From: Butyrivibrio fibrisolvens 16/4
GTDB lineage: Bacteria > Bacillota > Clostridia > Lachnospirales > Lachnospiraceae
Assembly (NCBI GenBank): GCA_000209815.1
Contig: FP929036.1
Span: forward strand, 1,439,824-1,503,823
Length of the DNA: 64,000 bases
Reading direction: 5' to 3'
The notes under the pieces are model-generated. The model saw nothing but the letters and a program-made list of their open reading frames with translations. It was not told the DNA's origin and did not search any database. Below are positions 1-64,000 of the stretch, piece by piece. The number at the start of each line of letters is the position of its first letter. Position 1 is the stretch's first letter. A program made the position numbers and the translations under genes.

Positions 1-159
1 GAACATGGCAAGAAATATGACATATCTGTTGTTACTTCAGATGGCTTGGAACAGGTTATAATAAGAGGCGCAGGAGCAAGACTTATCTCTTCAAGAGAGT
101 TTATTGAAGAGGTGGAAAGACGGGCTCAGGAGCTTCGAGAGCAGTTCGATATAAAATAA
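1..159 (+). CDS. NYN-domain (YacP-like) protein, 3' end only
   Basis: Frame 1 is open from the window edge to a TAA stop and gives the last 52 residues. The text 'VVTSDGLEQVIIRGAGA' followed by 'SREFIEEVE' matches the C-terminal part of the YacP/NYN family of PIN-like putative RNases or RNA-binding proteins; the Asp in 'TSD' belongs to the conserved acidic site of that fold. The rest of the gene lies outside the window. The family assignment comes from remembered sequence pattern and could not be tested by search. No terminator is evident before the next gene. Confidence 0.6.
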   Translation, partial: EHGKKYDISVVTSDGLEQVIIRGAGARLISSREFIEEVERRAQELREQFDIK

Positions 160-263
160 TTAATAGATTAGCGCTATTTCTTTTAACAAAATATTCATAG
201 GTTTTAGTTATATTTTAATATGAAGTTGTGTGATTCTTGATTCACAGCTTTCGGGGAGGCTCT

Positions 264-2423
264 ATGGATAAATACGAATTTGGTGACGTTGAAAGAAAAG
301 CGTTGGAAAAACTTAATATTCCGTTTGTTATATACCAGTTTATTGATAAGCGAGTATACACTCTTCTTGTAACAGACGGAATGTGTGCCATTATGGGGAT
401 GAAGCGAGAGGAAGTTGTCGAGCTTTTTGACACTGACATGTATCGCGATACTCATCCCGATGATAAGGCCAGGGTTGCGGATGCAGCTTTTAAGTTTGCT
501 TCAGGCGGAGAAAAGTTTGATGTTGTTTATCGTTCGATGTCTCACATAATGCACGATTATGTGATTATTCACTCTCATGGAGCTCATTTCTTTACTGATA
601 ACGGAATTATGCTTTCTACCACTATGTATATGGTAGAGGGTATAGGTGGAGATGTTACAAATCCGCTGACAGAAGCATTGGCTTCTAATTTCAACAGTCT
701 GATGACAAAGGAAAGTCTGATTCGTGACAATTTCTACGATACTCTCACTGGACTTCCTAATATGTCGTATTTTATCCAATTAGCTGATGCAGCAAAAAAA
801 CGTTTATTTTCAGTTGGCAAAATACCAGCTGTTCTTTTCATGGACATGGTAGGAATGAAGTTCTTTAATGAAAAGTACGGCTTGAGAGAAGGAGATATAC
901 TTTTAGTGGAGTTTGCCAATTTACTTAGAAAGTATGCCTCAAATGAAGACTGCGGTAGAATTGGTCAGGATCATTTTGCCATGTTTTTATGTGCTGATGA
1001 TATCGAGTCTATTGTTGAACAATTGTTTAACGACATGAAGTATGTAAATGATGGTAGAACCCTTCCAGTTCATATAGGTATTTATTCGGCATCCTTTGAA
1101 GATGTATCTGCTTCTACAGCTTTAGATAGAGCAAAAATAGTTTGCGATATGCAAAAGGGTATTTATAATTCCAGCTTTGCATATTACAACAAGGATGTAC
1201 ATGAACAGACTAAACAATACGATTATGTACTAAATAATTTCAAAAAGGCGATGGAAGAACGCTGGATATGTCCTTATTATCAGCCTATTATCCGTTCTAT
1301 TAATGGAAAAGTGTGTGATGAAGAAGCTCTGGCACGTTGGATAGATCCAGCTAAGGGATTAATCCCACCAGATAAATTTATAAGTGTTTTAGAGGATGCA
1401 AATTTAATTCATATTTTGGATTTATACATTGTAGATAGAGTGCTAGAGGACATGAATTATACAAAATCATTAGGCATGCCTCTTATTCCAGTATCTATTA
1501 ACCTTTCAAGATTTGATTTTAAATTATGCGATATCATTAGTGAAATAGAAAAGCGAGTTAAGGAAGCTGGAATCCTACCAGAGCTTATCACTATCGAGGT
1601 TACTGAAAGTGTTTCGGATTTTGAAAGTGACTTTGTAAAGGCTCAGATAGCCAAGATTCATAAGGCAGGATTTAAAATTTGGATGGATGATTTCGGAAGC
1701 GGTTATTCATCTCTTAATAATCTTCAGGAATTTGACTTTGATACAATCAAGTTTGACATGAAATTTATTCGTGAATTTACGAATAACAAGAAGAGCCACA
1801 TTATAGTTAGAGAGCTTATGCAAATGGCAGATAAGCTGGATATCGACACTGTTATGGAGGGTGTTGAGACTCTAGAACAGGCTAAATTCCTTCGAGAAAT
1901 AGGTGCCGATAAGATGCAGGGATTTTTCTGGGGAAAGCCAAATTCATTGGAGTCTAAGCACACAATCTATCAAAAAGATATAGGTAATCCTACAGAAAGT
2001 CTTGAGGAGACAAGCTATTTTGATGCTATTAGCAAGGCTAATCTTATAGAGCCTGATATTTCTGATGATTATGATATTAATTCGGATGATTATTTCGGAC
2101 CACTTCCAATGGGGATCATAGAGTTTAGGGATGATACTATACATATTTTAAGATACAACAAAACATATGCCATGTTTTTATTGAAAACTGAGTTCGTAAA
2201 ACTAGAAGAGCTAGGAACCGGTGTTTTGACGGCACTTAGAAGGCCTGAACCAAGATTTATGGAAACAGTTGAAAGGTGTATTAAATCAGGTAAGTGGGAA
2301 AGTGTTCAGAAAAGTTCAGAAAAAGGTATTTTGTATGATGCATTTTTAAAAATGGTTGCCAAGAATCCTGTAACAGGTGCCGTAGCAATCCAGCTTGTAA
2401 TTGCATCAGTGTATAACAATTGA
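264..2423 (+). CDS. GGDEF-EAL cyclic-di-GMP phosphodiesterase with degenerate GGDEF
   Basis: This 719-residue cytoplasmic protein is predicted to hydrolyse c-di-GMP. A PAS-like N-terminal region (about 1-150) precedes a GGDEF-fold domain whose signature reads 'GQDHF' near residue 232, so cyclase activity is probably lost. An EAL domain follows with 'DEEALARW' near 352 and 'DDFGSGYSS' near 474, so the phosphodiesterase site looks intact. The last ~150 residues form a second PAS-like segment. I chose ATG 264 because 'GGGGAGG' lies just upstream; an in-frame ATG at 237 lacks such a site. No membrane segment is seen. The gene precedes the cobalamin riboswitch and appears to be a separate unit. 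Confidence 0.88.
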   Translation: MDKYEFGDVERKALEKLNIPFVIYQFIDKRVYTLLVTDGMCAIMGMKREEVVELFDTDMYRDTHPDDKARVADAAFKFASGGEKFDVVYRSMSHIMHDYVIIHSHGAHFFTDNGIMLSTTMYMVEGIGGDVTNPLTEALASNFNSLMTKESLIRDNFYDTLTGLPNMSYFIQLADAAKKRLFSVGKIPAVLFMDMVGMKFFNEKYGLREGDILLVEFANLLRKYASNEDCGRIGQDHFAMFLCADDIESIVEQLFNDMKYVNDGRTLPVHIGIYSASFEDVSASTALDRAKIVCDMQKGIYNSSFAYYNKDVHEQTKQYDYVLNNFKKAMEERWICPYYQPIIRSINGKVCDEEALARWIDPAKGLIPPDKFISVLEDANLIHILDLYIVDRVLEDMNYTKSLGMPLIPVSINLSRFDFKLCDIISEIEKRVKEAGILPELITIEVTESVSDFESDFVKAQIAKIHKAGFKIWMDDFGSGYSSLNNLQEFDFDTIKFDMKFIREFTNNKKSHIIVRELMQMADKLDIDTVMEGVETLEQAKFLREIGADKMQGFFWGKPNSLESKHTIYQKDIGNPTESLEETSYFDAISKANLIEPDISDDYDINSDDYFGPLPMGIIEFRDDTIHILRYNKTYAMFLLKTEFVKLEELGTGVLTALRRPEPRFMETVERCIKSGKWESVQKSSEKGILYDAFLKMVAKNPVTGAVAIQLVIASVYNN

Positions 2424-2475
2424 CACTAGTTCGTAAATGTGATACCGTTGTTGCTGAATTTAATAGAGTTCATAG

Positions 2476-2645
2476 AGATTAGGTGCCTATAGATTTCGTA
2501 TTTGCGAAGTTGGTATGGGTGAAAAGGGAATCTGGTGAGAATCCAGAGCGAAGCCGTCACTGTGTTAGGAAGTCTGCATTTATGTCACTGAGCATGCTTG
2601 GGAAGAAAATGTAGATGTTGATCGAAGTCAGGAGACCTGCCTATT
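2476..2645 (+). ncRNA. Cobalamin (adenosylcobalamin) riboswitch
   Basis: The leader contains 'AGGTGCC' at 2481, 'GGGAATCTGGTGAGAATCC' around 2529-2547, 'GTCACTGTG', and the B12 box 'AGTCAGGAGACCTGCC' at 2626-2641, in the canonical order. Such RNAs bind cobalamin and switch off downstream B12 synthesis or uptake genes. It lies 120 nt upstream of cbiK with an intrinsic terminator between, so control by transcription termination is inferred. It is the only B12 riboswitch I found and probably governs the whole 21-kb cluster. Confidence 0.93.
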
Positions 2646-2702
2646 CTTCAAATTAATGATTTGCGGACTTTCAAATCTTAATTCATGATTTTGATTGAAT
2701 TG

Positions 2703-2734
2703 AGGGTCGCACTATGCGGCCCTTTTGATTTTTG
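2703..2734 (+). terminator. Riboswitch-controlled intrinsic terminator
   Basis: An 8-bp stem (AGGGTCGC / GCGGCCCT, one G-U pair) with a 5-nt loop is followed by a T-rich tract. It stands between the B12 aptamer and the cbiK start, where the expression platform of a transcription-terminating riboswitch would be. Confidence 0.75.
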
Positions 2735-2764
2735 TCCGCCTAAAAAATGGAGGTATAATAAACA

Positions 2765-3976
2765 ATGAAGAAAAGAGTTTTAAGTGTTTTACTTGTTGCG
2801 GCTATGTCTTTTAGTCTTGTGGCTTGTGGAACTAGTGAAGAGGCTAAAACTGAAACAGCCGAATCAACAGAAAGTAGTGATGCAGTTTTTGAAGAGCCTA
2901 ATGGAGATGCAAACGTAAACAGAGCAATGGAAGTAGCAAAATTAATTGATGCAATTTATGTTCAGGAGTGGACAGAGGACACAGAAGCACAGTGTAAGGC
3001 AGCTAAGGAAGCTTGGGATGCACTTACTGATGAGGAAAAGGAATTAGTTGAGGGTGAGGATGCTGATCCAGATTACTTTGGTAGAGATACAGGTGATGCA
3101 TCTAAGGATGATCCTTTAAATCAGGATGAAATCGGTGAGAACGAAATTCTTGTAGTAAGCTTTGGTACATCATTCAATGATAGCCGTGTAAATGATATCG
3201 GTGGTGTAGAAAAGGCTATCGCAGAGGCTAACCCAGATTGGTCAGTAAGACGTGCGTTTACAGCACAGATTATCATCAATCACATTTTAGCTCGTGATAA
3301 TGAAAAGATTGATAATGTAAAGCAGGCTCTTGATAGAGCAGTAGATAATGGTGTTAAGAACCTTGTTGTTCAGCCTACACATCTTATGCATGGTGCAGAG
3401 TATGATGAGCTTATGGAAGCAGTTGATGCATATGCAGATAAGTTCGATTCAGTAAAGGTTGCAGAGCCACTTCTTGGTCAGGTTGGAAAGGATGCAACTG
3501 AGGTAAACAAGGATAAGGAAACAGTAGCAAAGGCTGTAGTAGCAGAGGCTGTTTCTGTAGGTGGTTTTGACAGTCTTGATGCTGCAGCTGATGAAGGTGT
3601 TGCATTTGTATTTATGGGACACGGAACAAGCCACACAGCAAAGGTTACATATTCACAGATGCAAACACAGATGAATGACCTTGGTTATAAGAACGTATTT
3701 ATTGGTACAGTAGAAGGTGAACCAGAGGAGACATCTTGCGAGAATATTATCGCAGCTGTTAAGGAAGCAGGATTCAAAAAGGTAGTTCTTCGTCCACTTA
3801 TGGTTGTTGCTGGTGATCATGCAAACAACGATATGGCTGGTGACGATGATGACTCTTGGAAGTCTATGTTTACAGCAGATGGAAGCTTTGAGTCAGTTGA
3901 TTGTCAGATTTCAGGACTTGGTGGAATCCAAGATGTTCAGAAGATTTATGTAGAACACACAAAGGCAGTATTATAG
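2765..3976 (+). CDS. cbiK: Lipoprotein CbiK-type sirohydrochlorin cobaltochelatase
   Basis: CbiK inserts Co2+ into sirohydrochlorin in the anaerobic B12 pathway. Residues 1-20 are a lipoprotein signal with lipobox 'LVAC' (Cys21), then an acidic linker, and a chelatase domain from about 125 to 403. The chelatase text includes 'VVSFGTSFNDSR', 'QPTHLMHGAEYDE' (metal-binding His near 208) and 'FMGHGTSH' (His near 285). Standard CbiK is cytoplasmic and about 260 residues; this one is longer and exported. Extracytoplasmic CbiK homologues are known in Desulfovibrio. It is the first gene under the riboswitch and is followed by NEAT-like and ABC uptake genes, so a surface role in cobalt or tetrapyrrole capture is an alternative to ring synthesis. 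Confidence 0.85.
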   Translation: MKKRVLSVLLVAAMSFSLVACGTSEEAKTETAESTESSDAVFEEPNGDANVNRAMEVAKLIDAIYVQEWTEDTEAQCKAAKEAWDALTDEEKELVEGEDADPDYFGRDTGDASKDDPLNQDEIGENEILVVSFGTSFNDSRVNDIGGVEKAIAEANPDWSVRRAFTAQIIINHILARDNEKIDNVKQALDRAVDNGVKNLVVQPTHLMHGAEYDELMEAVDAYADKFDSVKVAEPLLGQVGKDATEVNKDKETVAKAVVAEAVSVGGFDSLDAAADEGVAFVFMGHGTSHTAKVTYSQMQTQMNDLGYKNVFIGTVEGEPEETSCENIIAAVKEAGFKKVVLRPLMVVAGDHANNDMAGDDDDSWKSMFTADGSFESVDCQISGLGGIQDVQKIYVEHTKAVL

Positions 3977-3988
3977 GAGATTTATTAA

Positions 3989-4549
3989 ATGAAAAGCAGA
4001 TTTTTAGCATTAGCATTAGTATTGACAATGGCAGCCTCTCTTGCAGGCTGTGGAAATAAGGCAGCAGAGGTTACTGAAGAACAGACTGCAGTAGAGGAGA
4101 CAGCAGCTCCAGAAACTGAGCAGGTGGAAGAGCCAGCTGAGGAAACAGAGACAGAGGCTACTGAGGTAGTTGGAATCGATCTTGAGGATGGAGTATATCA
4201 GGTAGATTTTAATACAGATAGCAGCATGTTCCATGTAAATGAGGCTATGAATGGTCACGGTACTCTTACAGTTAAGGATGGTCAGGCTACAGTTCATATT
4301 TCACTTGTTTCTGACAAGATTCAGAATCTATATGTAGGTCTTGCGGCTGATGCTGAGAGTGATGAGGCTAATTGGCTTCAGTCTACAGATGACGAAGTGA
4401 CATATGACGATGGCACTTCAGAAATGGTTCATGGCTTTGATGTTCCAGTAGCTGCTTTAGATACAGAGTTTGATCTTGCTCTTATTGGAGAAAAGGGTGT
4501 TTGGTACGACCACAAGGTTAGTGTTACAAACCCAGTTGTAGAAGAATAG
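3989..4549 (+). CDS. NEAT-like (iron transport-associated) lipoprotein
   Basis: This 186-residue protein has a lipoprotein signal with lipobox 'LAGC' (Cys21), a Glu-rich linker to about residue 60, and one compact beta-rich domain. That domain ('GHGTLTVKDGQATVHISL' through 'GEKGVWYDHKVSV') resembles the NEAT-like domain found beside iron or tetrapyrrole ABC transporters in Clostridia. It follows cbiK by 12 nt and precedes a binding protein that carries a related domain, so it is probably a membrane-anchored ligand-presenting protein. The ligand (heme, corrinoid or another) is unknown. The domain call rests on pattern recognition only. Confidence 0.65.
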   Translation: MKSRFLALALVLTMAASLAGCGNKAAEVTEEQTAVEETAAPETEQVEEPAEETETEATEVVGIDLEDGVYQVDFNTDSSMFHVNEAMNGHGTLTVKDGQATVHISLVSDKIQNLYVGLAADAESDEANWLQSTDDEVTYDDGTSEMVHGFDVPVAALDTEFDLALIGEKGVWYDHKVSVTNPVVEE

Positions 4550-4584
4550 ATCCGGGACTGCAATAGCAGTTGTAGAGGTGTTTT

Positions 4585-6123
4585 TTGAAAAAATTTGGTT
4601 TAATAGCTGCAGTGCTGGCTCTAAGTCTTACAGCCTGCAGCTTTTTTAATAAGGACAATTTAATAGAGAATAATGTTGTAGAATCCAAGCAGGAAAGTGC
4701 GGTTTATAGCTGTCAGGTCACCTTGGAAGGTGGCAGCGGCAAGGCTACGGTGGAATCTCCTGCGGAGGTTTCAGTAACAGGAGAGAACAAGACAGTTAAG
4801 CTTGTTTGGTCCAGCTCTCATTATGACTATATGCTTGTTGATGGTGTAAGATTTGATAATGAGGCTACACCTGAGGAGCATTCCGTATTTACGATACCAT
4901 TTTCACAGTTTGATAAAGCATTTACTGTAATTGGTGATACTACAGCCATGAGTACTCCTCATGAGATAGAGTACATTCTTACTGTATATTCACCAGATAA
5001 TGAAAATGAAGATGCGGCGGCTGGGAAAGAGGTATTATCAGAATCAGCTTCCATAAAGCCAGACCTGAGTGGGTACACATATGTATCTTCTTTAAAGCTT
5101 CAGTATGCCACTGAGTATTCAGTTGATTTCTATCAGGATGAAAATGGAAATAAATTTTCATTTATCACTATTGGTGAGGGAAATGAGGCCCAATATTTTA
5201 TATACCCTGAAAAAGCAGGAAGCTTTAAAGAAAATGTAAAGGGGGCAACAGTCCTTGGTGCAATTGATAAGACATATCTTGTATCTACATCTGTGATGGA
5301 TTTATTAGCATCTATTGATGCCTTATCAAATGTAAGACTTTCTGGTACGGACATTAATGACTGGTATATTCCACAGGCAAAGAAGCTTATGAAAAGTAAG
5401 GATATACTTTATGCCGGAAAGTATTCTGCTCCTGATTACGAGCTGCTTCTTACAGAAGGCTGTAATCTTGCAATAGAAAATACCATGATTTATCACAAGC
5501 CTTCTGTTAAGGAAAAACTGGAAGCTTTGGGAATTCCTGTTGTTGTAGAAAAATCAAGCTATGAAAAAGAGCCACTTGGACGACTTGAGTGGATAAAGCT
5601 TTATGGTCTTTTATATGACAGAATGGATGAAGCAAACCAGTTTTTTGATAAACAGGTAAATAGAGTAAAGAAAGTGGAGGATAATCCCAATACAGGTTTA
5701 AAGGTAGCAGTATTTTCCATCTCATCTAATGGACAGGTGGTAGTACGAAAGCCTGGAGATTATATTTCTACTATGGTTTCAATGGCTGGTGGTAATTATG
5801 TACCATCAAACCTTGAAGAATCAGAAGATAATGCAATATCTACTACTAAAATAACAATGGAAGATTTTTACCTTCAGGCTGTAGATGCAGATGTTTTAAT
5901 CTATAACAGTACTATTGAAGGGGAATTGAAATCAGTTGATGAATTAATAAAAAAATCAGAAGCCCTGGCGGATTTTAAGGCTGTAAAAGGAAACAGGGTG
6001 TATTGCCTTGAAAAGTCCTATTTTCAAAAGACTGGTGATGTGGCAGAATTAATAGAGGATATAAATAATATTTTAGTTAAACAGGATAAGTCGTTAACAT
6101 ATATTTATCAGCTTGAGGATTAA
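4585..6123 (+). CDS. ABC transporter substrate-binding lipoprotein with N-terminal NEAT-like domain (BtuF-like)
   Basis: A TTG start 7 nt after 'AGAGG' gives 512 residues. The lipobox is 'LTAC' (Cys18). Residues ~40-150 form a NEAT-like domain ('GGSGKATVESPAEVSV', 'WSSSHYDYMLVDGV', 'TTAMSTPHEIEY'). Residues ~200-510 form a BtuF/FhuD-type (TroA fold) binding domain with 'LLTEGCNLAIENTMIYH' and 'MVSMAGGNYVP'. It supplies substrate to the permease and ATPase that follow. The riboswitch suggests a corrinoid or a precursor as ligand, while NEAT domains classically bind heme, so the substrate is uncertain. A hairpin ACTGC/GCAGT near 4559-4572 lies just before the gene. Confidence 0.8.
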   Translation: MKKFGLIAAVLALSLTACSFFNKDNLIENNVVESKQESAVYSCQVTLEGGSGKATVESPAEVSVTGENKTVKLVWSSSHYDYMLVDGVRFDNEATPEEHSVFTIPFSQFDKAFTVIGDTTAMSTPHEIEYILTVYSPDNENEDAAAGKEVLSESASIKPDLSGYTYVSSLKLQYATEYSVDFYQDENGNKFSFITIGEGNEAQYFIYPEKAGSFKENVKGATVLGAIDKTYLVSTSVMDLLASIDALSNVRLSGTDINDWYIPQAKKLMKSKDILYAGKYSAPDYELLLTEGCNLAIENTMIYHKPSVKEKLEALGIPVVVEKSSYEKEPLGRLEWIKLYGLLYDRMDEANQFFDKQVNRVKKVEDNPNTGLKVAVFSISSNGQVVVRKPGDYISTMVSMAGGNYVPSNLEESEDNAISTTKITMEDFYLQAVDADVLIYNSTIEGELKSVDELIKKSEALADFKAVKGNRVYCLEKSYFQKTGDVAELIEDINNILVKQDKSLTYIYQLED

Positions 6124-6126
6124 ACG

Positions 6127-7149
6127 GTGGAAAACAAAAAAAGATACTACGTGATAAAATTTTTGGTAATGACAATATTGCTTTTAACTTTATTTGTGCT
6201 GAGCATAGGTATGGGCAGCGCTGATATTACTGTGTCTCAGATTATAAAAAATCTCCTTCATCCAGGGGATGATTATCTTTACAAAATCATTATTTCTATA
6301 AGGCTGCCTCGTATTTTAGCAGCAATCATTTTAGGAGGGGCCTTATCTACATCTGGCTTTTTACTTCAGGTCTTTTTTGGAAACCCAATAGCAGGACCAT
6401 ATGTACTTGGAATCTCATCAGGGGCAAAGCTTCTGGTGGCGATTTCCATGGTATTTCTACTTGGACAGGGACGTGTTATGTCCTCAATAGGAATGGTTTT
6501 TAGTGCATTCATTGGTTCACTTCTTTCTATGTGCCTTGTAATGCTACTTGCTAATAAGGTTAGAAATATGTCGCTCCTTGTTGTTTGCGGTGTAATGATA
6601 GGTTACATCTGTTCCGCAATTACGGAATTTATTATCGCATTTGCGGATGACAGTAATATTGTCAATCTGCATAATTGGTCACTTGGCAGTTTTTCAGGAA
6701 TAAGCTGGGAGCATGTTTTTATATCATCAGTTATTATTTTTGCTACATTTTTCCTTACTTTCTATATGTCAAAGCCAATTAGTGCATATCAATTAGGAGA
6801 GAATTACGCCAGAAATATGGGCGTTAATATAAAGGCTGTGCGAATAGCTCTTATTATGCTTTCAAGCATACTTTCTGCTACAGTTACAGCATTTGCAGGT
6901 CCAATATCCTTTGTTGGTATAGCTGTGCCTCATATTATGAGGGGGCTTATGCGCACAGCAAAGCCAATTGTTATGATTCCTGCATGTTTTATTGGTGGAG
7001 CAGTGATTACTTTGTTTTGTGACAATATTGCAAGAACAGCATTTGCTCCTACGGAATTGAGTATCAGTGCAGTGACTGCTGTTGGGTTGGCACCTGTAGT
7101 CATTTATCTTTTGGTAAAACGTAAGGAGGCTTCGCATGGAGCAAATTAA
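6127..7149 (+). CDS. btuC: FecCD-family ABC permease (BtuC-like)
   Basis: This is a 340-residue, highly hydrophobic protein with about nine to ten membrane segments. It carries the FecCD hallmarks 'IRLPRILAAIILGGALSTSG' and, near the C-terminus, 'AGPISFVGIAVPHIMRGLM'. It forms the membrane channel of the importer with the binding protein before it and the ATPase after it. GTG 6127 lies 3 nt after the previous stop, which indicates coupling. BtuC is inferred from the B12 context; the same family also imports siderophores and heme. Confidence 0.85.
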   Translation: MENKKRYYVIKFLVMTILLLTLFVLSIGMGSADITVSQIIKNLLHPGDDYLYKIIISIRLPRILAAIILGGALSTSGFLLQVFFGNPIAGPYVLGISSGAKLLVAISMVFLLGQGRVMSSIGMVFSAFIGSLLSMCLVMLLANKVRNMSLLVVCGVMIGYICSAITEFIIAFADDSNIVNLHNWSLGSFSGISWEHVFISSVIIFATFFLTFYMSKPISAYQLGENYARNMGVNIKAVRIALIMLSSILSATVTAFAGPISFVGIAVPHIMRGLMRTAKPIVMIPACFIGGAVITLFCDNIARTAFAPTELSISAVTAVGLAPVVIYLLVKRKEASHGAN

Positions 7150-7917
7150 TGCAAAGAATTTGACAGTTGGATATGGCTCAGCTGTTATTTCTGATGCCAG
7201 CTTTATTGTGGAGCCAGGAGAAATAGTTACTTTGATTGGCCCTAATGGAGCGGGAAAATCCACTATTCTAAAAACAATTACCAGACAGCTAAAAAAATAT
7301 CAGGTTCTATTTATATTGGTGGAGATGTAGACGAGTCACTTTCTGAAAATGAAATGGCACAAAAATTGTCAATGGTTTCAACTGAAAGGGTTCATCCCGA
7401 GCTAATGACCTGTTATGAGGTTGTAAGCACTGGCAGATATCCATACACAGGAAGGCTGGGAATTCTTAGTAAAGAAGATAGAAAAGTAGTAACCGAAGCT
7501 ATTGCGCTTGTGGGGGCAGAGGATGTTGCCTCACAAGATTTTATGAAAATCAGCGACGGCCAGCGGCAACGAGTGATGCTTGCAAGAGCCATTGCCCAGC
7601 AGCCAGAGATTCTTATTTTGGATGAGCCCACATCATTTTTGGATATACAGTATAAAATTGATATTTTATCAGTAATTAAAAGGCTGGCTAAGGAGCAAAA
7701 TATAGCAGTTTTAATGTCTATTCACGAATTAGAATTTGTACCTGCAATCGCAGATAAGGTTATTGGCATTTGTGATGGAAGTATTTATAAAATTGGAACT
7801 CCCCAAGAGATTTTTACGGGGGAGAATTTAGAGAAGATGTATAGAATGAAGGCAGGGACAGGAGAAAGAATCGTTCAGGGACTTTTAGCCTATTCTGTTA
7901 GCCTTCCCCTAAATTAA
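7136..7917 (+). CDS. btuD: ABC transporter ATPase (BtuD-like), apparent frameshift
   Basis: This is the ATPase of the preceding importer; the start overlaps btuC by 14 nt. Walker A 'GPNGAGKST' is in the first frame. The signature 'SDGQRQRV' (unusual SDGQ for SGGQ), Walker B 'ILILDEPTSFLD' and H-loop 'SIHELEF' are in the second frame. The frame breaks at a run of seven A (7291-7297); one extra A joins the parts into 260 residues, a normal length. The joined text reads through 'SGSIYIGGDVDESLSE' as expected. It looks like a sequencing deletion; the run also fits a slippery A AAA AAA site. Confidence 0.82.
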
Positions 7918-7941
7918 GTACAGGGGGAAACGAGGTATAAA

Positions 7942-8568
7942 ATGAACATAGAATATATACTACCATCAGAGATAGAAAAGCGAAGCTTTGAGATTATTTC
8001 CGGGGAGCTTAAAGAGCAGGGAATATCCATACCAGAGGATGAGGCGCCTATAACTATGCGCACCATTCATACAAGCGCAGACTTTGATTATGCAAGGACT
8101 ATGCGGTATTCAAATGGGGCAATCCAGCGGACCAAGGAACTGATTAGAAACGGAGCGGATATTGTCACTGATACTAATATGGCTTTATCTGGTATCAACA
8201 AGAAAAAGCTGGCATCCTTTGGCGGACAGGTACATTGCTTTATGGCAGATGAAGATGTGGCCGCAGAGGCAAAGGAACGTCAGGTTACCAGAGCCACTGT
8301 TTCCATGGAGCGGGCTGCAAAGCTTGGCAAGCCTGTTATTTTTGCCATCGGAAATGCACCAACGGCCCTTATTTCCTTATACGAAATGATGGAAGCTGGC
8401 AAATTTACACCTGAGTTTGTTATCGGGGTTCCTGTAGGCTTTGTAAATGTAGTTGCGGCTAAGGAATTGTTTTTAAACTCGGATGTACCATACATCATTA
8501 ACGAAGGCCGCAAAGGTGGCAGCAACATTGCCGCAGCTATCGTAAATGCGATACTGTACAATATGTAA
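7942..8568 (+). CDS. cbiC: Cobalt-precorrin-8 methylmutase
   Basis: CbiC moves the C-11 methyl group to C-12, giving cobyrinate. The 208-residue protein has the expected length and the catalytic His in 'TIHTSADFDYA' near residue 45, plus the conserved 'DTNMALSGINK' and 'GNAPTAL' segments. It follows btuD by 24 nt with 'GGGGGAAACGAGG' before ATG 7942. It opens the ring-synthesis part of the operon. Confidence 0.93.
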   Translation: MNIEYILPSEIEKRSFEIISGELKEQGISIPEDEAPITMRTIHTSADFDYARTMRYSNGAIQRTKELIRNGADIVTDTNMALSGINKKKLASFGGQVHCFMADEDVAAEAKERQVTRATVSMERAAKLGKPVIFAIGNAPTALISLYEMMEAGKFTPEFVIGVPVGFVNVVAAKELFLNSDVPYIINEGRKGGSNIAAAIVNAILYNM

Positions 8569-8582
8569 TCAAAGAGGTGTCA

Positions 8583-9695
8583 ATGAGGAAAGGTTTTACC
8601 ACAGGTTCCTGTAGTGCGGCGGCTGCCAAGGCGGCAGCTTATATGTTACTGACGGGGCAGGAAAAACTGAATATAGAGATAGAGACTCCTGCAGGGATTA
8701 TGTTTAATGCAGATATTGTGGACATAAAAAGGCAGGAGACACAGGTGAGCTGTGCTGTGATAAAGGATGGGGGAGATGACCCTGATGTCACCACAGGCTG
8801 TCATGTAAAGGCTACTGTAAAAGTTCAGGTTCCTTCAGAAGAATCCTCTACCATGCAACAGCTTCAGATAGATATTGATGGAGGCGAAGGTGTAGGTAGG
8901 GTTACTTTGCCAGGATTAGATCAGCCAGTTGGAAATGCAGCCATAAATCATGTTCCAAGGGAAATGATAGTTAAAGAGGTTACTCAAGTTTGTGAGCTTT
9001 TGGATTTCCACGGAACCCTTTCTGTGGAGATTTCTGTTCCAGAGGGAAAGGAGCTTGCTTCAAAGACCTTTAATCCACGCCTTGGAATAGTGGATGGCAT
9101 CTCTATCCTTGGTACCACAGGAATTGTTGAGCCAATGAGTGCCAAGGCCTTGATTGACACAATCAGGGTGGAGCTTAGTCAAAAGAAGGAGCTAGGAAAT
9201 ACTTATGCCATTGTTTCACCGGGAAATTATGGTTTGAAATTTATGAAGGACACCTTCCACTATGACCTTGATAAAAGTGTTAAATGTTCAAACTTCATAG
9301 GTGAAACAGTAGATATGTGCATAGCTCTTGGATTTGAAGGCATGCTTATTACAGGCCACATTGGAAAACTAATCAAAGTGGCTGGAGGCATAATGAACAC
9401 CCACTCTCACGAGGCGGATGCCAGAATGGAAATTCTGGCAGGCTGTGCCATAAGAGCTGGAGCTGATACGGATTTGGCCAGAAAGATTTTAGAGTGTCTT
9501 AACACTGAAGAGGCTCTTCACTTAATAGATGGTGCAGGACTATTGCAGCCTACAATGGATATTGCCCTTGAGAAGATTTTATTCTATTTGGATTTCAGAG
9601 CTCAGGGAAAACTGAAAGTTGACTGTATCTTATACTCAAACGAATTCGGTCTCTTAGCACAGTCAGAATACGCAAGAAAAAGGCTTCCACAGTAG
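8583..9695 (+). CDS. cbiD: Cobalt-precorrin-5B C1-methyltransferase
   Basis: CbiD methylates C-1 in the oxygen-independent corrin pathway. The 370-residue product starts with the family-typical 'MRKGFTTGSCSAAAAKAA' and contains 'DPDVTTG', 'VGRVTLPGL' and 'GNYGLKF'. A GTG at 8577 is in frame, but ATG 8583 fits the ribosome site 'AGAGGTG' and the family N-terminus. It lies 14 nt after cbiC. Confidence 0.93.
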   Translation: MRKGFTTGSCSAAAAKAAAYMLLTGQEKLNIEIETPAGIMFNADIVDIKRQETQVSCAVIKDGGDDPDVTTGCHVKATVKVQVPSEESSTMQQLQIDIDGGEGVGRVTLPGLDQPVGNAAINHVPREMIVKEVTQVCELLDFHGTLSVEISVPEGKELASKTFNPRLGIVDGISILGTTGIVEPMSAKALIDTIRVELSQKKELGNTYAIVSPGNYGLKFMKDTFHYDLDKSVKCSNFIGETVDMCIALGFEGMLITGHIGKLIKVAGGIMNTHSHEADARMEILAGCAIRAGADTDLARKILECLNTEEALHLIDGAGLLQPTMDIALEKILFYLDFRAQGKLKVDCILYSNEFGLLAQSEYARKRLPQ

Positions 9696-9714
9696 CAGTG
9701 GATGAGGTGAAAAA

Positions 9715-11205
9715 TTGTCAAAAATAATTATGATCCAGGGAACCATGTCTAATGTAGGCAAAAGCTTACTGGTTGGCGCCCTGTGTAGAATTTTCAAACA
9801 GGATGGCTACAAGGTAGCACCATTTAAATCACAAAATATGGCACTTAATTCATTTGTGACAGCAGATGGATTAGAGCTTGGTCGAGCTCAGGCAATGCAG
9901 GCAGAATGTGCAGGGATAGCACCATCTGTTTACATGAATCCTATTTTATTAAAGCCTACCAATGATGTGGGAAGTCAGGTGATTGTCAATGGTGAAGCCA
10001 TAGGAAATATGAGTGCCAGAGATTATTTTGCCTATAAAAAGAAGCTGATTCCTGATATTATGGCAGCCTTTCACAAGCTAGAGGAGTGGGCTGATATTAT
10101 CGTAATCGAAGGTGCTGGCTCTCCTGCAGAAATTAATCTTAAAAGTGATGACATTGTAAATATGGGCTTGGCAGAGCTTGTGGATGCACCGGTTTTACTT
10201 GTTGGGGATATAGATAGAGGCGGAGTATTTGCACAGCTTTTAGGCACATTGGAACTTTTGGAGCCTCAGGAGAGAGATAGGGTAAAGGGACTTATTATTA
10301 ATAAATTTAGAGGAGATAAGAGCCTTTTAGATTCTGGAATTGAAATGTTAGAAGAGCGTGGCAAAGTTCCTGTTGTTGGCACGGTACCTTACGCAAAGCT
10401 TATGATAGATGATGAGGACAGCCTCAGTGAAAGACTTGGAAATGATAAGCTAAGTGATAATTCTATAGTAGATATTGCTGTGGTCAGACTACCTAGAATT
10501 TCTAATTTCACTGATTTTGCACCTTTTGAAAGTATTGATGGCGTAAGTGTTCGCTTTGTTTCAAATCCAAGAGAACTGGAAAAGGCGGACCTTGTTATTA
10601 TACCAGGAAGTAAAAATACTATTTCAGATTTAATCTGGATGAGGGAATCTGGAATGGAGGCTTCGGTAAAGCGCTTCGCAGCAATCGGTCCTGTAATAGG
10701 TATCTGCGGTGGCTTTCAGATGATGGGAAATATAGTTTTAGACCCAGAAGCTGTAGAGGAAGGTGGTCAGGTGAAAGGCATGGAGCTGTTCCCACTTAGA
10801 ACAGTTCTTTCCAGTGATAAATATAGAAGTCAGACAGAGGATTGCTTTGATGATTTAAGCGATATTTATGAATGCTTGTCTGGGGAGGAATTTATAGGAT
10901 ATGAGATTCATAACGGTGTCACCACACCTGATGATGTAGATTCTTTTCCGGAAGTTATTGAAAGGGATGATGAAGGAAACATCATTTTAGTCCAAAGTAA
11001 AAACCTTCTTGGCACTTATGTCCATGGAATTTTTGATAACTCAGACCTGGCCCTTCGCATGGTTCAATCCATAGCTGCAAAGAAAGGCACTAGACTTGAT
11101 ATAACCATGGACTATCAAGCCTTTAAGGAAGCTGAATACGACAAGCTCGCCAAGGTAGTGCGGGAGAATCTGGATATGGAATATGTATATAGTCTTTTGA
11201 AATAG
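9715..11205 (+). CDS. cbiP: Cobyric acid synthase (glutamine-hydrolysing)
   Basis: CbiP amidates side chains b, d, e and g of adenosylcobyrinate a,c-diamide using glutamine and ATP. The N-terminal dethiobiotin-synthetase-like domain has '[12 protein letters not shown]' (Walker A variant) and '[13 protein letters not shown]'. The C-terminal glutamine amidotransferase domain has the nucleophile in '[10 protein letters not shown]' near residue 330 and the His in 'YVHGIFD'. The length, 496 residues, is typical. The start is TTG 9715 after 'GATGAGGTG'. Confidence 0.94.
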
Positions 11206-11212
11206 AGGTGGA

Positions 11213-11980
11213 ATGAAGATGGTATATTTCGTTGGCGCAGGCTGTGGAGCAGCCGATCTTATTACTGTAAGGGGAATGAGGCTTTTAGAAAAGGCTGATG
11301 TGATAATTTATGCAGGTTCATTGGTTAATCCTCAGCTACTTGATTATGCAAAAGAAGGCTGCGAGATTCATAACAGTGCTACCATGACCTTGGATGAGGT
11401 AATAGATGTTATCGTAAATGCGAATGAGAATGACAAAATGGTGGTAAGACTACACACTGGAGAACCAAGTATTTATGGTGCAGTGCAGGAACAGATGCAA
11501 AGACTAGAGGCACTGGGCATCTCATATGAAAGCTGCCCAGGTGTTAGTGCCTGCTTTGGAGCAGCGGCTTCCCTTAATTTGGAATATACACTTCCAGATA
11601 TTAGTCAGTCTTTGATAATTACCAGAATGGAGGGCAGGACCTCTGTTCCAGAAAAAGAAAGCATAGAAAGCTTTGCTGCCCATCAGGCATCAATGGCAAT
11701 TTATTTAAGTGCAGGCATGATGGAAGAGCTACAGGAAAGATTAATTAAAGGCGGTTATGATAAAAACACCCCTGCAGCAATTGTTTACAAGGCCACCTGG
11801 CCTGATGAGGAAAAATATATCTGTACAGTGGGAAGTCTTGCAAACACTGCTAAGGCTAAAGGAATTAGCAATCTTGCAGTAATTCTTGTAGGTGATGTGA
11901 TTTCAAAATCTAATTATTCACTGAGCAAGCTTTATGATCCTACATTTGAAACAGGATTTAGAAAGGCTACAGAAGACTAG
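11213..11980 (+). CDS. cbiF: Cobalt-precorrin-4 C11-methyltransferase
   Basis: CbiF methylates C-11 with S-adenosylmethionine. The 255-residue protein carries the family N-terminus 'VYFVGAGCGAADLITVRG', the 'LHTGEPSIYGA' loop and 'CPGVSACFGAAASL'. These features separate it from CbiL, CbiH and CbiE. It starts 7 nt after cbiP with 'AGAGGTGG' just upstream. Confidence 0.93.
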   Translation: MKMVYFVGAGCGAADLITVRGMRLLEKADVIIYAGSLVNPQLLDYAKEGCEIHNSATMTLDEVIDVIVNANENDKMVVRLHTGEPSIYGAVQEQMQRLEALGISYESCPGVSACFGAAASLNLEYTLPDISQSLIITRMEGRTSVPEKESIESFAAHQASMAIYLSAGMMEELQERLIKGGYDKNTPAAIVYKATWPDEEKYICTVGSLANTAKAKGISNLAVILVGDVISKSNYSLSKLYDPTFETGFRKATED

Positions 11981-11988
11981 GAGAAAAG

Positions 11989-12899
11989 ATGATTGTCATA
12001 AGAGCTGTATATTTCACAGATAATGGGAAAGCAGTATCAGAAAAACTTAATAAATATTTTTATGTGGAAACAAGGCCTGAGGATATGTCCCTTTTAGAGT
12101 GGACCAAAGACTGCTTTGATATGCACTTGCCTATTATTTTTATTGGCTCTACAGGGATTGCAGTTCGAACTATAGCTCCTTTTATTAACAGTAAATTAAA
12201 GGATAGTCCAGTGATTGTTATTGATGAACTTGGGAAAAATGTTATTCCTATTTTATCTGGCCATTTTGGTGGGGCTAATGAACTGGCAAGACTAATTGGA
12301 AAAGATTTATCTGCAAATCCAGTTATAACTACAGCTACAGATTTAAATAACGTATTTGCGGTAGACGTTTTTGCAAAGAAAAATGGTCTTTTGATCACAG
12401 ACAAAAGCCTGATTAAGAAGGTGTCTGGAAAGGCTCTTAAAGGTGAGCCAATAGAAATCAATCAGACTGATGATGAGATAATAATTGAAGGATTAAAGCT
12501 TTTACCAAAGCGATTGATTTTAGGTATAGGCTGTAAAAAAGGAAAATCCTTTGAAGAACTAAAATCCTTTGTAAATAAATTTTATACAGATGAGGAGCTT
12601 GAAAAAAATCTTTATGCAATAGCATCTATTGATGTGAAGGCAGAGGAGATAGGATTAATTAAACTGGCAGAGTATTATGGTGTATTTTTGTTACCTTCTC
12701 TTCTGAGGAATTAGATAAAGTGAATGGAGAATTTGAAGAATCTGATTTTGTTAAAGAACAGGTTGGTGTAGGAAATGTCTGTGAGCGCTCAGCCCTGCTT
12801 TTAGCAGGAGAAGGTGGCGTTCTGGTAAAAAAGAAAGTGGCGCAGGATGGCATGACCCTTGCTGAAGCCAAAAGAACGAAAATATATTTAGCTTGGTAG
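11989..12899 (+). CDS. cbiG: Cobalt-precorrin-5A hydrolase, apparent frameshift
   Basis: CbiG opens the ring lactone of cobalt-precorrin-5A and releases acetaldehyde. The first frame encodes the N-terminal and central regions, including 'FIGSTGIAVRTIAPF' and 'LSGHFGGANELA'. The C-terminal CbiG domain ('VGVGNVCERSALLLAG', ending 'TKIYLAW') is one frame away. The break is at a run of five T (12685-12689); one extra T gives a continuous 303-residue protein ending at the TAG at 12897. I read this as a sequencing deletion, not a pseudogene. Confidence 0.85.
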
Positions 12900-12907
12900 G
12901 AGAAAGT

Positions 12908-13663
12908 ATGGCAGGACATATTTATATTGTTGGAATGGGACCGGGAGATAAATCAATGATGACTGAGGAGGCCTATGAGGCCATGCTTAAGTCAGATGTG
13001 ATTGTAGGCTACACGGTTTATATTGATTTGGTAAGAGAGCATTTTCCAGAAAAGGAGTTTTTTACTACTCCTATGCGTCAGGAAATTGAAAGGTGCAGAG
13101 CCTGCTATGACTTTGCCATAGATGGTAAAAATGTGGCATTTATCTGCAGCGGAGACGCTGGTGTGTATGGTATGGCAGCTCCAATGTATGAGCTTTTACC
13201 TGAATACGCAAATACGAATTCCGAAATAACCGAAAATAGCATTTCTATTATTCCGGGAGTTACAGCAGCTATTTCTGGAGCAGCCGTTTTAGGATCTCCA
13301 ATTAATCACGATTTTTGCGTCATTAGTCTTAGTGATTTGCTTACACCTTGGGAGGTAATAGAGCGCAGGCTAAAGGCTGCCATTGAAGGGGATTTTGCAA
13401 TTGCTATTTATAATCCTTCAAGTCATAAAAGACATGATTATTTACAGAAGGCTTGTGACATTATGCTTTTGGCAGGGGCCGATGAGGCTAGAGCCTGCGG
13501 CTATGTGGAAAACATAGGCAGAGAAGGCTGCAGTGGAAGTGTTTGTACCTTAAAGGAATTACGTGATACTCAGGTAAATATGTTTACTACAGTTTTCATT
13601 GGAAGCTCCAGAACTAAAATCATAAATAATAAACTGGTTACTCCTAGAGGATACAAAATATGA
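12908..13663 (+). CDS. cbiH: Cobalt-precorrin-3 C17-methyltransferase
   Basis: CbiH methylates C-17 and drives ring contraction. The 251-residue protein starts 'MAGHIYIVGMGPGDKSMM' and has 'ICSGDAGVYGMA', 'IPGVTAAISGAA' and 'AIYNPSSHKRHDY', typical of CbiH/CobJ. I chose ATG 12908 over an in-frame TTG at 12893 because 'TAGGAG' lies just upstream and the family N-terminus begins there. Its stop overlaps the next start (ATGA). Confidence 0.93.
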   Translation: MAGHIYIVGMGPGDKSMMTEEAYEAMLKSDVIVGYTVYIDLVREHFPEKEFFTTPMRQEIERCRACYDFAIDGKNVAFICSGDAGVYGMAAPMYELLPEYANTNSEITENSISIIPGVTAAISGAAVLGSPINHDFCVISLSDLLTPWEVIERRLKAAIEGDFAIAIYNPSSHKRHDYLQKACDIMLLAGADEARACGYVENIGREGCSGSVCTLKELRDTQVNMFTTVFIGSSRTKIINNKLVTPRGYKI

Positions 13664-15722
13664 AAAAGGTAATCATTTTTGGTGGAACTACAGAGGGAAG
13701 GAATTTGGCAGCTACTCTTGAGGCTGCAGGTATTTCTACTGTTTACTGTGTGGCAACAGAATATGGCAAGGAGCCTGTTGCAGAATCACCGCTTATTAAG
13801 ATTCATGCAGGCAGGATGAATGCTGATGAAATGGCAGAATTTTATCAGGATGAAAAGCCTGATGCCATAGTAGATGCCACTCATCCTTTTGCAGAAATCG
13901 TAAAAAAGGAGATCGAGACCAGTCTTTTTAAATATACCAGCGTTCCTTTTTATAGATTAGCCAGGGAAGAGGAGCAGATAGATTACAGTAACTGCACCTT
14001 TTTTGATTCTGTTAAAGAATGCGCAAAAGCTCTTTTAAATACAACAGGAAATGTTTTTCTCACCACAGGAAGCAAGGAGCTATCAGCCTTTTGTGAGGAT
14101 GAATCTCTTAAAGAAAGAATTATAGCCAGAATTATTCCTAACGATGAGAGTCTTGAAATTTGCAAAAATTTAGGCCTAAAGGGAAATCAGATTGTGGCAA
14201 TGCAGGGGCCATTTTCTAAGGGAATGAATATTGCTTTTTTTCAAGGAGTTTAATGCACAGATTTGTGTCTTAAAGGAAAGTGGAAAATCATCAGGTGAGG
14301 CCAGCAGAATAGAAGCTGCAAACGCCTGTGGTGTGCGCTGCTTTGTTATTAGAAGACCAGAAGAAAAACAGATGCCTTGTCTTTTGACCAGGTGGTTGAG
14401 GAAATATTTAAGCTATTTAATATTACTGAAAATCCAGATTTAGATATCCATAAGATTACAAAAGAAAGCATCACTGAAGACAAAAAAATCATAGTATCTT
14501 TAGCTGGTTTTGGAATGGGCTTTGGAACAGTTACTGCAGAGGTGGAAGCAGCAGTAAAGGAAGCGGATTATTTGTTTGGCGCACCAAGAATGCTCCTTGG
14601 TATTGAAAGCCAGGCAAAAAAATACCCTTATTATCTGGCAAAGGATATTTTGCCTTGCCTTCAGGAGATTGCTGATGGTATTCAGTTTGGGGTGAAAAAG
14701 GCAGTTGTTTTATTTTCTGGTGATACGGGATTTTACAGTGGTGCCACAAATCTTGCCAAAGCATTAAATCAGACAGGCTATGCCAGTGTTAGGATAATGC
14801 CTGGCATATCATCCATAAATGCAGTTGCAGCAAAGGCAAACATTACATGGCAGGATGCAAAAATTATGAGCTCACATGGTATTTCTGTGGAACGCTGGCG
14901 GCCAGAGCTTATGGATGCCGTTTGTCATAACAAGCATACATTCGTCATCACTTCTGGCAGTAAGGATGTAAGAGATATTGGAGACATTCTTGTAGCAATA
15001 GAGACTAGATTAAACTGTAAATTTAGAGTTTTCATAGGTACAAATCTTTATTCTGATGAAAAGCTGGGCTGGTATTCAGCTGATAAATGTAGTACCTACA
15101 ATCAGGATGGACTAAGCACAATAATCATAGAAAATACTAATTGGAAGTATAAGATTCTTTTGCCTGAGCTTACTGATGATGATTTCATTAGGGATAAGGT
15201 TCCTATGTCAAAGGAAGAAATACGACAGCTTTCCTTATGCAAGCTTCAGCTTCATAAGGATGCAGTAGTTTACGACATAGGAAGTGGCAGCGGTTCTGTG
15301 GCTATTGAAATGGCAAGACTTGACCCTTCCATTAAGGTATACGCTATAGAGCTAAAGGAAGATGCAGTTCAGCTGATTCAAAAAACCGATCTAAATATAT
15401 GCTTGAAAACGTATCTGTTTTGGAAGGGACAGCTCCGGATGCTTTTATAAATCTTCCTACTCCTACACACGTATTCATTGGTGGAAGTGGTGGTAGATTA
15501 GAAGATATAATAGCAACACTAAAAGAAATGAATTCGCATATGCGAATTGTAATAAACTCGGTAACTATAGAGACTATCGCGGAAATCAACAATTTGATTA
15601 AGAAATATGATATAGAAAATGCTGATGTTATCCAGGTAGCTGTATCAAAGGCTAAAAAAGCTGGAGACTACAGCATAATGCAGGGCCAAAACCCAGTATA
15701 TATCGTATCATTTATGTTATAA
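13660..15722 (+). CDS. Fused CbiJ-CbiE-CbiT: precorrin-6A reductase and C5/C15 methyltransferases, apparent frameshifts
   Basis: Three enzymes appear joined in one polypeptide. CbiJ reductase comes first ('VIIFGGTTEGRNLAATL', 'DATHPFA', 'MQGPFS'). CbiE follows ('SLAGFGMGFGTVTAEV', 'LFSGDTGFYSGA', 'MPGISSINA'), then CbiT ('YDIGSGSGSVAIEMA', 'THVFIGGSGG'). No stop or new start separates CbiJ from CbiE. The frame changes at T7 14235-14241 (one T too many), A5 14364-14368 (one A short) and A6 15380-15385 (one A short). Correcting all three gives 687 residues, the sum of the usual parts. It overlaps cbiH by ATGA. CbiE-CbiT fusions are common; the CbiJ addition is less so. Confidence 0.8.
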
Positions 15723-15739
15723 GAAATTAGTGTGAAATT

Positions 15740-17080
15740 ATGGATTATTCAAGAATTATGATAGCCGCTATGAAGAGCGGTAGCGGAAAAACTACATTAA
15801 CCTGCGGCATCCTTAGGGCTCTTAAGAACTCTGGGCTTAGTCCCTGTAGCTTTAAATGTGGCCCTGATTACATTGATCCCATGTTTCATAGAAATGTTCT
15901 TGGAATAGAAGCAGGAAATCTGGATACATTCTTTACAGATGAGGCTGTCACCAAGTCCTTATTTTTAAAATCCTATAGCGGCGATATTGCTGTGATTGAA
16001 GGCGTAATGGGACTATATGATGGCGTAGGTGGAGTGGAAGAAATGGGCTCCTCTTATGATCTCGCCAGGGTTTTAAAGACACCTGTAATTCTTGTTGTAG
16101 ATGCTAAAGGAGCAGGAAGATCAATTATTGCTCAGATAAAAGGCATTCTCGATTATGATAATGCTAATCTTATCAAGGGAGTCATTTTAAATAGGACCAG
16201 TCCTTCCTTTGGGAAAACTCTTGGAGATTTGATTGAAAGGGAACTAAACATCAAATATCTTGGTACAGTTCCAAATATCAAGGAACAGGAAATTTCCAGC
16301 AGGCACTTAGGGCTTGTAATGCCACAGGAATTGCCCCAGCTTCAAGAAAGAATGGATGAGCTGGCACAAGTAATAAATGCGAATATTAATCTAGAGGAAT
16401 TTAAAAAGATAGCCACTGAGGCACCTAAATTAGATATAATTAAAGATAATAGAAAACAAGAATTCGAAAATGCGAATATCGTACTTGCGGTGGCAAGGGA
16501 TGAAGCCTTTTGTTTTTACTACAAGGAAAATCTTCAGATGCTTTCAAATTATGGAGTAAAGCTTGTAGAGTTTTCTCCTCTTAGGGATAAAAAACTTCCA
16601 GATGGAATAAATGGAATCCTTTTTGGTGGTGGATATCCTGAAAACTATCTTTCACAGCTTTCTTCAAACGAATCACTAAAAGAAGATATTAGAAAAGCTT
16701 TTAAAGCCGGTATGCCTATTTTTGCAGAGTGCGGTGGATTTATGTACCTATCAGAATCAATTACAGATTCAGGTGGAAATACATTTCCTATGGTATCAGC
16801 AATCAAATCAAAGATAGAATGGAAGGGAAAGCTAACCCGCTTTGGTTATATAACTGTGGATACAGTAACACTTTCTGTAAAGGGACACGAATTTCATTAT
16901 TATGATTCGGATAATAATGGGGAAGGTTGTGTTGCCACAAAGCCTTTTAGTGGAAAGAGCTACAGATGCATCCATAAGATAAATGGAGGCTACATTGGTT
17001 TTCCGCATCTTTATTATCCATCTAATCCAGATTTCGTAAAAAATATAGTGGAGGCTATGAAAAATTATGGGAGACACTAG
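15740..17080 (+). CDS. cbiA: Cobyrinic acid a,c-diamide synthase
   Basis: CbiA amidates the a and c side chains of cobyrinate using ATP and glutamine. The 446-residue protein has an N-terminal P-loop-like 'MKSGSGKTTLTCGIL' and 'CGPDYIDPMFH'. Its C-terminal amidotransferase domain has the nucleophile in 'AECGGFMYLS' near residue 328 and the His in 'GFPHLYY'. It follows the cbiJET fusion by 17 nt and overlaps cobT by 14 nt. Confidence 0.94.
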   Translation: MDYSRIMIAAMKSGSGKTTLTCGILRALKNSGLSPCSFKCGPDYIDPMFHRNVLGIEAGNLDTFFTDEAVTKSLFLKSYSGDIAVIEGVMGLYDGVGGVEEMGSSYDLARVLKTPVILVVDAKGAGRSIIAQIKGILDYDNANLIKGVILNRTSPSFGKTLGDLIERELNIKYLGTVPNIKEQEISSRHLGLVMPQELPQLQERMDELAQVINANINLEEFKKIATEAPKLDIIKDNRKQEFENANIVLAVARDEAFCFYYKENLQMLSNYGVKLVEFSPLRDKKLPDGINGILFGGGYPENYLSQLSSNESLKEDIRKAFKAGMPIFAECGGFMYLSESITDSGGNTFPMVSAIKSKIEWKGKLTRFGYITVDTVTLSVKGHEFHYYDSDNNGEGCVATKPFSGKSYRCIHKINGGYIGFPHLYYPSNPDFVKNIVEAMKNYGRH

Positions 17081-18146
17081 ATACTTATTCGATGATGTAT
17101 TAGAAAACAAGCTGAGTGTTGAGCCTGTTGACCGCCAGGCCCTTAAGGAGCTTCAAAATCAATGGGACAGAATAGCAAAGCCCATTGGAAGCTTTGGCAC
17201 ATTCGAGACTATTTACTCAAAAATAGCAGCAATTCAAGGCTACAAGGCTCCAGATTTATCCCATATGAGATTGATTGTATGTTGTGGAGACCATGGAATT
17301 GTAGAAGAAGGCGTCAGCCAGACCAGCCAGGATGTTACCAGAATTTGCGCTACTAATATTGGCAGAGGTGTGACCACAGCCGGTGTTATGGCTAGAAAGC
17401 TTGGCATAGATATTCTGTCAGTAGATGTGGGAATAAATTATGCGAAGGAGGTTCCGGATACTCTCAACAGAAGAGTAAAATACGGCACCTGTAATTTTTT
17501 GAAACAGCCAGCCATGTCCGTTGAGGAGTTTTCTAGAGCTGTTCAGGTTGGAATGGATTTGGTTAAGGATAGTCAGGATGAAGGTAAAAATATTATCCTT
17601 GTTGGCGAAATGGGCATTGGCAATACTACCTCCGCTGCAGTTATGGCAGGATACCTGCTTGATTTAAATGCTGAGGCTGTTACTGGAAGAGGTGCAGGTC
17701 TTGATGATGAGGGACTTAGCAGAAAGCGTGCAGTTGTCTCTATGGCACTTTCAAAGTACAGTGGATTAGATCCAGTGGAAATCTGCAGTAATTTTGGAGG
17801 CTTGGAGCTTGCAGCAATGACAGGAATTGTTATCGGCGGTGCATTATACAAGGTCCCAATTATCTTAGACGGAATGCTTAGCCAGGTGTCAGCTTTGGTG
17901 GCAGACAGACTTCTTGATAATGCAAAAGAATACCTTATTCCATCCCACATCAGTAAGGAGCCTGTAGCAGCAAAGCTTGCCAAAAAGCTGGATTTAGAGC
18001 CAGTAATTGATGGCAAGATGGCTGTAGGTGAGGGGGCAGGAGCAGTTATGATGGCTCATATGCTTTTCATAGTTGATGAGGTATTCAAAAATGCACTGAA
18101 GTTTCAGGATTCTGAAGTAGATCAGTATGAGAGATTTGATAAATGA
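17067..18146 (+). CDS. cobT: Nicotinate-nucleotide:dimethylbenzimidazole phosphoribosyltransferase
   Basis: CobT activates the lower-ligand base as an alpha-ribotide. The 359-residue product has 'VCCGDHGIVEEGVSQ', 'GEMGIGNTTSAA' and the catalytic Glu in 'VGEGAGAVMMAHM' near residue 319, with the usual family length. Its start lies inside the cbiA end, and its stop overlaps cobU by ATGA, so translation is probably coupled. Confidence 0.95.
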   Translation: MGDTRYLFDDVLENKLSVEPVDRQALKELQNQWDRIAKPIGSFGTFETIYSKIAAIQGYKAPDLSHMRLIVCCGDHGIVEEGVSQTSQDVTRICATNIGRGVTTAGVMARKLGIDILSVDVGINYAKEVPDTLNRRVKYGTCNFLKQPAMSVEEFSRAVQVGMDLVKDSQDEGKNIILVGEMGIGNTTSAAVMAGYLLDLNAEAVTGRGAGLDDEGLSRKRAVVSMALSKYSGLDPVEICSNFGGLELAAMTGIVIGGALYKVPIILDGMLSQVSALVADRLLDNAKEYLIPSHISKEPVAAKLAKKLDLEPVIDGKMAVGEGAGAVMMAHMLFIVDEVFKNALKFQDSEVDQYERFDK

Positions 18147-18661
18147 TAACATTAATCTATGGTGGAAGCAGTAGTGGAAAATCTGCATATGCAGAGGATT
18201 ATGTTTGCAATAGCGGATTAAAAACCAGATATTATCTTGCTACTATGGCGGCCTTGGACAAAGAATCATTAGAGCGTATTGAAAGGCATAGAGAATTAAG
18301 AGCAGGGAAAAACTTTAAAACCTTGGAGATGCCTTTTGATATCGCAAATACGATAATACCTGAGAAAGACAGTGTTGTGCTTTTAGAGTGTATGTCCAAT
18401 CTGGTTGCAAACGAGATGTTTAGAGATGGTAGGGTTAATTCTGAAAAAGCTACTGTTGATAAAATAATAAAAGATATAGAGGCTCTTGATTCAAAGGTAT
18501 CTCAGCTTGTAATTGTATCAAACGATGTGTTTGAAGATGGGCTGGAATATGATGATTTGACAAAAGAATATCTAAGGGCTTTGGGGCATATTAATGCAAA
18601 GCTTGCAAGGATGGCAGATAAATCAGTGGAGGTTGTTGTGGGAATAGGAGTAGAAAGATGA
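18143..18661 (+). CDS. cobU: Adenosylcobinamide kinase / guanylyltransferase
   Basis: CobU phosphorylates adenosylcobinamide and then forms the GDP derivative. The 172-residue protein has Walker A 'GGSSSGKS', the His-containing 'ERIERHRELRAG' that corresponds to the guanylyl-accepting region, and 'LLECMSNLVANEMF'. Its C-terminal part ('VSNDVFEDGLEYDD') departs from the usual 'EVGxGIVP' motif. That motif is instead present in the short CobU-like gene at 19464. It overlaps cobT and cobS by ATGA. Confidence 0.88.
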   Translation: MITLIYGGSSSGKSAYAEDYVCNSGLKTRYYLATMAALDKESLERIERHRELRAGKNFKTLEMPFDIANTIIPEKDSVVLLECMSNLVANEMFRDGRVNSEKATVDKIIKDIEALDSKVSQLVIVSNDVFEDGLEYDDLTKEYLRALGHINAKLARMADKSVEVVVGIGVER

Positions 18662-19438
18662 GAGTACTTAAATCAATAGCAGTGGCATTTTCTATGTATT
18701 CAAGAATTCCCATGCCAAAATTCAACTGGGATAGCGAAGATATGAAATATCATCTGATATTTTTCCTTGGATTGGGGCAGTAATAGGAGTACTAGAGTAT
18801 GGCTGGTTTCAATTGGCATTCGAATTTGGTATTGATATAGTGCCATACATTACTGTGGCAATGGTTCTTCCAATCATTATAACTGGCGGGTTTCATATCG
18901 ATGGATTTATGGATACTAGCGATGCGCTTGCTTCCTGGGGAGATAAAAAAAGAGACTTGAAATATTAAAAGATTCTCATGTCGGAGCCTTTGCAATTATC
19001 AGGTTATTGACTTTGGGAATGGTTTTATTTGCAGCCCTTTATTGCATGGATATTACAGGGTATTACACCTGGGCATTTTCTTTTTTTGCAACAAGAACCA
19101 TCAGCGGTATTTGTGTTGTAAAATATAAAAAGGCTAAGAATGATGGTATTTTAAGCACATCAGCAAAGCAGGCCAGCGAAAAGGCTGTTGTGATTTTGCT
19201 TGCAATCCAGTTTCTTATTTGTGCAGCCATTGCATGGGCTTTATATGACTGGTATTGGGTGGCGGGCCTAGGCGGTTTATTAGTAGCTCTGATATATTAT
19301 CGTTATACTGCCCACGCCAAATTCGGCGGAATTACAGGCGATTTGGCAGGCTGGTTTGTTTGTAAGGCAGAGGTTTATATGGCTGTTGCAATAGCTATTT
19401 ATTCTATTTTAAACAACCCTGACAATTGGTATTTTTAG
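18658..19438 (+). CDS. cobS: Adenosylcobinamide-GDP ribazoletransferase (cobalamin synthase), two apparent frameshifts
   Basis: CobS joins the activated lower ligand to adenosylcobinamide-GDP in the membrane. The N-terminus 'IAVAFSMYSRIPMP', the metal motif 'GGFHIDGFMDTSDALASWG' and the hydrophobic C-terminal half are typical. They lie in three frames, broken at T5 18760-18764 and A7 18945-18951. Adding one base to each run restores 260 residues, the normal family size. Both breaks look like sequencing deletions. The start ATG 18658 overlaps the cobU stop. Confidence 0.85.
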
Positions 19439-19463
19439 GGGGAATTATTTTTTGAGGTGTTAT

Positions 19464-19796
19464 ATGATTTTAGTTGTTGGTGGAAGTTATCAAGGTAAAA
19501 CAGAGTTTGCCAGAACAGAATTTCCAAATGCGAAGTATTTTAATCAGTTTCATTTGTTTGTTAAAAAACGTATTTCAGAGGGGAAAAATAATAGTGAGAT
19601 TCTTGCTGAAATAAGAGAGACTGTAAAGGACGGTCAGTGGGTTATTATTTCAGATGAAATTGGAAATGGAATTGTTCCAATGGATGAGGCTGACAGAACC
19701 TGGAGAGAGGTTTGTGGCCGCATTATGATTGAGCTCGCTAAGGAGGCTACCGAAGTTTACAGGGTGGTTTGTGGTATAGGTCAAAGGATTAAATAA
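19464..19796 (+). CDS. Short CobU-like P-loop protein
   Basis: This 110-residue protein has Walker A 'GGSYQGKT' at the N-terminus and 'SDEIGNGIVPMDEADRTW' plus 'VYRVVCGIGQRIK' at the C-terminus, both CobU hallmarks. It lacks the central segment that carries the guanylyl-accepting His in CobU. It may provide a kinase-like or partner function to the CobU at 18143. I chose ATG 19464 because 'TTGAGGTG' precedes it; the in-frame TTG at 19452 is part of that ribosome site. The next gene begins directly after its stop. Confidence 0.75.
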   Translation: MILVVGGSYQGKTEFARTEFPNAKYFNQFHLFVKKRISEGKNNSEILAEIRETVKDGQWVIISDEIGNGIVPMDEADRTWREVCGRIMIELAKEATEVYRVVCGIGQRIK

Positions 19797-20372
19797 ATGG
19801 ATAGAGCTATCACTTTTATTCGTCACGGAAAGACAGCAGGAAATCTTTCCAACTGTTATATAGGAGTCACTGATGAGCCTCTTATTATAGAAGGGGAGGA
19901 TGAGATTCGCAAAAGAAATTATCCTGAGGCGGATATTGTTTTTTCCAGCCCGTTGCTTCGATGTATAGAAACAGCCGGGCTAATATATCCAAATCAAAAG
20001 CCTGTTGTTATTGATGAGCTAAGAGAAACTAACTTTGGGCGCTTTGAAGGGAAAAACTATAAGGACCTTTCAAATGATATAGATTATCAAAGATGGATAG
20101 ATAGTGGTGGTGATTTGCCATTTCCTGATGGAGAAAGCAAGGCTGAGGCCACAAGAAGAACTATAGAAGGTTTTGAAAAGGTATTAGAGCTTAGCAAGTC
20201 TTATTACAATGTTTCAGTTATTGCCCATGGTGGTACTATTATGGGCATTCTTAGCCACATATTCGGTGGTGATTATTATTCATATCATGTAGAAAACTGT
20301 GAGGGATATACAATTGATTTATCACATGACGGCGTTTTTACTGGGTTTTATCCTAGATCTTTTCTTAGGTGA
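19797..20372 (+). CDS. cobC: Alpha-ribazole phosphatase-like histidine phosphatase
   Basis: CobC removes phosphate from alpha-ribazole-5'-phosphate or the cobalamin phosphate late in synthesis. The 191-residue protein has the catalytic 'FIRHGKTAGN' at the N-terminus, 'ETNFGRFEGK' and a second His in 'IAHGGTIMGI', the layout of the branch-1 histidine phosphatases. The operon context supports CobC over phosphoglycerate mutase. It overlaps the cbiB start. Confidence 0.87.
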   Translation: MDRAITFIRHGKTAGNLSNCYIGVTDEPLIIEGEDEIRKRNYPEADIVFSSPLLRCIETAGLIYPNQKPVVIDELRETNFGRFEGKNYKDLSNDIDYQRWIDSGGDLPFPDGESKAEATRRTIEGFEKVLELSKSYYNVSVIAHGGTIMGILSHIFGGDYYSYHVENCEGYTIDLSHDGVFTGFYPRSFLR

Positions 20373-21324
20373 TCCAATGGGCTTTCCTCATCCTGTTAGA
20401 TGGATTGGAAATCTCATTAGTAATTTAACGGACATATTTATAAAAAAGGCAGAGACTACCTTAGAGCCTGAAAAGATAGGAAGGCGTAAAAGAAAGCTTG
20501 GTTTTATAATGGTAATTATCGTAATTACGGTATCTGCTGGGATTTGTTTTGCTATTCTTCAGATGGCATACACATTGAATTCAATATTAGGCCTTATAAT
20601 CGAATCCGTAATCACGTATCAATGTATTGCTACAAAAAGTCTTTACGTGGAAAGCATGAAGGTATCGAAAGCTCTTGAAAATGAGGGACTTGTAGCAGGA
20701 CGCAAAGCAGTTTCTATGATAGTTGGAAGAGATACTGAGTGTCTTGATAAACAGGGGGTCATAAAGGCTGCAGTTGAAACTGTTGCTGAAAATACATCAG
20801 ATGGAGTGATAGCTCCTCTTATCTACCTTGCTATTGGCGGTCCGGTACTTGGAATTGCCTACAAAGCAATCAATACAATGGATTCTATGGTAGGGTATAA
20901 AAATGATAAATACATTGATTTTGGAAGAGCAGCAGCAAAGCTTGATGATGTGGTAAATTTCATTCCATCACGTGTCAGCGCTTTAATTATGATTTTCAGC
21001 TGTCTTTTTCTTGGAAAGGATTTTAGCTTTTTAGGTGCTAAAAGAATTTTTTTAAGGGACAGATTTAATCATTCAAGTCCTAATTCAGCCCAGACGGAAA
21101 GTGCTTGTGCTGGAGCATTAGGCCTTCAGCTTGCAGGCCCTGCAAAGTACTTTGGGAAAGTGGTTGATAAAAAATATATAGGCGATGCAAATCGACCTAT
21201 AGAATTAAAAGATATTAAGCGGGCTAACATATTAATGTTTGCAACTGCTATAATTTGTGAGGTTTTATTATTATGCATGGTGGCGATATTTACAGGAATC
21301 CAATACAACATGATTTCTCAGTAA
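20326..21324 (+). CDS. cbiB: Adenosylcobinamide-phosphate synthase
   Basis: CbiB attaches aminopropanol phosphate to adenosylcobyric acid at the membrane. The product, 332 residues from ATG 20326, has the family start 'GFILDLFLGDP', 'FPHPVRWIG', 'AENTSDGVIAPL' and 'KLDDVVNFIPSR'. A GTG at 20299 is in frame, but ATG 20326 matches family N-termini. It overlaps cobC by 47 nt and cobD by 52 nt. A divergent paralogue lies at 52663. Confidence 0.92.
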   Translation: MTAFLLGFILDLFLGDPMGFPHPVRWIGNLISNLTDIFIKKAETTLEPEKIGRRKRKLGFIMVIIVITVSAGICFAILQMAYTLNSILGLIIESVITYQCIATKSLYVESMKVSKALENEGLVAGRKAVSMIVGRDTECLDKQGVIKAAVETVAENTSDGVIAPLIYLAIGGPVLGIAYKAINTMDSMVGYKNDKYIDFGRAAAKLDDVVNFIPSRVSALIMIFSCLFLGKDFSFLGAKRIFLRDRFNHSSPNSAQTESACAGALGLQLAGPAKYFGKVVDKKYIGDANRPIELKDIKRANILMFATAIICEVLLLCMVAIFTGIQYNMISQ

Positions 21325-22310
21325 ATCTGAATCCTAAGGGAGTACCTCCAGAGGTTCAGTGGGTTCTTACTGAGGCTGCTTTACATGCAAACAAGTACCC
21401 TGATATTTATCATCAGAGTCTAGTGGAGGAAACATCCTGTATTTTTAATGTAGCGGAAGAACAAATAGTATATGGTAATGGTGCATCAGAAATAATTATG
21501 GCTGTGTGTCACGCTGTTAATCCAGGAAAAGCATTTTTGATTGCACCATGTTTTTCTGGCTATGAAAGATGTTTAAAGGGAGCGGCAAAGGATTGCCAGA
21601 TTTCCTATTACACTCTTTTAGAGGAAAATGATTTTCAGATTCATCACGATATATTAGAGAGCATTCAGGTTCAAAAGCCAGAGCTGATGTTTCTTACAAA
21701 TCCTAATAATCCTAATGGACTGTTAGTGGATGGTGATTTACTTTCAGATATTATTACAGCCTGTGAAAATGCAGGTACAACACTCGTTATTGATGAGTGT
21801 TTCCTTCCACTTACAGGTAAAGAGATGGAATGCTCATTAGCTTATGATATTTCCAGATATAAATCATTGGTTGTTATTAGAGCATACACTAAGACTTTTG
21901 CAATTCCAGGTGTAAGAATTGGTTATGGAATCTGTTCTAATGCTACTTTGGCTAAATCTATAAAGGAGCATTTGCCAGAGTGGAATCTTTCTATGTTTGC
22001 CCAGATGGCTGGTATAGAATGTCTTAAGCACCAGGATTACCTAGAGGAGTCGGTTAGTCTTGTTTCAAAGGAGAGAGAGTACCTTTTAGATAAATTAGAA
22101 AAGCTGGGATTTAAAGTCTATGGCAGCGATGCCAATTACATTCTTTTTAAATCCTCTGAATTAGAACTGGAAAAGAAGCTTTTACAATATAATATTTTAA
22201 TTAGGGATTGTTCCGATTATAATGGTTTAGAAAAGGGATTTTACCGTATCGGTATAAAGAATAGGCAGGAAAATGACATACTATTAGCTGCCCTGGAGGA
22301 ATTATTATGA
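21273..22310 (+). CDS. cobD: Threonine-phosphate decarboxylase-like aminotransferase
   Basis: This is a PLP enzyme of fold type I, 345 residues. It has the CobD-like N-terminus 'MHGGDIYRNPIQHDFSVNLNP', 'LTNPNNPNG', 'VIDECF' and the PLP lysine in 'AYTKTFAIPGVRIGYG'. CobD makes aminopropanol phosphate, the substrate for CbiB. The sequence alone does not exclude histidinol-phosphate aminotransferase; the N-terminus and position directly after cbiB favour CobD. It overlaps the next gene by ATGA. Confidence 0.88.
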   Translation: MHGGDIYRNPIQHDFSVNLNPKGVPPEVQWVLTEAALHANKYPDIYHQSLVEETSCIFNVAEEQIVYGNGASEIIMAVCHAVNPGKAFLIAPCFSGYERCLKGAAKDCQISYYTLLEENDFQIHHDILESIQVQKPELMFLTNPNNPNGLLVDGDLLSDIITACENAGTTLVIDECFLPLTGKEMECSLAYDISRYKSLVVIRAYTKTFAIPGVRIGYGICSNATLAKSIKEHLPEWNLSMFAQMAGIECLKHQDYLEESVSLVSKEREYLLDKLEKLGFKVYGSDANYILFKSSELELEKKLLQYNILIRDCSDYNGLEKGFYRIGIKNRQENDILLAALEELL

Positions 22311-23287
22311 AACTTGGAATTGCGGGAAATGGTGTAATTGTTCAGGAGGTGCTTTCATTTATAGATGAAATTGGTTTTGATGAAATCTATATTTGCGGAA
22401 GACCACAGAGTGAAGAAAAACTTAATGCTCTTGCCAAGGAGTATCACTTAAATGGTGTTTTTTTAAGCTATGAAGCTATGCTTGCGTCTGATGTTGATGT
22501 TATATACATTGGCGTTTTAAATGATATGCATGTAGATTATTCAAAGAAGGCTATTGAGGCTGGAAAGCACGTTATTTGCGAGAAGCCTATTGCTGTTAAA
22601 CTTTCTGAGCTTGAAGATTTGGATAGGTTGGCTAGAGAAAAAGGAGTAATGCTCTTTGAGGCTATGAGTATTTTCCATATGCCTGCTTACAAGGAACTAT
22701 TAAATGATATTAAGCTGGTGGGAGATGTAAAGCTTTGTAATTTTAATTACAGCCAGATGTCTAGAAAATACAAAAGCTTCCATGAGGGAGGTTTTAGACC
22801 TGCGGTATTTGATCCAGTTCACGCAGGAGGAGCTCTTAGAGATTTAAATGTTTATAATCTTGCAGCTATGGTTGGATTATTTGGCATGCCGGTTTCTGCT
22901 ACCTACAGCGCGAATATGGAAAGAGGCATTGATACCAGTGGTGTACTTTTAGCCGACTATGGCACATTTAAATGTATCTGCGCTGCTACAAAGGATTGTA
23001 ATGCTCCTGGACCTACCACATTACAGGGCACAGATGCTACTATTTGCATTTATCCTCATGTTAATGGAATGACTGAGTACGATGTGCTTTTCAATGATGA
23101 CGAAACTGAGACAAAAGAGGTTGCATTAGATGATGGCAGCCACAGACTATACTTTGAATTCGTTGAATATAAACGAATTATTGAAATGAAAGATGATAAA
23201 GCTCAACGAAAGCTTATGGAGTATAGTAAGGCTGTGGCTGGAATCATAGATATGGTTACAGCTGATAATCACAAATTTGAAATGTAA
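22307..23287 (+). CDS. Gfo/Idh/MocA-family oxidoreductase
   Basis: This is a 326-residue NAD(P)-dependent oxidoreductase. It has a Rossmann start 'KLGIAGNGVIVQEVL', the motif 'HVICEKPIAV' near residue 90, and a C-terminal alpha/beta domain. It is translationally coupled to cobD (ATGA) and ends the cobalamin run. No known B12 step needs this family, so its substrate is unknown; it may be a sugar or inositol dehydrogenase carried along by the operon. It converges on the next gene with a 19-nt overlap. Confidence 0.8.
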   Translation: MKLGIAGNGVIVQEVLSFIDEIGFDEIYICGRPQSEEKLNALAKEYHLNGVFLSYEAMLASDVDVIYIGVLNDMHVDYSKKAIEAGKHVICEKPIAVKLSELEDLDRLAREKGVMLFEAMSIFHMPAYKELLNDIKLVGDVKLCNFNYSQMSRKYKSFHEGGFRPAVFDPVHAGGALRDLNVYNLAAMVGLFGMPVSATYSANMERGIDTSGVLLADYGTFKCICAATKDCNAPGPTTLQGTDATICIYPHVNGMTEYDVLFNDDETETKEVALDDGSHRLYFEFVEYKRIIEMKDDKAQRKLMEYSKAVAGIIDMVTADNHKFEM

Positions 23288-24168
23288 TTTCTCATAGTGT
23301 TCATAACAAGCTTCTTGTTGCCACTCCAGAGAGGGGCGATAAGAAGCTTTTTTGGTCCATCTCCAGTAATACGGTGGACAACAGTTTCTTTTGGTAGGAG
23401 AGTGAGGCATTTTCCAACAAGAGTACAGTATTCGTCCAATTCGTAAATGTGAAATGGATTTTTTTCGTACATATCTGCAAGCTTTGTTCCCTTAAGGATG
23501 TGAAGTAGCTGTAGCTTTATTCCAAATAAAACAGGTTTCAAATCAGCAAGATACTTTACAGTTTCTAGTATATCTTCATCAGATTCTCCCGGAAGACCTA
23601 GTATTACATGTACCACAACTTTTAGACCGGCCTGGGTAAGTCTTTTATATGAATCCTCAAATACAGGAAGCTCATAGCCACGGTTAATCATCTTGGCTGT
23701 ATTTTCGTGAATGGTCTGAAGGCCAAGCTCTACCCAAACTTCTTTTTTCTTATTTAATTTGGAAAGAAAGTCAATCATTTCATTAGAAAGACAGTCTGGT
23801 CTTGTGCCAATAGAAAGACCTACAATCTCTGGATATTCTAGTACCTTGGAAAACAGCTTCATCAATTGAGCCTGATTACCATAGGTATTGGTGAAAGACT
23901 GGAAGTAAGCAATGTACTTTCTTTCATTTGCAGGTATTTTAGCAGAAATCTTTGCATCAACACGAGCTCTCGCCTCTTTTATCTGAACATCCAAATCACC
24001 ATATTCAGCAGCAAAATCTCCAGAACCTCCTTCTGAACAGAAGATACATCCGCCGGTGCTGATGGTGCCGTCCCTGTTAGGACATGTGCAGCCACTGGCG
24101 AGAGATAGCTTGTAGACTTTTGTACCATATTTATTTTTTAAATAATCCGATAGGCTTAAATAATTCAT
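23269..24168 (-). CDS. Radical SAM protein of the TIGR01212/YhcC type
   Basis: The 299-residue protein has a cluster motif in 'GCTCPNRDGTISTGGCIFC', with the wide first spacing typical of the TIGR01212 family. It also has 'AYFQSFTNTYGNQ', 'GTRPDCLS' and 'VHVILGLPGE'. Members are widespread in Firmicutes; the reaction is not well established. It overlaps the oxidoreductase gene tail to tail and is divergent from the gene at 24349. Confidence 0.85.
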   Translation of the reverse strand: MNYLSLSDYLKNKYGTKVYKLSLASGCTCPNRDGTISTGGCIFCSEGGSGDFAAEYGDLDVQIKEARARVDAKISAKIPANERKYIAYFQSFTNTYGNQAQLMKLFSKVLEYPEIVGLSIGTRPDCLSNEMIDFLSKLNKKKEVWVELGLQTIHENTAKMINRGYELPVFEDSYKRLTQAGLKVVVHVILGLPGESDEDILETVKYLADLKPVLFGIKLQLLHILKGTKLADMYEKNPFHIYELDEYCTLVGKCLTLLPKETVVHRITGDGPKKLLIAPLWSGNKKLVMNTMRNYISNL

Positions 24169-24252
24169 GGCATTATTGTAAATCCCTATAATAATATCAG
24201 CAAGTTTTAAATTTTAATAATATAAAAGTTACAAATAATCGAAAATAATCAA

Positions 24253-24300
24253 ATTTAATCAAAAAGTAATTGACATTCATCTAAAAAGTTATAAAATCTC
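24253..24300 (+). promoter_or_regulatory. Candidate sigma-A promoter for the 139-residue gene
   Basis: A TTGACA-like -35 box near 24269 is followed after about 16 nt by 'TAAAAT', upstream of the ORF at 24349. The region between the divergent genes (24169-24348) is very AT-rich and holds nothing else I can identify. Confidence 0.45.
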
Positions 24301-24348
24301 TGAGGTTTGTAAACAGAGCAAGATTGATAACTTAACAAGGAGAAGATA

Positions 24349-24768
24349 ATGATTACAGTTCGTACTAGAAGAAAGATAGGCATGATTCAGCAGCAGTTAG
24401 GCGGAAATAAGGAAGAGGCATTTATTGTAGACCTTGGACAGAATTTCCTTTCATTTGTAGAAATGCATTCAGAAGGAGATATCAATGATTCTCTTTTATA
24501 CAATAAGATGACTGATGCTGTTAAGGCTAGAGATTATAAGGCAATCGAGAAGATGTTCTCTACTATCCAGGTTTTTGGTACATACGATAAGATTTCTCGT
24601 ATCACTACAAAGTATAAGAACGTAAGCTCTGCTGTAGGTAATTCTTTCAATGGTACAGTTTTTGAAGGACACGCTGATGAGAAGGCAGAACTTGAGAGAA
24701 TTGTAGCTCATACTTGTGGAATGTGTTCTCCAAAGGGTAACGAGTTCCTTGAGAAGCTTTTAGCCTAA
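24349..24768 (+). CDS. Conserved-looking hypothetical protein, 139 residues
   Basis: I do not recognise this protein. It starts after an 'AAGGAGAAG' ribosome site, has no signal peptide or membrane segment, and ends with a 'HTCGMCSP' CxxC pair. The codon choice is like that of well-expressed genes in the window, which supports a real product. It has its own candidate promoter and overlaps the convergent alpha/beta hydrolase gene by 9 nt, with no terminator between them. Confidence 0.65.
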   Translation: MITVRTRRKIGMIQQQLGGNKEEAFIVDLGQNFLSFVEMHSEGDINDSLLYNKMTDAVKARDYKAIEKMFSTIQVFGTYDKISRITTKYKNVSSAVGNSFNGTVFEGHADEKAELERIVAHTCGMCSPKGNEFLEKLLA

Positions 24769-26172
24769 TATAAAAATACAAATAATCACCGCTATTATCA
24801 AAAAGAATACTATAAAAGATATGGTTCTTTTTGATATAGCAAAACGATTAATAATTATGGCTGTGTCTTCAGCCTTTAAATCATCCCCGCTAAATCTTAG
24901 CGGGTTTATTTTTCTCATTTTTTTCGATACCGATACCACTAAATCAAATAATTCCATATGTTTTTTTAGGAAAGTTATAGTGTTTTCGTTTGCATGGTTC
25001 ATCTTTAATATAGAAAGAACCATTTCAGGTTTTTTACCGATTAGTTCCATTAGTAAATCGTAATTGGTAACAAAGTTTATAACCCCAAGGAGGCTGGTGC
25101 TAAAACCATTTTGACTTAGGATTTCTCTGACAGATTCAACCATTTCAGGCTTTTCGATTTTATATCGCAATGTGTAAGCTATAAGCTTTGCAGAACTGTC
25201 AGCATTTCTGGCATCAGCAAAGGCGTATACCAGCTTATCAGTATCACCACTGTAGGCATTAACAATAACGCTGCCAAGCATATTGGCAACCTTTTCCTTT
25301 GTGGACATGCGAATTGATCTGATAAAGCTGTTTAGCATTTTATCCAGCGCTACCATTTTCTTATCTTGAGCTGGGGCTTCCCAGACAGACATTTCCCCGA
25401 TATCATCGTAGAAGACGATTGCGTTTGCACAATGATTTTCTGCAAATCCAAGGCGACCATAATTAGTCCCAAGATAAAACTGTTTCTTACCAACGTCATT
25501 TAGAAGGATATTTACAAAATCACTTTGGGCAATAATATTGAAAATCTTGTCCTGGTTTTTGATTATCTGTGTAGAATATTTTCGGATAAACTCATCAGAA
25601 AAGCCCTGACCATCGAAGGAGTAGCAGTTGTCTACCCTGTCATCCATAATAGTAATGAACTTGGCTTTGTTTCCTCCCTTTGAATGGCCTGTTACGGTAA
25701 TAGTATCGTAACTATCTAAATCAAGGGACTGGAACCAGGTAAGGGCATTATTTTGAAATTCTGTAGGAACCATATAAAGACCTGATACATTGTCTATCCA
25801 TTCTGCATCGCTTTGGGTTCCCTTGAAGGCAACAATGGCTTCATTTGAAGAAGGGTCGAAGAGTAGGGCACTGCGCCCACCGCCTGCACATTCGCTTTCA
25901 TAATGAACCTGAAGGATAATAATATCCTTTAAATGTTGATTAGGTCTGATGGACCACATGATTTGTTTGTATTCGGCTCCTGTTACTCCAGTGCTGTATT
26001 CCTTATCGTTTTCTATTTTGGAAGCGTAATGGAGTACGCAGTCTACATAATCGCCTATGGTACGATTTTCATGGCTTATAGACAGAAAGGTTCCTCTAGG
26101 ACCTCCCAAGTTCTCGCAGTAGAGCAAGTTATTTATCAGTACGATTTCTTCTATAGATAAATTACTGTTCAT
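24760..26172 (-). CDS. Membrane-anchored alpha/beta-hydrolase (lipase-like, DUF2974 type)
   Basis: This 470-residue protein has 'VAFKGTQSDAEWIDNV' and the nucleophile elbow 'VTGHSKGGNKAKF', both typical of the lipase-like DUF2974 (Mbeg1-like) family. A single membrane segment ends the protein ('FIVFFLIIAVIICIFI'). No signal peptide is seen, so the body is probably cytoplasmic with a tail anchor. I chose ATG 26172, which has 'GGGG' upstream; an in-frame ATG at 26244 would add 24 residues of unlikely composition. The substrate is unknown. It probably shares a transcript with the 176-residue gene upstream. Confidence 0.72.
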   Translation of the reverse strand: MNSNLSIEEIVLINNLLYCENLGGPRGTFLSISHENRTIGDYVDCVLHYASKIENDKEYSTGVTGAEYKQIMWSIRPNQHLKDIIILQVHYESECAGGGRSALLFDPSSNEAIVAFKGTQSDAEWIDNVSGLYMVPTEFQNNALTWFQSLDLDSYDTITVTGHSKGGNKAKFITIMDDRVDNCYSFDGQGFSDEFIRKYSTQIIKNQDKIFNIIAQSDFVNILLNDVGKKQFYLGTNYGRLGFAENHCANAIVFYDDIGEMSVWEAPAQDKKMVALDKMLNSFIRSIRMSTKEKVANMLGSVIVNAYSGDTDKLVYAFADARNADSSAKLIAYTLRYKIEKPEMVESVREILSQNGFSTSLLGVINFVTNYDLLMELIGKKPEMVLSILKMNHANENTITFLKKHMELFDLVVSVSKKMRKINPLRFSGDDLKAEDTAIIINRFAISKRTISFIVFFLIIAVIICIFILG

Positions 26173-26312
26173 AGGAACCCCATTTCTTTCATAACAAAAT
26201 GTTATCTGAATACAATCGGTCTCTTGCAACATCTGAATCTGCATCCTTTAGGATGACCAGATATACTTCTCCAGTGATGCCTTCACTTTGGAATAATTCT
26301 TTATTTTATCTT

Positions 26313-26843
26313 TTACCTGTTCGTAGTTTTTTCAGTAAGCTTGGAATCATCCAGGAAGATTTTGAAATCATTGCCAGCCTCCAGTTCTCCTTTAAGAACT
26401 TTATTGGCATCTAAGTGCTCATCAAATTCTTTTCCAAGATAGTCCCAAAAAGAAACTTCTATATTAATAGGAGAGAAACCGTTTGTCTGTAAAATTCTTT
26501 CTAATTCCTGGCGGATAGGTTCTTTTATTACCTGACCGAAAAATGCATCTCGTATTGCATATCCATTCTCTGTTTCTTCGGACATAGCTATGAAGGCTGA
26601 ATCTCTTTCTATTTCCCCACATTTGAAATACCATTCTGAGTAGGTTCTAGTAGTGCCAGATTTTGGTTCGCAGCCAGTTATTTCAAATGTGTAGCTGGGA
26701 TATTTTTCCTGAAGATAATGTTCCACCTGACGCATTTCGTTTAACAGTACAGTATCTTCCGGGCAGAGATCCCCTTTTTCGATTTCATCTGTATGGAATG
26801 AAATACCATTTAATACTTTTTTCTCGGCAGTCGTTAATTCCAT
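26313..26843 (-). CDS. Hypothetical protein upstream of the lipase-like gene
   Basis: I do not recognise this soluble 176-residue protein ('MELTTAEKKVLNGISFH...'). It has a strong ribosome site (GGAGG in the minus strand, 8 nt before ATG 26843). A run of six A near its end (T6 at 26327-26332 on the plus strand) may be one base short. With one more A the frame runs on to 26248, giving 198 residues with a plausible Lys/Tyr-rich tail, and would then end just before the next gene. Confidence 0.6.
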   Translation of the reverse strand: MELTTAEKKVLNGISFHTDEIEKGDLCPEDTVLLNEMRQVEHYLQEKYPSYTFEITGCEPKSGTTRTYSEWYFKCGEIERDSAFIAMSEETENGYAIRDAFFGQVIKEPIRQELERILQTNGFSPINIEVSFWDYLGKEFDEHLDANKVLKGELEAGNDFKIFLDDSKLTEKTTNR

Positions 26844-26859
26844 AAATCTTCCTCCATTC

Positions 26860-26874
26860 GTTATGTCACATAAC
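26860..26874. promoter_or_regulatory. Perfect 15-nt palindrome, candidate operator
   Basis: GTTATGT-C-ACATAAC is a perfect inverted repeat. It lies 16-31 nt before the ATG of the minus-strand 176-residue gene, next to its ribosome site. Such a site fits binding of a dimeric repressor, but no regulator gene is adjacent. Confidence 0.4.
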
Positions 26875-26958
26875 TGGATATTACCACGAAATTATGAATA
26901 CTGTGTTAAAATTAATACTCAATTTGACAATGGTGAGAATGGAGGAGAAAAAAGTTAC

Positions 26959-26972
26959 TTAAACGTTTACGA
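26959..26972 (+). promoter_or_regulatory. cre-like catabolite-control site
   Basis: TTAAACGTTTACGA contains the palindromic centre TAAACGTTTA expected of CcpA/LacI-family operators. It ends 16 nt before the -35 box of the PTS promoter, so it could act as an activation or repression site for sugar control. Confidence 0.4.
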
Positions 26973-26988
26973 AAATGTATAAAAAGTA

Positions 26989-27017
26989 TTGACAGAGCTG
27001 TCTATACATGTTAATTT
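26989..27017 (+). promoter_or_regulatory. Sigma-A promoter of the PTS gene
   Basis: TTGACA (26989-26994), a 17-nt spacer and TAATTT (27012-27017) form a good vegetative promoter. Transcription would begin about 165 nt before the ptsG-like start and pass through the antitermination leader. Confidence 0.65.
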
Positions 27018-27025
27018 ATCATCCA

Positions 27026-27106
27026 TAGTGTGTAACTTGTAACCAATCAAGGCACGAACTATACATAATAACTTTTTGTATTTATGTGGGTTCGTGTCTT
27101 TTTTTA
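27026..27106 (+). promoter_or_regulatory. Antitermination leader: RAT-like sequence overlapping an intrinsic terminator
   Basis: The segment at 27026-27055 (GTGTGTAACTTGTAACC and following bases) could form the short hairpin bound by BglG-family antiterminators. It overlaps the left arm of a terminator: GGCACGAAC (27051-27059) pairs with GTTCGTGTC (27090-27098), followed by seven T. A BglG-family gene lies just downstream of the PTS gene. The terminator is clear; the RAT boundary is inferred. Confidence 0.6.
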
Positions 27107-27196
27107 TGCCCATTTCACCCATCACAGTGGCAGAAAAAAGACTATTTCATTCCCATATAAGTGCGCAAAAAATTTTCATGTATAGGAGATAAAAAA

Positions 27197-29320
27197 ATGA
27201 AAGACAAAATTTTTGCAGTATTGCAGCGAGTTGGACGTTCATTCATGCTTCCAATCGCAATCCTTCCAGTAGCAGGTTTGCTTCTCGGAATCGGTGGTTC
27301 ATTCACAAACACAACAATGCTTGAGACATACCACCTCACATCAGTTTTAGGCCCAGGTACAGCAGGATATGCTATCCTTACTGTTATGAATGAGGCCGGT
27401 AACATTGTATTTGCTAACTTACCAATCATCTTTGCTATCGGTGTTGCAATCGGTATGGCAAAGAAGGAGAAGGAAGTAGCAGCATTAGCAGCAGCTATTG
27501 CTTTCTTTATCATGCACGCTTCAATCGGCGCTATGATCACAATCAACGGCGGAACAGAGGCTATGCTTGATGGTGCAACAACTTCAGTTTGCGGTATCAC
27601 TTCATTACAGATGGGTGTATTCGGTGGTATGATCGTAGGTCTTGGTGTTGCTTCACTTCACAATCGTTTCTACAAAATCCAGCTTCCACAGGTATTATCA
27701 TTCTTCGGTGGTACAAGATTCGTTCCTATCATCTCCGGTTTGGTATACACAGCAGTTGGTATTTTAATGTTCTTCGTATGGCCATTCGTACAGCAGGGCA
27801 TCTACGCAGTAGGTGGTGTTGTTCTTAACTCTGGCTACGCAGGAACATGGGTATATGGTCTTATGGAAAGACTTCTTATTCCATTTGGTCTTCACCATGT
27901 ATTCTACCTTCCATTCTGGCAGACAGCTCTCGGTGGTACACTTGAGGTTAATGGCCAGCTTATCGAAGGTGCACAGAACATCTTCTTTGCACAGCTTGGT
28001 GCACAGAACACAATTGATCACTTTGCAGTATCAGCTACAAGATTTATGTCTGGTAAGTTCCCATTCATGATTCTTGGTCTTCCAGGTGCAGCTCTTGCTA
28101 TGTACAGAACAGCACTTCCAGAGAAGAAGAAGGAAGTAGGAGGTCTTCTCCTTTCAGCAGCCCTTACTTCAATGCTTACAGGTATCACAGAGCCAATCGA
28201 GTTCACATTCTTATTCGTAGCTCCAGCTCTTTACGGTATCCACTGCGTATTCGCAGGTGCAGCTTACATGTTAATGCATATGTTAGGCGTAGGTGTAGGT
28301 ATGACATTCTCAGGTGGTATCATCGACTTAATCCTCTTTGGTATCCTTCCTGGAAACGCTAAGACAAGCTGGGTATGGATTCCAGTTGTAGGTCTTGGTT
28401 ACTTTGTAGTTTACTACTTCCTTTTCAGCTTCCTTATCAAGAAGTTCGACCTTAAGACACCAGGTCGTGACGCTGATGAAGAGGTTAAGCTTTACAGACG
28501 TTCTGATTACAACGCAAAGAAGGAGTCAATGGGTGATGACACTTCTGAGAGAATTACAAATGGTCTTGGTGGTAAGGCAAACATCTCTGATGTAGACTGC
28601 TGCGCTACAAGACTTCGTGTTACAGTTCACAAGTCTGAGCTTGTAAACGATGCTATGCTTAAGGCAACAGGTGCTTCAGGTGTAGTTCACAAGGGTAACG
28701 GTGTTCAGGTAATTTACGGACCACACGTTACAGTTATCAAGTCAAACCTTGAAGATTATCTTGAAACAGCTCCTAATGTAGAATACAATGGAGCAAATGA
28801 TGCTGTAGCTGAAGAGGCAAAGGCAGAAAACACAGCTGAGCCAGCAGGCAAGGTTGTTAAGACAGTTATTCTTGGTAGCCCAATCACTGGTTCTGCAGCT
28901 GATTTAGCTGAGACTCCAGATGATGTTTTCGCTCAGAAGATGATGGGTGATGGTGCAGTTGTTACTCCTAAGGATGGCAAGGTAGTTGCACCAGCAGATG
29001 GTACAGTTGTATTTGTATTTGACACAAAGCATGCTATCGGATTCAAGACAGATGATGATGTTGCAATGCTTCTTCACTTTGGTATTGATACAGTTAAGCT
29101 TAAGGGCGAAGGTTTCACAGTTCATGTAACTAACGGCCAGAAGGTAAAGAAGGGTGATGTTCTTATGGAGGCAGACTTAGATTTCATTTCTAAGAATGCA
29201 CCTTCTATTGCTACACCAGTTCTTTGCACAGAGCTTAAGAACAACCAGAAGGTTCGTCGTATCGCTAACGGCGACATTAATGCAGGTGATGATTTACTTG
29301 CAGTAGATTTTTACGAGTAA
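27197..29320 (+). CDS. ptsG: PTS glucose-type transporter, fused EIIC-EIIB-EIIA
   Basis: This 707-residue protein imports and phosphorylates a hexose. The EIIC membrane domain fills about residues 1-415 ('ILPVAGLLLGIGGSF', 'GITEPIEF'). EIIB (about 440-530) has the phosphorylated Cys in 'DVDCCATRLRV' near 467-468. EIIA (about 570-700) has the phosphorylated His in 'MLLHFGIDTV' near 626. I chose ATG 27197, which follows 'TAGGAGAT'; the longer frame from 27161 starts inside the leader. Sugar specificity (glucose or N-acetylglucosamine) cannot be fixed from sequence. Cre-like and antitermination elements upstream indicate sugar-dependent control. Confidence 0.9.
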   Translation: MKDKIFAVLQRVGRSFMLPIAILPVAGLLLGIGGSFTNTTMLETYHLTSVLGPGTAGYAILTVMNEAGNIVFANLPIIFAIGVAIGMAKKEKEVAALAAAIAFFIMHASIGAMITINGGTEAMLDGATTSVCGITSLQMGVFGGMIVGLGVASLHNRFYKIQLPQVLSFFGGTRFVPIISGLVYTAVGILMFFVWPFVQQGIYAVGGVVLNSGYAGTWVYGLMERLLIPFGLHHVFYLPFWQTALGGTLEVNGQLIEGAQNIFFAQLGAQNTIDHFAVSATRFMSGKFPFMILGLPGAALAMYRTALPEKKKEVGGLLLSAALTSMLTGITEPIEFTFLFVAPALYGIHCVFAGAAYMLMHMLGVGVGMTFSGGIIDLILFGILPGNAKTSWVWIPVVGLGYFVVYYFLFSFLIKKFDLKTPGRDADEEVKLYRRSDYNAKKESMGDDTSERITNGLGGKANISDVDCCATRLRVTVHKSELVNDAMLKATGASGVVHKGNGVQVIYGPHVTVIKSNLEDYLETAPNVEYNGANDAVAEEAKAENTAEPAGKVVKTVILGSPITGSAADLAETPDDVFAQKMMGDGAVVTPKDGKVVAPADGTVVFVFDTKHAIGFKTDDDVAMLLHFGIDTVKLKGEGFTVHVTNGQKVKKGDVLMEADLDFISKNAPSIATPVLCTELKNNQKVRRIANGDINAGDDLLAVDFYE

Positions 29321-29338
29321 TCAATTAGAGGAGAAAAA

Positions 29339-30171
29339 ATGTACAGAGTCGAGAAGGTTCTTAATCATAATGCGCTAATAGGAATCTTGGAAAACACAAC
29401 ACAGGAGTATCTTATTCTCGGCAAGGGGATTGGCTTTGGCATGCACATTAGCGAGTCTTTTGAGGCTACTGATGAACACAAGGTTTATTCTCTAAAAGAG
29501 TCTACAGATAGAGGCGATAAAAAGAATTAGCAACCAGCATCGACCCTGTATACCTCGAAATTGCTAATGAGATTTTAGATGGAGCAGAGAAAGCATTTAA
29601 GACTATCGATCGAGATGTTATGCTTCCTTTGGCAGACCATATCGAATTTGCAGTTAAAAGAAGTAAGAATAATGAGCAGCTTAAAAACCCCCTGACTGAT
29701 GACATTAGAGTACTTTTTCATTCCGAGTTTAAAGTAGCAGAAGCAGCAAGGGAGATTTTATCAGATCGTCTTGGTGTAAACCTTACAGACGACGAGATTG
29801 GATATATTGCACTTCATGTGCATTCATCTATCATGGACCAGGCTGTAAATCAGGCTATGCAAATGGCCGAGGCAGTCAGAGAATGCGTCAGCATGGTAGA
29901 GAAGGAAACGGGAAAGAAAATAGATACAATGTCACTGTCATATAACAGGCTGCTTAATCATATTCGCTATATGATTGCCCGTACATTAAGAGGCGAGGTA
30001 ATTAAGCTTGATATGAACGATTATATCAACGCCTCTGCCGCAAATTCATTTCAGATGGCTACAAAGATATGCAAGGAGCTTGGAAAGAGCCTTGGTAAGG
30101 AAATCCATGATGCGGAAATTGGATATCTTGCTATGCATATCGAAAGAGTATGCTTAGATGAAATGGACTAG
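29339..30171 (+). CDS. BglG-family transcription antiterminator (LicT/GlcT type), apparent frameshift
   Basis: The N-terminal RNA-binding CAT domain ('VEKVLNHNALIGI') is followed by two PTS regulation domains. The PRD histidines are in 'DHIEFA', 'ALHVHS', 'LLNHIRYM' and 'AMHIERV'. Uninduced PTS phosphorylation would control dimer formation and RNA binding. The frame breaks at A5 29519-29523; one more A gives 277 residues, the normal length. It lies 18 nt after the PTS gene and is expected to act on the leader at 27026-27106. Confidence 0.87.
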
Positions 30172-30245
30172 TAATATTGTTTATATCCCTAAAAACAGTT
30201 CACATTTAAATAACCCCGATTTTATATAAATCGAAACTTTATCAG

Positions 30246-30276
30246 GTCAGCCTATAAATTTAGGCTGACTTTTTTA
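30246..30276 (+). terminator. Intrinsic terminator after the PTS/antiterminator operon
   Basis: GTCAGCCT pairs with AGGCTGAC around an 8-nt AT loop, followed by six T. The rest of 30172-30390 is AT-rich and must hold the promoter of the next gene, but no convincing box pair was found. Confidence 0.85.
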
Positions 30277-30390
30277 TTGAAATTTTTTACCGATAGTAGG
30301 GTATGTATATAGTAGAAGTTTTTGCATTTTTGTGATAATATATATGTTTGTTGTAGAGTAAAATAATTTGTCAAAAAGGAAGGTATTATC

Positions 30391-31536
30391 ATGACAAAGA
30401 TTGATATAATTTCAGGGTTCCTGGGTGCAGGAAAAACCACTTACATTAAAAAGATGCTTGAAGAAGCATATAAAGGTGAGAAGGTAGTTCTTATTGAGAA
30501 CGAGTTCGGCGAGGTTGGTATCGACGGCGGATTCTTAAAGGATGCTGGTATCACTATATCAGAAATGAATTCAGGATGTATTTGCTGTTCACTTGTCGGA
30601 GATTTCGATAAGAATCTTCACGAAGTACTTGAGAAGTTCAGCCCAGATCGTATCCTTATTGAGCCATCAGGTGTTGGTAAGCTTTCAGACGTTATGACAT
30701 CTGTTATCAAGCTTGAGGAGACAGCTGATGTTAAGCTTTGCGGTCTTGTTACTGTTGTAAATGCTCTTAAGGCATCAAAGCAGATGAAGGCTTTTGGCGA
30801 GTTCTTTAATAATCAGATTGAGTTCGCTACTACAATCGTACTTTCACGTTCACAGACAGCTACAGAGGATCAGCTTGAGTTCTGCGTTAAGCAGATTCAG
30901 AAGCTTAATCCAAAGGCTGCTATTATCACAACTCCTTGGGATGAAATCACAGGAGAGAAGCTTCTTTCAGTTATGGAAGGGCAGGATAATCTCGCAGCTG
31001 ACTTAAAGCATCTTGCAGAGGAAGTTCACGAGGAACACGAGCACGAGCATCATCACCACGATCATGATGAGCACGAGCATCATCACCACGATCACGATGA
31101 GCACGACCACGAACATCATCACCACGATCACGATGAGCATGATCACGAGCATCATCATCACGATCACGATGAGCATGACCATGAACATCATCACGAGCAT
31201 GGTGAGAACTGTACCTGCGGATGTCACGACCACGATCACGAACATCATCACCATCATGCAGATGAAGTATTTAATACTTGGGGCAAGGAGACACCTCATA
31301 AGTTTGAGAAGTCTACAATCGAAAAGGCTATGAAGGCTTTTGCTAATACTACAGATTACGGTACAATCATCCGTTCAAAGGGTATGGTTGAGTCTGTAGA
31401 GGGCGGCTGGATTTACTTTGACTTTGTTGATGGAGAGTACGAGCTTCGTACAGGTGAGCCTGATTACACAGGACGTTTAGTAGTTATCGGTGCTGATATT
31501 GATGAGCACAAGATAGAAGAGTTATTTGGTTTATAA
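30391..31536 (+). CDS. COG0523 (CobW/P47K) GTPase with large His-rich repeat
   Basis: This 381-residue protein is a G3E-family metal chaperone candidate. It has Walker A 'GFLGAGKTT', the metal motif CxCC in 'NSGCICCSL' near residue 70, and 'IEPSGVG'. Between the GTPase and the CobW C-terminal domain, residues about 212-292 are a run of His, Asp and Glu in near-repeats of 'HHHHDHDEHDHE', ending with 'CTCGC'. Such regions bind Zn, Ni or Co. The strong 'AAGGAAGG' site precedes ATG 30391. It probably forms an operon with the next gene. Metal specificity is unknown. Confidence 0.88.
   Translation: MTKIDIISGFLGAGKTTYIKKMLEEAYKGEKVVLIENEFGEVGIDGGFLKDAGITISEMNSGCICCSLVGDFDKNLHEVLEKFSPDRILIEPSGVGKLSDVMTSVIKLEETADVKLCGLVTVVNALKASKQMKAFGEFFNNQIEFATTIVLSRSQTATEDQLEFCVKQIQKLNPKAAIITTPWDEITGEKLLSVMEGQDNLAADLKHLAEEVHEEHEHEHHHHDHDEHEHHHHDHDEHDHEHHHHDHDEHDHEHHHHDHDEHDHEHHHEHGENCTCGCHDHDHEHHHHHADEVFNTWGKETPHKFEKSTIEKAMKAFANTTDYGTIIRSKGMVESVEGGWIYFDFVDGEYELRTGEPDYTGRLVVIGADIDEHKIEELFGL
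31027..31260 (+). repeat. Tandem repeat encoding the His-rich metal-binding segment
   Basis: About four to five imperfect tandem units of 30-39 nt (CATCATCACCACGATCACGA-type) fill this stretch of the COG0523 gene. Codon-level variation between units (CAT/CAC, GAT/GAC) shows that the amino-acid pattern has been kept. Copy number may vary between strains by slippage. Confidence 0.85.
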
Positions 31537-31545
31537 GAGGATATT

Positions 31546-32502
31546 ATGGCAAAAGATATACCAGTTTATGTCTTTACTGGATTTATGGATAGTGGAAAAA
31601 CTACTCTTATTCAGGAGACATTGTTTGAAAACGACTTCGCTGCAGGCGGAGAGGATAGAATCCTCATTCTTTCTTGTGAGGATGGAGATGTAGAATACGA
31701 CATCGAAAAGCTTAAGACTATCAATGCTAAGGTGGCTACAATTGATTCTGAAGAGGAATTTAATCTTGAGAATCTTACACGTATTACAAAGGAATACAAT
31801 CCAGATGTTGTTTTTCTTGAGTACAATGGCACCTGGGGTGTTGATAAGATTTATGATGAGCCACTTCCAGAGGGATGGGTTGTTGCTCAGGGTCTTGCTA
31901 CAGTAGACGCTACTACATTCGAGAATTACCTTAATAATATGCGCACTATGATGATGGAGCAGCTTTTTAAGGCAGAGGTAGTTATTTTTAATCGTTGTAC
32001 AGATGCTACCCCAAAGACAAAGTTCCGTGGACAGATTAAATCTATGAATCGTCCTGCTCAGATTGTATATGAGCGTGCAGATGGTACAATCGATGATTCT
32101 CCAGAGGAGCTTCCATTTGATATTAGTGCTGATGTAATTGAAATTACAGATGCTGATTATGCTCTTTGGTTTATGGATTGTATGGAAACACCAAAGAAGT
32201 ACGATGGAAAGACAGTTCACTTCTTAGGTCTTGTCTATAATCCTAATGACAAAAAGCTTCGTAGAGACGTGTTTGTTCCAGGACGTTTTGCCATGACTTG
32301 CTGTGTTGAGGATATTCAGTTCCTAGGAATGAAATGCAAATGGGACAAGGCAGCAGACCTTGGTCACAGAAGCTGGATTGATATTACAGCTACTATTAAG
32401 GTTGAGTTCGCTAAGGAATACAAGGGTAAGGGTCCGGTTCTCTACCCTGTATCTGTAGAACCTGCTGAAAAGCCTGAAGACGAGCTTGTATACTTTAGTT
32501 AA
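31546..32502 (+). CDS. CobW-like GTPase fused to a DUF1980/YcgQ-like domain
   Basis: The N-terminal ~190 residues form a G3E-type GTPase with Walker A 'GFMDSGKTTL' and 'VFLEYNGTWG'; the CxCC motif is absent ('LSCEDGD' in its place). The C-terminal ~110 residues ('VHFLGLVYNPND', 'VPGRFAMTCCVEDIQFLG', 'PVLYPVSVEP') resemble the cytosolic-facing C-terminal domain of the YcgQ/TIGR03943 family. It starts 9 nt after the other COG0523 gene. The fusion suggests a role in metal transfer linked to the YcgQ-YcgR membrane system. The C-terminal call is from pattern memory. Confidence 0.7.
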   Translation: MAKDIPVYVFTGFMDSGKTTLIQETLFENDFAAGGEDRILILSCEDGDVEYDIEKLKTINAKVATIDSEEEFNLENLTRITKEYNPDVVFLEYNGTWGVDKIYDEPLPEGWVVAQGLATVDATTFENYLNNMRTMMMEQLFKAEVVIFNRCTDATPKTKFRGQIKSMNRPAQIVYERADGTIDDSPEELPFDISADVIEITDADYALWFMDCMETPKKYDGKTVHFLGLVYNPNDKKLRRDVFVPGRFAMTCCVEDIQFLGMKCKWDKAADLGHRSWIDITATIKVEFAKEYKGKGPVLYPVSVEPAEKPEDELVYFS

Positions 32503-32510
32503 TATATAAT

Positions 32511-32607
32511 TTACGCCTCTAGTAGCTATCAAGCTCTTGGTGTTACTCAAGGAGCCAATCTCGCGACGGAGTAATGCCAAGGCTTGAGAGTGTGACTAGA
32601 GGCGTAA
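32511..32607 (+). ncRNA. Candidate structured 3'UTR RNA element, copy 1
   Basis: The element starts 9 nt after the stop of the CobW fusion gene. A 13-bp outer stem (TTACGCCTCTAGT / ACTAGAGGCGTAA) encloses a second stem TCAAGC-(U bulge)-CTTGG / CCAAG-GCTTGA. A 2x2 internal loop and a third stem TTACTC / GAGTAA follow. A 20-nt apical loop contains AATCTCGC. No long T tract follows, so it is not a classical terminator. A second copy is at 43667. I do not recognise the family. Confidence 0.6.
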
Positions 32608-32643
32608 TTTATGTCAAAAATACAATTTTGTTCACTTTAACAC

Positions 32644-32672
32644 TTTACAATACTACAGTGAACAGATATAAT
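32644..32672 (+). promoter_or_regulatory. Sigma-A promoter of nfnAB
   Basis: TTTACA (32644-32649), a 17-nt spacer and a perfect TATAAT (32667-32672) lie 35 nt before the nfnA start, with 'GGGAAGGAG' as ribosome site. Confidence 0.8.
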
Positions 32673-32707
32673 ACGTTAATACGTTAAAAAGGGAAGGAGT
32701 CTAATTT

Positions 32708-33598
32708 ATGTATCCAATCGTAAAGAAGGAAAAGCTTTCTGATAAGATTTTCCTTATGGTGGTTAAGGCACCACGAGTTGCTGCCGGTTGTTTACCAGGT
32801 CAGTTTATTATCGTTAAGATTGATGAGGAGGGCGAGAGAATTCCTCTTACTATCTGTGATTATGATAGAGCAGAAGGAACTATCACTATTGTATTCCAGA
32901 CTGTTGGTGCTTCTACAGAGCGTATGGCTCTTCTTAATGAGGGGGATGCTTTTGCAGATTTTGTAGGCCCATTAGGACAGCCATCAGAGCTTTGCCTTGA
33001 AGAAGATTTAGAAGAGACTAAAAAGAAGAACATTGTCTTCATTGCAGGTGGTGTAGGTACAGCTCCAGTATATCCACAGGTTAAGTGGCTCAAGGAACAC
33101 GGTGTTAAGACTACAGTTATTATTGGTGCACGTTCTAAAGACATTCTTTTCTATGAGGATGAGATGCGTGCAGTTGCTGATGAGCTTTATCTTGCAACAG
33201 ATGATGGAAGCTACGGTTTCCATGGAAACGGTTGTCAGCAGCTTCAGGCACTTGTAGATTCTGGCAAGAAATATGATCATTGCGTAGCAATTGGTCCTAT
33301 GATTATGATGAAATTCGTATGTCTCCTTACAAAGGAGCTTGGCATTCCTACAGTTGTATCTATGAACCCAATCATGGTTGATGGAACAGGTATGTGTGGC
33401 GCTTGCCGTCTTGTGGTTGGCGATGAGGTTAAATTTGCCTGTGTAGATGGTCCAGAGTTTGATGGACACCTTGTAGATTTTGATCAGGCTATGGCTAGAG
33501 CAAAGCAGTACAAGACAGAGGAAGGCAGAGCCCTTCTTAAGCAGCAGGAAGGTGACACACATCACGGCGGATGTGGACATTGTGGAGGTGACAAGTAA
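32708..33598 (+). CDS. nfnA: NfnA-type FAD/NAD-binding subunit (NADH-dependent ferredoxin:NADP oxidoreductase, small subunit)
   Basis: This 296-residue protein belongs to the sulfide dehydrogenase / dihydroorotate dehydrogenase PyrK-like family. It has an FAD-binding domain ('GQFIIVKIDEEGERIPLTI'), an NAD site ('FIAGGVGTAPVYPQ') and a [2Fe-2S] motif in 'DGTGMCGACRLVV' with a further Cys in 'KFACVDG'. Together with the next gene it forms an electron-bifurcating transhydrogenase that links NADH, NADPH and ferredoxin in anaerobes. Its C-terminus is His/Gly-rich ('THHGGCGHCGG'). The stop overlaps the nfnB start (TAATG). Confidence 0.87.
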   Translation: MYPIVKKEKLSDKIFLMVVKAPRVAAGCLPGQFIIVKIDEEGERIPLTICDYDRAEGTITIVFQTVGASTERMALLNEGDAFADFVGPLGQPSELCLEEDLEETKKKNIVFIAGGVGTAPVYPQVKWLKEHGVKTTVIIGARSKDILFYEDEMRAVADELYLATDDGSYGFHGNGCQQLQALVDSGKKYDHCVAIGPMIMMKFVCLLTKELGIPTVVSMNPIMVDGTGMCGACRLVVGDEVKFACVDGPEFDGHLVDFDQAMARAKQYKTEEGRALLKQQEGDTHHGGCGHCGGDK

Positions 33599-34983
33599 TG
33601 GGAGACGTATTAGTAAGAGTACCTATTTCAGAGCAGGATCCTAAGGTTCGTGCTACAAACTTCGAAGAGGTTTGTCTTGGATATACAGAGGAAGAAGCAG
33701 TAGAAGAGGCAGGACGTTGCCTTAACTGCAAGAAGCCTATGTGTGTAGGCGGATGTCCTGTATCTATTAATATTCCTGCATTTATTGAGCAGGTTAAGGA
33801 ACGCAACTTCGAGAGAGCTTATGAGATTATCTCTGAGTCTTCAGCTCTTCCTGCAGTTTGTGGCCGTGTTTGCCCACAGGAATCACAGTGCGAGGGCAAG
33901 TGTATCCGTGGAATTAAGGGAGAGGCTGTAGCAATCGGAAAGCTCGAGCGTTTCGTTGCTGACTGGGCTAGAGAAAATGGCATCAAGCCAAAGAACACAT
34001 CTACTCCAAATGGCCATAAGGTGGCAGTTATTGGTTCAGGCCCTTCAGGTCTTACAGCAGCTGGAGACCTTGCTAAGCTTGGTTACGATGTTACTGTATT
34101 TGAGGCTCTTCACGAGATGGGTGGTGTACTTGTTTATGGTATTCCAGAATTCCGTCTTCCAAAGGATAAGGTAGTAAAGGCTGAGGTTGAAAACGTAAAG
34201 GCTCTCGGCGTTAAGTTTGAAAAGAACGTAATCATCGGTCGTTCAATCACTATCGATGAGCTTATGGAAAAGGAAGGCTTTGAAGCTGTATTTATAGGTT
34301 CTGGCGCTGGACTTCCAATGTTTATGCATATTCCTGGTGAGCAGGCTAATGGTGTATTCTCAGCAAATGAGTATCTTACACGTAACAACCTTATGAAGGC
34401 ATTCAAGGAGGGTTATGATACTCCTATTGCTCGTGGCAAGAAGGTTGTAGTTGTTGGTGGTGGTAATGTTGCTATGGATGCTGCCCGTACAGCACTTCGT
34501 CTTGGAGCAGAGGTACATGTTGTATATCGTCGTTCTGAGGCAGAGCTTCCTGCAAGAGCAGAGGAAGTACATCACGCTAAGGAAGAGGGCGTTATCTTTG
34601 ATCTTCTCCAGAATCCAGTTGAAATCCTTGTTAATGAGGAAGGAAGTGTTCGTGGATGTAGAGTTATCAAGATGGAGCTTGGTGAGCCAGATGCTTCAGG
34701 TCGTCGTCGTCCAGTAGAGATTCCAGGAAGTGAATATGAGATTGAGTGTGATACAGTTATTATGTCACTTGGAACTTCTCCAAATCCACTTATCTCTAGC
34801 ACAACAGTTGGACTTGAAACAAATAAGAAGGGTTGCCTCATTGCTACAGAGCAGGGTGCAACTACAAAGGATGCAGTATTCGCAGGTGGTGATGCCGTAA
34901 CAGGTGCCGCTACAGTAATTCTTGCTATGGGTGCTGGTAAGACAGCAGCTGCAGCAATCGATGAATATTTTAAAACAAAATAA
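33598..34983 (+). CDS. nfnB: NfnB-type flavoprotein subunit (glutamate synthase small-chain family)
   Basis: This 461-residue protein has an N-terminal ferredoxin-like part with two [4Fe-4S] Cys sets ('GRCLNCKKPMCVGGCPV' and 'VCGRVCPQESQCEGKC'). Two dinucleotide folds follow ('AVIGSGPSGLTAAGDLA' for FAD and 'VVVVGGGNVAMDAARTA' for NADP). The family includes the GltD-like subunit of glutamate synthase; directly following NfnA, the bifurcating transhydrogenase is the better call. A terminator follows the stop. Confidence 0.87.
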   Translation: MGDVLVRVPISEQDPKVRATNFEEVCLGYTEEEAVEEAGRCLNCKKPMCVGGCPVSINIPAFIEQVKERNFERAYEIISESSALPAVCGRVCPQESQCEGKCIRGIKGEAVAIGKLERFVADWARENGIKPKNTSTPNGHKVAVIGSGPSGLTAAGDLAKLGYDVTVFEALHEMGGVLVYGIPEFRLPKDKVVKAEVENVKALGVKFEKNVIIGRSITIDELMEKEGFEAVFIGSGAGLPMFMHIPGEQANGVFSANEYLTRNNLMKAFKEGYDTPIARGKKVVVVGGGNVAMDAARTALRLGAEVHVVYRRSEAELPARAEEVHHAKEEGVIFDLLQNPVEILVNEEGSVRGCRVIKMELGEPDASGRRRPVEIPGSEYEIECDTVIMSLGTSPNPLISSTTVGLETNKKGCLIATEQGATTKDAVFAGGDAVTGAATVILAMGAGKTAAAAIDEYFKTK

Positions 34984-35022
34984 AAAAAGCACCTCAGTCC
35001 AATTAGGACGAGGTGCTTTTTT
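34983..35022. terminator. Bidirectional terminator between nfnB and the small convergent ORF
   Basis: AAAAAAGCACCTC pairs with GAGGTGCTTTTTT and an inner GTCC/GGAC hairpin closes the top. The A and T tracts at the two ends allow termination of both converging transcripts. Confidence 0.9.
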
Positions 35023-35029
35023 ATATTTG

Positions 35030-35158
35030 CTAATCGTACTGACCAAATGCGTACTTAAAGAATGAAACTGGTTCCTCACCTTCCATCTTCTTGTTTTTGC
35101 AGTACTTTTCATAATCTGAATAAATTGTGTACATCTGGAATGATACTTCTTCGAACAT
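35030..35158 (-). CDS. Small hypothetical protein, 42 residues
   Basis: A minus-strand ORF runs from ATG at 35158 to TAG at 35030, preceded by an ideal ribosome site (GGAGGAAATAAGA). The product (MFEEVSFQMYTIYS...) is rich in Tyr, Lys and Glu, soluble, and contains one Cys. The ideal start region and the shared terminator at its 3' end support a real gene. I do not recognise a family. Confidence 0.65.
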   Translation of the reverse strand: MFEEVSFQMYTIYSDYEKYCKNKKMEGEEPVSFFKYAFGQYD

Positions 35159-35278
35159 TCTTATTTCCTCCTAAAAACTCTCTTTTCTTAATAACCTTTG
35201 GTATGATAAACCCTTACATGTACTTTGTCAACAAAATAATTGTAAATATATTGTGAAAAATGGACAAACCCTTTTCTA

Positions 35279-35307
35279 TTGAGTTAGTTTCCTTTTGCTG
35301 ATACAAT
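35279..35307 (+). promoter_or_regulatory. Promoter of the galactoside operon with inverted half-sites
   Basis: TTGAGT (35279-35284), a 17-nt spacer and TACAAT (35302-35307) form a promoter. AGTTTCC at 35286-35292 and GGAAACT at 35317-35323 are inverted copies that flank the -10 box and could bind the TetR-family product. The wide spacing (24 nt) is unusual for one dimer. Confidence 0.55.
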
Positions 35308-35357
35308 AAGACTATAGGAAACTCGATATACAAATTACAGTTTTTGGGAGTGAAAAT

Positions 35358-35918
35358 ATGAATGAAAGAATATTAGAGGGTGCCTTAAACGTTTTCAAGG
35401 CAAAGGGACCAAAGTTCACTATGGACGATCTTGCTGCAGAAATGAAGATGAGCAAGAAGACAATCTACACAGTATTCAGTGATAAAAATGAACTTATGTG
35501 TGAGATGGTGGATTATGCATTTAATACTATCAAAGAAGAAGAGGATAAGGTTTATTACAATGATGGCCTTTCTACAGTAGAGAAGCTTCGTGGTATTCTT
35601 GTGGTTTTGCCTGAAAATAGCTATGGTTTCGATTACGCTGCGATGCAGCAAATGGCTGAAAAGTTCCCTATGGCTCACGAGAAGCTTAATAATCGTCTTG
35701 AAAGTGGTTGGGAGAAAACCTTTGATTTACTAAATAGGGGTATGGCCGAAGGAAAGATTAGAAAGATTAATCTTGAAATCTTTAAGCTAATGTACGGCTC
35801 CAGTGTGGAAAGACTCCTTATGGGTGATTTCCTTAAATCCTCAAATATGGATTATCCAAAAGCGTTAAATGAAGTAGTAGAAGTACTCATTGACGGAATA
35901 CTTATAAAGGAAGAATAA
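35358..35918 (+). CDS. TetR-family transcriptional regulator
   Basis: The 186-residue protein has an N-terminal helix-turn-helix ('FTMDDLAAEMKMSKKTIYTVF', about residues 17-38) and a divergent helical ligand domain. It is the first gene of the galactoside operon, with the GH2 gene starting at the base after its stop. It probably autoregulates the operon in response to a sugar or sugar derivative; TetR control of galactosides is less common than LacI or AraC control. Confidence 0.85.
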   Translation: MNERILEGALNVFKAKGPKFTMDDLAAEMKMSKKTIYTVFSDKNELMCEMVDYAFNTIKEEEDKVYYNDGLSTVEKLRGILVVLPENSYGFDYAAMQQMAEKFPMAHEKLNNRLESGWEKTFDLLNRGMAEGKIRKINLEIFKLMYGSSVERLLMGDFLKSSNMDYPKALNEVVEVLIDGILIKEE

Positions 35919-38378
35919 ATGGCACAGAGAATATATTTAGATAGAAAATGGCGTTTTAATGAAAATTTTGATGAGGATATGATTGATTCTCCTATGGAGG
36001 AATGCGTACTTGTAAATATTCCTCACACTGTTAAGGTTACTCCGCTTTCATATTTTGATGAGAGCATTTATCAAATGGTTAGCGGATATCAGAAAAGCAT
36101 TTTTGCGCCTGCTCAGTGGGAAAATCAATTTGTATCACTTGTATTTGAAGGTGTTGGTCATTCCTGCGATGTTTATATTAATGGAAAGCACGTTAAACAC
36201 CACGATTGTGGGTATACAGCATTTTCTGTTGATATTACTAAGGTAATAAAGGTGGGAGAGGAAAATCTCATCACTGTAAAGGTGGATTCAAGAGAAACAC
36301 TTAATCAGCCTCCATTTGGTTACGTAATCGATTACATGACTTACGGAGGTATATACAGAGATGTTTATTTTGAAGTAAAGAATAAGATTTCCTTCAAGGA
36401 ACTATCTGTTACACCTACACTGTTAGAACGAGTATCCACAGCAAAACGATCTCCTAAACAGATTAAGGTTATGAATGTTAAGGGTATCGTAAAGACGGAA
36501 TGCTATTTCCGTAGGAATATTTACAAACCAGCCTGCGATGAACGTGTTTTTATAAAGCAATATCTTGATGATCAGCTTCTTATAGCACAGCCTGTTGGTG
36601 GTTTAGAGGAACGTGATGATGGCTATTATGTCAGCGTTACCAGTGCACCTACAGATGTAAAGTTATGGGATATTGAAAGTCCACATCTTTATACTGTTAA
36701 GACTCAGCTGGTTATGGATGACAAGGTAGTAGATGAGGTATGTGATACTGTAGGCTTTAGAAGCTCAGAATTTAGAAAGAACGGCTATTATCTTAATGGT
36801 AGAAAGGTAAAGCTTAGAGGTTTAAACAGACATCAGTCATATCCTTATGTAGGTTATGCTATGCCAGAATCTATGCAGCGACTTGATGCAAAGATTCTTA
36901 AGGAAGAGCTTGCACTTAATGCGGTGAGAACATCTCATTATCCACAGTCCCATTACTTCCTTGATGAATGTGATAAATTAGGACTTCTCGTGTTTACAGA
37001 GATACCTGGCTGGCAGCATATCGGTGGAAAAGAATGGCAGGATATTGCTGTTGAAAATACTAAAGATATGGTACGCCAGTATCGCAATCATCCTTCAATC
37101 ATTCTTTGGGGAGTTCGTATAAACGAATCTCCAGATAATGATGAGTTTTATGCTAGAACAAACGCAGCAGCCCACGAGCTTGATCCTACAAGACCTACAG
37201 GCGGTGTTAGATGTATTGCAAAAAGTAATCTTCTAGAGGATGTATATACATACAATGATTTCTCATTCTCTGGAAAGAATAATGGTTGCGCAAAGAAAAC
37301 TGATATCACTTCAGACGAAGAGAAGGCATATCTCATTAGTGAGTACAATGGTCATATGTTCCCAACAAAGCCATTTGACTGGGAGGAGCATAGACAGGAG
37401 CATGCCATTAGACACGCTACTGTTCTTGATGCAGTAACAGGAGAGGCTGATATTGCAGGAGCATTTGGCTGGTGCATGTTTGATTACAACACCCATAAGG
37501 ATTTTGGAGCTGGAGATAGAATCTGTTATCACGGCGTAATGGATATGTTCAGAAATCCAAAGCTGGCTTCATCAGTTTACGCAGCATTCTCGGATACAGA
37601 AACAGTACTCGATGTCACCACAAGCTTTGATATTGGAGAGCACCCAGCCTGCAATAGAGGTAAGTCTTATATTATCAGCAATGCTGATTCAGTAAGGATG
37701 TACAAGAACAATGTGCTTATAAAGGAATACTTCCCAGAGGATAGCAAATTCCAGAATCTCAAGCACGGTCCTATTCTTATAGATGATTTTGTAGGTGATG
37801 CCATAGAAAAGGATGGTGAGTTTACCAAGGGGCAGGCAAAGCTCATTAAGAAAATGCTTAATGAAGTTACCTTAAAGGGCTTTAGACCAACACCATCTCT
37901 TGCCTGGACAGCATTTAGGCTTGTTGTATTCCATAGGGTCAGCCCAAGTAAAGCTGTTCCAATCTACAATAAATTCGTTGGTGATTGGGGTGGAGAATCA
38001 AGGGAATACAAATTCGAGGCTATCAAGGATGGCGAGGTAGTGAAGACTATCACTAAGGCAGCAGTCAGATCGGCTCATATAGATTTAAAGCCAAGCCATA
38101 CACTTTTAACAGAGCTTCATACATATGATGTGGCAAATGTTCGCGTAAGAATATTAGACCAGAATGATAATCAGTTGTTCTATTTTGCTCAGCCAGTGAG
38201 CTTTGAAATAGAAGGTCCATTTGAAATAATTGGACCAAAAACAGTTGCCCCAATGGGTGGCTGCACGGGCGTATACATAAAATCCATTGGAGAGGATGGA
38301 GACGGAAAACTTACTGTCACCTGTGATGGTTTGGAGCCTGTCTCAATTGGTCTTTCTGTGGAATGTTTAACAAAATAA
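35919..38378 (+). CDS. Glycoside hydrolase family 2 enzyme (beta-galactosidase-like)
   Basis: This 819-residue enzyme has no signal peptide, so it acts inside the cell. It has a sugar-binding beta-jelly roll, an Ig-like domain and a TIM barrel. The acid/base Glu is in 'GVRINESPDN' near residue 399 and the nucleophile Glu in 'YLISEYNGHM' near 475. 'LRGLNRHQSYPYVG' is the GH2 signature region. A ~200-residue C-terminal Ig-like extension follows. The exact substrate (beta-galactoside or beta-glucuronide) is open; the GH36 neighbour favours galactosides. Confidence 0.85.
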   Translation: MAQRIYLDRKWRFNENFDEDMIDSPMEECVLVNIPHTVKVTPLSYFDESIYQMVSGYQKSIFAPAQWENQFVSLVFEGVGHSCDVYINGKHVKHHDCGYTAFSVDITKVIKVGEENLITVKVDSRETLNQPPFGYVIDYMTYGGIYRDVYFEVKNKISFKELSVTPTLLERVSTAKRSPKQIKVMNVKGIVKTECYFRRNIYKPACDERVFIKQYLDDQLLIAQPVGGLEERDDGYYVSVTSAPTDVKLWDIESPHLYTVKTQLVMDDKVVDEVCDTVGFRSSEFRKNGYYLNGRKVKLRGLNRHQSYPYVGYAMPESMQRLDAKILKEELALNAVRTSHYPQSHYFLDECDKLGLLVFTEIPGWQHIGGKEWQDIAVENTKDMVRQYRNHPSIILWGVRINESPDNDEFYARTNAAAHELDPTRPTGGVRCIAKSNLLEDVYTYNDFSFSGKNNGCAKKTDITSDEEKAYLISEYNGHMFPTKPFDWEEHRQEHAIRHATVLDAVTGEADIAGAFGWCMFDYNTHKDFGAGDRICYHGVMDMFRNPKLASSVYAAFSDTETVLDVTTSFDIGEHPACNRGKSYIISNADSVRMYKNNVLIKEYFPEDSKFQNLKHGPILIDDFVGDAIEKDGEFTKGQAKLIKKMLNEVTLKGFRPTPSLAWTAFRLVVFHRVSPSKAVPIYNKFVGDWGGESREYKFEAIKDGEVVKTITKAAVRSAHIDLKPSHTLLTELHTYDVANVRVRILDQNDNQLFYFAQPVSFEIEGPFEIIGPKTVAPMGGCTGVYIKSIGEDGDGKLTVTCDGLEPVSIGLSVECLTK

Positions 38379-38402
38379 CTAATAAGAGGTAGGGGATAAG
38401 TA

Positions 38403-39869
38403 ATGCAAGATAAGAGTAAAGTAATCTTTGGCAACGTAATAGCTGACAAAGATTATAAAAAAGCATGCAAATCTAAGAAAAAGTATGCAAAGAAATTTGG
38501 GGATGATTCAAATGTTGATTACAACATTGTCATCGAAAAAAACGCTCACATTGGCGATATGTTGGGCGTGCATGATGTTCTTTTAAAGGACGGGGCTTCT
38601 GCTGAGAAATTTGATACTGAAAAGGGCATTATTGTTGGAAATATCCGTATGGGATTTGGTCACTATCGTATTTCTATGGCTATGGCTTCAGCAGCAAAGG
38701 CACTTGGATACACTCCATACTGGATGGATTTAAATGGATATCCACAGACTACCTGCACAAAGGTAATCAGCCATCAGAATGATTTGTATTCAATGGGCTC
38801 ACGTATGTCAAAGAACAAGCTCTTTAACAAATTCATCTGGGAGCCAGCAAATTACGAATGGTTTAGAAAGCTTTCTTATAATTCCTCAGACCAGAAGAAT
38901 GCAGAGCTTATGGCACCTGTTTATAAGAATGTGCCAAAGGATATTCCTGTAATTGGTACACATGTATGGCCTGCACAGGCAGCTATTCATGCTGGTATGA
39001 AGTACGTTGTTAATGCCATTCCTGATAACTGGCCAATGGCCCTTCATTTTGCAGAGGGAAGTGTGCATACCATTCAGTGTAAGAACGCATATATGGGTTA
39101 TCGCATTTGTAATGGTATGGCTCCAAAGAATGCAGTTTGTAATCCTATGCCAAATGATGATTTGGTTTATACAGGCCACTATATTGATCATGAGCTTGTT
39201 AGCAATATTGAATCAGATTGTGATGCAAGAATGGCTAGAAAGCGTAATGGAAAGGCTATGCGTTTCCTTCTTACAATTGGTGGAGCAGGGGCACAGAAAG
39301 AGATTTTTGCAGCAATTATCAAATATCTTCTTCCTGCAATCAAAGAAAACAAGGCTATGCTTTACGTAAATGTTGGCGATTATAAAAATGTTTGGGATGA
39401 TCTTATTAATGAAATTCCAGAGATGAAGGCAGTATCTACAGAGCACTTTAACGAGTTTGAAGCTACTGCTAAATTTGCAGAGGATGCCATTACAGGTGAT
39501 GTTTCAGGTATCCACGGCTTCTATCACGAGAACATTTTCGAGGCTGTATATGTTACAAACCTTCTTATGAGAAGCTGTGATGTTCTTGTTACAAAGCCAT
39601 CTGAGCTTGCCTTTTATCCTATTCCAAAGCTCTTCATTAAGAGAGTTGGAAAACACGAGATGTGGGGGGCTATCCATTCAGCGGAAATGGGTGATGGCAC
39701 ATTAGAATGCAGAGATATTCCACACACAATCCAGATGATTGATATGTTTATGAAGGATGAAAAGCTGCTTTCAGATATGTGTGAGAGTATAAAAGTTAAT
39801 AAAACAATCGGTCTCTATGACGGTGCTTACAAGGTAGTAGAGCTTGCTATGGGACTTAAGAATAAGTAA
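38403..39869 (+). CDS. Uncharacterised GT-B-like protein in a galactoside operon
   Basis: This 488-residue soluble protein has 'GIIVGNIRMGFGHYRISMA' near residue 80, like the N-terminal loop of MurG/MGDG-synthase GT-B enzymes. 'FLLTIGGAGAQKEIF' and 'CDVLVTKPSELAFYPIPKLF' occupy the places of the nucleotide-sugar-binding half. I do not recognise a characterised member. Its place between the GH2 enzyme and the transporter suggests a role in handling the imported sugar, perhaps as a glycosyltransferase. Ribosome site 'GAGGTAGGGG' precedes ATG 38403. Confidence 0.6.
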   Translation: MQDKSKVIFGNVIADKDYKKACKSKKKYAKKFGDDSNVDYNIVIEKNAHIGDMLGVHDVLLKDGASAEKFDTEKGIIVGNIRMGFGHYRISMAMASAAKALGYTPYWMDLNGYPQTTCTKVISHQNDLYSMGSRMSKNKLFNKFIWEPANYEWFRKLSYNSSDQKNAELMAPVYKNVPKDIPVIGTHVWPAQAAIHAGMKYVVNAIPDNWPMALHFAEGSVHTIQCKNAYMGYRICNGMAPKNAVCNPMPNDDLVYTGHYIDHELVSNIESDCDARMARKRNGKAMRFLLTIGGAGAQKEIFAAIIKYLLPAIKENKAMLYVNVGDYKNVWDDLINEIPEMKAVSTEHFNEFEATAKFAEDAITGDVSGIHGFYHENIFEAVYVTNLLMRSCDVLVTKPSELAFYPIPKLFIKRVGKHEMWGAIHSAEMGDGTLECRDIPHTIQMIDMFMKDEKLLSDMCESIKVNKTIGLYDGAYKVVELAMGLKNK

Positions 39870-39897
39870 AAAGGGAAGGATTTTAAGGGTAATTATA

Positions 39898-41311
39898 ATG
39901 GAAACACGAAAAAATTAACAGGTACTGAGAAATTTGCCTACGGATTGGGAGCTGTAGGTAAGGATATGGTGTATATGCTTTCAGCATCATACATTTCAAT
40001 ATACTTTTTGGACGTAATGGGAATATCTGCAGTAGCTATAGGTATTCTTCTTATGGTTGCAAGAGTATTTGATGCTTTTAACGACCCATTAATGGGTGTT
40101 TTGGTTGCTAAAACAAAGTCCCGTTGGGGTAAGTTCAGACCTTGGCTTATGGTTGGAACTGTCACTAATGCTATCGTTCTTTATATGATGTTTAGCATTC
40201 CACCTTCACTTGATGGAGCAGGGCTTGTTGCATATGCATCTGTAACCTACATTCTTTGGGGTGTTACTTATACAATGATGGATATTCCATATTGGTCAAT
40301 GGTTCCTGCTTTTACAGAGTCAGGTAAGGAAAGAGAGGGCCTTTCTGCATTTGCTCGTTCTTGCGCAGGTGTTGGTTCAGCACTTGTTTCTATTATTACT
40401 GTTATGAGTGTTGGTGCCCTTGGTAAGATGTGTGGTGGCAATACTGATAATGAAATCAACAGATTGGGCTATAGCAAATTTGCACTTATCATTGCTGTAA
40501 TCTTTGTTGTGTTTATTTCTATTACATGTCTATTTATTAAGGAAAAATCTACAGTAGATATGAAGTCAGCTTCTATCAAAGACATGTTTAAGGCTCTTAT
40601 TCAGAACGATCAGGCTATGACAGTTGTTATTGCCATTGTTATGATTAACACTGCACTTTATTTTACTCAGCAGTTGGTATACTTCTTCTTAAAGTATGAT
40701 TTTAGCCCTGCCACATATCGTGATGATTTTACTCTTTTTAATACTGTAGGTGGTGGTTGCCAGATATTAGCCATGATGCTTTTATTCCCAATACTTAGAA
40801 AGTTTATGGATACAGTAAAAATATTCTATACTTGCTTTGGAATGGCTGTTTTCGGATACATTTTGATTATTATCATTGCACTTTCAGGTACAGGAAAAAT
40901 TACATGGCTTCTTATTCCAGCAGCTCTCATTATGGCTGCGGTAGGTGTGCTTAATGTAATCATTACTGTATTCCTTGCAAACACAGTAGATTATGGTGAG
41001 TGGAAAAATTACAGAAGAGATGAATCGGTTATTTTTCAATGCAGACTTTTGTAGTTAAGCTTGCATCTGGTATATCAGGATTCATGTCATCAATGGTTCT
41101 TGCTATATTTAGTATTAATCCAGATAAAGAGGCAAAAGTAGTTAAAGCTATATCAGATTCACAGAGATTTGGCCTTAGATTTACAATGACACTTATTCCG
41201 ATTGCTGTTCTTGCAGTTGGTGCTATTGTATTCAAGAAGCGTTATATCCTTTTTGATACAAAGATGGATGAAATTACTGAAGAAATTGAAGGCAGAAGAG
41301 CTGTTTCATAA
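39898..41311 (+). CDS. GPH-family sugar:cation symporter, apparent frameshifts
   Basis: This transporter has about twelve membrane segments and the GPH/MelB features 'FAYGLGAVGKDMVYML', 'DAFNDPLMGVLVAKTKSRWGKFRPWL' and 'DIPYWSM'. The main frame breaks at T5 41032-41036 and resumes one frame over ('QTFVVKLASGISGF'). ATG 39898 would need one extra A at 39902-39904 to read 'MENTKKLTG'; otherwise translation must begin at TTG 39945. With both corrected the protein has 471 residues, the usual length. It presumably imports the galactosides cut by the flanking enzymes. Confidence 0.82.
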
Positions 41312-41326
41312 GATAGGAGAATAAAA

Positions 41327-43663
41327 ATGATTAAAGCTGATGGTAAGGTATTTGTTTTAAATACTAAAAATACTACATACGCATTTCGTGTAATGGAGAC
41401 AGGTCAGCTGGAACATTTGTATTACGGAGGGCTCATCCAGGAGGATGAGCCATCTGTGCTTAAGGAAAAACGTGCATTTGCTCCAGGAAATACTGTTACA
41501 TACGATGCTGAACATCCAGAGCTTACTTTAGAGGATGTTAGACTTGAGACTTCAGCCATTGGGAAGGGTGATTATAGAGAGCCTATGGTGGAGGTAGTCT
41601 GCGCAGATGGAAGCAGCACTCTTGATTTTATCTACGATAGCTATCAGGTGATAAATTGCAAGCCAGAGCTTGAAGGACTTCCTAGCTCATATGACGAGGA
41701 TGACGCTGCAAAGACTCTTGAAATAACACTTAAAGATAAGAATCACGGACTAACACTAAAGCTTTCATATTCTGTTTTTGAAGAGTGCGATGTTATCACT
41801 CGAAGCGCTAAGTTCATCAACACCTCTAACGAGACAGTTAAGCTGACACGTATGCTTTCCATGCTTCTTGATTTTGATAAACCAGGACTTAAGGTTACTT
41901 CTTTCCATGGTTCATGGACAAGGGAAATGAACAAGTCGGATGTTATTCTTACTGCAGGAAAGCTTGTTAATTCTTCATTTACAGGTACCAGCTCTAACAG
42001 ATGCAATCCATTCTTTATGGTATCAGATGCTGATGCTACAGAGACTGATGGGGATGTGTACGGATTTAACCTGGTATATTCAGGTAATCATTATTCTGCT
42101 ACAGAGGTTTCACCTTGGGGCAAGACCAGAGTGGCGTATGGTATAAATCCTCAGAACTTCTCTTGGACTCTTGAGGCAGGAGAGGAATTCCAGGCGCCAG
42201 AGGCAGTTATTACATATTCTGGTGCTGGATTTAGACAAATGAGCTTGAATATGCATGAATTTGTTCGTGAACATATTACCAGAGGTGTTTGGAAACATAA
42301 GGAGCGCCCAGTCCTTATTAATAGCTGGGAGGCATCATATTTTGACTTTACAGAAAAGTCTCTTGTAAAGCTGGCTAAGACCGCAAAGGACACAGGCATA
42401 GAATTGTTTGTTATGGATGATGGCTGGTTTGGAGATAGAAATGACGATAAACGAGCACTAGGCGACTGGGATATCATTAACAAAAAGAAGCTTCCTGGTG
42501 GCTTAGAAGGACTGTCTAAGAAGATTAATGATCTTGGTCTTATGTTTGGTCTTTGGGTAGAGCCTGAGATGATTAACGTAGACAGCGAGCTTTATCGTAA
42601 ACATCCTGAATGGGCTATCGACATCCCAGGAATGAATCATGCAGAAGGACGTAATCAGCGTCTCCTTGATCTTTGCAACCCAGAAGTTGTGGATTATATG
42701 ATTGACAGAATGAGTGAAGTTTTTGCTACTCCTGGACTTTCATACATCAAATGGGATATGAACCGTAATTTCTCGGATTATTATTCAAAGTATCTTCCAG
42801 CTGAAAAGCAGCAGGAGGTTGGTCACAGATATGTTCTTGGATTCTATCGTCTTCTTAGAACACTTGCTGAGAAATTCCCTAACATACTTATGGAGGGATG
42901 CGCTTCAGGTGGAAATAGATTTGATCTTGGAGCCCTTTGCTACTACCCACAGATTTGGGCCAGCGATAACACAGATGCAGTCAGCCGTCTTGTAATTCAG
43001 AATGGATATTCATATGGCTATCCACAGTGTACATACACAGCCCATGTATCTGCCTGTCCTAATCATCAGACTCTTCGTGTAACACCTATCGAAAGCCGAT
43101 TTGCAGTAGCAAGCTTTGGTGTTCTTGGATACGAGCTTAATCTTAATGACGTAAGTTCAGAGGACATTGCTAGTGTTAAGGCTCAGATTGAACTTTACAA
43201 ATCCTACAGAAAGACTCTTCAGTTTGGTGATTTCTACCGTCTAAAGGATGGAAACATCTACGAGTGGAGTATTGTAGATAAGAATAAAGAAACTGCTGTA
43301 ACTATGCTTATGCAGCGAGAGATTATGGCAGGAGAACAGTATCTTAGAATAGAACAGGTTGGTCTTGATAATGATACAAAGTACCATTTCTTCGGCAGAA
43401 AGCTAGAATACAATCTCAAGGGCTTTGGAGATTTGGTAAATACTGTTGCACCAGTTCATATCAAGCAAGATGGTGTACTTCACAATGTCATTGCCAAGTT
43501 CGTAAAAATGCCAGGGGAATCAGAGGACTTCGTAGCCAGCGGCTCAACTCTTAACAACGCAGGTGTAAAGCTTGCTCAGTCCTTCGTAGGAACAGGCTAT
43601 AACGATCAGGTTCGTTACTTCCCAGACTTTGGAGCACGTCTGTACTTCGTAGAAAAAGAATAG
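41327..43663 (+). CDS. Alpha-galactosidase, GH36
   Basis: This 778-residue enzyme lacks a signal peptide and acts in the cytoplasm on raffinose- or melibiose-type sugars. The GH36 nucleophile Asp is in 'YIKWDMNRNF' near residue 476 and the acid/base Asp in 'IWASDNTDAV' near 546. 'FVMDDGWFG' and 'FGLWVEPEMIN' are further signatures. It starts 15 nt after the transporter with 'AGGAG' upstream and ends the operon. Confidence 0.92.
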   Translation: MIKADGKVFVLNTKNTTYAFRVMETGQLEHLYYGGLIQEDEPSVLKEKRAFAPGNTVTYDAEHPELTLEDVRLETSAIGKGDYREPMVEVVCADGSSTLDFIYDSYQVINCKPELEGLPSSYDEDDAAKTLEITLKDKNHGLTLKLSYSVFEECDVITRSAKFINTSNETVKLTRMLSMLLDFDKPGLKVTSFHGSWTREMNKSDVILTAGKLVNSSFTGTSSNRCNPFFMVSDADATETDGDVYGFNLVYSGNHYSATEVSPWGKTRVAYGINPQNFSWTLEAGEEFQAPEAVITYSGAGFRQMSLNMHEFVREHITRGVWKHKERPVLINSWEASYFDFTEKSLVKLAKTAKDTGIELFVMDDGWFGDRNDDKRALGDWDIINKKKLPGGLEGLSKKINDLGLMFGLWVEPEMINVDSELYRKHPEWAIDIPGMNHAEGRNQRLLDLCNPEVVDYMIDRMSEVFATPGLSYIKWDMNRNFSDYYSKYLPAEKQQEVGHRYVLGFYRLLRTLAEKFPNILMEGCASGGNRFDLGALCYYPQIWASDNTDAVSRLVIQNGYSYGYPQCTYTAHVSACPNHQTLRVTPIESRFAVASFGVLGYELNLNDVSSEDIASVKAQIELYKSYRKTLQFGDFYRLKDGNIYEWSIVDKNKETAVTMLMQREIMAGEQYLRIEQVGLDNDTKYHFFGRKLEYNLKGFGDLVNTVAPVHIKQDGVLHNVIAKFVKMPGESEDFVASGSTLNNAGVKLAQSFVGTGYNDQVRYFPDFGARLYFVEKE

Positions 43664-43666
43664 ATA

Positions 43667-43762
43667 AAAAACACTCCATAGCTAACAATCTCTTGGGGTT
43701 ACTCAAAAGGCAATCTCGCCATTGAGTAATACCAAGGATTGTTGGTGTAATGGAGTGTTTTT
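43667..43762 (+). ncRNA. Candidate structured 3'UTR RNA element, copy 2
   Basis: The element starts 4 nt after the alpha-galactosidase stop. A 13-bp outer stem (AAAAACACTCCAT / ATGGAGTGTTTTT) encloses AACAATC-(U bulge)-CTTGG / CCAAG-GATTGTT. TTACTC / GAGTAA and a 19-nt loop with AATCTCGC follow. The inner core matches copy 1, while the outer and middle stems differ but remain paired. The A and T ends here also let it serve as a bidirectional terminator with the convergent MCP gene. Confidence 0.62.
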
Positions 43763-43763
43763 C

Positions 43764-45485
43764 TTATACTATAGAAAAATAATTCATTTTGTTGTTTAAG
43801 GATACTGCAAGGTCCTTTAATTCAGAAGCAGCTTCGTTAATCATAGCGAATGTTGTATTTAATTCTTCCATAGAAGCTGTTGTCTCTTCTGAAGATGCTG
43901 CATTCTGCTGAGAAATTGCAGAAAGTTCAGTGATGATATCGTGGAAGCTTGCTTTTAGGTTGTTAAGCATAGCAACCTTGTCAGCGATAGTTTTTGTGCT
44001 GCTATCTACGTTATTTACGTTTGCAACCACACCATCAATATCAGTTTTTGTGCTATTAAGCTGGGTATTCTGTTGATTGAAAGCATCGTTTAGCTTTTCG
44101 ATTGTGCTTACACTTCGTTCTGACTCAGCAATAAGGCTTTCAATTGTATCATTAATAGAAATAGCTGCATCCTTTGATTGAACAGCAAGCTTTCCGATTT
44201 CTGTAGCAACTACTGTAAATCCCTTACCAGCTTCACCAGCTCTGGCAGCTTCGATAGAAGCATTTAAAGAAAGAAGGTTAGTCTGGTCTGAAATATTTGT
44301 AATTGAGCTAGATGCCTCAGCAATATTTCTTACAGCTTCGTTTGTAGCAAGAATCTGCTTATGGATTTCTGACATTGCTACCATAACCTGCTCATTCTGC
44401 ACCATAAGCTGATTAATAGCATCTACTGTATTGTTTGCATCCTGAAGCATTTCTGTAGCGGCAGAAGAGAGCTCCTTAACGCTAGAAGAAATATCATCAA
44501 TACTGTTACCCATTTCAATTGTATTTGTAAGTGAAGTTTCTACATTTTCAGCCTGTGCAACTGCACCCTTGCTGATATCTTCAACGGCATTAGCCACTTG
44601 ATCAGCAACATGAAGAGCAGTATCTGCGGAAGATGCTAGATTATGACCAGACTTTGTAACCTCTTCAGAAAGGTCCATAGTAGTCTGGATAACATCTGTA
44701 AGCTTGTCTCTAAGCTCTGCTGAGCTTTCAGCGATAACACCGATTTCATCATTTCTATCAAATGTATTATCAGGTATGTAAAATGAAAGCTGACCATCCT
44801 CGAGCTGCTTAAGACTATCTACGATTTCCTGGATTGCCTTAGTAGACTTCTTAACCATTCTTCGACCTAAAATAAGATCTATAATTGCTGCAATCAAGAA
44901 GATAGCAACTAAAGTAAGGATAGCTTTTGTTAAAGCTGCCTGAACTTCATCAATTTCTTTTCCGGCAAATAGCATACCAACTACAGAACCATCTGTATTC
45001 TTAAGTGGAATATAGTAAGCATACCAGTTGCTAGTGCTTCCATCGATAGTAAAGTCTGTAACAAGATAATCTTCGCCATTTTTTAATACTTTTTCAACAA
45101 CAGCATCAGAGGCTTTTGTACCTTCTAAGCGCTTGCCAGTGGAATCTACAAGAGAAGTGATGGCACGAGTATCCCCGTAGAAAACTGTGAAGCTGATACC
45201 TGTTTCTTCTTTAATCATATCAAGCTGATTCTGGAAATCATCGTGAAGAGCGTAGCTGCCTTTTGTAAGTGTTCCATTGGAAAGAACCTTCCAATCGCCA
45301 GCCCACTGGTTATCAAGCTGACTCTGTATAAACTGAGCAGAAGTGTGAAGCTCGTCTGCAAATGAATCGTAGTAAGCTTTTCTAATATTATAAGTGCCAA
45401 CAGCTGAAAGACCGAGGGCCATTATAATTGCAAGTGCCGTAGCAAATAATAATACTTGTCGAACTAATTTCTTATCCTTTTTCAT
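43764..45485 (-). CDS. Methyl-accepting chemotaxis protein with single-cache sensor
   Basis: This 573-residue receptor has a first membrane segment ('[20 protein letters not shown]'), a single-cache-like external domain (about 40-180), a second membrane segment near 185-205, a HAMP region, and the signalling domain. The signalling hairpin tip reads '[20 protein letters not shown]'. I chose ATG 45485, which follows 'AGAAAGGATT'; the longer frame from 45518 has no ribosome site. A promoter and an inverted repeat lie upstream. Confidence 0.9.
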
Positions 45486-45541
45486 TATAATCCTTTCTAG
45501 GCTGTCATCTTCAGCCAAATCAAACCGTGAAAAACAGTCAG

Positions 45542-45603
45542 ATTATAAAGGCTGGAATAGAAAAAAGCAACAAAAATGTTACAAAACAATAATGTTTGTA
45601 ACA
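45542..45603 (-). promoter_or_regulatory. MCP promoter with adjacent 9-bp inverted repeat
   Basis: On the minus strand, TTGCTT (45565-45570) and TATAAT (45542-45547) are 17 nt apart. Immediately upstream, TGTTACAAA (45577-45585) and TTTGTAACA (45595-45603) are perfect inverted arms around a 9-nt centre. A related GTTACAAAAC occurs in the leader of the second MCP near 62885-62894. The repeat looks like a regulator site. Confidence 0.5.
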
Positions 45604-45661
45604 TTTGATTAAAAATATAACGTAACAAATTAGATTGTGCGTCATTTTTTTGCATATGAGA

Positions 45662-46937
45662 CTATTGTACGTGTTTGTCTATAAAATTGCTTCGGTATTT
45701 GCTATAAACAATCTTTTGAGATTTGTATAATCCGGTGTATCCAGATACCCAGTAGCTAAAGGCTACAGCTAATAGGAAGTAAGGCATAGGCTCGTAGCCA
45801 AATAATTCGAAGCATATCAAGAGACTGGAGATTGGGCAGTTGGTTACTCCGCAGAAGAGAGCACCCATTCCTACGGCAGCCATAAGGGGAGCTGGAAGTC
45901 CTAAAAGTGGACCAAACGCTGCACCAAAGGTTGCGCCGATAAATAATGTTGGAACGATTTCACCACCCTTGTATCCACAGGATAATGTAAGGGTAGTGAA
46001 TATTATTTTAAGTAAAAATACCTGAAGACCAATGGTTGCACCGGTAAAGCAGGATGCAATTATGGCTGATCCAGTACTGTTATAATTCTGAGAACCTATA
46101 ATAAGAGTAAGTATTAAAACTGATGTACCACCTACTAATGCTTTTAAATAAGGATTAGAAAGCTTAGATGATAAGAATTCTTCGTATTTATGAAGGCTGG
46201 TACAGAATATGATGGATATTAATCCGCATAGAACAGCAAATAAACATACAAGTACGGCGGTTTTAATTCCGAATTTTGGAACGTTTGGAATTAGGTATTC
46301 CTCAGCACCAAGTCCTAAGTAGTTTGCAACAGCCCTAGCAACCAGAGATGATATTACACAAGGTACTAATGCTGCATAGTGCATAATACCTACAGATATA
46401 ACCTCCATAGAAAATATTGCTGCAGCCATAGGTGTTCCAAATAAAGCTGAAAAGGCTGCACTCATACCGCACATTATCATTGTTTTTTGTCAGTAGGATT
46501 AAGCCTAAGGGTACGACCTATTCCGTTTCCAATGGCACCACCCATCTGAAGGGCTGCGCCTTCTCTACCTGCTGAACCACCTACAAGATGGGTAAGGAGT
46601 GTGGCTATGAAAATTAATGGGGCAAGTCTGAATGGAAGCTGTTCGTCAGATTGAATAGCAGCAATGACTGTATTTGTTCCGCTGTCTTTTGATTTTAAAC
46701 ACTTCTTATAGATAAAAGTAATTATTATTGCAACCACAGGGAGAAAGAATATAAGCCAAGGATAGGCTTCTCTTGTCTTAATTACATAACGCATACCCAG
46801 TCCAAATGCTGAAGCAAATGCTCCTACGACTAAGCCTACAAATATGGCAAGTATTGTCCAGGTGACAACAGATAAAGCTCTTTGTCCGTTGTGATCAATT
46901 TTGTGAATAGCTTTTTCTTAAATTCTTCATTAATCAT
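45662..46937 (-). CDS. ClC-family chloride channel/antiporter, two apparent frameshifts
   Basis: This membrane protein has the ClC motif 'GGSAGREGAALQMGG', in which the Glu corresponds to the gating glutamate, and 'GTPMAAAIFSMEV', a strong family signature. The frame breaks at T6 46483-46488 and T5 46912-46916 (plus-strand runs). One added base at each gives 425 residues starting at ATG 46937 with 'GAAAGGTG' upstream. Cl- or F- selectivity cannot be decided. It ends 177 nt before the MCP gene. Confidence 0.82.
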
Positions 46938-47013
46938 TATGAAGTTCACCTTTCTTTCTTAAAGATATCTATTATGCTATCATTTAAATATAATAGAGAA
47001 AAGAGATTTTGTT

Positions 47014-47942
47014 ATGAAAAATTATTTTATTGTTAATAAAGCATCCAGAACGGGAAAGGCTGCTGAAACCTGGAATGAAATACAGGATTATCTTGAAAAA
47101 ATAAAATAGAATATCAGGTGCTTTTTACAACAGGTGCTGGTGATGCCACAGAGTTCGCTAAAAAGATTACATCCCAGGGTGAGAAGGTGGGACTTTTTGT
47201 CATGGGCGGTGATGGCACATTAAATGAAGCTTTAAATGGAATAGTGGACTTTGAAAATACACTTTATACCCCATTGCCATCAGGTTCTGCTAATGATTTT
47301 GTGAAGGGAATAGGCATTCAGGGTAGTGCTATAGAAATATTAGATAGAGCTCTTAAAACCAGCGAGTTTAAGAGCTTTGATATTGGAAAGGTAATATATG
47401 ATGGAGGAAAGGTGCGTTTATTTGGAGTAAGTGCAGGAATAGGTGTGGATGCATACGTATGTCTTCAGGCTCTTGATAGTAAGCTTAAAAAATTCCTTAA
47501 TAGATTTGGCTTGGGTCAAGCTACCTATGGGCTTCTTACAGTGGGAGATATTTTTACAATGCCTTTTGCTGATTCAGAAATTACCCTATGGTATAAGGGA
47601 GAGATGAAAGAGAGCAAGGCAAAGGAAACTATATTTGCAGCTGCTATGAATTGTAAGGCAGAAGGCGGTGGTATTCCTATGGTTCCATTTGCAAAGCCTG
47701 ATTCAGGATATCTTACAGCATTTCATGCCCATGATATTAGCAGACTGAAATGTTTGTGCCTTTTGCCATACTTGGTTGCCGGAAAACATGAAGGCAAATC
47801 AGGTTTCGATTTCTTAAATTTTGATAAAATGAAAATCAAAATGGATACCCCAATGTGTGTTCATGCAGATGGGGAACACCTTGGATTTTTTGAGGAAATT
47901 TGCTTCGAATGTTTGCCACAGGCCCTTAAAATACGAGGTTGA
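47014..47942 (+). CDS. Diacylglycerol kinase-family lipid kinase, apparent frameshift
   Basis: The DAGK catalytic motifs 'VMGGDGTLNEALNGI' and 'LPSGSANDFVKG' are in the main frame. The first ~27 residues ('MKNYFIVNKASRTGKAAETW') are one frame away, broken at A6 47096-47101. One added A gives a 309-residue protein starting at ATG 47014. It is likely a soluble YegS/DgkB-type lipid kinase. It is divergent from the ClC gene. Confidence 0.85.
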
Positions 47943-47991
47943 TGCATGTACAATTTGTTAAAAAAGTATTAAATAATCCACAGCTGTCGCA

Positions 47992-48020
47992 TTGTTATTT
48001 TTGTCATATAAGGTTATAAT
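47992..48020 (+). promoter_or_regulatory. Promoter of the DUF5692-like gene
   Basis: TTGTTA (47992-47997), a 17-nt spacer and a perfect TATAAT (48015-48020) lie about 60 nt before ATG 48082, with 'AAGGAGG' as ribosome site. Confidence 0.75.
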
Positions 48021-48081
48021 ATGTAACGGAGTAACGGGGAATCGTTTCTCGTATATTTAAATAATTAAGGAGGATGGAAAT

Positions 48082-49194
48082 ATGCTTTTCCAAATTACTA
48101 ATCTTTGGCAGATCCTTGGCTGGTGCTTAGTATTTGCTGGATTAATTATTATGAATGAGCTTGGACGTCGCACTAAGGTCGGCGGTATGATTATCTTCGT
48201 AATCATCCCAGCTATTCTTACTGTTTACTTTATTCTTGCACATGTTGGTATGTTCGGTGGTTCTGCTAATCCAACAGTAGCTTACATGGATGGTTGGTTC
48301 CACTACTTTAAACTTTATGCTGCAGACATCGGATGTGTCGGCTTCATGATGATCAAGTACAAGTGGGGCATTGGTAAGGAAAAATGGTTCGCTTGGTGGC
48401 CTTGGTTTATCGTTGCAGCAAACATCATGATTGCTAACGTATCAGATATGGAGTCAGCTCTTGCTGCTTATCAGATTTCTGGTACACTTTCTGGTGCTTG
48501 GTGGGCTTCAAACGAAGGTGTATTCATCTACGGTGGATGGTGGAACGTTGTTAACGCTATCGCTGGTATGATCAACATCTTCTGTATGACAGGTTGTGTA
48601 AAGCTTTACACATCAAACGACAAGAACCAGTCAGATATGATTTGGCCAGATATGACAGTTTGGTTCATTATTGCATATGATGTATGGAACTTCGAGTACA
48701 CATACTTAAATCTTCCTACACATACATGGTACTGTGGTGTTGCACTTCTTCTTGCTCCTACATTTGCTAACGCACTTTGGAACAAGGGTGCTTGGATCCA
48801 GAACCGTGCTAATACACTTGCAATTTGGTGCATGTGGGCACAGGTAGTACCTCTCTTCCAGTTAAAGGGTACATTTGCAGCTGTTCTTCCTCGTGTATAC
48901 GGTGGCGCTACAGAGGCTGGTATCACAACAATGGATCTTTACGAGCAGGCTATCGCTCTTTACAATGCAGGCCAGGGCAAGACAGCAGCAGCTGGTGAGG
49001 CTATTGCAGCAATGGGTATCACAGCAGATCCTACAATGCAGGGCTTCGTAGCAATGGCAGCTTTAGCAGCTAACGTAATTTGTATTGCAGTTATCATTAG
49101 AAACTCTATCAGACTTGGACACAATCCATATTCTGCTCCAGTATTCGAAGGTACAAAGGATTACGAAGAAGCTATGGCACGTGTAGCTAAGTAA
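48082..49194 (+). CDS. Multi-pass membrane protein, DUF5692-like
   Basis: This 370-residue protein has about eight to nine membrane segments and many aromatic residues ('WFAWWPWFIVAANIMIA', 'WWASNEGVFIYGGWWN'). It matches my memory of the DUF5692 family found in anaerobic gut and rumen Clostridia; function unknown. A perfect -10 box, ideal AAGGAGG site, optimal-looking codons and a strong downstream hairpin suggest high expression as a single-gene unit. Confidence 0.7.
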   Translation: MLFQITNLWQILGWCLVFAGLIIMNELGRRTKVGGMIIFVIIPAILTVYFILAHVGMFGGSANPTVAYMDGWFHYFKLYAADIGCVGFMMIKYKWGIGKEKWFAWWPWFIVAANIMIANVSDMESALAAYQISGTLSGAWWASNEGVFIYGGWWNVVNAIAGMINIFCMTGCVKLYTSNDKNQSDMIWPDMTVWFIIAYDVWNFEYTYLNLPTHTWYCGVALLLAPTFANALWNKGAWIQNRANTLAIWCMWAQVVPLFQLKGTFAAVLPRVYGGATEAGITTMDLYEQAIALYNAGQGKTAAAGEAIAAMGITADPTMQGFVAMAALAANVICIAVIIRNSIRLGHNPYSAPVFEGTKDYEEAMARVAK

Positions 49195-49214
49195 TTAAAT
49201 ACACAAATTATTCA

Positions 49215-49250
49215 AAGCCCGGACGGTTTATCTGTCCGGGCTTATTTGTT
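49215..49250 (+). terminator. Intrinsic terminator after the DUF5692-like gene
   Basis: A 10-bp GC-rich stem AAGCCCGGAC / GTCCGGGCTT with a 9-nt loop is followed by a T-rich stretch. Confidence 0.85.
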
Positions 49251-49286
49251 ATAATGTTATATAGTTGGGAGATGTGGGGGCATTTT

Positions 49287-51038
49287 ATGAATATCGTAAG
49301 GAGTTATGGAACGAGGCCACACTGGCAGAAATTAATAATGTTTGTTTTGTTAGTAGCCTTTGGCACTGGAATCAATCTTTGTGGTGCCTACACCGCTTCT
49401 AGGTTTAGTTTGTCTCTTTATCTGGATTGCATGGGAACTATGCTTGCTTCAATACTAGGCGGGTATATGCAGGGTATTACAGTTGGTCTTTTGAGCTCTC
49501 TTATCAATGGTATAATTGATGACCCAAAGCTTATGACCTATGGCTCCCTTAATGTATTTATAGCATTGTTTACAGCATGGGCGGCTACTCATAAATGGTT
49601 TAAAAAGCCTACTAAAATTATTCTTGCTGTCTTTATATATGCATTTATTGGTGGTTTCTTAGGAACTATAATTACTCTTAATCTATATGGTTTCGCACAA
49701 GATAATGCATCAAAACCGGTTGTACTTTGGTTAGCTAACATAGGATTTCCTGATATTATCGCAGAATTTATAGGGGATTATGGGGTTGATATAATTGATA
49801 AAGCTATATCTCTTAGTGTATGTCTTTTGATAGTTTCGCTTATTCCTGCCGATGCTAGAGGGCAGTTTAGAATTCACTCCTGGAGACAGGCACCTCTCAG
49901 AAGCACTGCTGTGAAAGTGCTTCTAAAAAATAAAACCAGAAGCATGTCTCTTAGAACAAAGATTATAGCTTTGCTTTCTCTTTTAGCTTCGTTAGTTGCA
50001 TTGGCGTCATTCTTTTTTAGCTATGTTTTATATGAAGCTTCTATTAGAAGCTTTGCTCTTGATACAGGAATAGATATAGATGAGGGGATGGTTAATGCAT
50101 GGTCTAAGCAATTTATGCTCAACCAACTTTCGTTATTCGTTGGAGTATTTATTCTGATTGTCTCCATTGCTCTTTATATATCTAGATATGACGTGATACT
50201 TCCAATGAATTCTATGTCATTGATTTTGGATTATTATTCCAATCAAAAGATTAGAAATCCTAGAGAGGTTCAGAAGATTTTTGAAGGATTAAAGATTCAT
50301 ACTGGAGATGAGATAGAGAATTTATACTATATCATCCTTAGTATGATAAAAGAAAATGCGGATGCTTTGGAGGATATCCATCACAAAAACGCTACAATAT
50401 CTGATATGCAAAATGCATTGATTATAGTACTTGCAGATATTGTTGAGAGCAGAGATCATAATACTGGCAATCATATTAAATCCACAGCAGAATATGTTGA
50501 AATTATCATAGATGAAATGCTGATTGAAGGGGCTTATCTAGATCAGCTTACACCGAAGTTTATTTCAGATGTTTATCAGTCTGCGCCACTTCATGATATT
50601 GGTAAAATCAGTATCAGCGATGTTATATTAAATAAACCAGGAAAGCTTACAGATGAAGAGTTTGCCCTCATGAAAAAGCATTCCTCTGTAGGCGCAGAAA
50701 TTATAGAAAGAGTTATTGCTACTTTACCTGATTCTGAGGATATGGGATATTTGCATGAAGCAAAGAATCTGGCATTATATCATCATGAAAAATGGGATGG
50801 CACAGGTTATCCTTATGGTATAAAGGGAGAGGAAATTCCACTTTCTGCCAGAATTATGGCTGTGGCTGATGTGTTTGATGCCCTTGTTTCTAAGCGTAGC
50901 TACAAGGAAGCATATGATTTGCAGAAGGCTTTTAAGATTATAGAAGAAAGCTCAGGTAGTCATTTTGATCCACTAATTGTAAAAGCCTTTTTAAATGTAA
51001 AAGAAAAAATAAAAATGATAGCAGAAGAGAGAGACTAG
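49287..51038 (+). CDS. HD-GYP c-di-GMP phosphodiesterase with ECF-S-like membrane domain
   Basis: The N-terminal ~200 residues hold about six membrane segments ('LILGGYMQGITVGLLSSLIN'-like loops) that recall ECF-transporter S components. Another membrane pair follows at about 240-310, then an HD-GYP domain with 'PLHDIGKISISDVILNKPG' and 'HHEKWDGTGYP' in the 370-560 region. HD-GYP proteins hydrolyse c-di-GMP. I chose ATG 49287, preceded by 'GTGGGGG'. The sensor half may bind a vitamin-like ligand; that is inference. Confidence 0.83.
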   Translation: MNIVRSYGTRPHWQKLIMFVLLVAFGTGINLCGAYTASRFSLSLYLDCMGTMLASILGGYMQGITVGLLSSLINGIIDDPKLMTYGSLNVFIALFTAWAATHKWFKKPTKIILAVFIYAFIGGFLGTIITLNLYGFAQDNASKPVVLWLANIGFPDIIAEFIGDYGVDIIDKAISLSVCLLIVSLIPADARGQFRIHSWRQAPLRSTAVKVLLKNKTRSMSLRTKIIALLSLLASLVALASFFFSYVLYEASIRSFALDTGIDIDEGMVNAWSKQFMLNQLSLFVGVFILIVSIALYISRYDVILPMNSMSLILDYYSNQKIRNPREVQKIFEGLKIHTGDEIENLYYIILSMIKENADALEDIHHKNATISDMQNALIIVLADIVESRDHNTGNHIKSTAEYVEIIIDEMLIEGAYLDQLTPKFISDVYQSAPLHDIGKISISDVILNKPGKLTDEEFALMKKHSSVGAEIIERVIATLPDSEDMGYLHEAKNLALYHHEKWDGTGYPYGIKGEEIPLSARIMAVADVFDALVSKRSYKEAYDLQKAFKIIEESSGSHFDPLIVKAFLNVKEKIKMIAEERD

Positions 51039-51040
51039 AA

Positions 51041-51802
51041 ATGATTAAGGTTTACTACTTAATGCACAGTTCCTTTATTGTTGAGCTGGATGACAGATAT
51101 TTACTTTTTGACTATTTTAATAAAGCAGTTTGTGCCGATGTGGTAGATTATAAAGGGAGTCTTCCAGAACTTTCAAAAGAGAAGGCTTTATACGTATTTG
51201 CAAGCCATTGTCACAAAGATCACTGGGGGATAGAAAACCTACATCTTGCAGATGGAAGGACAAATACTAAATTTATCCTTTCCAAGGATATTCGTCTTGG
51301 CAGAAATTATCTTATTAGAAATGGATTCGATTTATCCATTAAAGAAAAGATAACCTTTGTGGCTCCTATGAAAAAATATCAGGTTGATGATATGACAATC
51401 GAAACTTTACGTTCTACAGATGCAGGCGTTGCTTTTGTGATTAATGTAAATGGACTTAACATTTATCATGCTGGTGACCTGAACTGGTGGAATGCTGAGG
51501 GACGTGGTGAATTATACGGAGAGGTTTACGGTAGAGAATACAAGCGTGCTCTTAAGCCGATGATAAATAGACATTTTGATTTGGCTTTTGTAGTTTTGGA
51601 TTCCAGAATGGGGGAGGATGGTTATTTCCTTGGGCTGGAACATTTCGTTAAGAATTTTGAATGTGAGTACATATTCCCAATGCATATGTGGGGCCAGTAT
51701 CAGTGGATTGAAAGATTCAAAAATCGTCCAGGTATGGCCAATCTTAAAGACAGAATTATTGATATAGATCAAGAAAATATGATTTTTGAAATAGAGGACT
51801 AG
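51041..51802 (+). CDS. Metallo-beta-lactamase-fold hydrolase
   Basis: This 253-residue protein has the metal motif HxHxDH as 'ASHCHKDHWG' near residue 57 and a further His in 'IYHAGDLNWW'. It resembles the UlaG/L-ascorbate lactonase-like branch of the fold, substrate unknown. It begins 2 nt after the HD-GYP stop and the next gene begins 1 nt after its stop, so the three genes form one operon. Confidence 0.82.
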   Translation: MIKVYYLMHSSFIVELDDRYLLFDYFNKAVCADVVDYKGSLPELSKEKALYVFASHCHKDHWGIENLHLADGRTNTKFILSKDIRLGRNYLIRNGFDLSIKEKITFVAPMKKYQVDDMTIETLRSTDAGVAFVINVNGLNIYHAGDLNWWNAEGRGELYGEVYGREYKRALKPMINRHFDLAFVVLDSRMGEDGYFLGLEHFVKNFECEYIFPMHMWGQYQWIERFKNRPGMANLKDRIIDIDQENMIFEIED

Positions 51803-51803
51803 A

Positions 51804-52643
51804 ATGATTTTTAGCAAAAGCCTTACGGCAGAAGAATTTAACCCCGAGGTAATAATGAACTCCGGTCAGGTTTTCAGAATGAAAAAGGAAACTAATGGAG
51901 CTGATGGTATACCAGATACTTATAGTGCCTGTTCAGGCGATAATGATATATATTTTTATCTTAATACTAAAAATGACACTTGGGATTTTGTTTGTGAAGA
52001 AGACCAGTGGGATTTTTGGCAGAGGTATTTCGATTTTGATACCGACTATGTGGCCTATAACAATAAGATTCGTAAATCTAGTGATAAATATTTGAAGGAT
52101 GCTCTCAAGGATTCCTTTGGAATGAGGATTCTTAGGCAGGATTTGTGGGAAGTATTTATTTCCTATGTTATTTCCCAAAACAATAATATTCCAAAGATTA
52201 AAAAGTCGATTCAGATTCTTTGTGAGAGATATTCTGATGGCATTCATTTTCCAAAGCCAGAGGTTTTGGCGTTTGTTCCTGAGACGGAGCTAATGGATGG
52301 CACAGCTTTAGGCTACAGGGCGGATTATATAATTGGCATATCAAAAGCCGTGATGGAAGGAAGGCTGGATATAGAAGCTATCAGCCAGCTTCCATATGAA
52401 CAGGCCTATGAAAAGCTTTTAGAGATAAAAGGCATCGGCCCTAAGGTGGCAAACTGCATTATGCTTTATGGCTTTCATTTTATGGAAAGCTATCCTATTG
52501 ATACATGGATGAAAAAGATAATCAATGAAGATTACAAAGAGTATTCAAAAGAGGATTATCTTGAATATATAAACAGCTCCTACGGCGGATTTCAGGGGTA
52601 TGTTCAGCAACTGCAGTTCTATCACAAGCGTAAGACAAAATAA
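51804..52643 (+). CDS. ogg: 8-oxoguanine DNA glycosylase (OGG1 type)
   Basis: This 279-residue DNA repair enzyme has a helix-hairpin-helix GPD motif 'EIKGIGPKVANCIMLYGF', with the catalytic Lys in 'GPK', and the Asp in 'SYPIDTWMKK' about 20 residues later. An OGG N-terminal fold precedes it ('SGQVFRMKK'). It removes oxidised guanine and nicks the backbone. Confidence 0.9.
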   Translation: MIFSKSLTAEEFNPEVIMNSGQVFRMKKETNGADGIPDTYSACSGDNDIYFYLNTKNDTWDFVCEEDQWDFWQRYFDFDTDYVAYNNKIRKSSDKYLKDALKDSFGMRILRQDLWEVFISYVISQNNNIPKIKKSIQILCERYSDGIHFPKPEVLAFVPETELMDGTALGYRADYIIGISKAVMEGRLDIEAISQLPYEQAYEKLLEIKGIGPKVANCIMLYGFHFMESYPIDTWMKKIINEDYKEYSKEDYLEYINSSYGGFQGYVQQLQFYHKRKTK

Positions 52644-52662
52644 TAATATAAGGGATTGAGTA

Positions 52663-53586
52663 ATGTTTAAATTACACGTTTTTGCTTTATTACTAGGGAC
52701 AATTTTAGAGTTTGTATTTGGGCGAATCTACAGTCTTTGGAATCCTTTTGAATCCATTAAAAGGCTGATAGGTTTTCTTGATAGAGCGTTACTGGGAGAT
52801 GAACTAATCCTATTGGAACCTTCAAAACAAAGAAGCTTCGGCAGGTGGCTTATCGCAATCGTGTTAATACCAGTGTTTGTCGTTATTCTTTTATTTACGG
52901 TACTCTGTTATGAAATTGCACCTTTCTTTGGTGTGCTTTTTGAGGCTATAGCCACTTATTTTTGCCTGGATTACCATCGACTATATTACGGCGGTATTGG
53001 TGTAATGGAGGATTTCTATAGCGATGGCATTGCTGTTATGAAGCATTCTGTTGGCATTTTTATAGACAGGGAGGAAGAGGTAGACACAGAGTTTGGGGTT
53101 ACAAGAGACGTGATTACCTACCTTGCAAAAGAATCTGGACACAGCGTACTTTCTTCGCTGTTTGTAATGTTTTTATTTGGTCCAGTGGGAGGCTTTTTGT
53201 ATAGATCCTTGATTATAATTCAGGATATTATTGGAAATGGTGAAGCTTGCAATTATCGCTATGAGTATTTTGGACAGTCAATTGTACAGGTTAATAAGGT
53301 GGTAGATTGGCTCCCATCAAGGGTTAGTGGCGAACTGATAGTATTTTGTGCTCGTCATACATTTGGTGGATTCAATGGAAAAAACGCTAAATACATATAT
53401 ATGAGAGACGGTAGAGGAAGTGTTCCTGCTTTTGCTGGTGCTTTGGAAATAGCCCTGGGAACTGGCCTGATAGGAGACAATGACAAGGCAATAGAGGCAA
53501 AGGATATTAGAAAAGCGGTAGGACTTCTTAAAAACTGCTTTTTGCTTTGTCAGGTTATATTAGTGTTTTTATTAGTATTTTTCTAA
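52663..53586 (+). CDS. Divergent CbiB-like membrane protein
   Basis: This 307-residue protein aligns by eye with CbiB: the N-terminal 'ALLLGTILEFVFGR', the middle 'YEYFGQSIVQVNKVVDWLPSR' (CbiB: FG..AAKLDDVVNFIPSR) and the closing helices correspond. The conserved CbiB stretch 'AENTSDGVIAPL' is replaced by 'AKESGHSVLSSL', so the enzymatic role may be lost or changed. It lies 29 kb from the cobalamin operon and follows ogg by 19 nt. Confidence 0.72.
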   Translation: MFKLHVFALLLGTILEFVFGRIYSLWNPFESIKRLIGFLDRALLGDELILLEPSKQRSFGRWLIAIVLIPVFVVILLFTVLCYEIAPFFGVLFEAIATYFCLDYHRLYYGGIGVMEDFYSDGIAVMKHSVGIFIDREEEVDTEFGVTRDVITYLAKESGHSVLSSLFVMFLFGPVGGFLYRSLIIIQDIIGNGEACNYRYEYFGQSIVQVNKVVDWLPSRVSGELIVFCARHTFGGFNGKNAKYIYMRDGRGSVPAFAGALEIALGTGLIGDNDKAIEAKDIRKAVGLLKNCFLLCQVILVFLLVFF

Positions 53587-53684
53587 TTTCTGGTGGAATT
53601 TGAAAATACTTTGGATTATAATTCTATTAAGTATGTAATAGAGCTTTAATTGGATACAAATATTGTGATATAGGAGGAATTGCC

Positions 53685-53819
53685 ATGTCTGCATTTTTAT
53701 CTAGTTTTGCAAGTTACCTGATTAAAATGATCATACTGATAGCTCTAGGCATTTGCGGAGGCTTCATCGGTATTAAGCTTCGCAAGTCTAAAAATAGGAA
53801 AGAAGGAATAGAAGAGTAA
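53685..53819 (+). CDS. Small membrane protein, 44 residues
   Basis: The ORF begins at ATG 53685 after a perfect 'TAGGAGGAATTGCC' ribosome site. One membrane segment ('LIKMIILIALGICGGFIGI') is followed by a positively charged tail (KLRKSKNRK), so the C-terminus is probably cytoplasmic. It lies 42 nt before alaS. I recall similar short proteins upstream of alaS in related genomes; function unknown. Confidence 0.72.
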   Translation: MSAFLSSFASYLIKMIILIALGICGGFIGIKLRKSKNRKEGIEE

Positions 53820-53861
53820 TTCTTCGGCTTCTTCCAAGTAATTTTTTTGGAGGACTTTGTT

Positions 53862-56512
53862 TTGAATAACGGTGTTAATGATTTACGACGCGCCTACTTG
53901 GAGTTCTTTGAGAGCAAGGACCATCTTTGCCTCAATAGTTTTTCTCTTGTCCCACATAATGACAACTCTTTGTTGCTCATTAATGCTGGTATGGCACCAC
54001 TTAAGCCATACTTTACAGGTCAGGAGATTCCACCAAGAAAGCGCGTCACTACTTGTCAAAAATGTGTTAGAACAGGTGATATTGATAATGTAGGTAAGAC
54101 GGCTCGCCATCTTACTTTTTTGAGATGCTTGGTAACTTCTCATTCGGAGATTACTTCAAGCACGAGGCTATTGCCTGGTCTTGGGAGTTTCTTACAGAGG
54201 TTCTTAAGCTTGATCCTAATCGTCTTTACCCATCTATCTACGGCGAGGACGAGGAAGCATTCGAAATCTGGACAAAGGAAGTTGGTGTAGCTCCAGAGCG
54301 CATCACACGTTTCTATCGTGACCCAGAGACAGGAGAATGTGATAACTTCTGGGAGCATGGTGCAGGTCCTTGCGGCCCTTGCTCAGAAATCTACTACGAC
54401 CGTGGAGAAAAATATGGTTGTGGCAAGCCAGATTGTAAGGTTGGTTGTGATTGCGACCGCTTTATGGAGGTTTGGAACAACGTATTTACTCAGTTTAATG
54501 GCGATGGTCATGGCGGTTATGAGGAGCTTGCTCAGAAGAATATTGATACAGGTATGGGTCTTGAGCGTCTCGCAGTTGTTATGCAGGATGTAGATTCAGT
54601 ATTTGATATCGATACAATGAAGGCTATTCGCGATAAGATTTGCGAGATGTCAGGAAAGAAGTATCAAGTAGATGCTCTTGATGATGTTTCTATCCGTCTT
54701 ATCACTGATCATATTCGTTCATCTACTTTCCTTGTATCTGATGGTGTTACACCTTCAAATGAGGGACGTGGATATGTTCTTCGTCGTCTTATTCGTCGTG
54801 CTGCAAAGCATGGCCGTGCTCTTGGAATTCAGGGCTCATTTATGGCTAAGCTTTCAGAGACAGTTATAAACGAGTGTAAGGATGGCTATCCAGAGCTTTG
54901 GGAGAAGAGAGAGTTCATCTTCAAGACTCTTACAGCTGAGGAAGAACAGTTTAATAAGACTATCGACAAGGGTCTTGAAATCCTTGCAGGTATGGAAGAA
55001 AAGCTTGTTGCCGCAGGTTCTAAGGAGCTTTCAGGTGAGGACACATTCAAGCTTTACGATACTTACGGATTCCCTGTAGATCTTACAGCAGAAATCCTTG
55101 AGGAAAAAGGATTCACATATGATGCTGCAGGCTTTGAGGCTTGTATGGAAGAGCAGAGACAGAAGGCTCGTGCAGCTCGTAAAGAGACTAACTACATGGG
55201 TGCTGATGCATCTGTATATGATGATATTGATCTTTCTGTTACATCTGAGTTCGTAGGCTATGATAATACTACATCAGAATCAACAGTTACAGTGCTTACT
55301 ACTGAGACAGAAATCGTAGACACACTTGCTGAGGGAATGATTGGTACAATCATCGTACCTGAGACACCATTCTATGCTACAATGGGTGGTCAGATTGGTG
55401 ATACAGGTGTTATCTCTACTGCAAATGGTGAGTTTACAGTTAAGGATACAATCAAGCTTAAGGGTGGAAAGATTGGTCACGTTGGTGAGATGACATCCGG
55501 AATGATTAAGGTAGGAGAGAAGGTTACTCTTACAGTTGATGCAGAGCGTCGTGCTCGTATCTGCAAGAACCACTCAGCTACTCACCTTATGCAGAAGGCG
55601 CTCCGTGAGGTTCTTGGAACACACGTAGAGCAGAAGGGTTCATACCAGGATGCTGATCGTACTCGTTTCGATTTCTCTCACTTCTCAGCAATGACATCTG
55701 AAGAGATTGCTAAGGTTGAGAAGATGGTTAATGACAAGATTGCTGAAGGACTTGCAGTTACTACAGCCATTATGTCTATTGACGAAGCAAAGAAGAGCGG
55801 AGCTATGGCGCTCTTTGGAGAAAAGTACGGCGAGACAGTTCGTGTAGTAAAGATGGGAGATTTCTCTGTAGAGCTTTGTGGTGGTACACACGTATCTAAC
55901 ACATCAGAGATTTCTGCATTCAAGATTCTTTCAGAGTCAGGTGTTGCTGCTGGTACACGTCGTATCGAGGCAATTACAGGACAGGCTGTATTCGAATATT
56001 ATGCGGATCTTGAAGCTAAGCTTAATGCTGCAGCTGCAGCTCTTAAGTGTAAGCCTTCAGAGGTTGAAGAGAAGATTGCACACCTTCAGAAGCAGCTTAA
56101 GGAGACTAACTCAGAGCTTGAGTCATTAAAGGCTAAGGCTGCACAGGCTGCTGTAGGCGATGTTATGGATTCAGTTGTTGAGGTTAAGGGAGTTAAGCTT
56201 CTTGCTACATCAGTTACTGGTGTAGATATGAACGGACTTCGTGATCTTGGCGATGATCTTAAGACAAAGCTTGGCGAGGGCGTTATCGTTCTTGCATCTG
56301 ACTGTGATGGTAAGGTAAATCTTGTAGTTATGGCTACAGATGCTGCACAGGCAGCTGGCGCACATGCTGGTAACCTTATCAAGGCTATCGCACCAAAGGT
56401 TGGCGGTGGCGGCGGCGGTCGTCCAAACATGGCACAGGCCGGCGGCAAGAACCCAGCAGGTATTGCAGATGCGTTAAACGAAGCAAAATCTGTATTGGAT
56501 GGTATGATTTAG
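53862..56512 (+). CDS. alaS: Alanyl-tRNA synthetase, apparent frameshift
   Basis: AlaRS charges tRNA-Ala and is essential. The start is TTG 53862, 8 nt after 'GGAGG'; an in-frame TTG at 53847 lies before that ribosome site. The class II core ('[16 protein letters not shown]'), the editing-domain motif 'NHSATHLMQ' with 'CGGTH', and the Gly-rich C-terminus ('[12 protein letters not shown]') are present. The frame breaks at T6 54116-54121 ('[16 protein letters not shown]' expected). One added T gives 883 residues, a normal length. Because the gene is essential, the break is almost certainly a sequence error. Confidence 0.93.
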
Positions 56513-56522
56513 AAATACTGGG

Positions 56523-56550
56523 TTGACAAAACTTGATTTTGTGTTAAAAT
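56523..56550 (+). promoter_or_regulatory. Promoter of rpsU
   Basis: TTGACA (56523-56528), a 16-nt spacer and TAAAAT (56545-56550) lie 65 nt upstream of the S21 start. Confidence 0.75.
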
Positions 56551-56614
56551 GCTTGTTAGTGCTTTTAGATTAATGAGTACAAGTCCCCAAATGGAGGGAG
56601 GTTAGGATTAGACT

Positions 56615-56788
56615 ATGTCATATGTTACAGTTAAAGAAAACGAGTCATTAGACAGCGCTCTTCGTAGATTTAAGAGAAACTGTGCTAAGGCTGGTATCCA
56701 GCAGGAGATTCGTAAGCGTGAGCACTATGAGAAGCCTTCAGTAAAGCGTAAGAAGAAGTCTGAGGCTGCTAGAAAGCGTAAGTACTAA
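56615..56788 (+). CDS. rpsU: 30S ribosomal protein S21
   Basis: The 57-residue basic protein ([20 protein letters not shown]...) matches S21 over its whole length, with the Lys/Arg-rich tail '[15 protein letters not shown]'. It binds the 30S platform near the anti-Shine-Dalgarno region. 'GGAGGGAGG' lies upstream. It has its own promoter and terminator. Confidence 0.97.
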
Positions 56789-56824
56789 TCAGTATTTGTG
56801 CTTTTCACAATTATTGAAATTATG

Positions 56825-56858
56825 GCCTGTACCCTGCGGTACAGGCTCATTTTCTGTT
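56825..56858 (+). terminator. Terminator after rpsU
   Basis: A 9-bp stem GCCTGTACC / GGTACAGGC with a 4-nt loop is followed by a T-rich tract. Confidence 0.85.
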
Positions 56859-56883
56859 TAGGATATTATATTTGGAGGTATTC

Positions 56884-58473
56884 ATGGCTTTTACAGTTGA
56901 ACAAGAGATAAAGAGACGTCGTACTTTTGCGATTATTTCCCATCCTGATGCTGGTAAGACTACACTTACAGAAAAGTTCCTTTTATACGGAGGGCAGATT
57001 AATTTAGCAGGTTCGGTTAAGGGAAAGGCTACAGCACGTCACGCTGTATCCGATTGGATGGAAATCGAGAAGGAGAGAGGTATTTCAGTTACTTCTTCAG
57101 TTCTTCAGTTCGAGTACAACGATTATTGCATAAATATCCTTGATACACCTGGTCACCAGGATTTCTCTGAGGATACATATCGTACGCTTATGGCTGCAGA
57201 TTCTGCTGTAATGGTTATTGATGCTTCAAAGGGTGTTGAGGCTCAGACACGTAAGCTTTTTAAGGTCTGCGTTATGAGACATATCCCTATCTTTACATTC
57301 ATCAATAAGATGGATAGAGATGCTAACGATACATTCGAGCTTCTAGATGATATCGAAAACGAGCTTGGAATCGCTACAGTTCCTGTAAACTGGCCTATCG
57401 GTTCAGGTAAGGGATTTAAGGGTGTTTACGATAGAAATACAAAGTGTGTTCGTATGTTCTCTGATACTCAAAAGGGTACAAAACAGGGTGAAGAACGCAT
57501 CTTATCGATTGATGATCCAGCGCTTTTAGATGAGATTGGTCAGGAAAAGTACGACCAGCTTATGGAAGAGCTTGAGCTTTTGGATGGTGCAGGTGCAGAG
57601 TTTGATCAGGAGCTTGTTACAGCCGGAGAACTTTCGCCAGTATTCTTTGGTTCAGCCCTTACAAACTTTGGTGTAGAGACATTCCTTGAGCATTTCCTTC
57701 AGATGACATATAGCCCTCTTCCTAGAAAGAGTGATGCTGGTGAAATCAGCCCATTCTCAGAGGATTTCTCTGCATTCGTATTCAAAATCCAGGCAAACAT
57801 GAACAAAGCTCACCGTGATAGAGTAGCATTTCTTCGTATTTGTTCAGGTACTTTTGATGCTTCAAAGGATTATCTTCACGTACAGGGTGGACGTAAAGCA
57901 AAGCTTTCTGCTCCACAGCAGATGATGGCTGATGAGCGTAAGATAGTAGATAAGGCTTATGCCGGCGATATTATCGGTGTATTCGATCCAGGTCTTTATA
58001 GCATTGGTGATACATTTACCTCCGCTAAGAAGCCTTTCAAGTTCGAGGGTATTCCTACATTCGCACCAGAGCATTTTGCACGTGTTCGCCAGATTGATAC
58101 TATGAAACGTAAGCAGTTCATGAAGGGAATCACTCAGATTGCCCAGGAAGGTGCTATCCAGATTTTCCAGGAGTTCAATACTGGTATGGAGGAAATCATC
58201 GTAGGTGTAGTAGGTGTACTTCAGTTTGATGTTTTGAAATACAGATTGAACAATGAGTATAATGTAGAAATCGGTCTTGAGAATCTTCCTTACGAGCATA
58301 TCAGATGGATTGAAGGAGATTACGATATTAATAAAATCTCTGGTACTTCAGATATGAAGAAGATTAAGGACTTAAAGGATAGACCGCTTCTTTTATTTGT
58401 TAATTCATGGTCTGTTGGAATGGTTCAGGATAGAAATGAAGGACTTGTTCTTTCAGAATTTGGAACAAACTAG
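56884..58473 (+). CDS. prfC: Peptide chain release factor 3
   Basis: RF3 is a GTPase that recycles RF1 and RF2 from the ribosome. The 529-residue protein has the G1 motif 'SHPDAGKTTLTEKFLLYGG', G3 'DTPGHQDF' and G4 'NKMD', and the RF3-typical 'VSDWMEIEKERGISVTSSV'. I chose ATG 56884, preceded by 'TTGGAGG'; the TTG at 56872 is within that ribosome site. Its own terminator follows. Confidence 0.95.
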   Translation: MAFTVEQEIKRRRTFAIISHPDAGKTTLTEKFLLYGGQINLAGSVKGKATARHAVSDWMEIEKERGISVTSSVLQFEYNDYCINILDTPGHQDFSEDTYRTLMAADSAVMVIDASKGVEAQTRKLFKVCVMRHIPIFTFINKMDRDANDTFELLDDIENELGIATVPVNWPIGSGKGFKGVYDRNTKCVRMFSDTQKGTKQGEERILSIDDPALLDEIGQEKYDQLMEELELLDGAGAEFDQELVTAGELSPVFFGSALTNFGVETFLEHFLQMTYSPLPRKSDAGEISPFSEDFSAFVFKIQANMNKAHRDRVAFLRICSGTFDASKDYLHVQGGRKAKLSAPQQMMADERKIVDKAYAGDIIGVFDPGLYSIGDTFTSAKKPFKFEGIPTFAPEHFARVRQIDTMKRKQFMKGITQIAQEGAIQIFQEFNTGMEEIIVGVVGVLQFDVLKYRLNNEYNVEIGLENLPYEHIRWIEGDYDINKISGTSDMKKIKDLKDRPLLLFVNSWSVGMVQDRNEGLVLSEFGTN

Positions 58474-58530
58474 ATTTTTGCTTAAGGTAAAAATACCTTG
58501 ACTTATTATATCTAAGAATGTATATTATTG

Positions 58531-58560
58531 GGCAGTGGCATTCGCCACTGTCTTTTTGTT
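58531..58560 (+). terminator. Terminator after prfC
   Basis: A 9-bp stem GGCAGTGGC / GCCACTGTC (one G-U) with a 4-nt loop is followed by five T. A smaller hairpin AAGGTA/TACCTT lies just upstream. Confidence 0.88.
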
Positions 58561-58597
58561 TTATTTATTTTTCTATTTTTTTATTCCCATTTTATTG

Positions 58598-58626
58598 TTG
58601 ACAATTCATATTGGTTTCACTATTAT
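58598..58626 (+). promoter_or_regulatory. Promoter of recA
   Basis: TTGACA (58598-58603), a 17-nt spacer and TATTAT (58621-58626) form a near-consensus vegetative promoter just upstream of the LexA box. Confidence 0.8.
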
Positions 58627-58639
58627 TATATTAAAGAAA

Positions 58640-58653
58640 CGAACAGTTGTTCC
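58640..58653 (+). promoter_or_regulatory. LexA (SOS) box of recA
   Basis: CGAACAGTTGTTCC matches the Gram-positive LexA consensus CGAAC-N4-GTTCG with one mismatch. It lies 14 nt after the -10 box, where a bound repressor would block recA transcription. Confidence 0.85.
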
Positions 58654-58671
58654 GAACGGAGGTTTTATAAA

Positions 58672-59724
58672 ATGGCAAATGAAGATAAGCTTAGAGCATT
58701 AGATGCGGCTATATCACAGATTGAAAAGCAGTACGGTAAGGGCTCAGTTATGAAGCTGGGCGAGGGTGCTAATATCCAGGTAGAGACAGTTCCTACAGGT
58801 TCTATCAGCCTTGATTTAGCTCTCGGTCAGGGTGGCTTCCCTAAGGGCCGTATTATTGAAATATATGGACCAGAATCATCTGGTAAGACTACACTTGCAC
58901 TTCACGCAGTAGCAGAGGTTCAGAAGGCAGGCGGTATCGCTGGTTTCATCGATGCAGAGCACGCTCTTGATCCTAAATACGCTAAGGCAATCGGTGTTAA
59001 TATCGATGATTTATACATTTCTCAGCCTGATAATGGTGAGCAGGCTCTTGAAATTACAGAGACTATGGTACGTTCAGGTGCTATGGATATCATCGTAGTG
59101 GATTCGGTAGCAGCTCTTGTACCAAAGGCTGAAATCGATGGAGATATGGGCGATAGCCACGTTGGTCTTCACGCACGTCTTATGTCACAGGCCATGAGAA
59201 AGCTTACAGGTATTGTAGCTAAGACAAATTGTGTTGTTATCTTTATCAACCAGCTTCGTGAAAAGGTTGGTGTTATGTTCGGCAATCCAGAGACTACTAC
59301 AGGTGGTCGTGCTCTTAAGTTCTACGCATCAGTTCGTATCGATGTACGTCGTATCGAGGCTTTAAAGCAGAACGGCGAGGTAATCGGAAATAGAACACGT
59401 GCAAAGATTGTTAAGAATAAGGTAGCACCTCCATTCAGAGAGGCAGAGTTCGATATCATGTTTGGCGAGGGCATCTCACGTGAAGGCGATATTCTCGATG
59501 TTGCTACTAATCTTGATATCGTTCAGAAGTCAGGTGCCTGGTATGCATACCTTGGCGAGAAGATTGGTCAGGGTCGCGAGAATGCTAAGATGTACCTTAA
59601 GCAGAATCCAGAGGTTTGCGAGGAAATCGCAGCAGCTATTCGTGATCATTATGCAGAGTCTGATGAGAACGAAGTTGGCTTAATTGGTGGAGAAAAGGAT
59701 ATACCTACAGAGGTAATCGATTAA
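58672..59724 (+). CDS. recA: Recombinase RecA
   Basis: RecA forms filaments on single-stranded DNA, drives strand exchange and triggers LexA self-cleavage. The 350-residue protein starts '[19 protein letters not shown]' and has Walker A 'GPESSGKTT', '[14 protein letters not shown]', the L1/L2 loop region '[19 protein letters not shown]' and an acidic tail. A longer frame from 58528 covers only promoter DNA; ATG 58672 has 'CGGAGG' upstream. It is SOS-controlled and followed by recX. Confidence 0.97.
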
Positions 59725-59726
59725 TT

Positions 59727-60320
59727 ATGGAAATTAGGTCTCTTGTTAAATTATCCAAGGGAAGAGCAAAAATCTGTCTCGATAACGGGGCAGATTTTGT
59801 TCTATATAAAAAAGAATATGAAAGCTATGGCATAGAAGAAGGCGCAGAGCTATCTGAGGCAGATTATCAGGAAATATGCAGAGAAATACTTATTCCCAGA
59901 TGTAAAAAGCGTGCGCTTCATCTTCTTGAAAAGCAGGATCGTTCCGAGAAAAATCTTAGGGACAAGCTGAGAGAGGGCGGATATCCTTCAGATATCGTAG
60001 ACATAGCTGTAGATTACATTAATGAATATGGATATTTAGATGATGCCCGTATGGCAGCCAGTCATGTTCGTTTTTATCAGGATTCCCGTAGCAAAAACAG
60101 AATACGTCAGGACCTGATGGGTAAGGGAATATCATCTGAGGTTATTGAGCGGGTTTTAGAGGAAGAATATACTTTTGATGAGCAAGAATTGATAATTAAG
60201 CTCCTTGAAAAGAAGGGGTACGATAAGGAAAATTCCACTTATGAGGACAAAGGAAAGATGTATCGTTTTTTAGCTGGAAGGGGATTTTCATCAGATACAA
60301 TTAATTCTTGTTTAAATTAG
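59727..60320 (+). CDS. recX: RecA regulator RecX
   Basis: The 197-residue protein has the three-helix RecX repeats, such as 'RSEKNLRDKLREGGYPSDIV' and 'KNRIRQDLMGKGISSEVIE'. RecX limits RecA filament growth. It starts 2 nt after the recA stop and is surely cotranscribed. Confidence 0.92.
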   Translation: MEIRSLVKLSKGRAKICLDNGADFVLYKKEYESYGIEEGAELSEADYQEICREILIPRCKKRALHLLEKQDRSEKNLRDKLREGGYPSDIVDIAVDYINEYGYLDDARMAASHVRFYQDSRSKNRIRQDLMGKGISSEVIERVLEEEYTFDEQELIIKLLEKKGYDKENSTYEDKGKMYRFLAGRGFSSDTINSCLN

Positions 60321-60401
60321 ATTTAATAAACTTTAATCAAGTTTAATATAATTGCTGCTAATGTAGATACACCTCAAGCACAATATATAGTATACATTTT
60401 C

Positions 60402-60430
60402 TTGACATAAGCCCACTATAAAGTTAAACT
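60402..60430 (+). promoter_or_regulatory. Promoter of rny
   Basis: TTGACA (60402-60407), a 17-nt spacer and TAAACT (60425-60430) lie about 80 nt upstream of the RNase Y start. Confidence 0.65.
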
Positions 60431-60512
60431 AAATATGTTGAAGTTTATAAATGAGAGCAGTATAGCTTTTATTTTATAAGTTTAATTAGAAATTTAATAA
60501 GGAGGTGCTCCT

Positions 60513-62063
60513 GTGGACGCAGTAACGATTATTATTCTTATCGTTGCAGTTGTCGTAGCAGTTGTTGTCACTCTTGCAATTTCTAATAATTATCACAAGA
60601 CTCAGGCTAAGAACAAGATTGGTTCTGCCGAGGAGAAGGCACGTGAAATTATTGATGAAGCAGTAAAGAGTGCGGAGGCCAAGAAGAGAGAGGCTATGCT
60701 CGAGGCAAAGGAAGATGCCATGAGACAGAAGAACGATCTCGACAAGGAAATCCGTGAGCGCCGAGCAGAAATTCAGCGTAGTGAGCATCGTATTTCTCAG
60801 AAAGAAGATAATCTTGAAAAGAAATTAGATGCTGTTGAAAAGAGGGAAGCTGAATTTGCTCGTCAGGAACAGCAGCTCAACAAGCAGCGAGAAGAGGTTG
60901 CAAAGCTTAATCAGCAGCGTGTGCAGGAACTAGAGAGAATCTCAGGACTTACCTCCGAACAAGCAAAAGAACAACTTTTAAAATCTGTAGAAGAAGACGT
61001 CAAATTAGACGCAGCAAAGCTTATTAAGGAAAGTCTTACTCAGGCAAAGGATGAAGCTGAAAAGAAGGCACGTGAGATTGTTGTTAGTGCTATTCAGAAA
61101 TGTTCAGCAGATCACGTAGCAGAGACTACTATTTCTGTAGTACAGCTTCCTAATGATGAGATGAAGGGACGTATCATTGGTCGTGAGGGTAGAAATATCC
61201 GTACACTTGAGACAATGACAGGCGTAGAGCTTATTATTGATGATACTCCAGAGGCAGTTATTTTATCTGCATTCGATCCTGTTAGACGTGAAATCGCACG
61301 TATAGCACTTGAGAAGCTCATCGTGGATGGTCGTATTCATCCAGCTAGAATTGAAGAGACTGTTGAAAAAGCTAAGAAAGAAGTAGAACAGCAAATCAGA
61401 GAAGAAGGTGATGCAGCCGCTCTCGAGGTTGGTGTTCAGGGTATTCATCCAGAGCTTCTTAGATTACTTGGAAAGATGAAATTCAGAACTAGCTATGGTC
61501 AGAATGTTCTTAAGCATTCTATCGAGGTTGCTCAGTTATCAGGACTCCTTGCTGCAGAGCTTGGTCTTGATGTTAGAGTTGCTAAGAGAGCTGGTTTACT
61601 CCATGATATTGGAAAGGCAGTAGATAGAGAGCAGGAGGGTACACACGTACAGCTCGGCGCAGATCTTTGTCGTAAGTACAAAGAGTCTCAGACAGTTATT
61701 AATGCTGTTGAGGCGCATCATGGCGATGTAGAGCCAGAGACACTTATAGCATGTATTGTACAGGCAGCTGACACAATCAGCGCAGCTCGTCCAGGTGCTC
61801 GTAGAGAGGCCATGGAGACATACACAAACAGATTAAAAGAACTTGAAGAAATTTCAAACAGTTTTAAGGGTGTTGAAAAATCTTTTGCTATTCAAGCAGG
61901 TAGAGAGATTCGAATCATGGTGGTTCCTGAACAGGTTACAGATGCCGATATGGTCATCATGGCTAGGGATATTTCAAAGCAGATTGAAAATCAGCTTGAG
62001 TATCCAGGACAGATTAAGGTTAATGTAATTCGTGAATCACGAGTTACAGATTACGCGAAGTAA
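60513..62063 (+). CDS. rny: Ribonuclease Y
   Basis: RNase Y is the membrane-anchored endonuclease that starts mRNA decay in Firmicutes. The 516-residue protein has one N-terminal membrane segment (about 3-22), a long coiled coil (about 30-180), a KH domain ('[15 protein letters not shown]', about 215-230) and an HD domain ('[12 protein letters not shown]' near 365). The start is GTG 60513 after 'AAGGAGGTG'. Confidence 0.96.
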
Positions 62064-62068
62064 TATTT

Positions 62069-62102
62069 AGCGGCTGGTTTTCCAGCCGCTTGTTTTTATT
62101 TT
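62069..62102 (+). terminator. Terminator after rny
   Basis: A perfect 9-bp stem AGCGGCTGG / CCAGCCGCT with a TTTT loop is followed by a long T-rich tract. Confidence 0.92.
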
Positions 62103-62159
62103 ATAGGCACTCCTTGTAAGAAATTGGGATTTAGGGGCGTCATTTAAGGAGACATAATT

Positions 62160-62711
62160 ATGAAAGAAATTAAAAGAGTTAGCAGAAAGCTGGTACATAA
62201 GGGTTCAATCCTGGACATCTATGAGGATACTATGCTACTTCCAGATGGAAAGACTGAAAAATGGGATTTTGTTAGTCACAGAATGGGTGCAGCTTGTGTG
62301 CTTGCAGTAAAACCGGATGGGAAAATTCTTATGGTTAGACAATACAGAAATGCCCTTGAAAGAGAAACTTTGGAGGTTCCAGCAGGAAAGAGAGATTCTG
62401 TGGATGAGGACACAAGTGTATGTGCCGCAAGAGAGCTAGAGGAAGAGACTGGATACAGAGCTGGAAAAATCGAAAGGCTTCTTTCCTTAAAATCAACTGT
62501 TGCATTTTGTGATGAATTAATAGATGTTTATCTTGCTACAGAGCTTGTTAAGGTAGGAGAACAGAAGCTGGATGATTCGGAGGAAATAGATATAGAAGCC
62601 TGGGATTTGAAGGATCTTATGGAGATGTGCTATGAAGGTAAGCTTCAAGATGCTAAGACAGTTGCTTCAATTATGGCATATGCTGCCAGAGATTACGTAA
62701 ATAGAGATTAG
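62160..62711 (+). CDS. NUDIX hydrolase, ADP-ribose pyrophosphatase type
   Basis: The 183-residue enzyme has a full Nudix box in 'GKRDSVDEDTSVCAARELEE' plus 'ETGY' (near residues 78-101). The layout ('MVRQYRNALERETLEVPAG') is like the YjhB/NudF ADP-ribose pyrophosphatases. It starts after 'AAGGAGA'. Its terminator follows. Confidence 0.9.
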   Translation: MKEIKRVSRKLVHKGSILDIYEDTMLLPDGKTEKWDFVSHRMGAACVLAVKPDGKILMVRQYRNALERETLEVPAGKRDSVDEDTSVCAARELEEETGYRAGKIERLLSLKSTVAFCDELIDVYLATELVKVGEQKLDDSEEIDIEAWDLKDLMEMCYEGKLQDAKTVASIMAYAARDYVNRD

Positions 62712-62771
62712 AATAGGCTTTCTTTACTTGATTGCTAGATTTTTAACAATTTTTAATGTTGAAATTATACA

Positions 62772-62809
62772 AAGAGATTAAGGATTATAATTCCTGATCT
62801 CTTTTTTGT
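62772..62809 (+). terminator. Terminator after the NUDIX gene
   Basis: AGAGAT pairs with ATCTCT and, inside, AGGA with TCCT; six T follow. The remaining 62810-62990 region holds a TATAAT box near 62898 and a GTTACAAAAC sequence near 62885, probably the control region of the MCP that follows. Confidence 0.78.
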
Positions 62810-62990
62810 TGTGCAATATCAACTATATATGAAGATGTATTTTTGTGCCAAATTACTGATTGTACTTAAATAAAAACAACACAACGTTACAAAACCTGTT
62901 ATAATTCCAATTCGTGTTCACAAAAATAACACAAATGCATTTTTGTTTTGGTAGATGGTTTTTGGTTTATTTTTGTTTATGGAGGTTATT

Positions 62991-64000
62991 ATGAAAAAGA
63001 CTAAAAAGGCCCTTTTCTCTAGTGTAAAAACTAAGCTAATTATTGCTATGGTTGCTTTGGCTGCTATGCCACTTTTAGTATCTACAGCAATTAATTATAA
63101 TTCATCAACTAAGTCAGCTACATATACAGCTAAGGAGCAGAATGAATGGTCTGCTTGGTATTTACAGTCAGAGCTTAATACTATTTTTGCTGAAGGCGAA
63201 GCTGCCTTAAATACCATTGCTGCTTCTCAGGATACAGTAGATTTTCTTCTTAATCAAGATAAGGCAGAAAATGTTAAATATCAGATGCAGTACATCAATT
63301 CAAAAATTGACGATGGAAATGCTATTACCCTTGTAAATACTTGGGGCCAGATGGTACTTAGAAGTGATGACAAGACACTTTCTGATGTTTCAAGTAGAGA
63401 TTACTTCAAGGGTGCTATGCTTGGTAAGACTACAGCTTCTTCAGTAATGGTAAGTACCTCTACAGGTGTTAGAAGTATATGTCTTGCAGTTCCAGTCTTT
63501 ATGCCAAATACAAATGATGTTATTGGTGTTTTATATAGAAGCTATGATTTAGCACAGTTATACGAAGTTTTGGTTGATGCAGAAGGTAATTCATTTATCG
63601 TAGATAAAAATGGTACTGTTGCTGCTACATCAACTGCATTAATTACAGTTGATGATGAACCAATTGTTATTACAGATGCTCCTTTTATGGTTTCTGGTTA
63701 TGAGTCTGGTACATATAAGAACGACGCAATGGGTGAATTAATGTACACCTCATATGTAAAGGAGCCTATTACAGGTTATACAGTTTGTATGAATATTCCT
63801 GTAAATGAAGTGCTTTATGCATCTCGAGTAAGTGCAATTACATCTAATATGTTAGGTTTAGTTCTTATCTTAATCGGTGGTGTTGTTGCATTCTTTATCG
63901 CAGTTAGCTTTACAAAGCCAATTCTTGCTGTTAATGATTCACTTGCGGCACTTGCAGATGGTAGATTCAAAAAGATTGAAAAATATACAAATCGTAAGGA
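62991..64000 (+). CDS. Methyl-accepting chemotaxis protein, 5' part
   Basis: The open frame from ATG 62991 (ribosome site 'TGGAGG') runs off the window end after 336 codons. The first membrane segment is about residues 17-36 ('LIIAMVALAAMPLLVSTAIN'), followed by a large external double-cache-like domain (about 40-280) and a second membrane segment near 285-305 ('GLVLILIGGVVAFFIAVSF'). A HAMP start ('TKPILAVNDSLAALADG') follows. The cytoplasmic signalling domain lies beyond the window. Confidence 0.88.
   Translation, partial: MKKTKKALFSSVKTKLIIAMVALAAMPLLVSTAINYNSSTKSATYTAKEQNEWSAWYLQSELNTIFAEGEAALNTIAASQDTVDFLLNQDKAENVKYQMQYINSKIDDGNAITLVNTWGQMVLRSDDKTLSDVSSRDYFKGAMLGKTTASSVMVSTSTGVRSICLAVPVFMPNTNDVIGVLYRSYDLAQLYEVLVDAEGNSFIVDKNGTVAATSTALITVDDEPIVITDAPFMVSGYESGTYKNDAMGELMYTSYVKEPITGYTVCMNIPVNEVLYASRVSAITSNMLGLVLILIGGVVAFFIAVSFTKPILAVNDSLAALADGRFKKIEKYTNRK

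Follow-up and report, generated by a model that had tools for sequence, protein, structure and literature searches.

Intergenic palindromic repeats have long been debated as junk, as selfish DNA or as regulatory RNA. Two large hairpins found in a 64,000-nucleotide stretch of the Butyrivibrio fibrisolvens 16/4 genome (this whole 64-kb stretch is referred to as the window) bear on this question. The genome from which the window is derived probably belongs to the genus Pseudobutyrivibrio. A first-pass annotation had read the differing but still paired stems of the two hairpins as covariation, and hence as selected RNA structure as opposed to a simple DNA repeat.

Two hairpins behind same-strand genes

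Both elements were recovered at the positions originally assigned to them. In each, the 13-bp outer stem is followed by a middle stem carrying one bulged U and by a UUACUC/GAGUAA inner stem. Same-strand stop codons do lie just upstream of both, with 8 and 3 bases separating the stems from the reading frames ahead, which end at 32502 and 43663, respectively (stop codon counted). The features of both sites are as follows:

31546..32502, + strand: gene 5′ of copy 1, CobW nucleotide-binding domain and C-terminal DUF1980 domain
32511..32607, + strand: copy 1 (E1), whole hairpin, beginning 8 bases past the CobW/DUF1980 stop codon
32511..32523, + strand: E1 outer stem, 5′ arm, copy-specific (TTACGCCTCTAGT)
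32524..32594, + strand: E1 core (internal loop, middle stem, upper stem and apical GA/GA motif)
32524 (A) and 32592-32594 (GUG), + strand: E1 internal loop (family consensus GUA)
32535, + strand: E1 bulged U in the middle stem
32552..32566, + strand: E1 apical tandem GA/GA internal loop around GC(CAATCTC)GC
32595..32607, + strand: E1 outer stem, 3′ arm (ACTAGAGGCGTAA), base without a T run of four or more
32644..32672, + strand: promoter-like site TTTACA-17-TATAAT between E1 and the next gene (11/12 match; consensus match only)
32708..33598, + strand: first gene 3′ of E1, protein with DHODB iron-sulphur domain
41327..43663, + strand: gene 5′ of copy 2, GH36 alpha-galactosidase (Melibiase)
43667..43762, + strand: copy 2 (E2), whole hairpin, beginning 3 bases past the GH36 stop codon
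43667..43679, + strand: E2 outer stem, 5′ arm
43750..43762, + strand: E2 outer stem, 3′ arm, with TTTTT at its end
43764..45518, - strand: convergent gene after E2, methyl-accepting chemotaxis protein

E1 folds with a minimum free energy of -55.4 kcal/mol (z -9.4) and E2 with one of -52.6 kcal/mol (z -11.1), 0/200 shuffles folding as stably. The opposite strands also fold well (z -7.4 for E1 and -11.1 for E2), so that fold energy alone cannot assign the strand. A 2x2 internal loop previously placed in the middle stem does not appear in the minimum free energy folds, which contain no such loop in E1 and a 1x1 loop in E2. Similarly, the supposed 19-20 nt terminal loop is itself structured in E1, where it folds as G.GA.GC(CAAUCUC)GC.GA.C with a tandem GA/GA internal loop, a motif that is missing from E2. 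The remark that E1 has no U tract is correct, while E2 carries a run of at least four T at the 3′ base of its stem, is flanked by an A tract ahead and a T tract after, and is located between convergent genes. The DHODB-domain gene behind E1 is directly followed, from 33598, by a gene for a Fer4_20/Pyr_redox_2 protein, and we take this pair to be NfnAB-like. The promoter-like site ahead of this pair, one of two found in the window against 1.1 expected, suggests that E1 may mark the end of a transcription unit.

When the window was scanned with model R1, whose seed includes both copies, E1 and E2 were matched with E-values of 1.4e-28 and 2.2e-23 and their opposite strands at approximately 1e-4, with nothing else below 0.18. 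A blastn search with E1 gave 21 matches genome-wide, including E1 itself and its own opposite strand.

Distribution, covariation and conserved letters

Two copies alone could not demonstrate selection, as a pair of paralogues that differ in their terminator stems would give the same picture. The family is, however, present at 51 places in the source genome (3.16 Mb), 50 of which are covered by the own-genome analyses. It was also found in 24/25 genomes of the same genus, with dozens of copies in most, the per-genome rows of this search including reverse-strand echoes and at most 99 candidates being scored per genome. All matches in a sample of 295 genomes from the order and another of 391 from the class fall in this genus, with 13 and 10 candidates, respectively, scored per genome under stricter filters than in the same-genus search. 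Comparison of the window against Rfam release 15 gave nothing of this family at the gathering threshold, the sole match being a cobalamin riboswitch elsewhere, while other Rfam comparisons gave sub-threshold matches only, the best of them to eukaryotic microRNA hairpins. The family is not described among the matches listed by searches of the accessible, non-subscription literature on Butyrivibrio and Pseudobutyrivibrio repeats or RNAs and on Lachnospiraceae REPs, and a survey of REPs (PMC12306157) mentions neither Butyrivibrio nor Lachnospiraceae in its main text. As such, the hairpin family is apparently undescribed so far. A viral or plasmid origin gained no support, with no E1 match in phage or plasmid records and no exact match of a 21-base loop string in viral contigs.

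Across the 50 copies, 93.8% of stem cells are paired and 26/30 pairs vary on both sides, in a covariance model built on the same strand as was analysed; none of 500 shuffles reached this level of pairing and all slid versions remained at or below 44%. A MAFFT alignment of 21 copies that was not fitted to a model gave comparable values (93.3% paired; 23/30 pairs varying on both sides). At sites shared between different species, 24/24 doubly changed pairs still pair, where 4.9 were expected and the highest of 5000 shuffles gave 13, in 16 comparisons that were picked for a common core type, are partly non-independent and had the three outermost pairs dropped. One-sided changes at these sites break the pair in one or both of the sequences compared in 10/23 cases. 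The unpaired columns are nearly invariant: the loop A, the bulged U and the first two letters of GUA are each present in 50/50 copies, and the final A of GUA in 45/50. The apical GA/GA motif was recognised by rule in 37 of the 49 copies that have the apical part (shuffles: mean 3.6, maximum 11), and the letters at the foot of the core read GTAG in 29/50 copies and GTAA in 18/50. Furthermore, G-U outnumbers A-C by 59 to 8 (one reverse-strand echo excluded). This combination of covarying stems and conserved unpaired letters is that expected of a structured cis-acting RNA.

Hairpin DNA can undergo arm-to-arm repair by template switching, which yields covariation without selection, and the complementarity could in principle be that of a neutral palindrome. 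That such palindromes rearrange is indicated by core-less solo hairpins, 15 of which were found, with both free positions paired in 12, and by the E1 site itself, where the core stretch is inverted within an unchanged outer stem in genomes G022 and G003. Orientation relative to the gene is thus not strictly conserved at that site, whose orthologues also comprise hairpins with a similar stem but no core. Template-switch repair should, however, also erase the invariant bulge and loops, as it would delete the bulged U and the A/GUA asymmetry, and it predicts neither the excess of G-U over A-C nor the sense bias described below. We therefore regard a neutral origin of the pairing as highly improbable. 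The first-pass proposal is supported as far as selected RNA-like structure goes, by covariation within the genome and between species, invariant unpaired letters, the G-U excess, the sense orientation and the lack of a T run in most copies, E1 among them. Its own refuting conditions also turned out favourably, with no Rfam family at the gathering threshold and with stems retained in the further copies. Its opposition to a DNA repeat is not supported, or is half right at best, since the same elements constitute a dispersed repeat that is gained and lost.

Gene context and outer-stem length

Neighbouring genes were taken from mechanically called reading frames. By these calls, 43/50 copies are located behind a same-strand frame, 33 of those within 30 bases, and where both neighbours are co-directional 34 copies lie in sense and four in antisense (p 6e-7). 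Eight or nine copies lie between convergent genes; the convergent label of one (L095) is probably wrong, with a same-strand 341-codon frame starting 15 bases behind it, and its correction would change the counts to 35 versus 4 for sense and antisense and to 8 for convergent sites.

In 27/50 copies the complex, conserved, RNA-like structure lies no more than 30 bases ahead of a same-strand start, as would be expected of a riboswitch or attenuator class acting on the downstream gene. No common pathway is evident, however, among the downstream genes, which from their translations are presumably folA, gpsA, smc, dapA, a GH3 gene and others, and the copies between convergent genes also argue against this role, for which we see a very slim chance. 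It is only slightly more plausible that the copies are ordinary intrinsic terminators with an elaborate loop. A T run is present at the base of the stem in E2 and about ten other copies, and long outer stems cluster where no gene follows closely. Nevertheless, a run of at least four T was found by rule in at most 12/50 copies, one of these being a mis-anchored window, many copies occupy short gaps between same-strand genes, as at thyA-folA, and a conserved core is unnecessary for termination.

The length of the outer stem follows the context. For the 43 copies that follow a same-strand gene, an outer stem of at least 9 bp is present in 16/18 without a following start within 30 bases, versus 2/25 with one (Fisher p 7.6e-8), following starts being taken from a scripted search and stem lengths and neighbour labels being entered by hand. 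An earlier hand-entered count showed the same trend (16/22 versus 2/21).

Turnover, known repeats and proposed role

Empty sites were found in relatives at thyA-folA, plsY-gpsA and rnc-smc, and decayed and inverted sites also occur. The family splits into subfamilies, and at the plsY-gpsA site the close relatives G000 and G022 have different core subfamilies within one and the same outer stem; sites that are apparently shared may therefore in part be re-insertions. Near-identical cores are present at two sites in G008 and G014, and in G008 the letters flanking the outer stem match as well (AATGAG / CGGACTA), so that here, at least, the outer stem seems to have travelled together with the core. 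Insertion into the loops of pre-existing hairpins does not look like the general rule: the core-less E1 orthologues would fit it, but the empty gpsA, thyA and smc sites that were read contain no such hairpin. Integron-like cassettes or attC arrays were likewise rejected: the element clusters of G008 and G014, in which gene content was inspected (four other clusters being scanned for elements only), consist of ordinary genes whose order is conserved between the two genomes. With respect to MITEs, empty sites exist and the inverted ends are imperfect; target-site duplications were seen as candidates by eye, with no consistent duplication established, and the search for a parent transposon covered PF01797.

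By description the family is close to the GTAG REPs, which the text of PMC3733652 presents as dispersed imperfect palindromes, mainly behind genes, that bear a GTAG tag, form subfamilies and carry alternative complementary stem letters. The hairpins share with these their dispersal, their placement behind genes, subfamilies, GTAG-like foot letters and patchy presence. They are larger, at approximately 100 bases against 20-40 bp for a REP palindrome, and their 30-pair stem is interrupted by internal loops. They also differ in that the REP tag is unpaired at one end, whereas GTAR lies here inside a longer stem with its G and T paired in the outer stem. Neither Firmicutes nor Clostridi occurs in that text. 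Yersinia YPAL/RU-2 elements, likened here by description, similarly use targets that span or adjoin dyad symmetry and are known from empty and filled sites, but YPAL is 168 bp in length with target duplications of 3-26 bp. The repeats bcr1-bcr18 are specific to the Bacillus cereus group and in some cases MITE-like; bcr10 and bcr18 have conserved secondary structure in UTRs and between operon genes, and bcr3 correlates with a longer half-life, according to PMC3446304. The present family resembles them as a group-specific, structured repeat in such positions, but differs in organism and sequence. For the small Correia/NEMIS repeats of Neisseria, a transcript hairpin has been proposed to affect neighbouring messages via RNase III, much as the present hairpin would act on adjacent messages, but the 24-bp terminal inverted repeats and TA termini given in the review PMC2229807 were not seen here by eye.

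The REP likeness, the 51 places, the subfamilies, the empty and decayed sites and the near-identical cores all fit a selfish REP- or MITE-like repeat, in which the structure would be what a transposase recognises on single-stranded DNA, with effects on messages arising only as by-products. On the other hand, tyrosine transposases (PF01797) were found in only 10/29 genomes of the genus, some as partial matches, versus elements in 24/25, and no element lies within the 3.3-kb PF01797 locus of the source genome (L111), the one such locus searched, so that the expected RAYT association was not seen. The compensatory changes at shared sites and the strong sense orientation also speak against a purely selfish repeat, and we consider this explanation possible but rather unlikely.

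We favour, at slightly better than even odds (probability about 0.5), a mobile repeat of the REP/YPAL/bcr-like kind that, once transcribed, forms a hairpin under selection at 3′ ends or between cistrons, and on balance the family would comprise genus-specific dispersed repeats of approximately 100 bases that act as RNA. As RNA, the hairpin would lie either at the 3′ end of the message of the gene ahead or between two operon genes, and a cell factor would recognise it via three features: the A/GUA internal loop, the bulged U and the GA/GA loop at the apex. Its main effect would probably be on the 3′ end of the upstream message, which it would fix or protect. At the ends of transcription units, a longer outer stem and possibly a U tract would place the core inside an intrinsic terminator, while within operons the outer stem of approximately 6 bp would let polymerase continue through. 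The repeat would have spread as a small non-autonomous element moved by a putative enzyme, and no single site looks essential, as copies come and go between species. A bolder and more tentative proposal, which we think unlikely as it stands, is that a dedicated Pseudobutyrivibrio RNA-binding factor reads these same three features and sets the 3′ ends or lifetimes of dozens of messages in each genome. A mobile repeat would thereby have become a genus-wide post-transcriptional regulon, with host selection acting on the outer stem alone to tune it between read-through and termination.

With its dozens of copies in most of the same-genus genomes searched, strand-specific structure, nearly invariant unpaired letters and compensatory changes at shared sites, the family provides sharp test material for the question of what intergenic palindromic repeats are. 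Natural empty, decayed, inverted and core-less sites are available for comparison, and the setting of one core in short outer stems within operons and long ones at unit ends is a directly testable contrast. Behind dozens of genes in a single genus of bacteria from gut and rumen, the hairpin thus retains its shape even as its sequence changes.

Copy number and distribution of the hairpin family

The window, a piece of a single-contig genome of 3.16 Mb, harbors two hairpins, the positions of which agree with the first-pass annotation. These and two features in their surroundings are as follows:

32511-32607 (+), hairpin E1 (copy 1), behind a CobW/DUF1980 gene
43667-43762 (+), hairpin E2 (copy 2), behind a GH36 gene
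30391-31536 (+), gene for a CobW-domain protein rich in histidine, aspartate and glutamate over a long repetitive stretch, adjoining the second CobW/DUF1980 gene
2464-2658 (+), cobalamin riboswitch (91.9 bits)

E1 and E2 each form a single long hairpin (z -9.4 and -11.1, respectively; 200 shuffles each), and only these two and their reverse-strand echoes score below E 0.18 in the window with R1, the covariance model of the family. Neither is called by a simple terminator scan, which permits loops of 3-8 only. E2 belongs to the terminator type: A and T tracts flank it, and it lies between convergent genes. E1, previously noted to be missing a U tract, indeed shows no T run at its 13-bp stem; downstream of it lies a promoter-like site (TTTACA-17-TATAAT; good match).

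A blastn search with copy 1 yielded 21 matches in its own genome, counting the query and its own reverse strand, while R1, built from a MAFFT alignment of 21 copies, identified 51 forward-strand places (all with E 5.2e-9 or better); the remaining nine of 60 rows are seven reverse-strand echoes and two weak matches. The host genus is probably Pseudobutyrivibrio, since members of this genus, including P. xylanivorans and P. ruminis, are among the best 10 ThyA matches listed against named genomes (92-96% identity). R1 matches occur in 24/25 same-genus genomes (1 to 95 rows each), the sole genome without a match being 83% complete. No match was found outside the genus: 0/16 same-order genomes from other families, 8/295 genomes of an order-wide sample (129 genera) and 2/391 of a class-wide sample (222 genera) matched, the eight and the two all belonging to this genus, under stricter filters, at the cost of weak matches, and with at most 99 (same-genus and same-order), 13 and 10 candidates scored per genome, respectively. 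Phage records, plasmid records and viral contigs likewise gave no match. No Rfam family that would explain the hairpins was found at gathering score, sub-threshold matches being mainly to eukaryotic microRNA hairpins, and no description of the family was found among the best-ranked entries listed from the non-subscription literature on Butyrivibrio, Pseudobutyrivibrio and Lachnospiraceae repeats. The hairpins represent a real, genus-wide, covarying family. The first-pass view that they are not a simple repeat fails given the 51 places in this genome and the genus-wide family, while its structural insight, a covarying hairpin, holds.

Hairpin anatomy, covariation and the folded molecule

In a structure-free MAFFT alignment of 21 copies, E1 and E2 included, 93.3% of cells are paired under the 30-pair structure of the copy-1 fold, with both-sided change in 23/30 pairs, and no shuffle of 500 matches any of five measures. 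The anatomy was derived from 50/51 own-genome copies with their flanks. From the outside inwards, the hairpin has an outer stem, which a script measured at 4 to 15 bp (closed by GT opposite AC in 48/50), an A / GUA internal loop, three pairs, a mismatch, a CAAGC/GCTTG stem, a bulged U and a long stem leading to the apex. Letters left unpaired are near-constant (A, bulged U, G and U in 50/50 each, A in 45/50), and the stems vary around them, with both-sided change in 26/30 pairs (358 cells) and 93.8% of cells paired in an alignment that was fitted to the model and is hence biased towards it. None of 500 shuffles pairs as highly, and slid versions all reach 44% or lower. The apex is of multiple sequence types (CAATCTC, ATCTA, GTGTTA and others), and by rule 37/49 copies have a common plan of two facing GA steps between paired letters (shuffles: mean 3.6, maximum 11). 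E2 is without this apical motif.

Covariation was also compared in place, in 16 between-species comparisons of shared sites whose core type is the same in both species, the core being the part enclosed by the outer stem. All 24 pairs changed on both sides retain pairing, versus a mean of 4.9 and a maximum of 13 when partner changes were shuffled (5000 trials); among 23 one-sided changes, 13 are still paired and 10 unpaired. Upstream of a GH3 gene, for example, GTCTGT/ACAGAC in genome G008 corresponds to GCCTGT/ACAGGC in G014 around the same core. The shared sites may in part be re-insertions, which counts against in-place covariation. Arm-to-arm repair can imitate compensation without selection, but would not preserve the bulge and loop letters.

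Non-Watson-Crick cells in the 27 inner pairs comprise 59 G-U, 8 A-C and 29 others, and the G-U to A-C ratio is 29 to 7 once the two G-U-richest columns are dropped. As a constraint equal on both DNA strands should give equal G-U and A-C, it is probably a single strand that folds, namely the one analysed here. The sense direction is found in 34/38 copies with both mechanically called neighbours co-oriented, and a same-strand frame lies upstream of 43/50 copies, within 30 bases in 33 of those 43. The G-U excess, the sense bias and the position behind same-strand frames together favour action as RNA; it is possible that the structure works instead in single-stranded DNA used by a transposase.

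Outer stems and occupancy of shared sites

For the 43 copies that follow a same-strand gene, the outer stem reaches 9 bp or more in only 2/25 with a following start, defined as a same-strand start within 30 bases that opens at least 60 codons, versus 16/18 without one (Fisher p 7.6e-8); across all 50 copies, the proportions are 2/27 and 16/23. By rule, runs of at least four T occur at 12/50 stem bases, one being a mis-anchored window. Copies in the two settings thus share the core and differ in the outer stem.

At the E1 site, G022 and G003 retain the same outer stem around a core in the opposite direction; read in their own direction, these elements share 93-94% identity with copy 1. By eye, G001 has a different core type, G006, G015, G018 and G041 have a coreless hairpin whose stem is similar, what look like decayed copies are present in G014 and G017, and in others the terminators are small or unrelated. 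Also by eye, a terminator with a T run and arms near GTTACTATT / ATAGTAAC recurs at this site in G005, G043, G016, G012 and G002 (stretches L123, L125, L126, L128 and L135). At the E2 site, elements with different outer stems occur in G005, G022, G042, G011, G006 and G044, with other ends elsewhere. The thyA-folA element is present in the own genome, L177 and L181 and absent in, e.g., L174, L178 and L180, and the plsY-gpsA and rnc-smc sites are filled, empty or half-deleted depending on the genome.

Within plsY-gpsA, the same GCTGGT/ACCAGC stem encloses different core types in G000 and its close relative G022, whose flanks are 91% identical, whereas G000 has its core type in common with G003, a more distant genome (flanks 74-80%); cores are thus swapped in place, or sites re-used. 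A larger variant with similar ends, in which a long stem containing the inner sequence GAGAGTATAG...CGATGAG takes the place of the top, occupies this site in G013 and G043 (L278, L286). Fifteen solo hairpins, matching a pattern of short-stem flanks and a tiny interior, were found in 12/29 genomes, versus none with the reversed control pattern; both free positions are paired in 12/15.

Two elements in opposite directions, about 17 bases apart, lie in L342:3321-3539 (G018). An apparent second repeat, G+C-rich, intergenic and containing, e.g., GGGAGCATGGAAG or similar, was seen by eye in L124 and L186, with similar G+C-rich stretches in L148, L150, L175 and L176; in relatives, it sits at some intergenic sites of the hairpin family.

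Spread, proposed role and relation to known repeats

Tyrosine transposases are encoded in only 10/29 genomes, some matches being partial, and no element lies beside the single such gene of the own genome; a REP-RAYT route of spread is therefore not supported, although the transposase may have been lost. Most likely, the repeat would spread by means of a putative enzyme. The hairpin would, most likely, be transcribed at the 3′ end of a message or between cistrons and bound by a cell factor, thereby fixing or protecting the upstream message at its end; where its outer stem is long, it would join a terminator.

The nearest kinds of repeat are REPs, YPAL, bcr repeats and NEMIS (PMC3733652, PMC2229807 and PMC3446304). 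Assignment to the GTAG REPs as defined was rejected, as the family differs in its paired tag and its size, and no RAYT association was seen. By analogy, the hairpin family may work like a REP-, YPAL- or bcr-type repeat that acts in the transcript.
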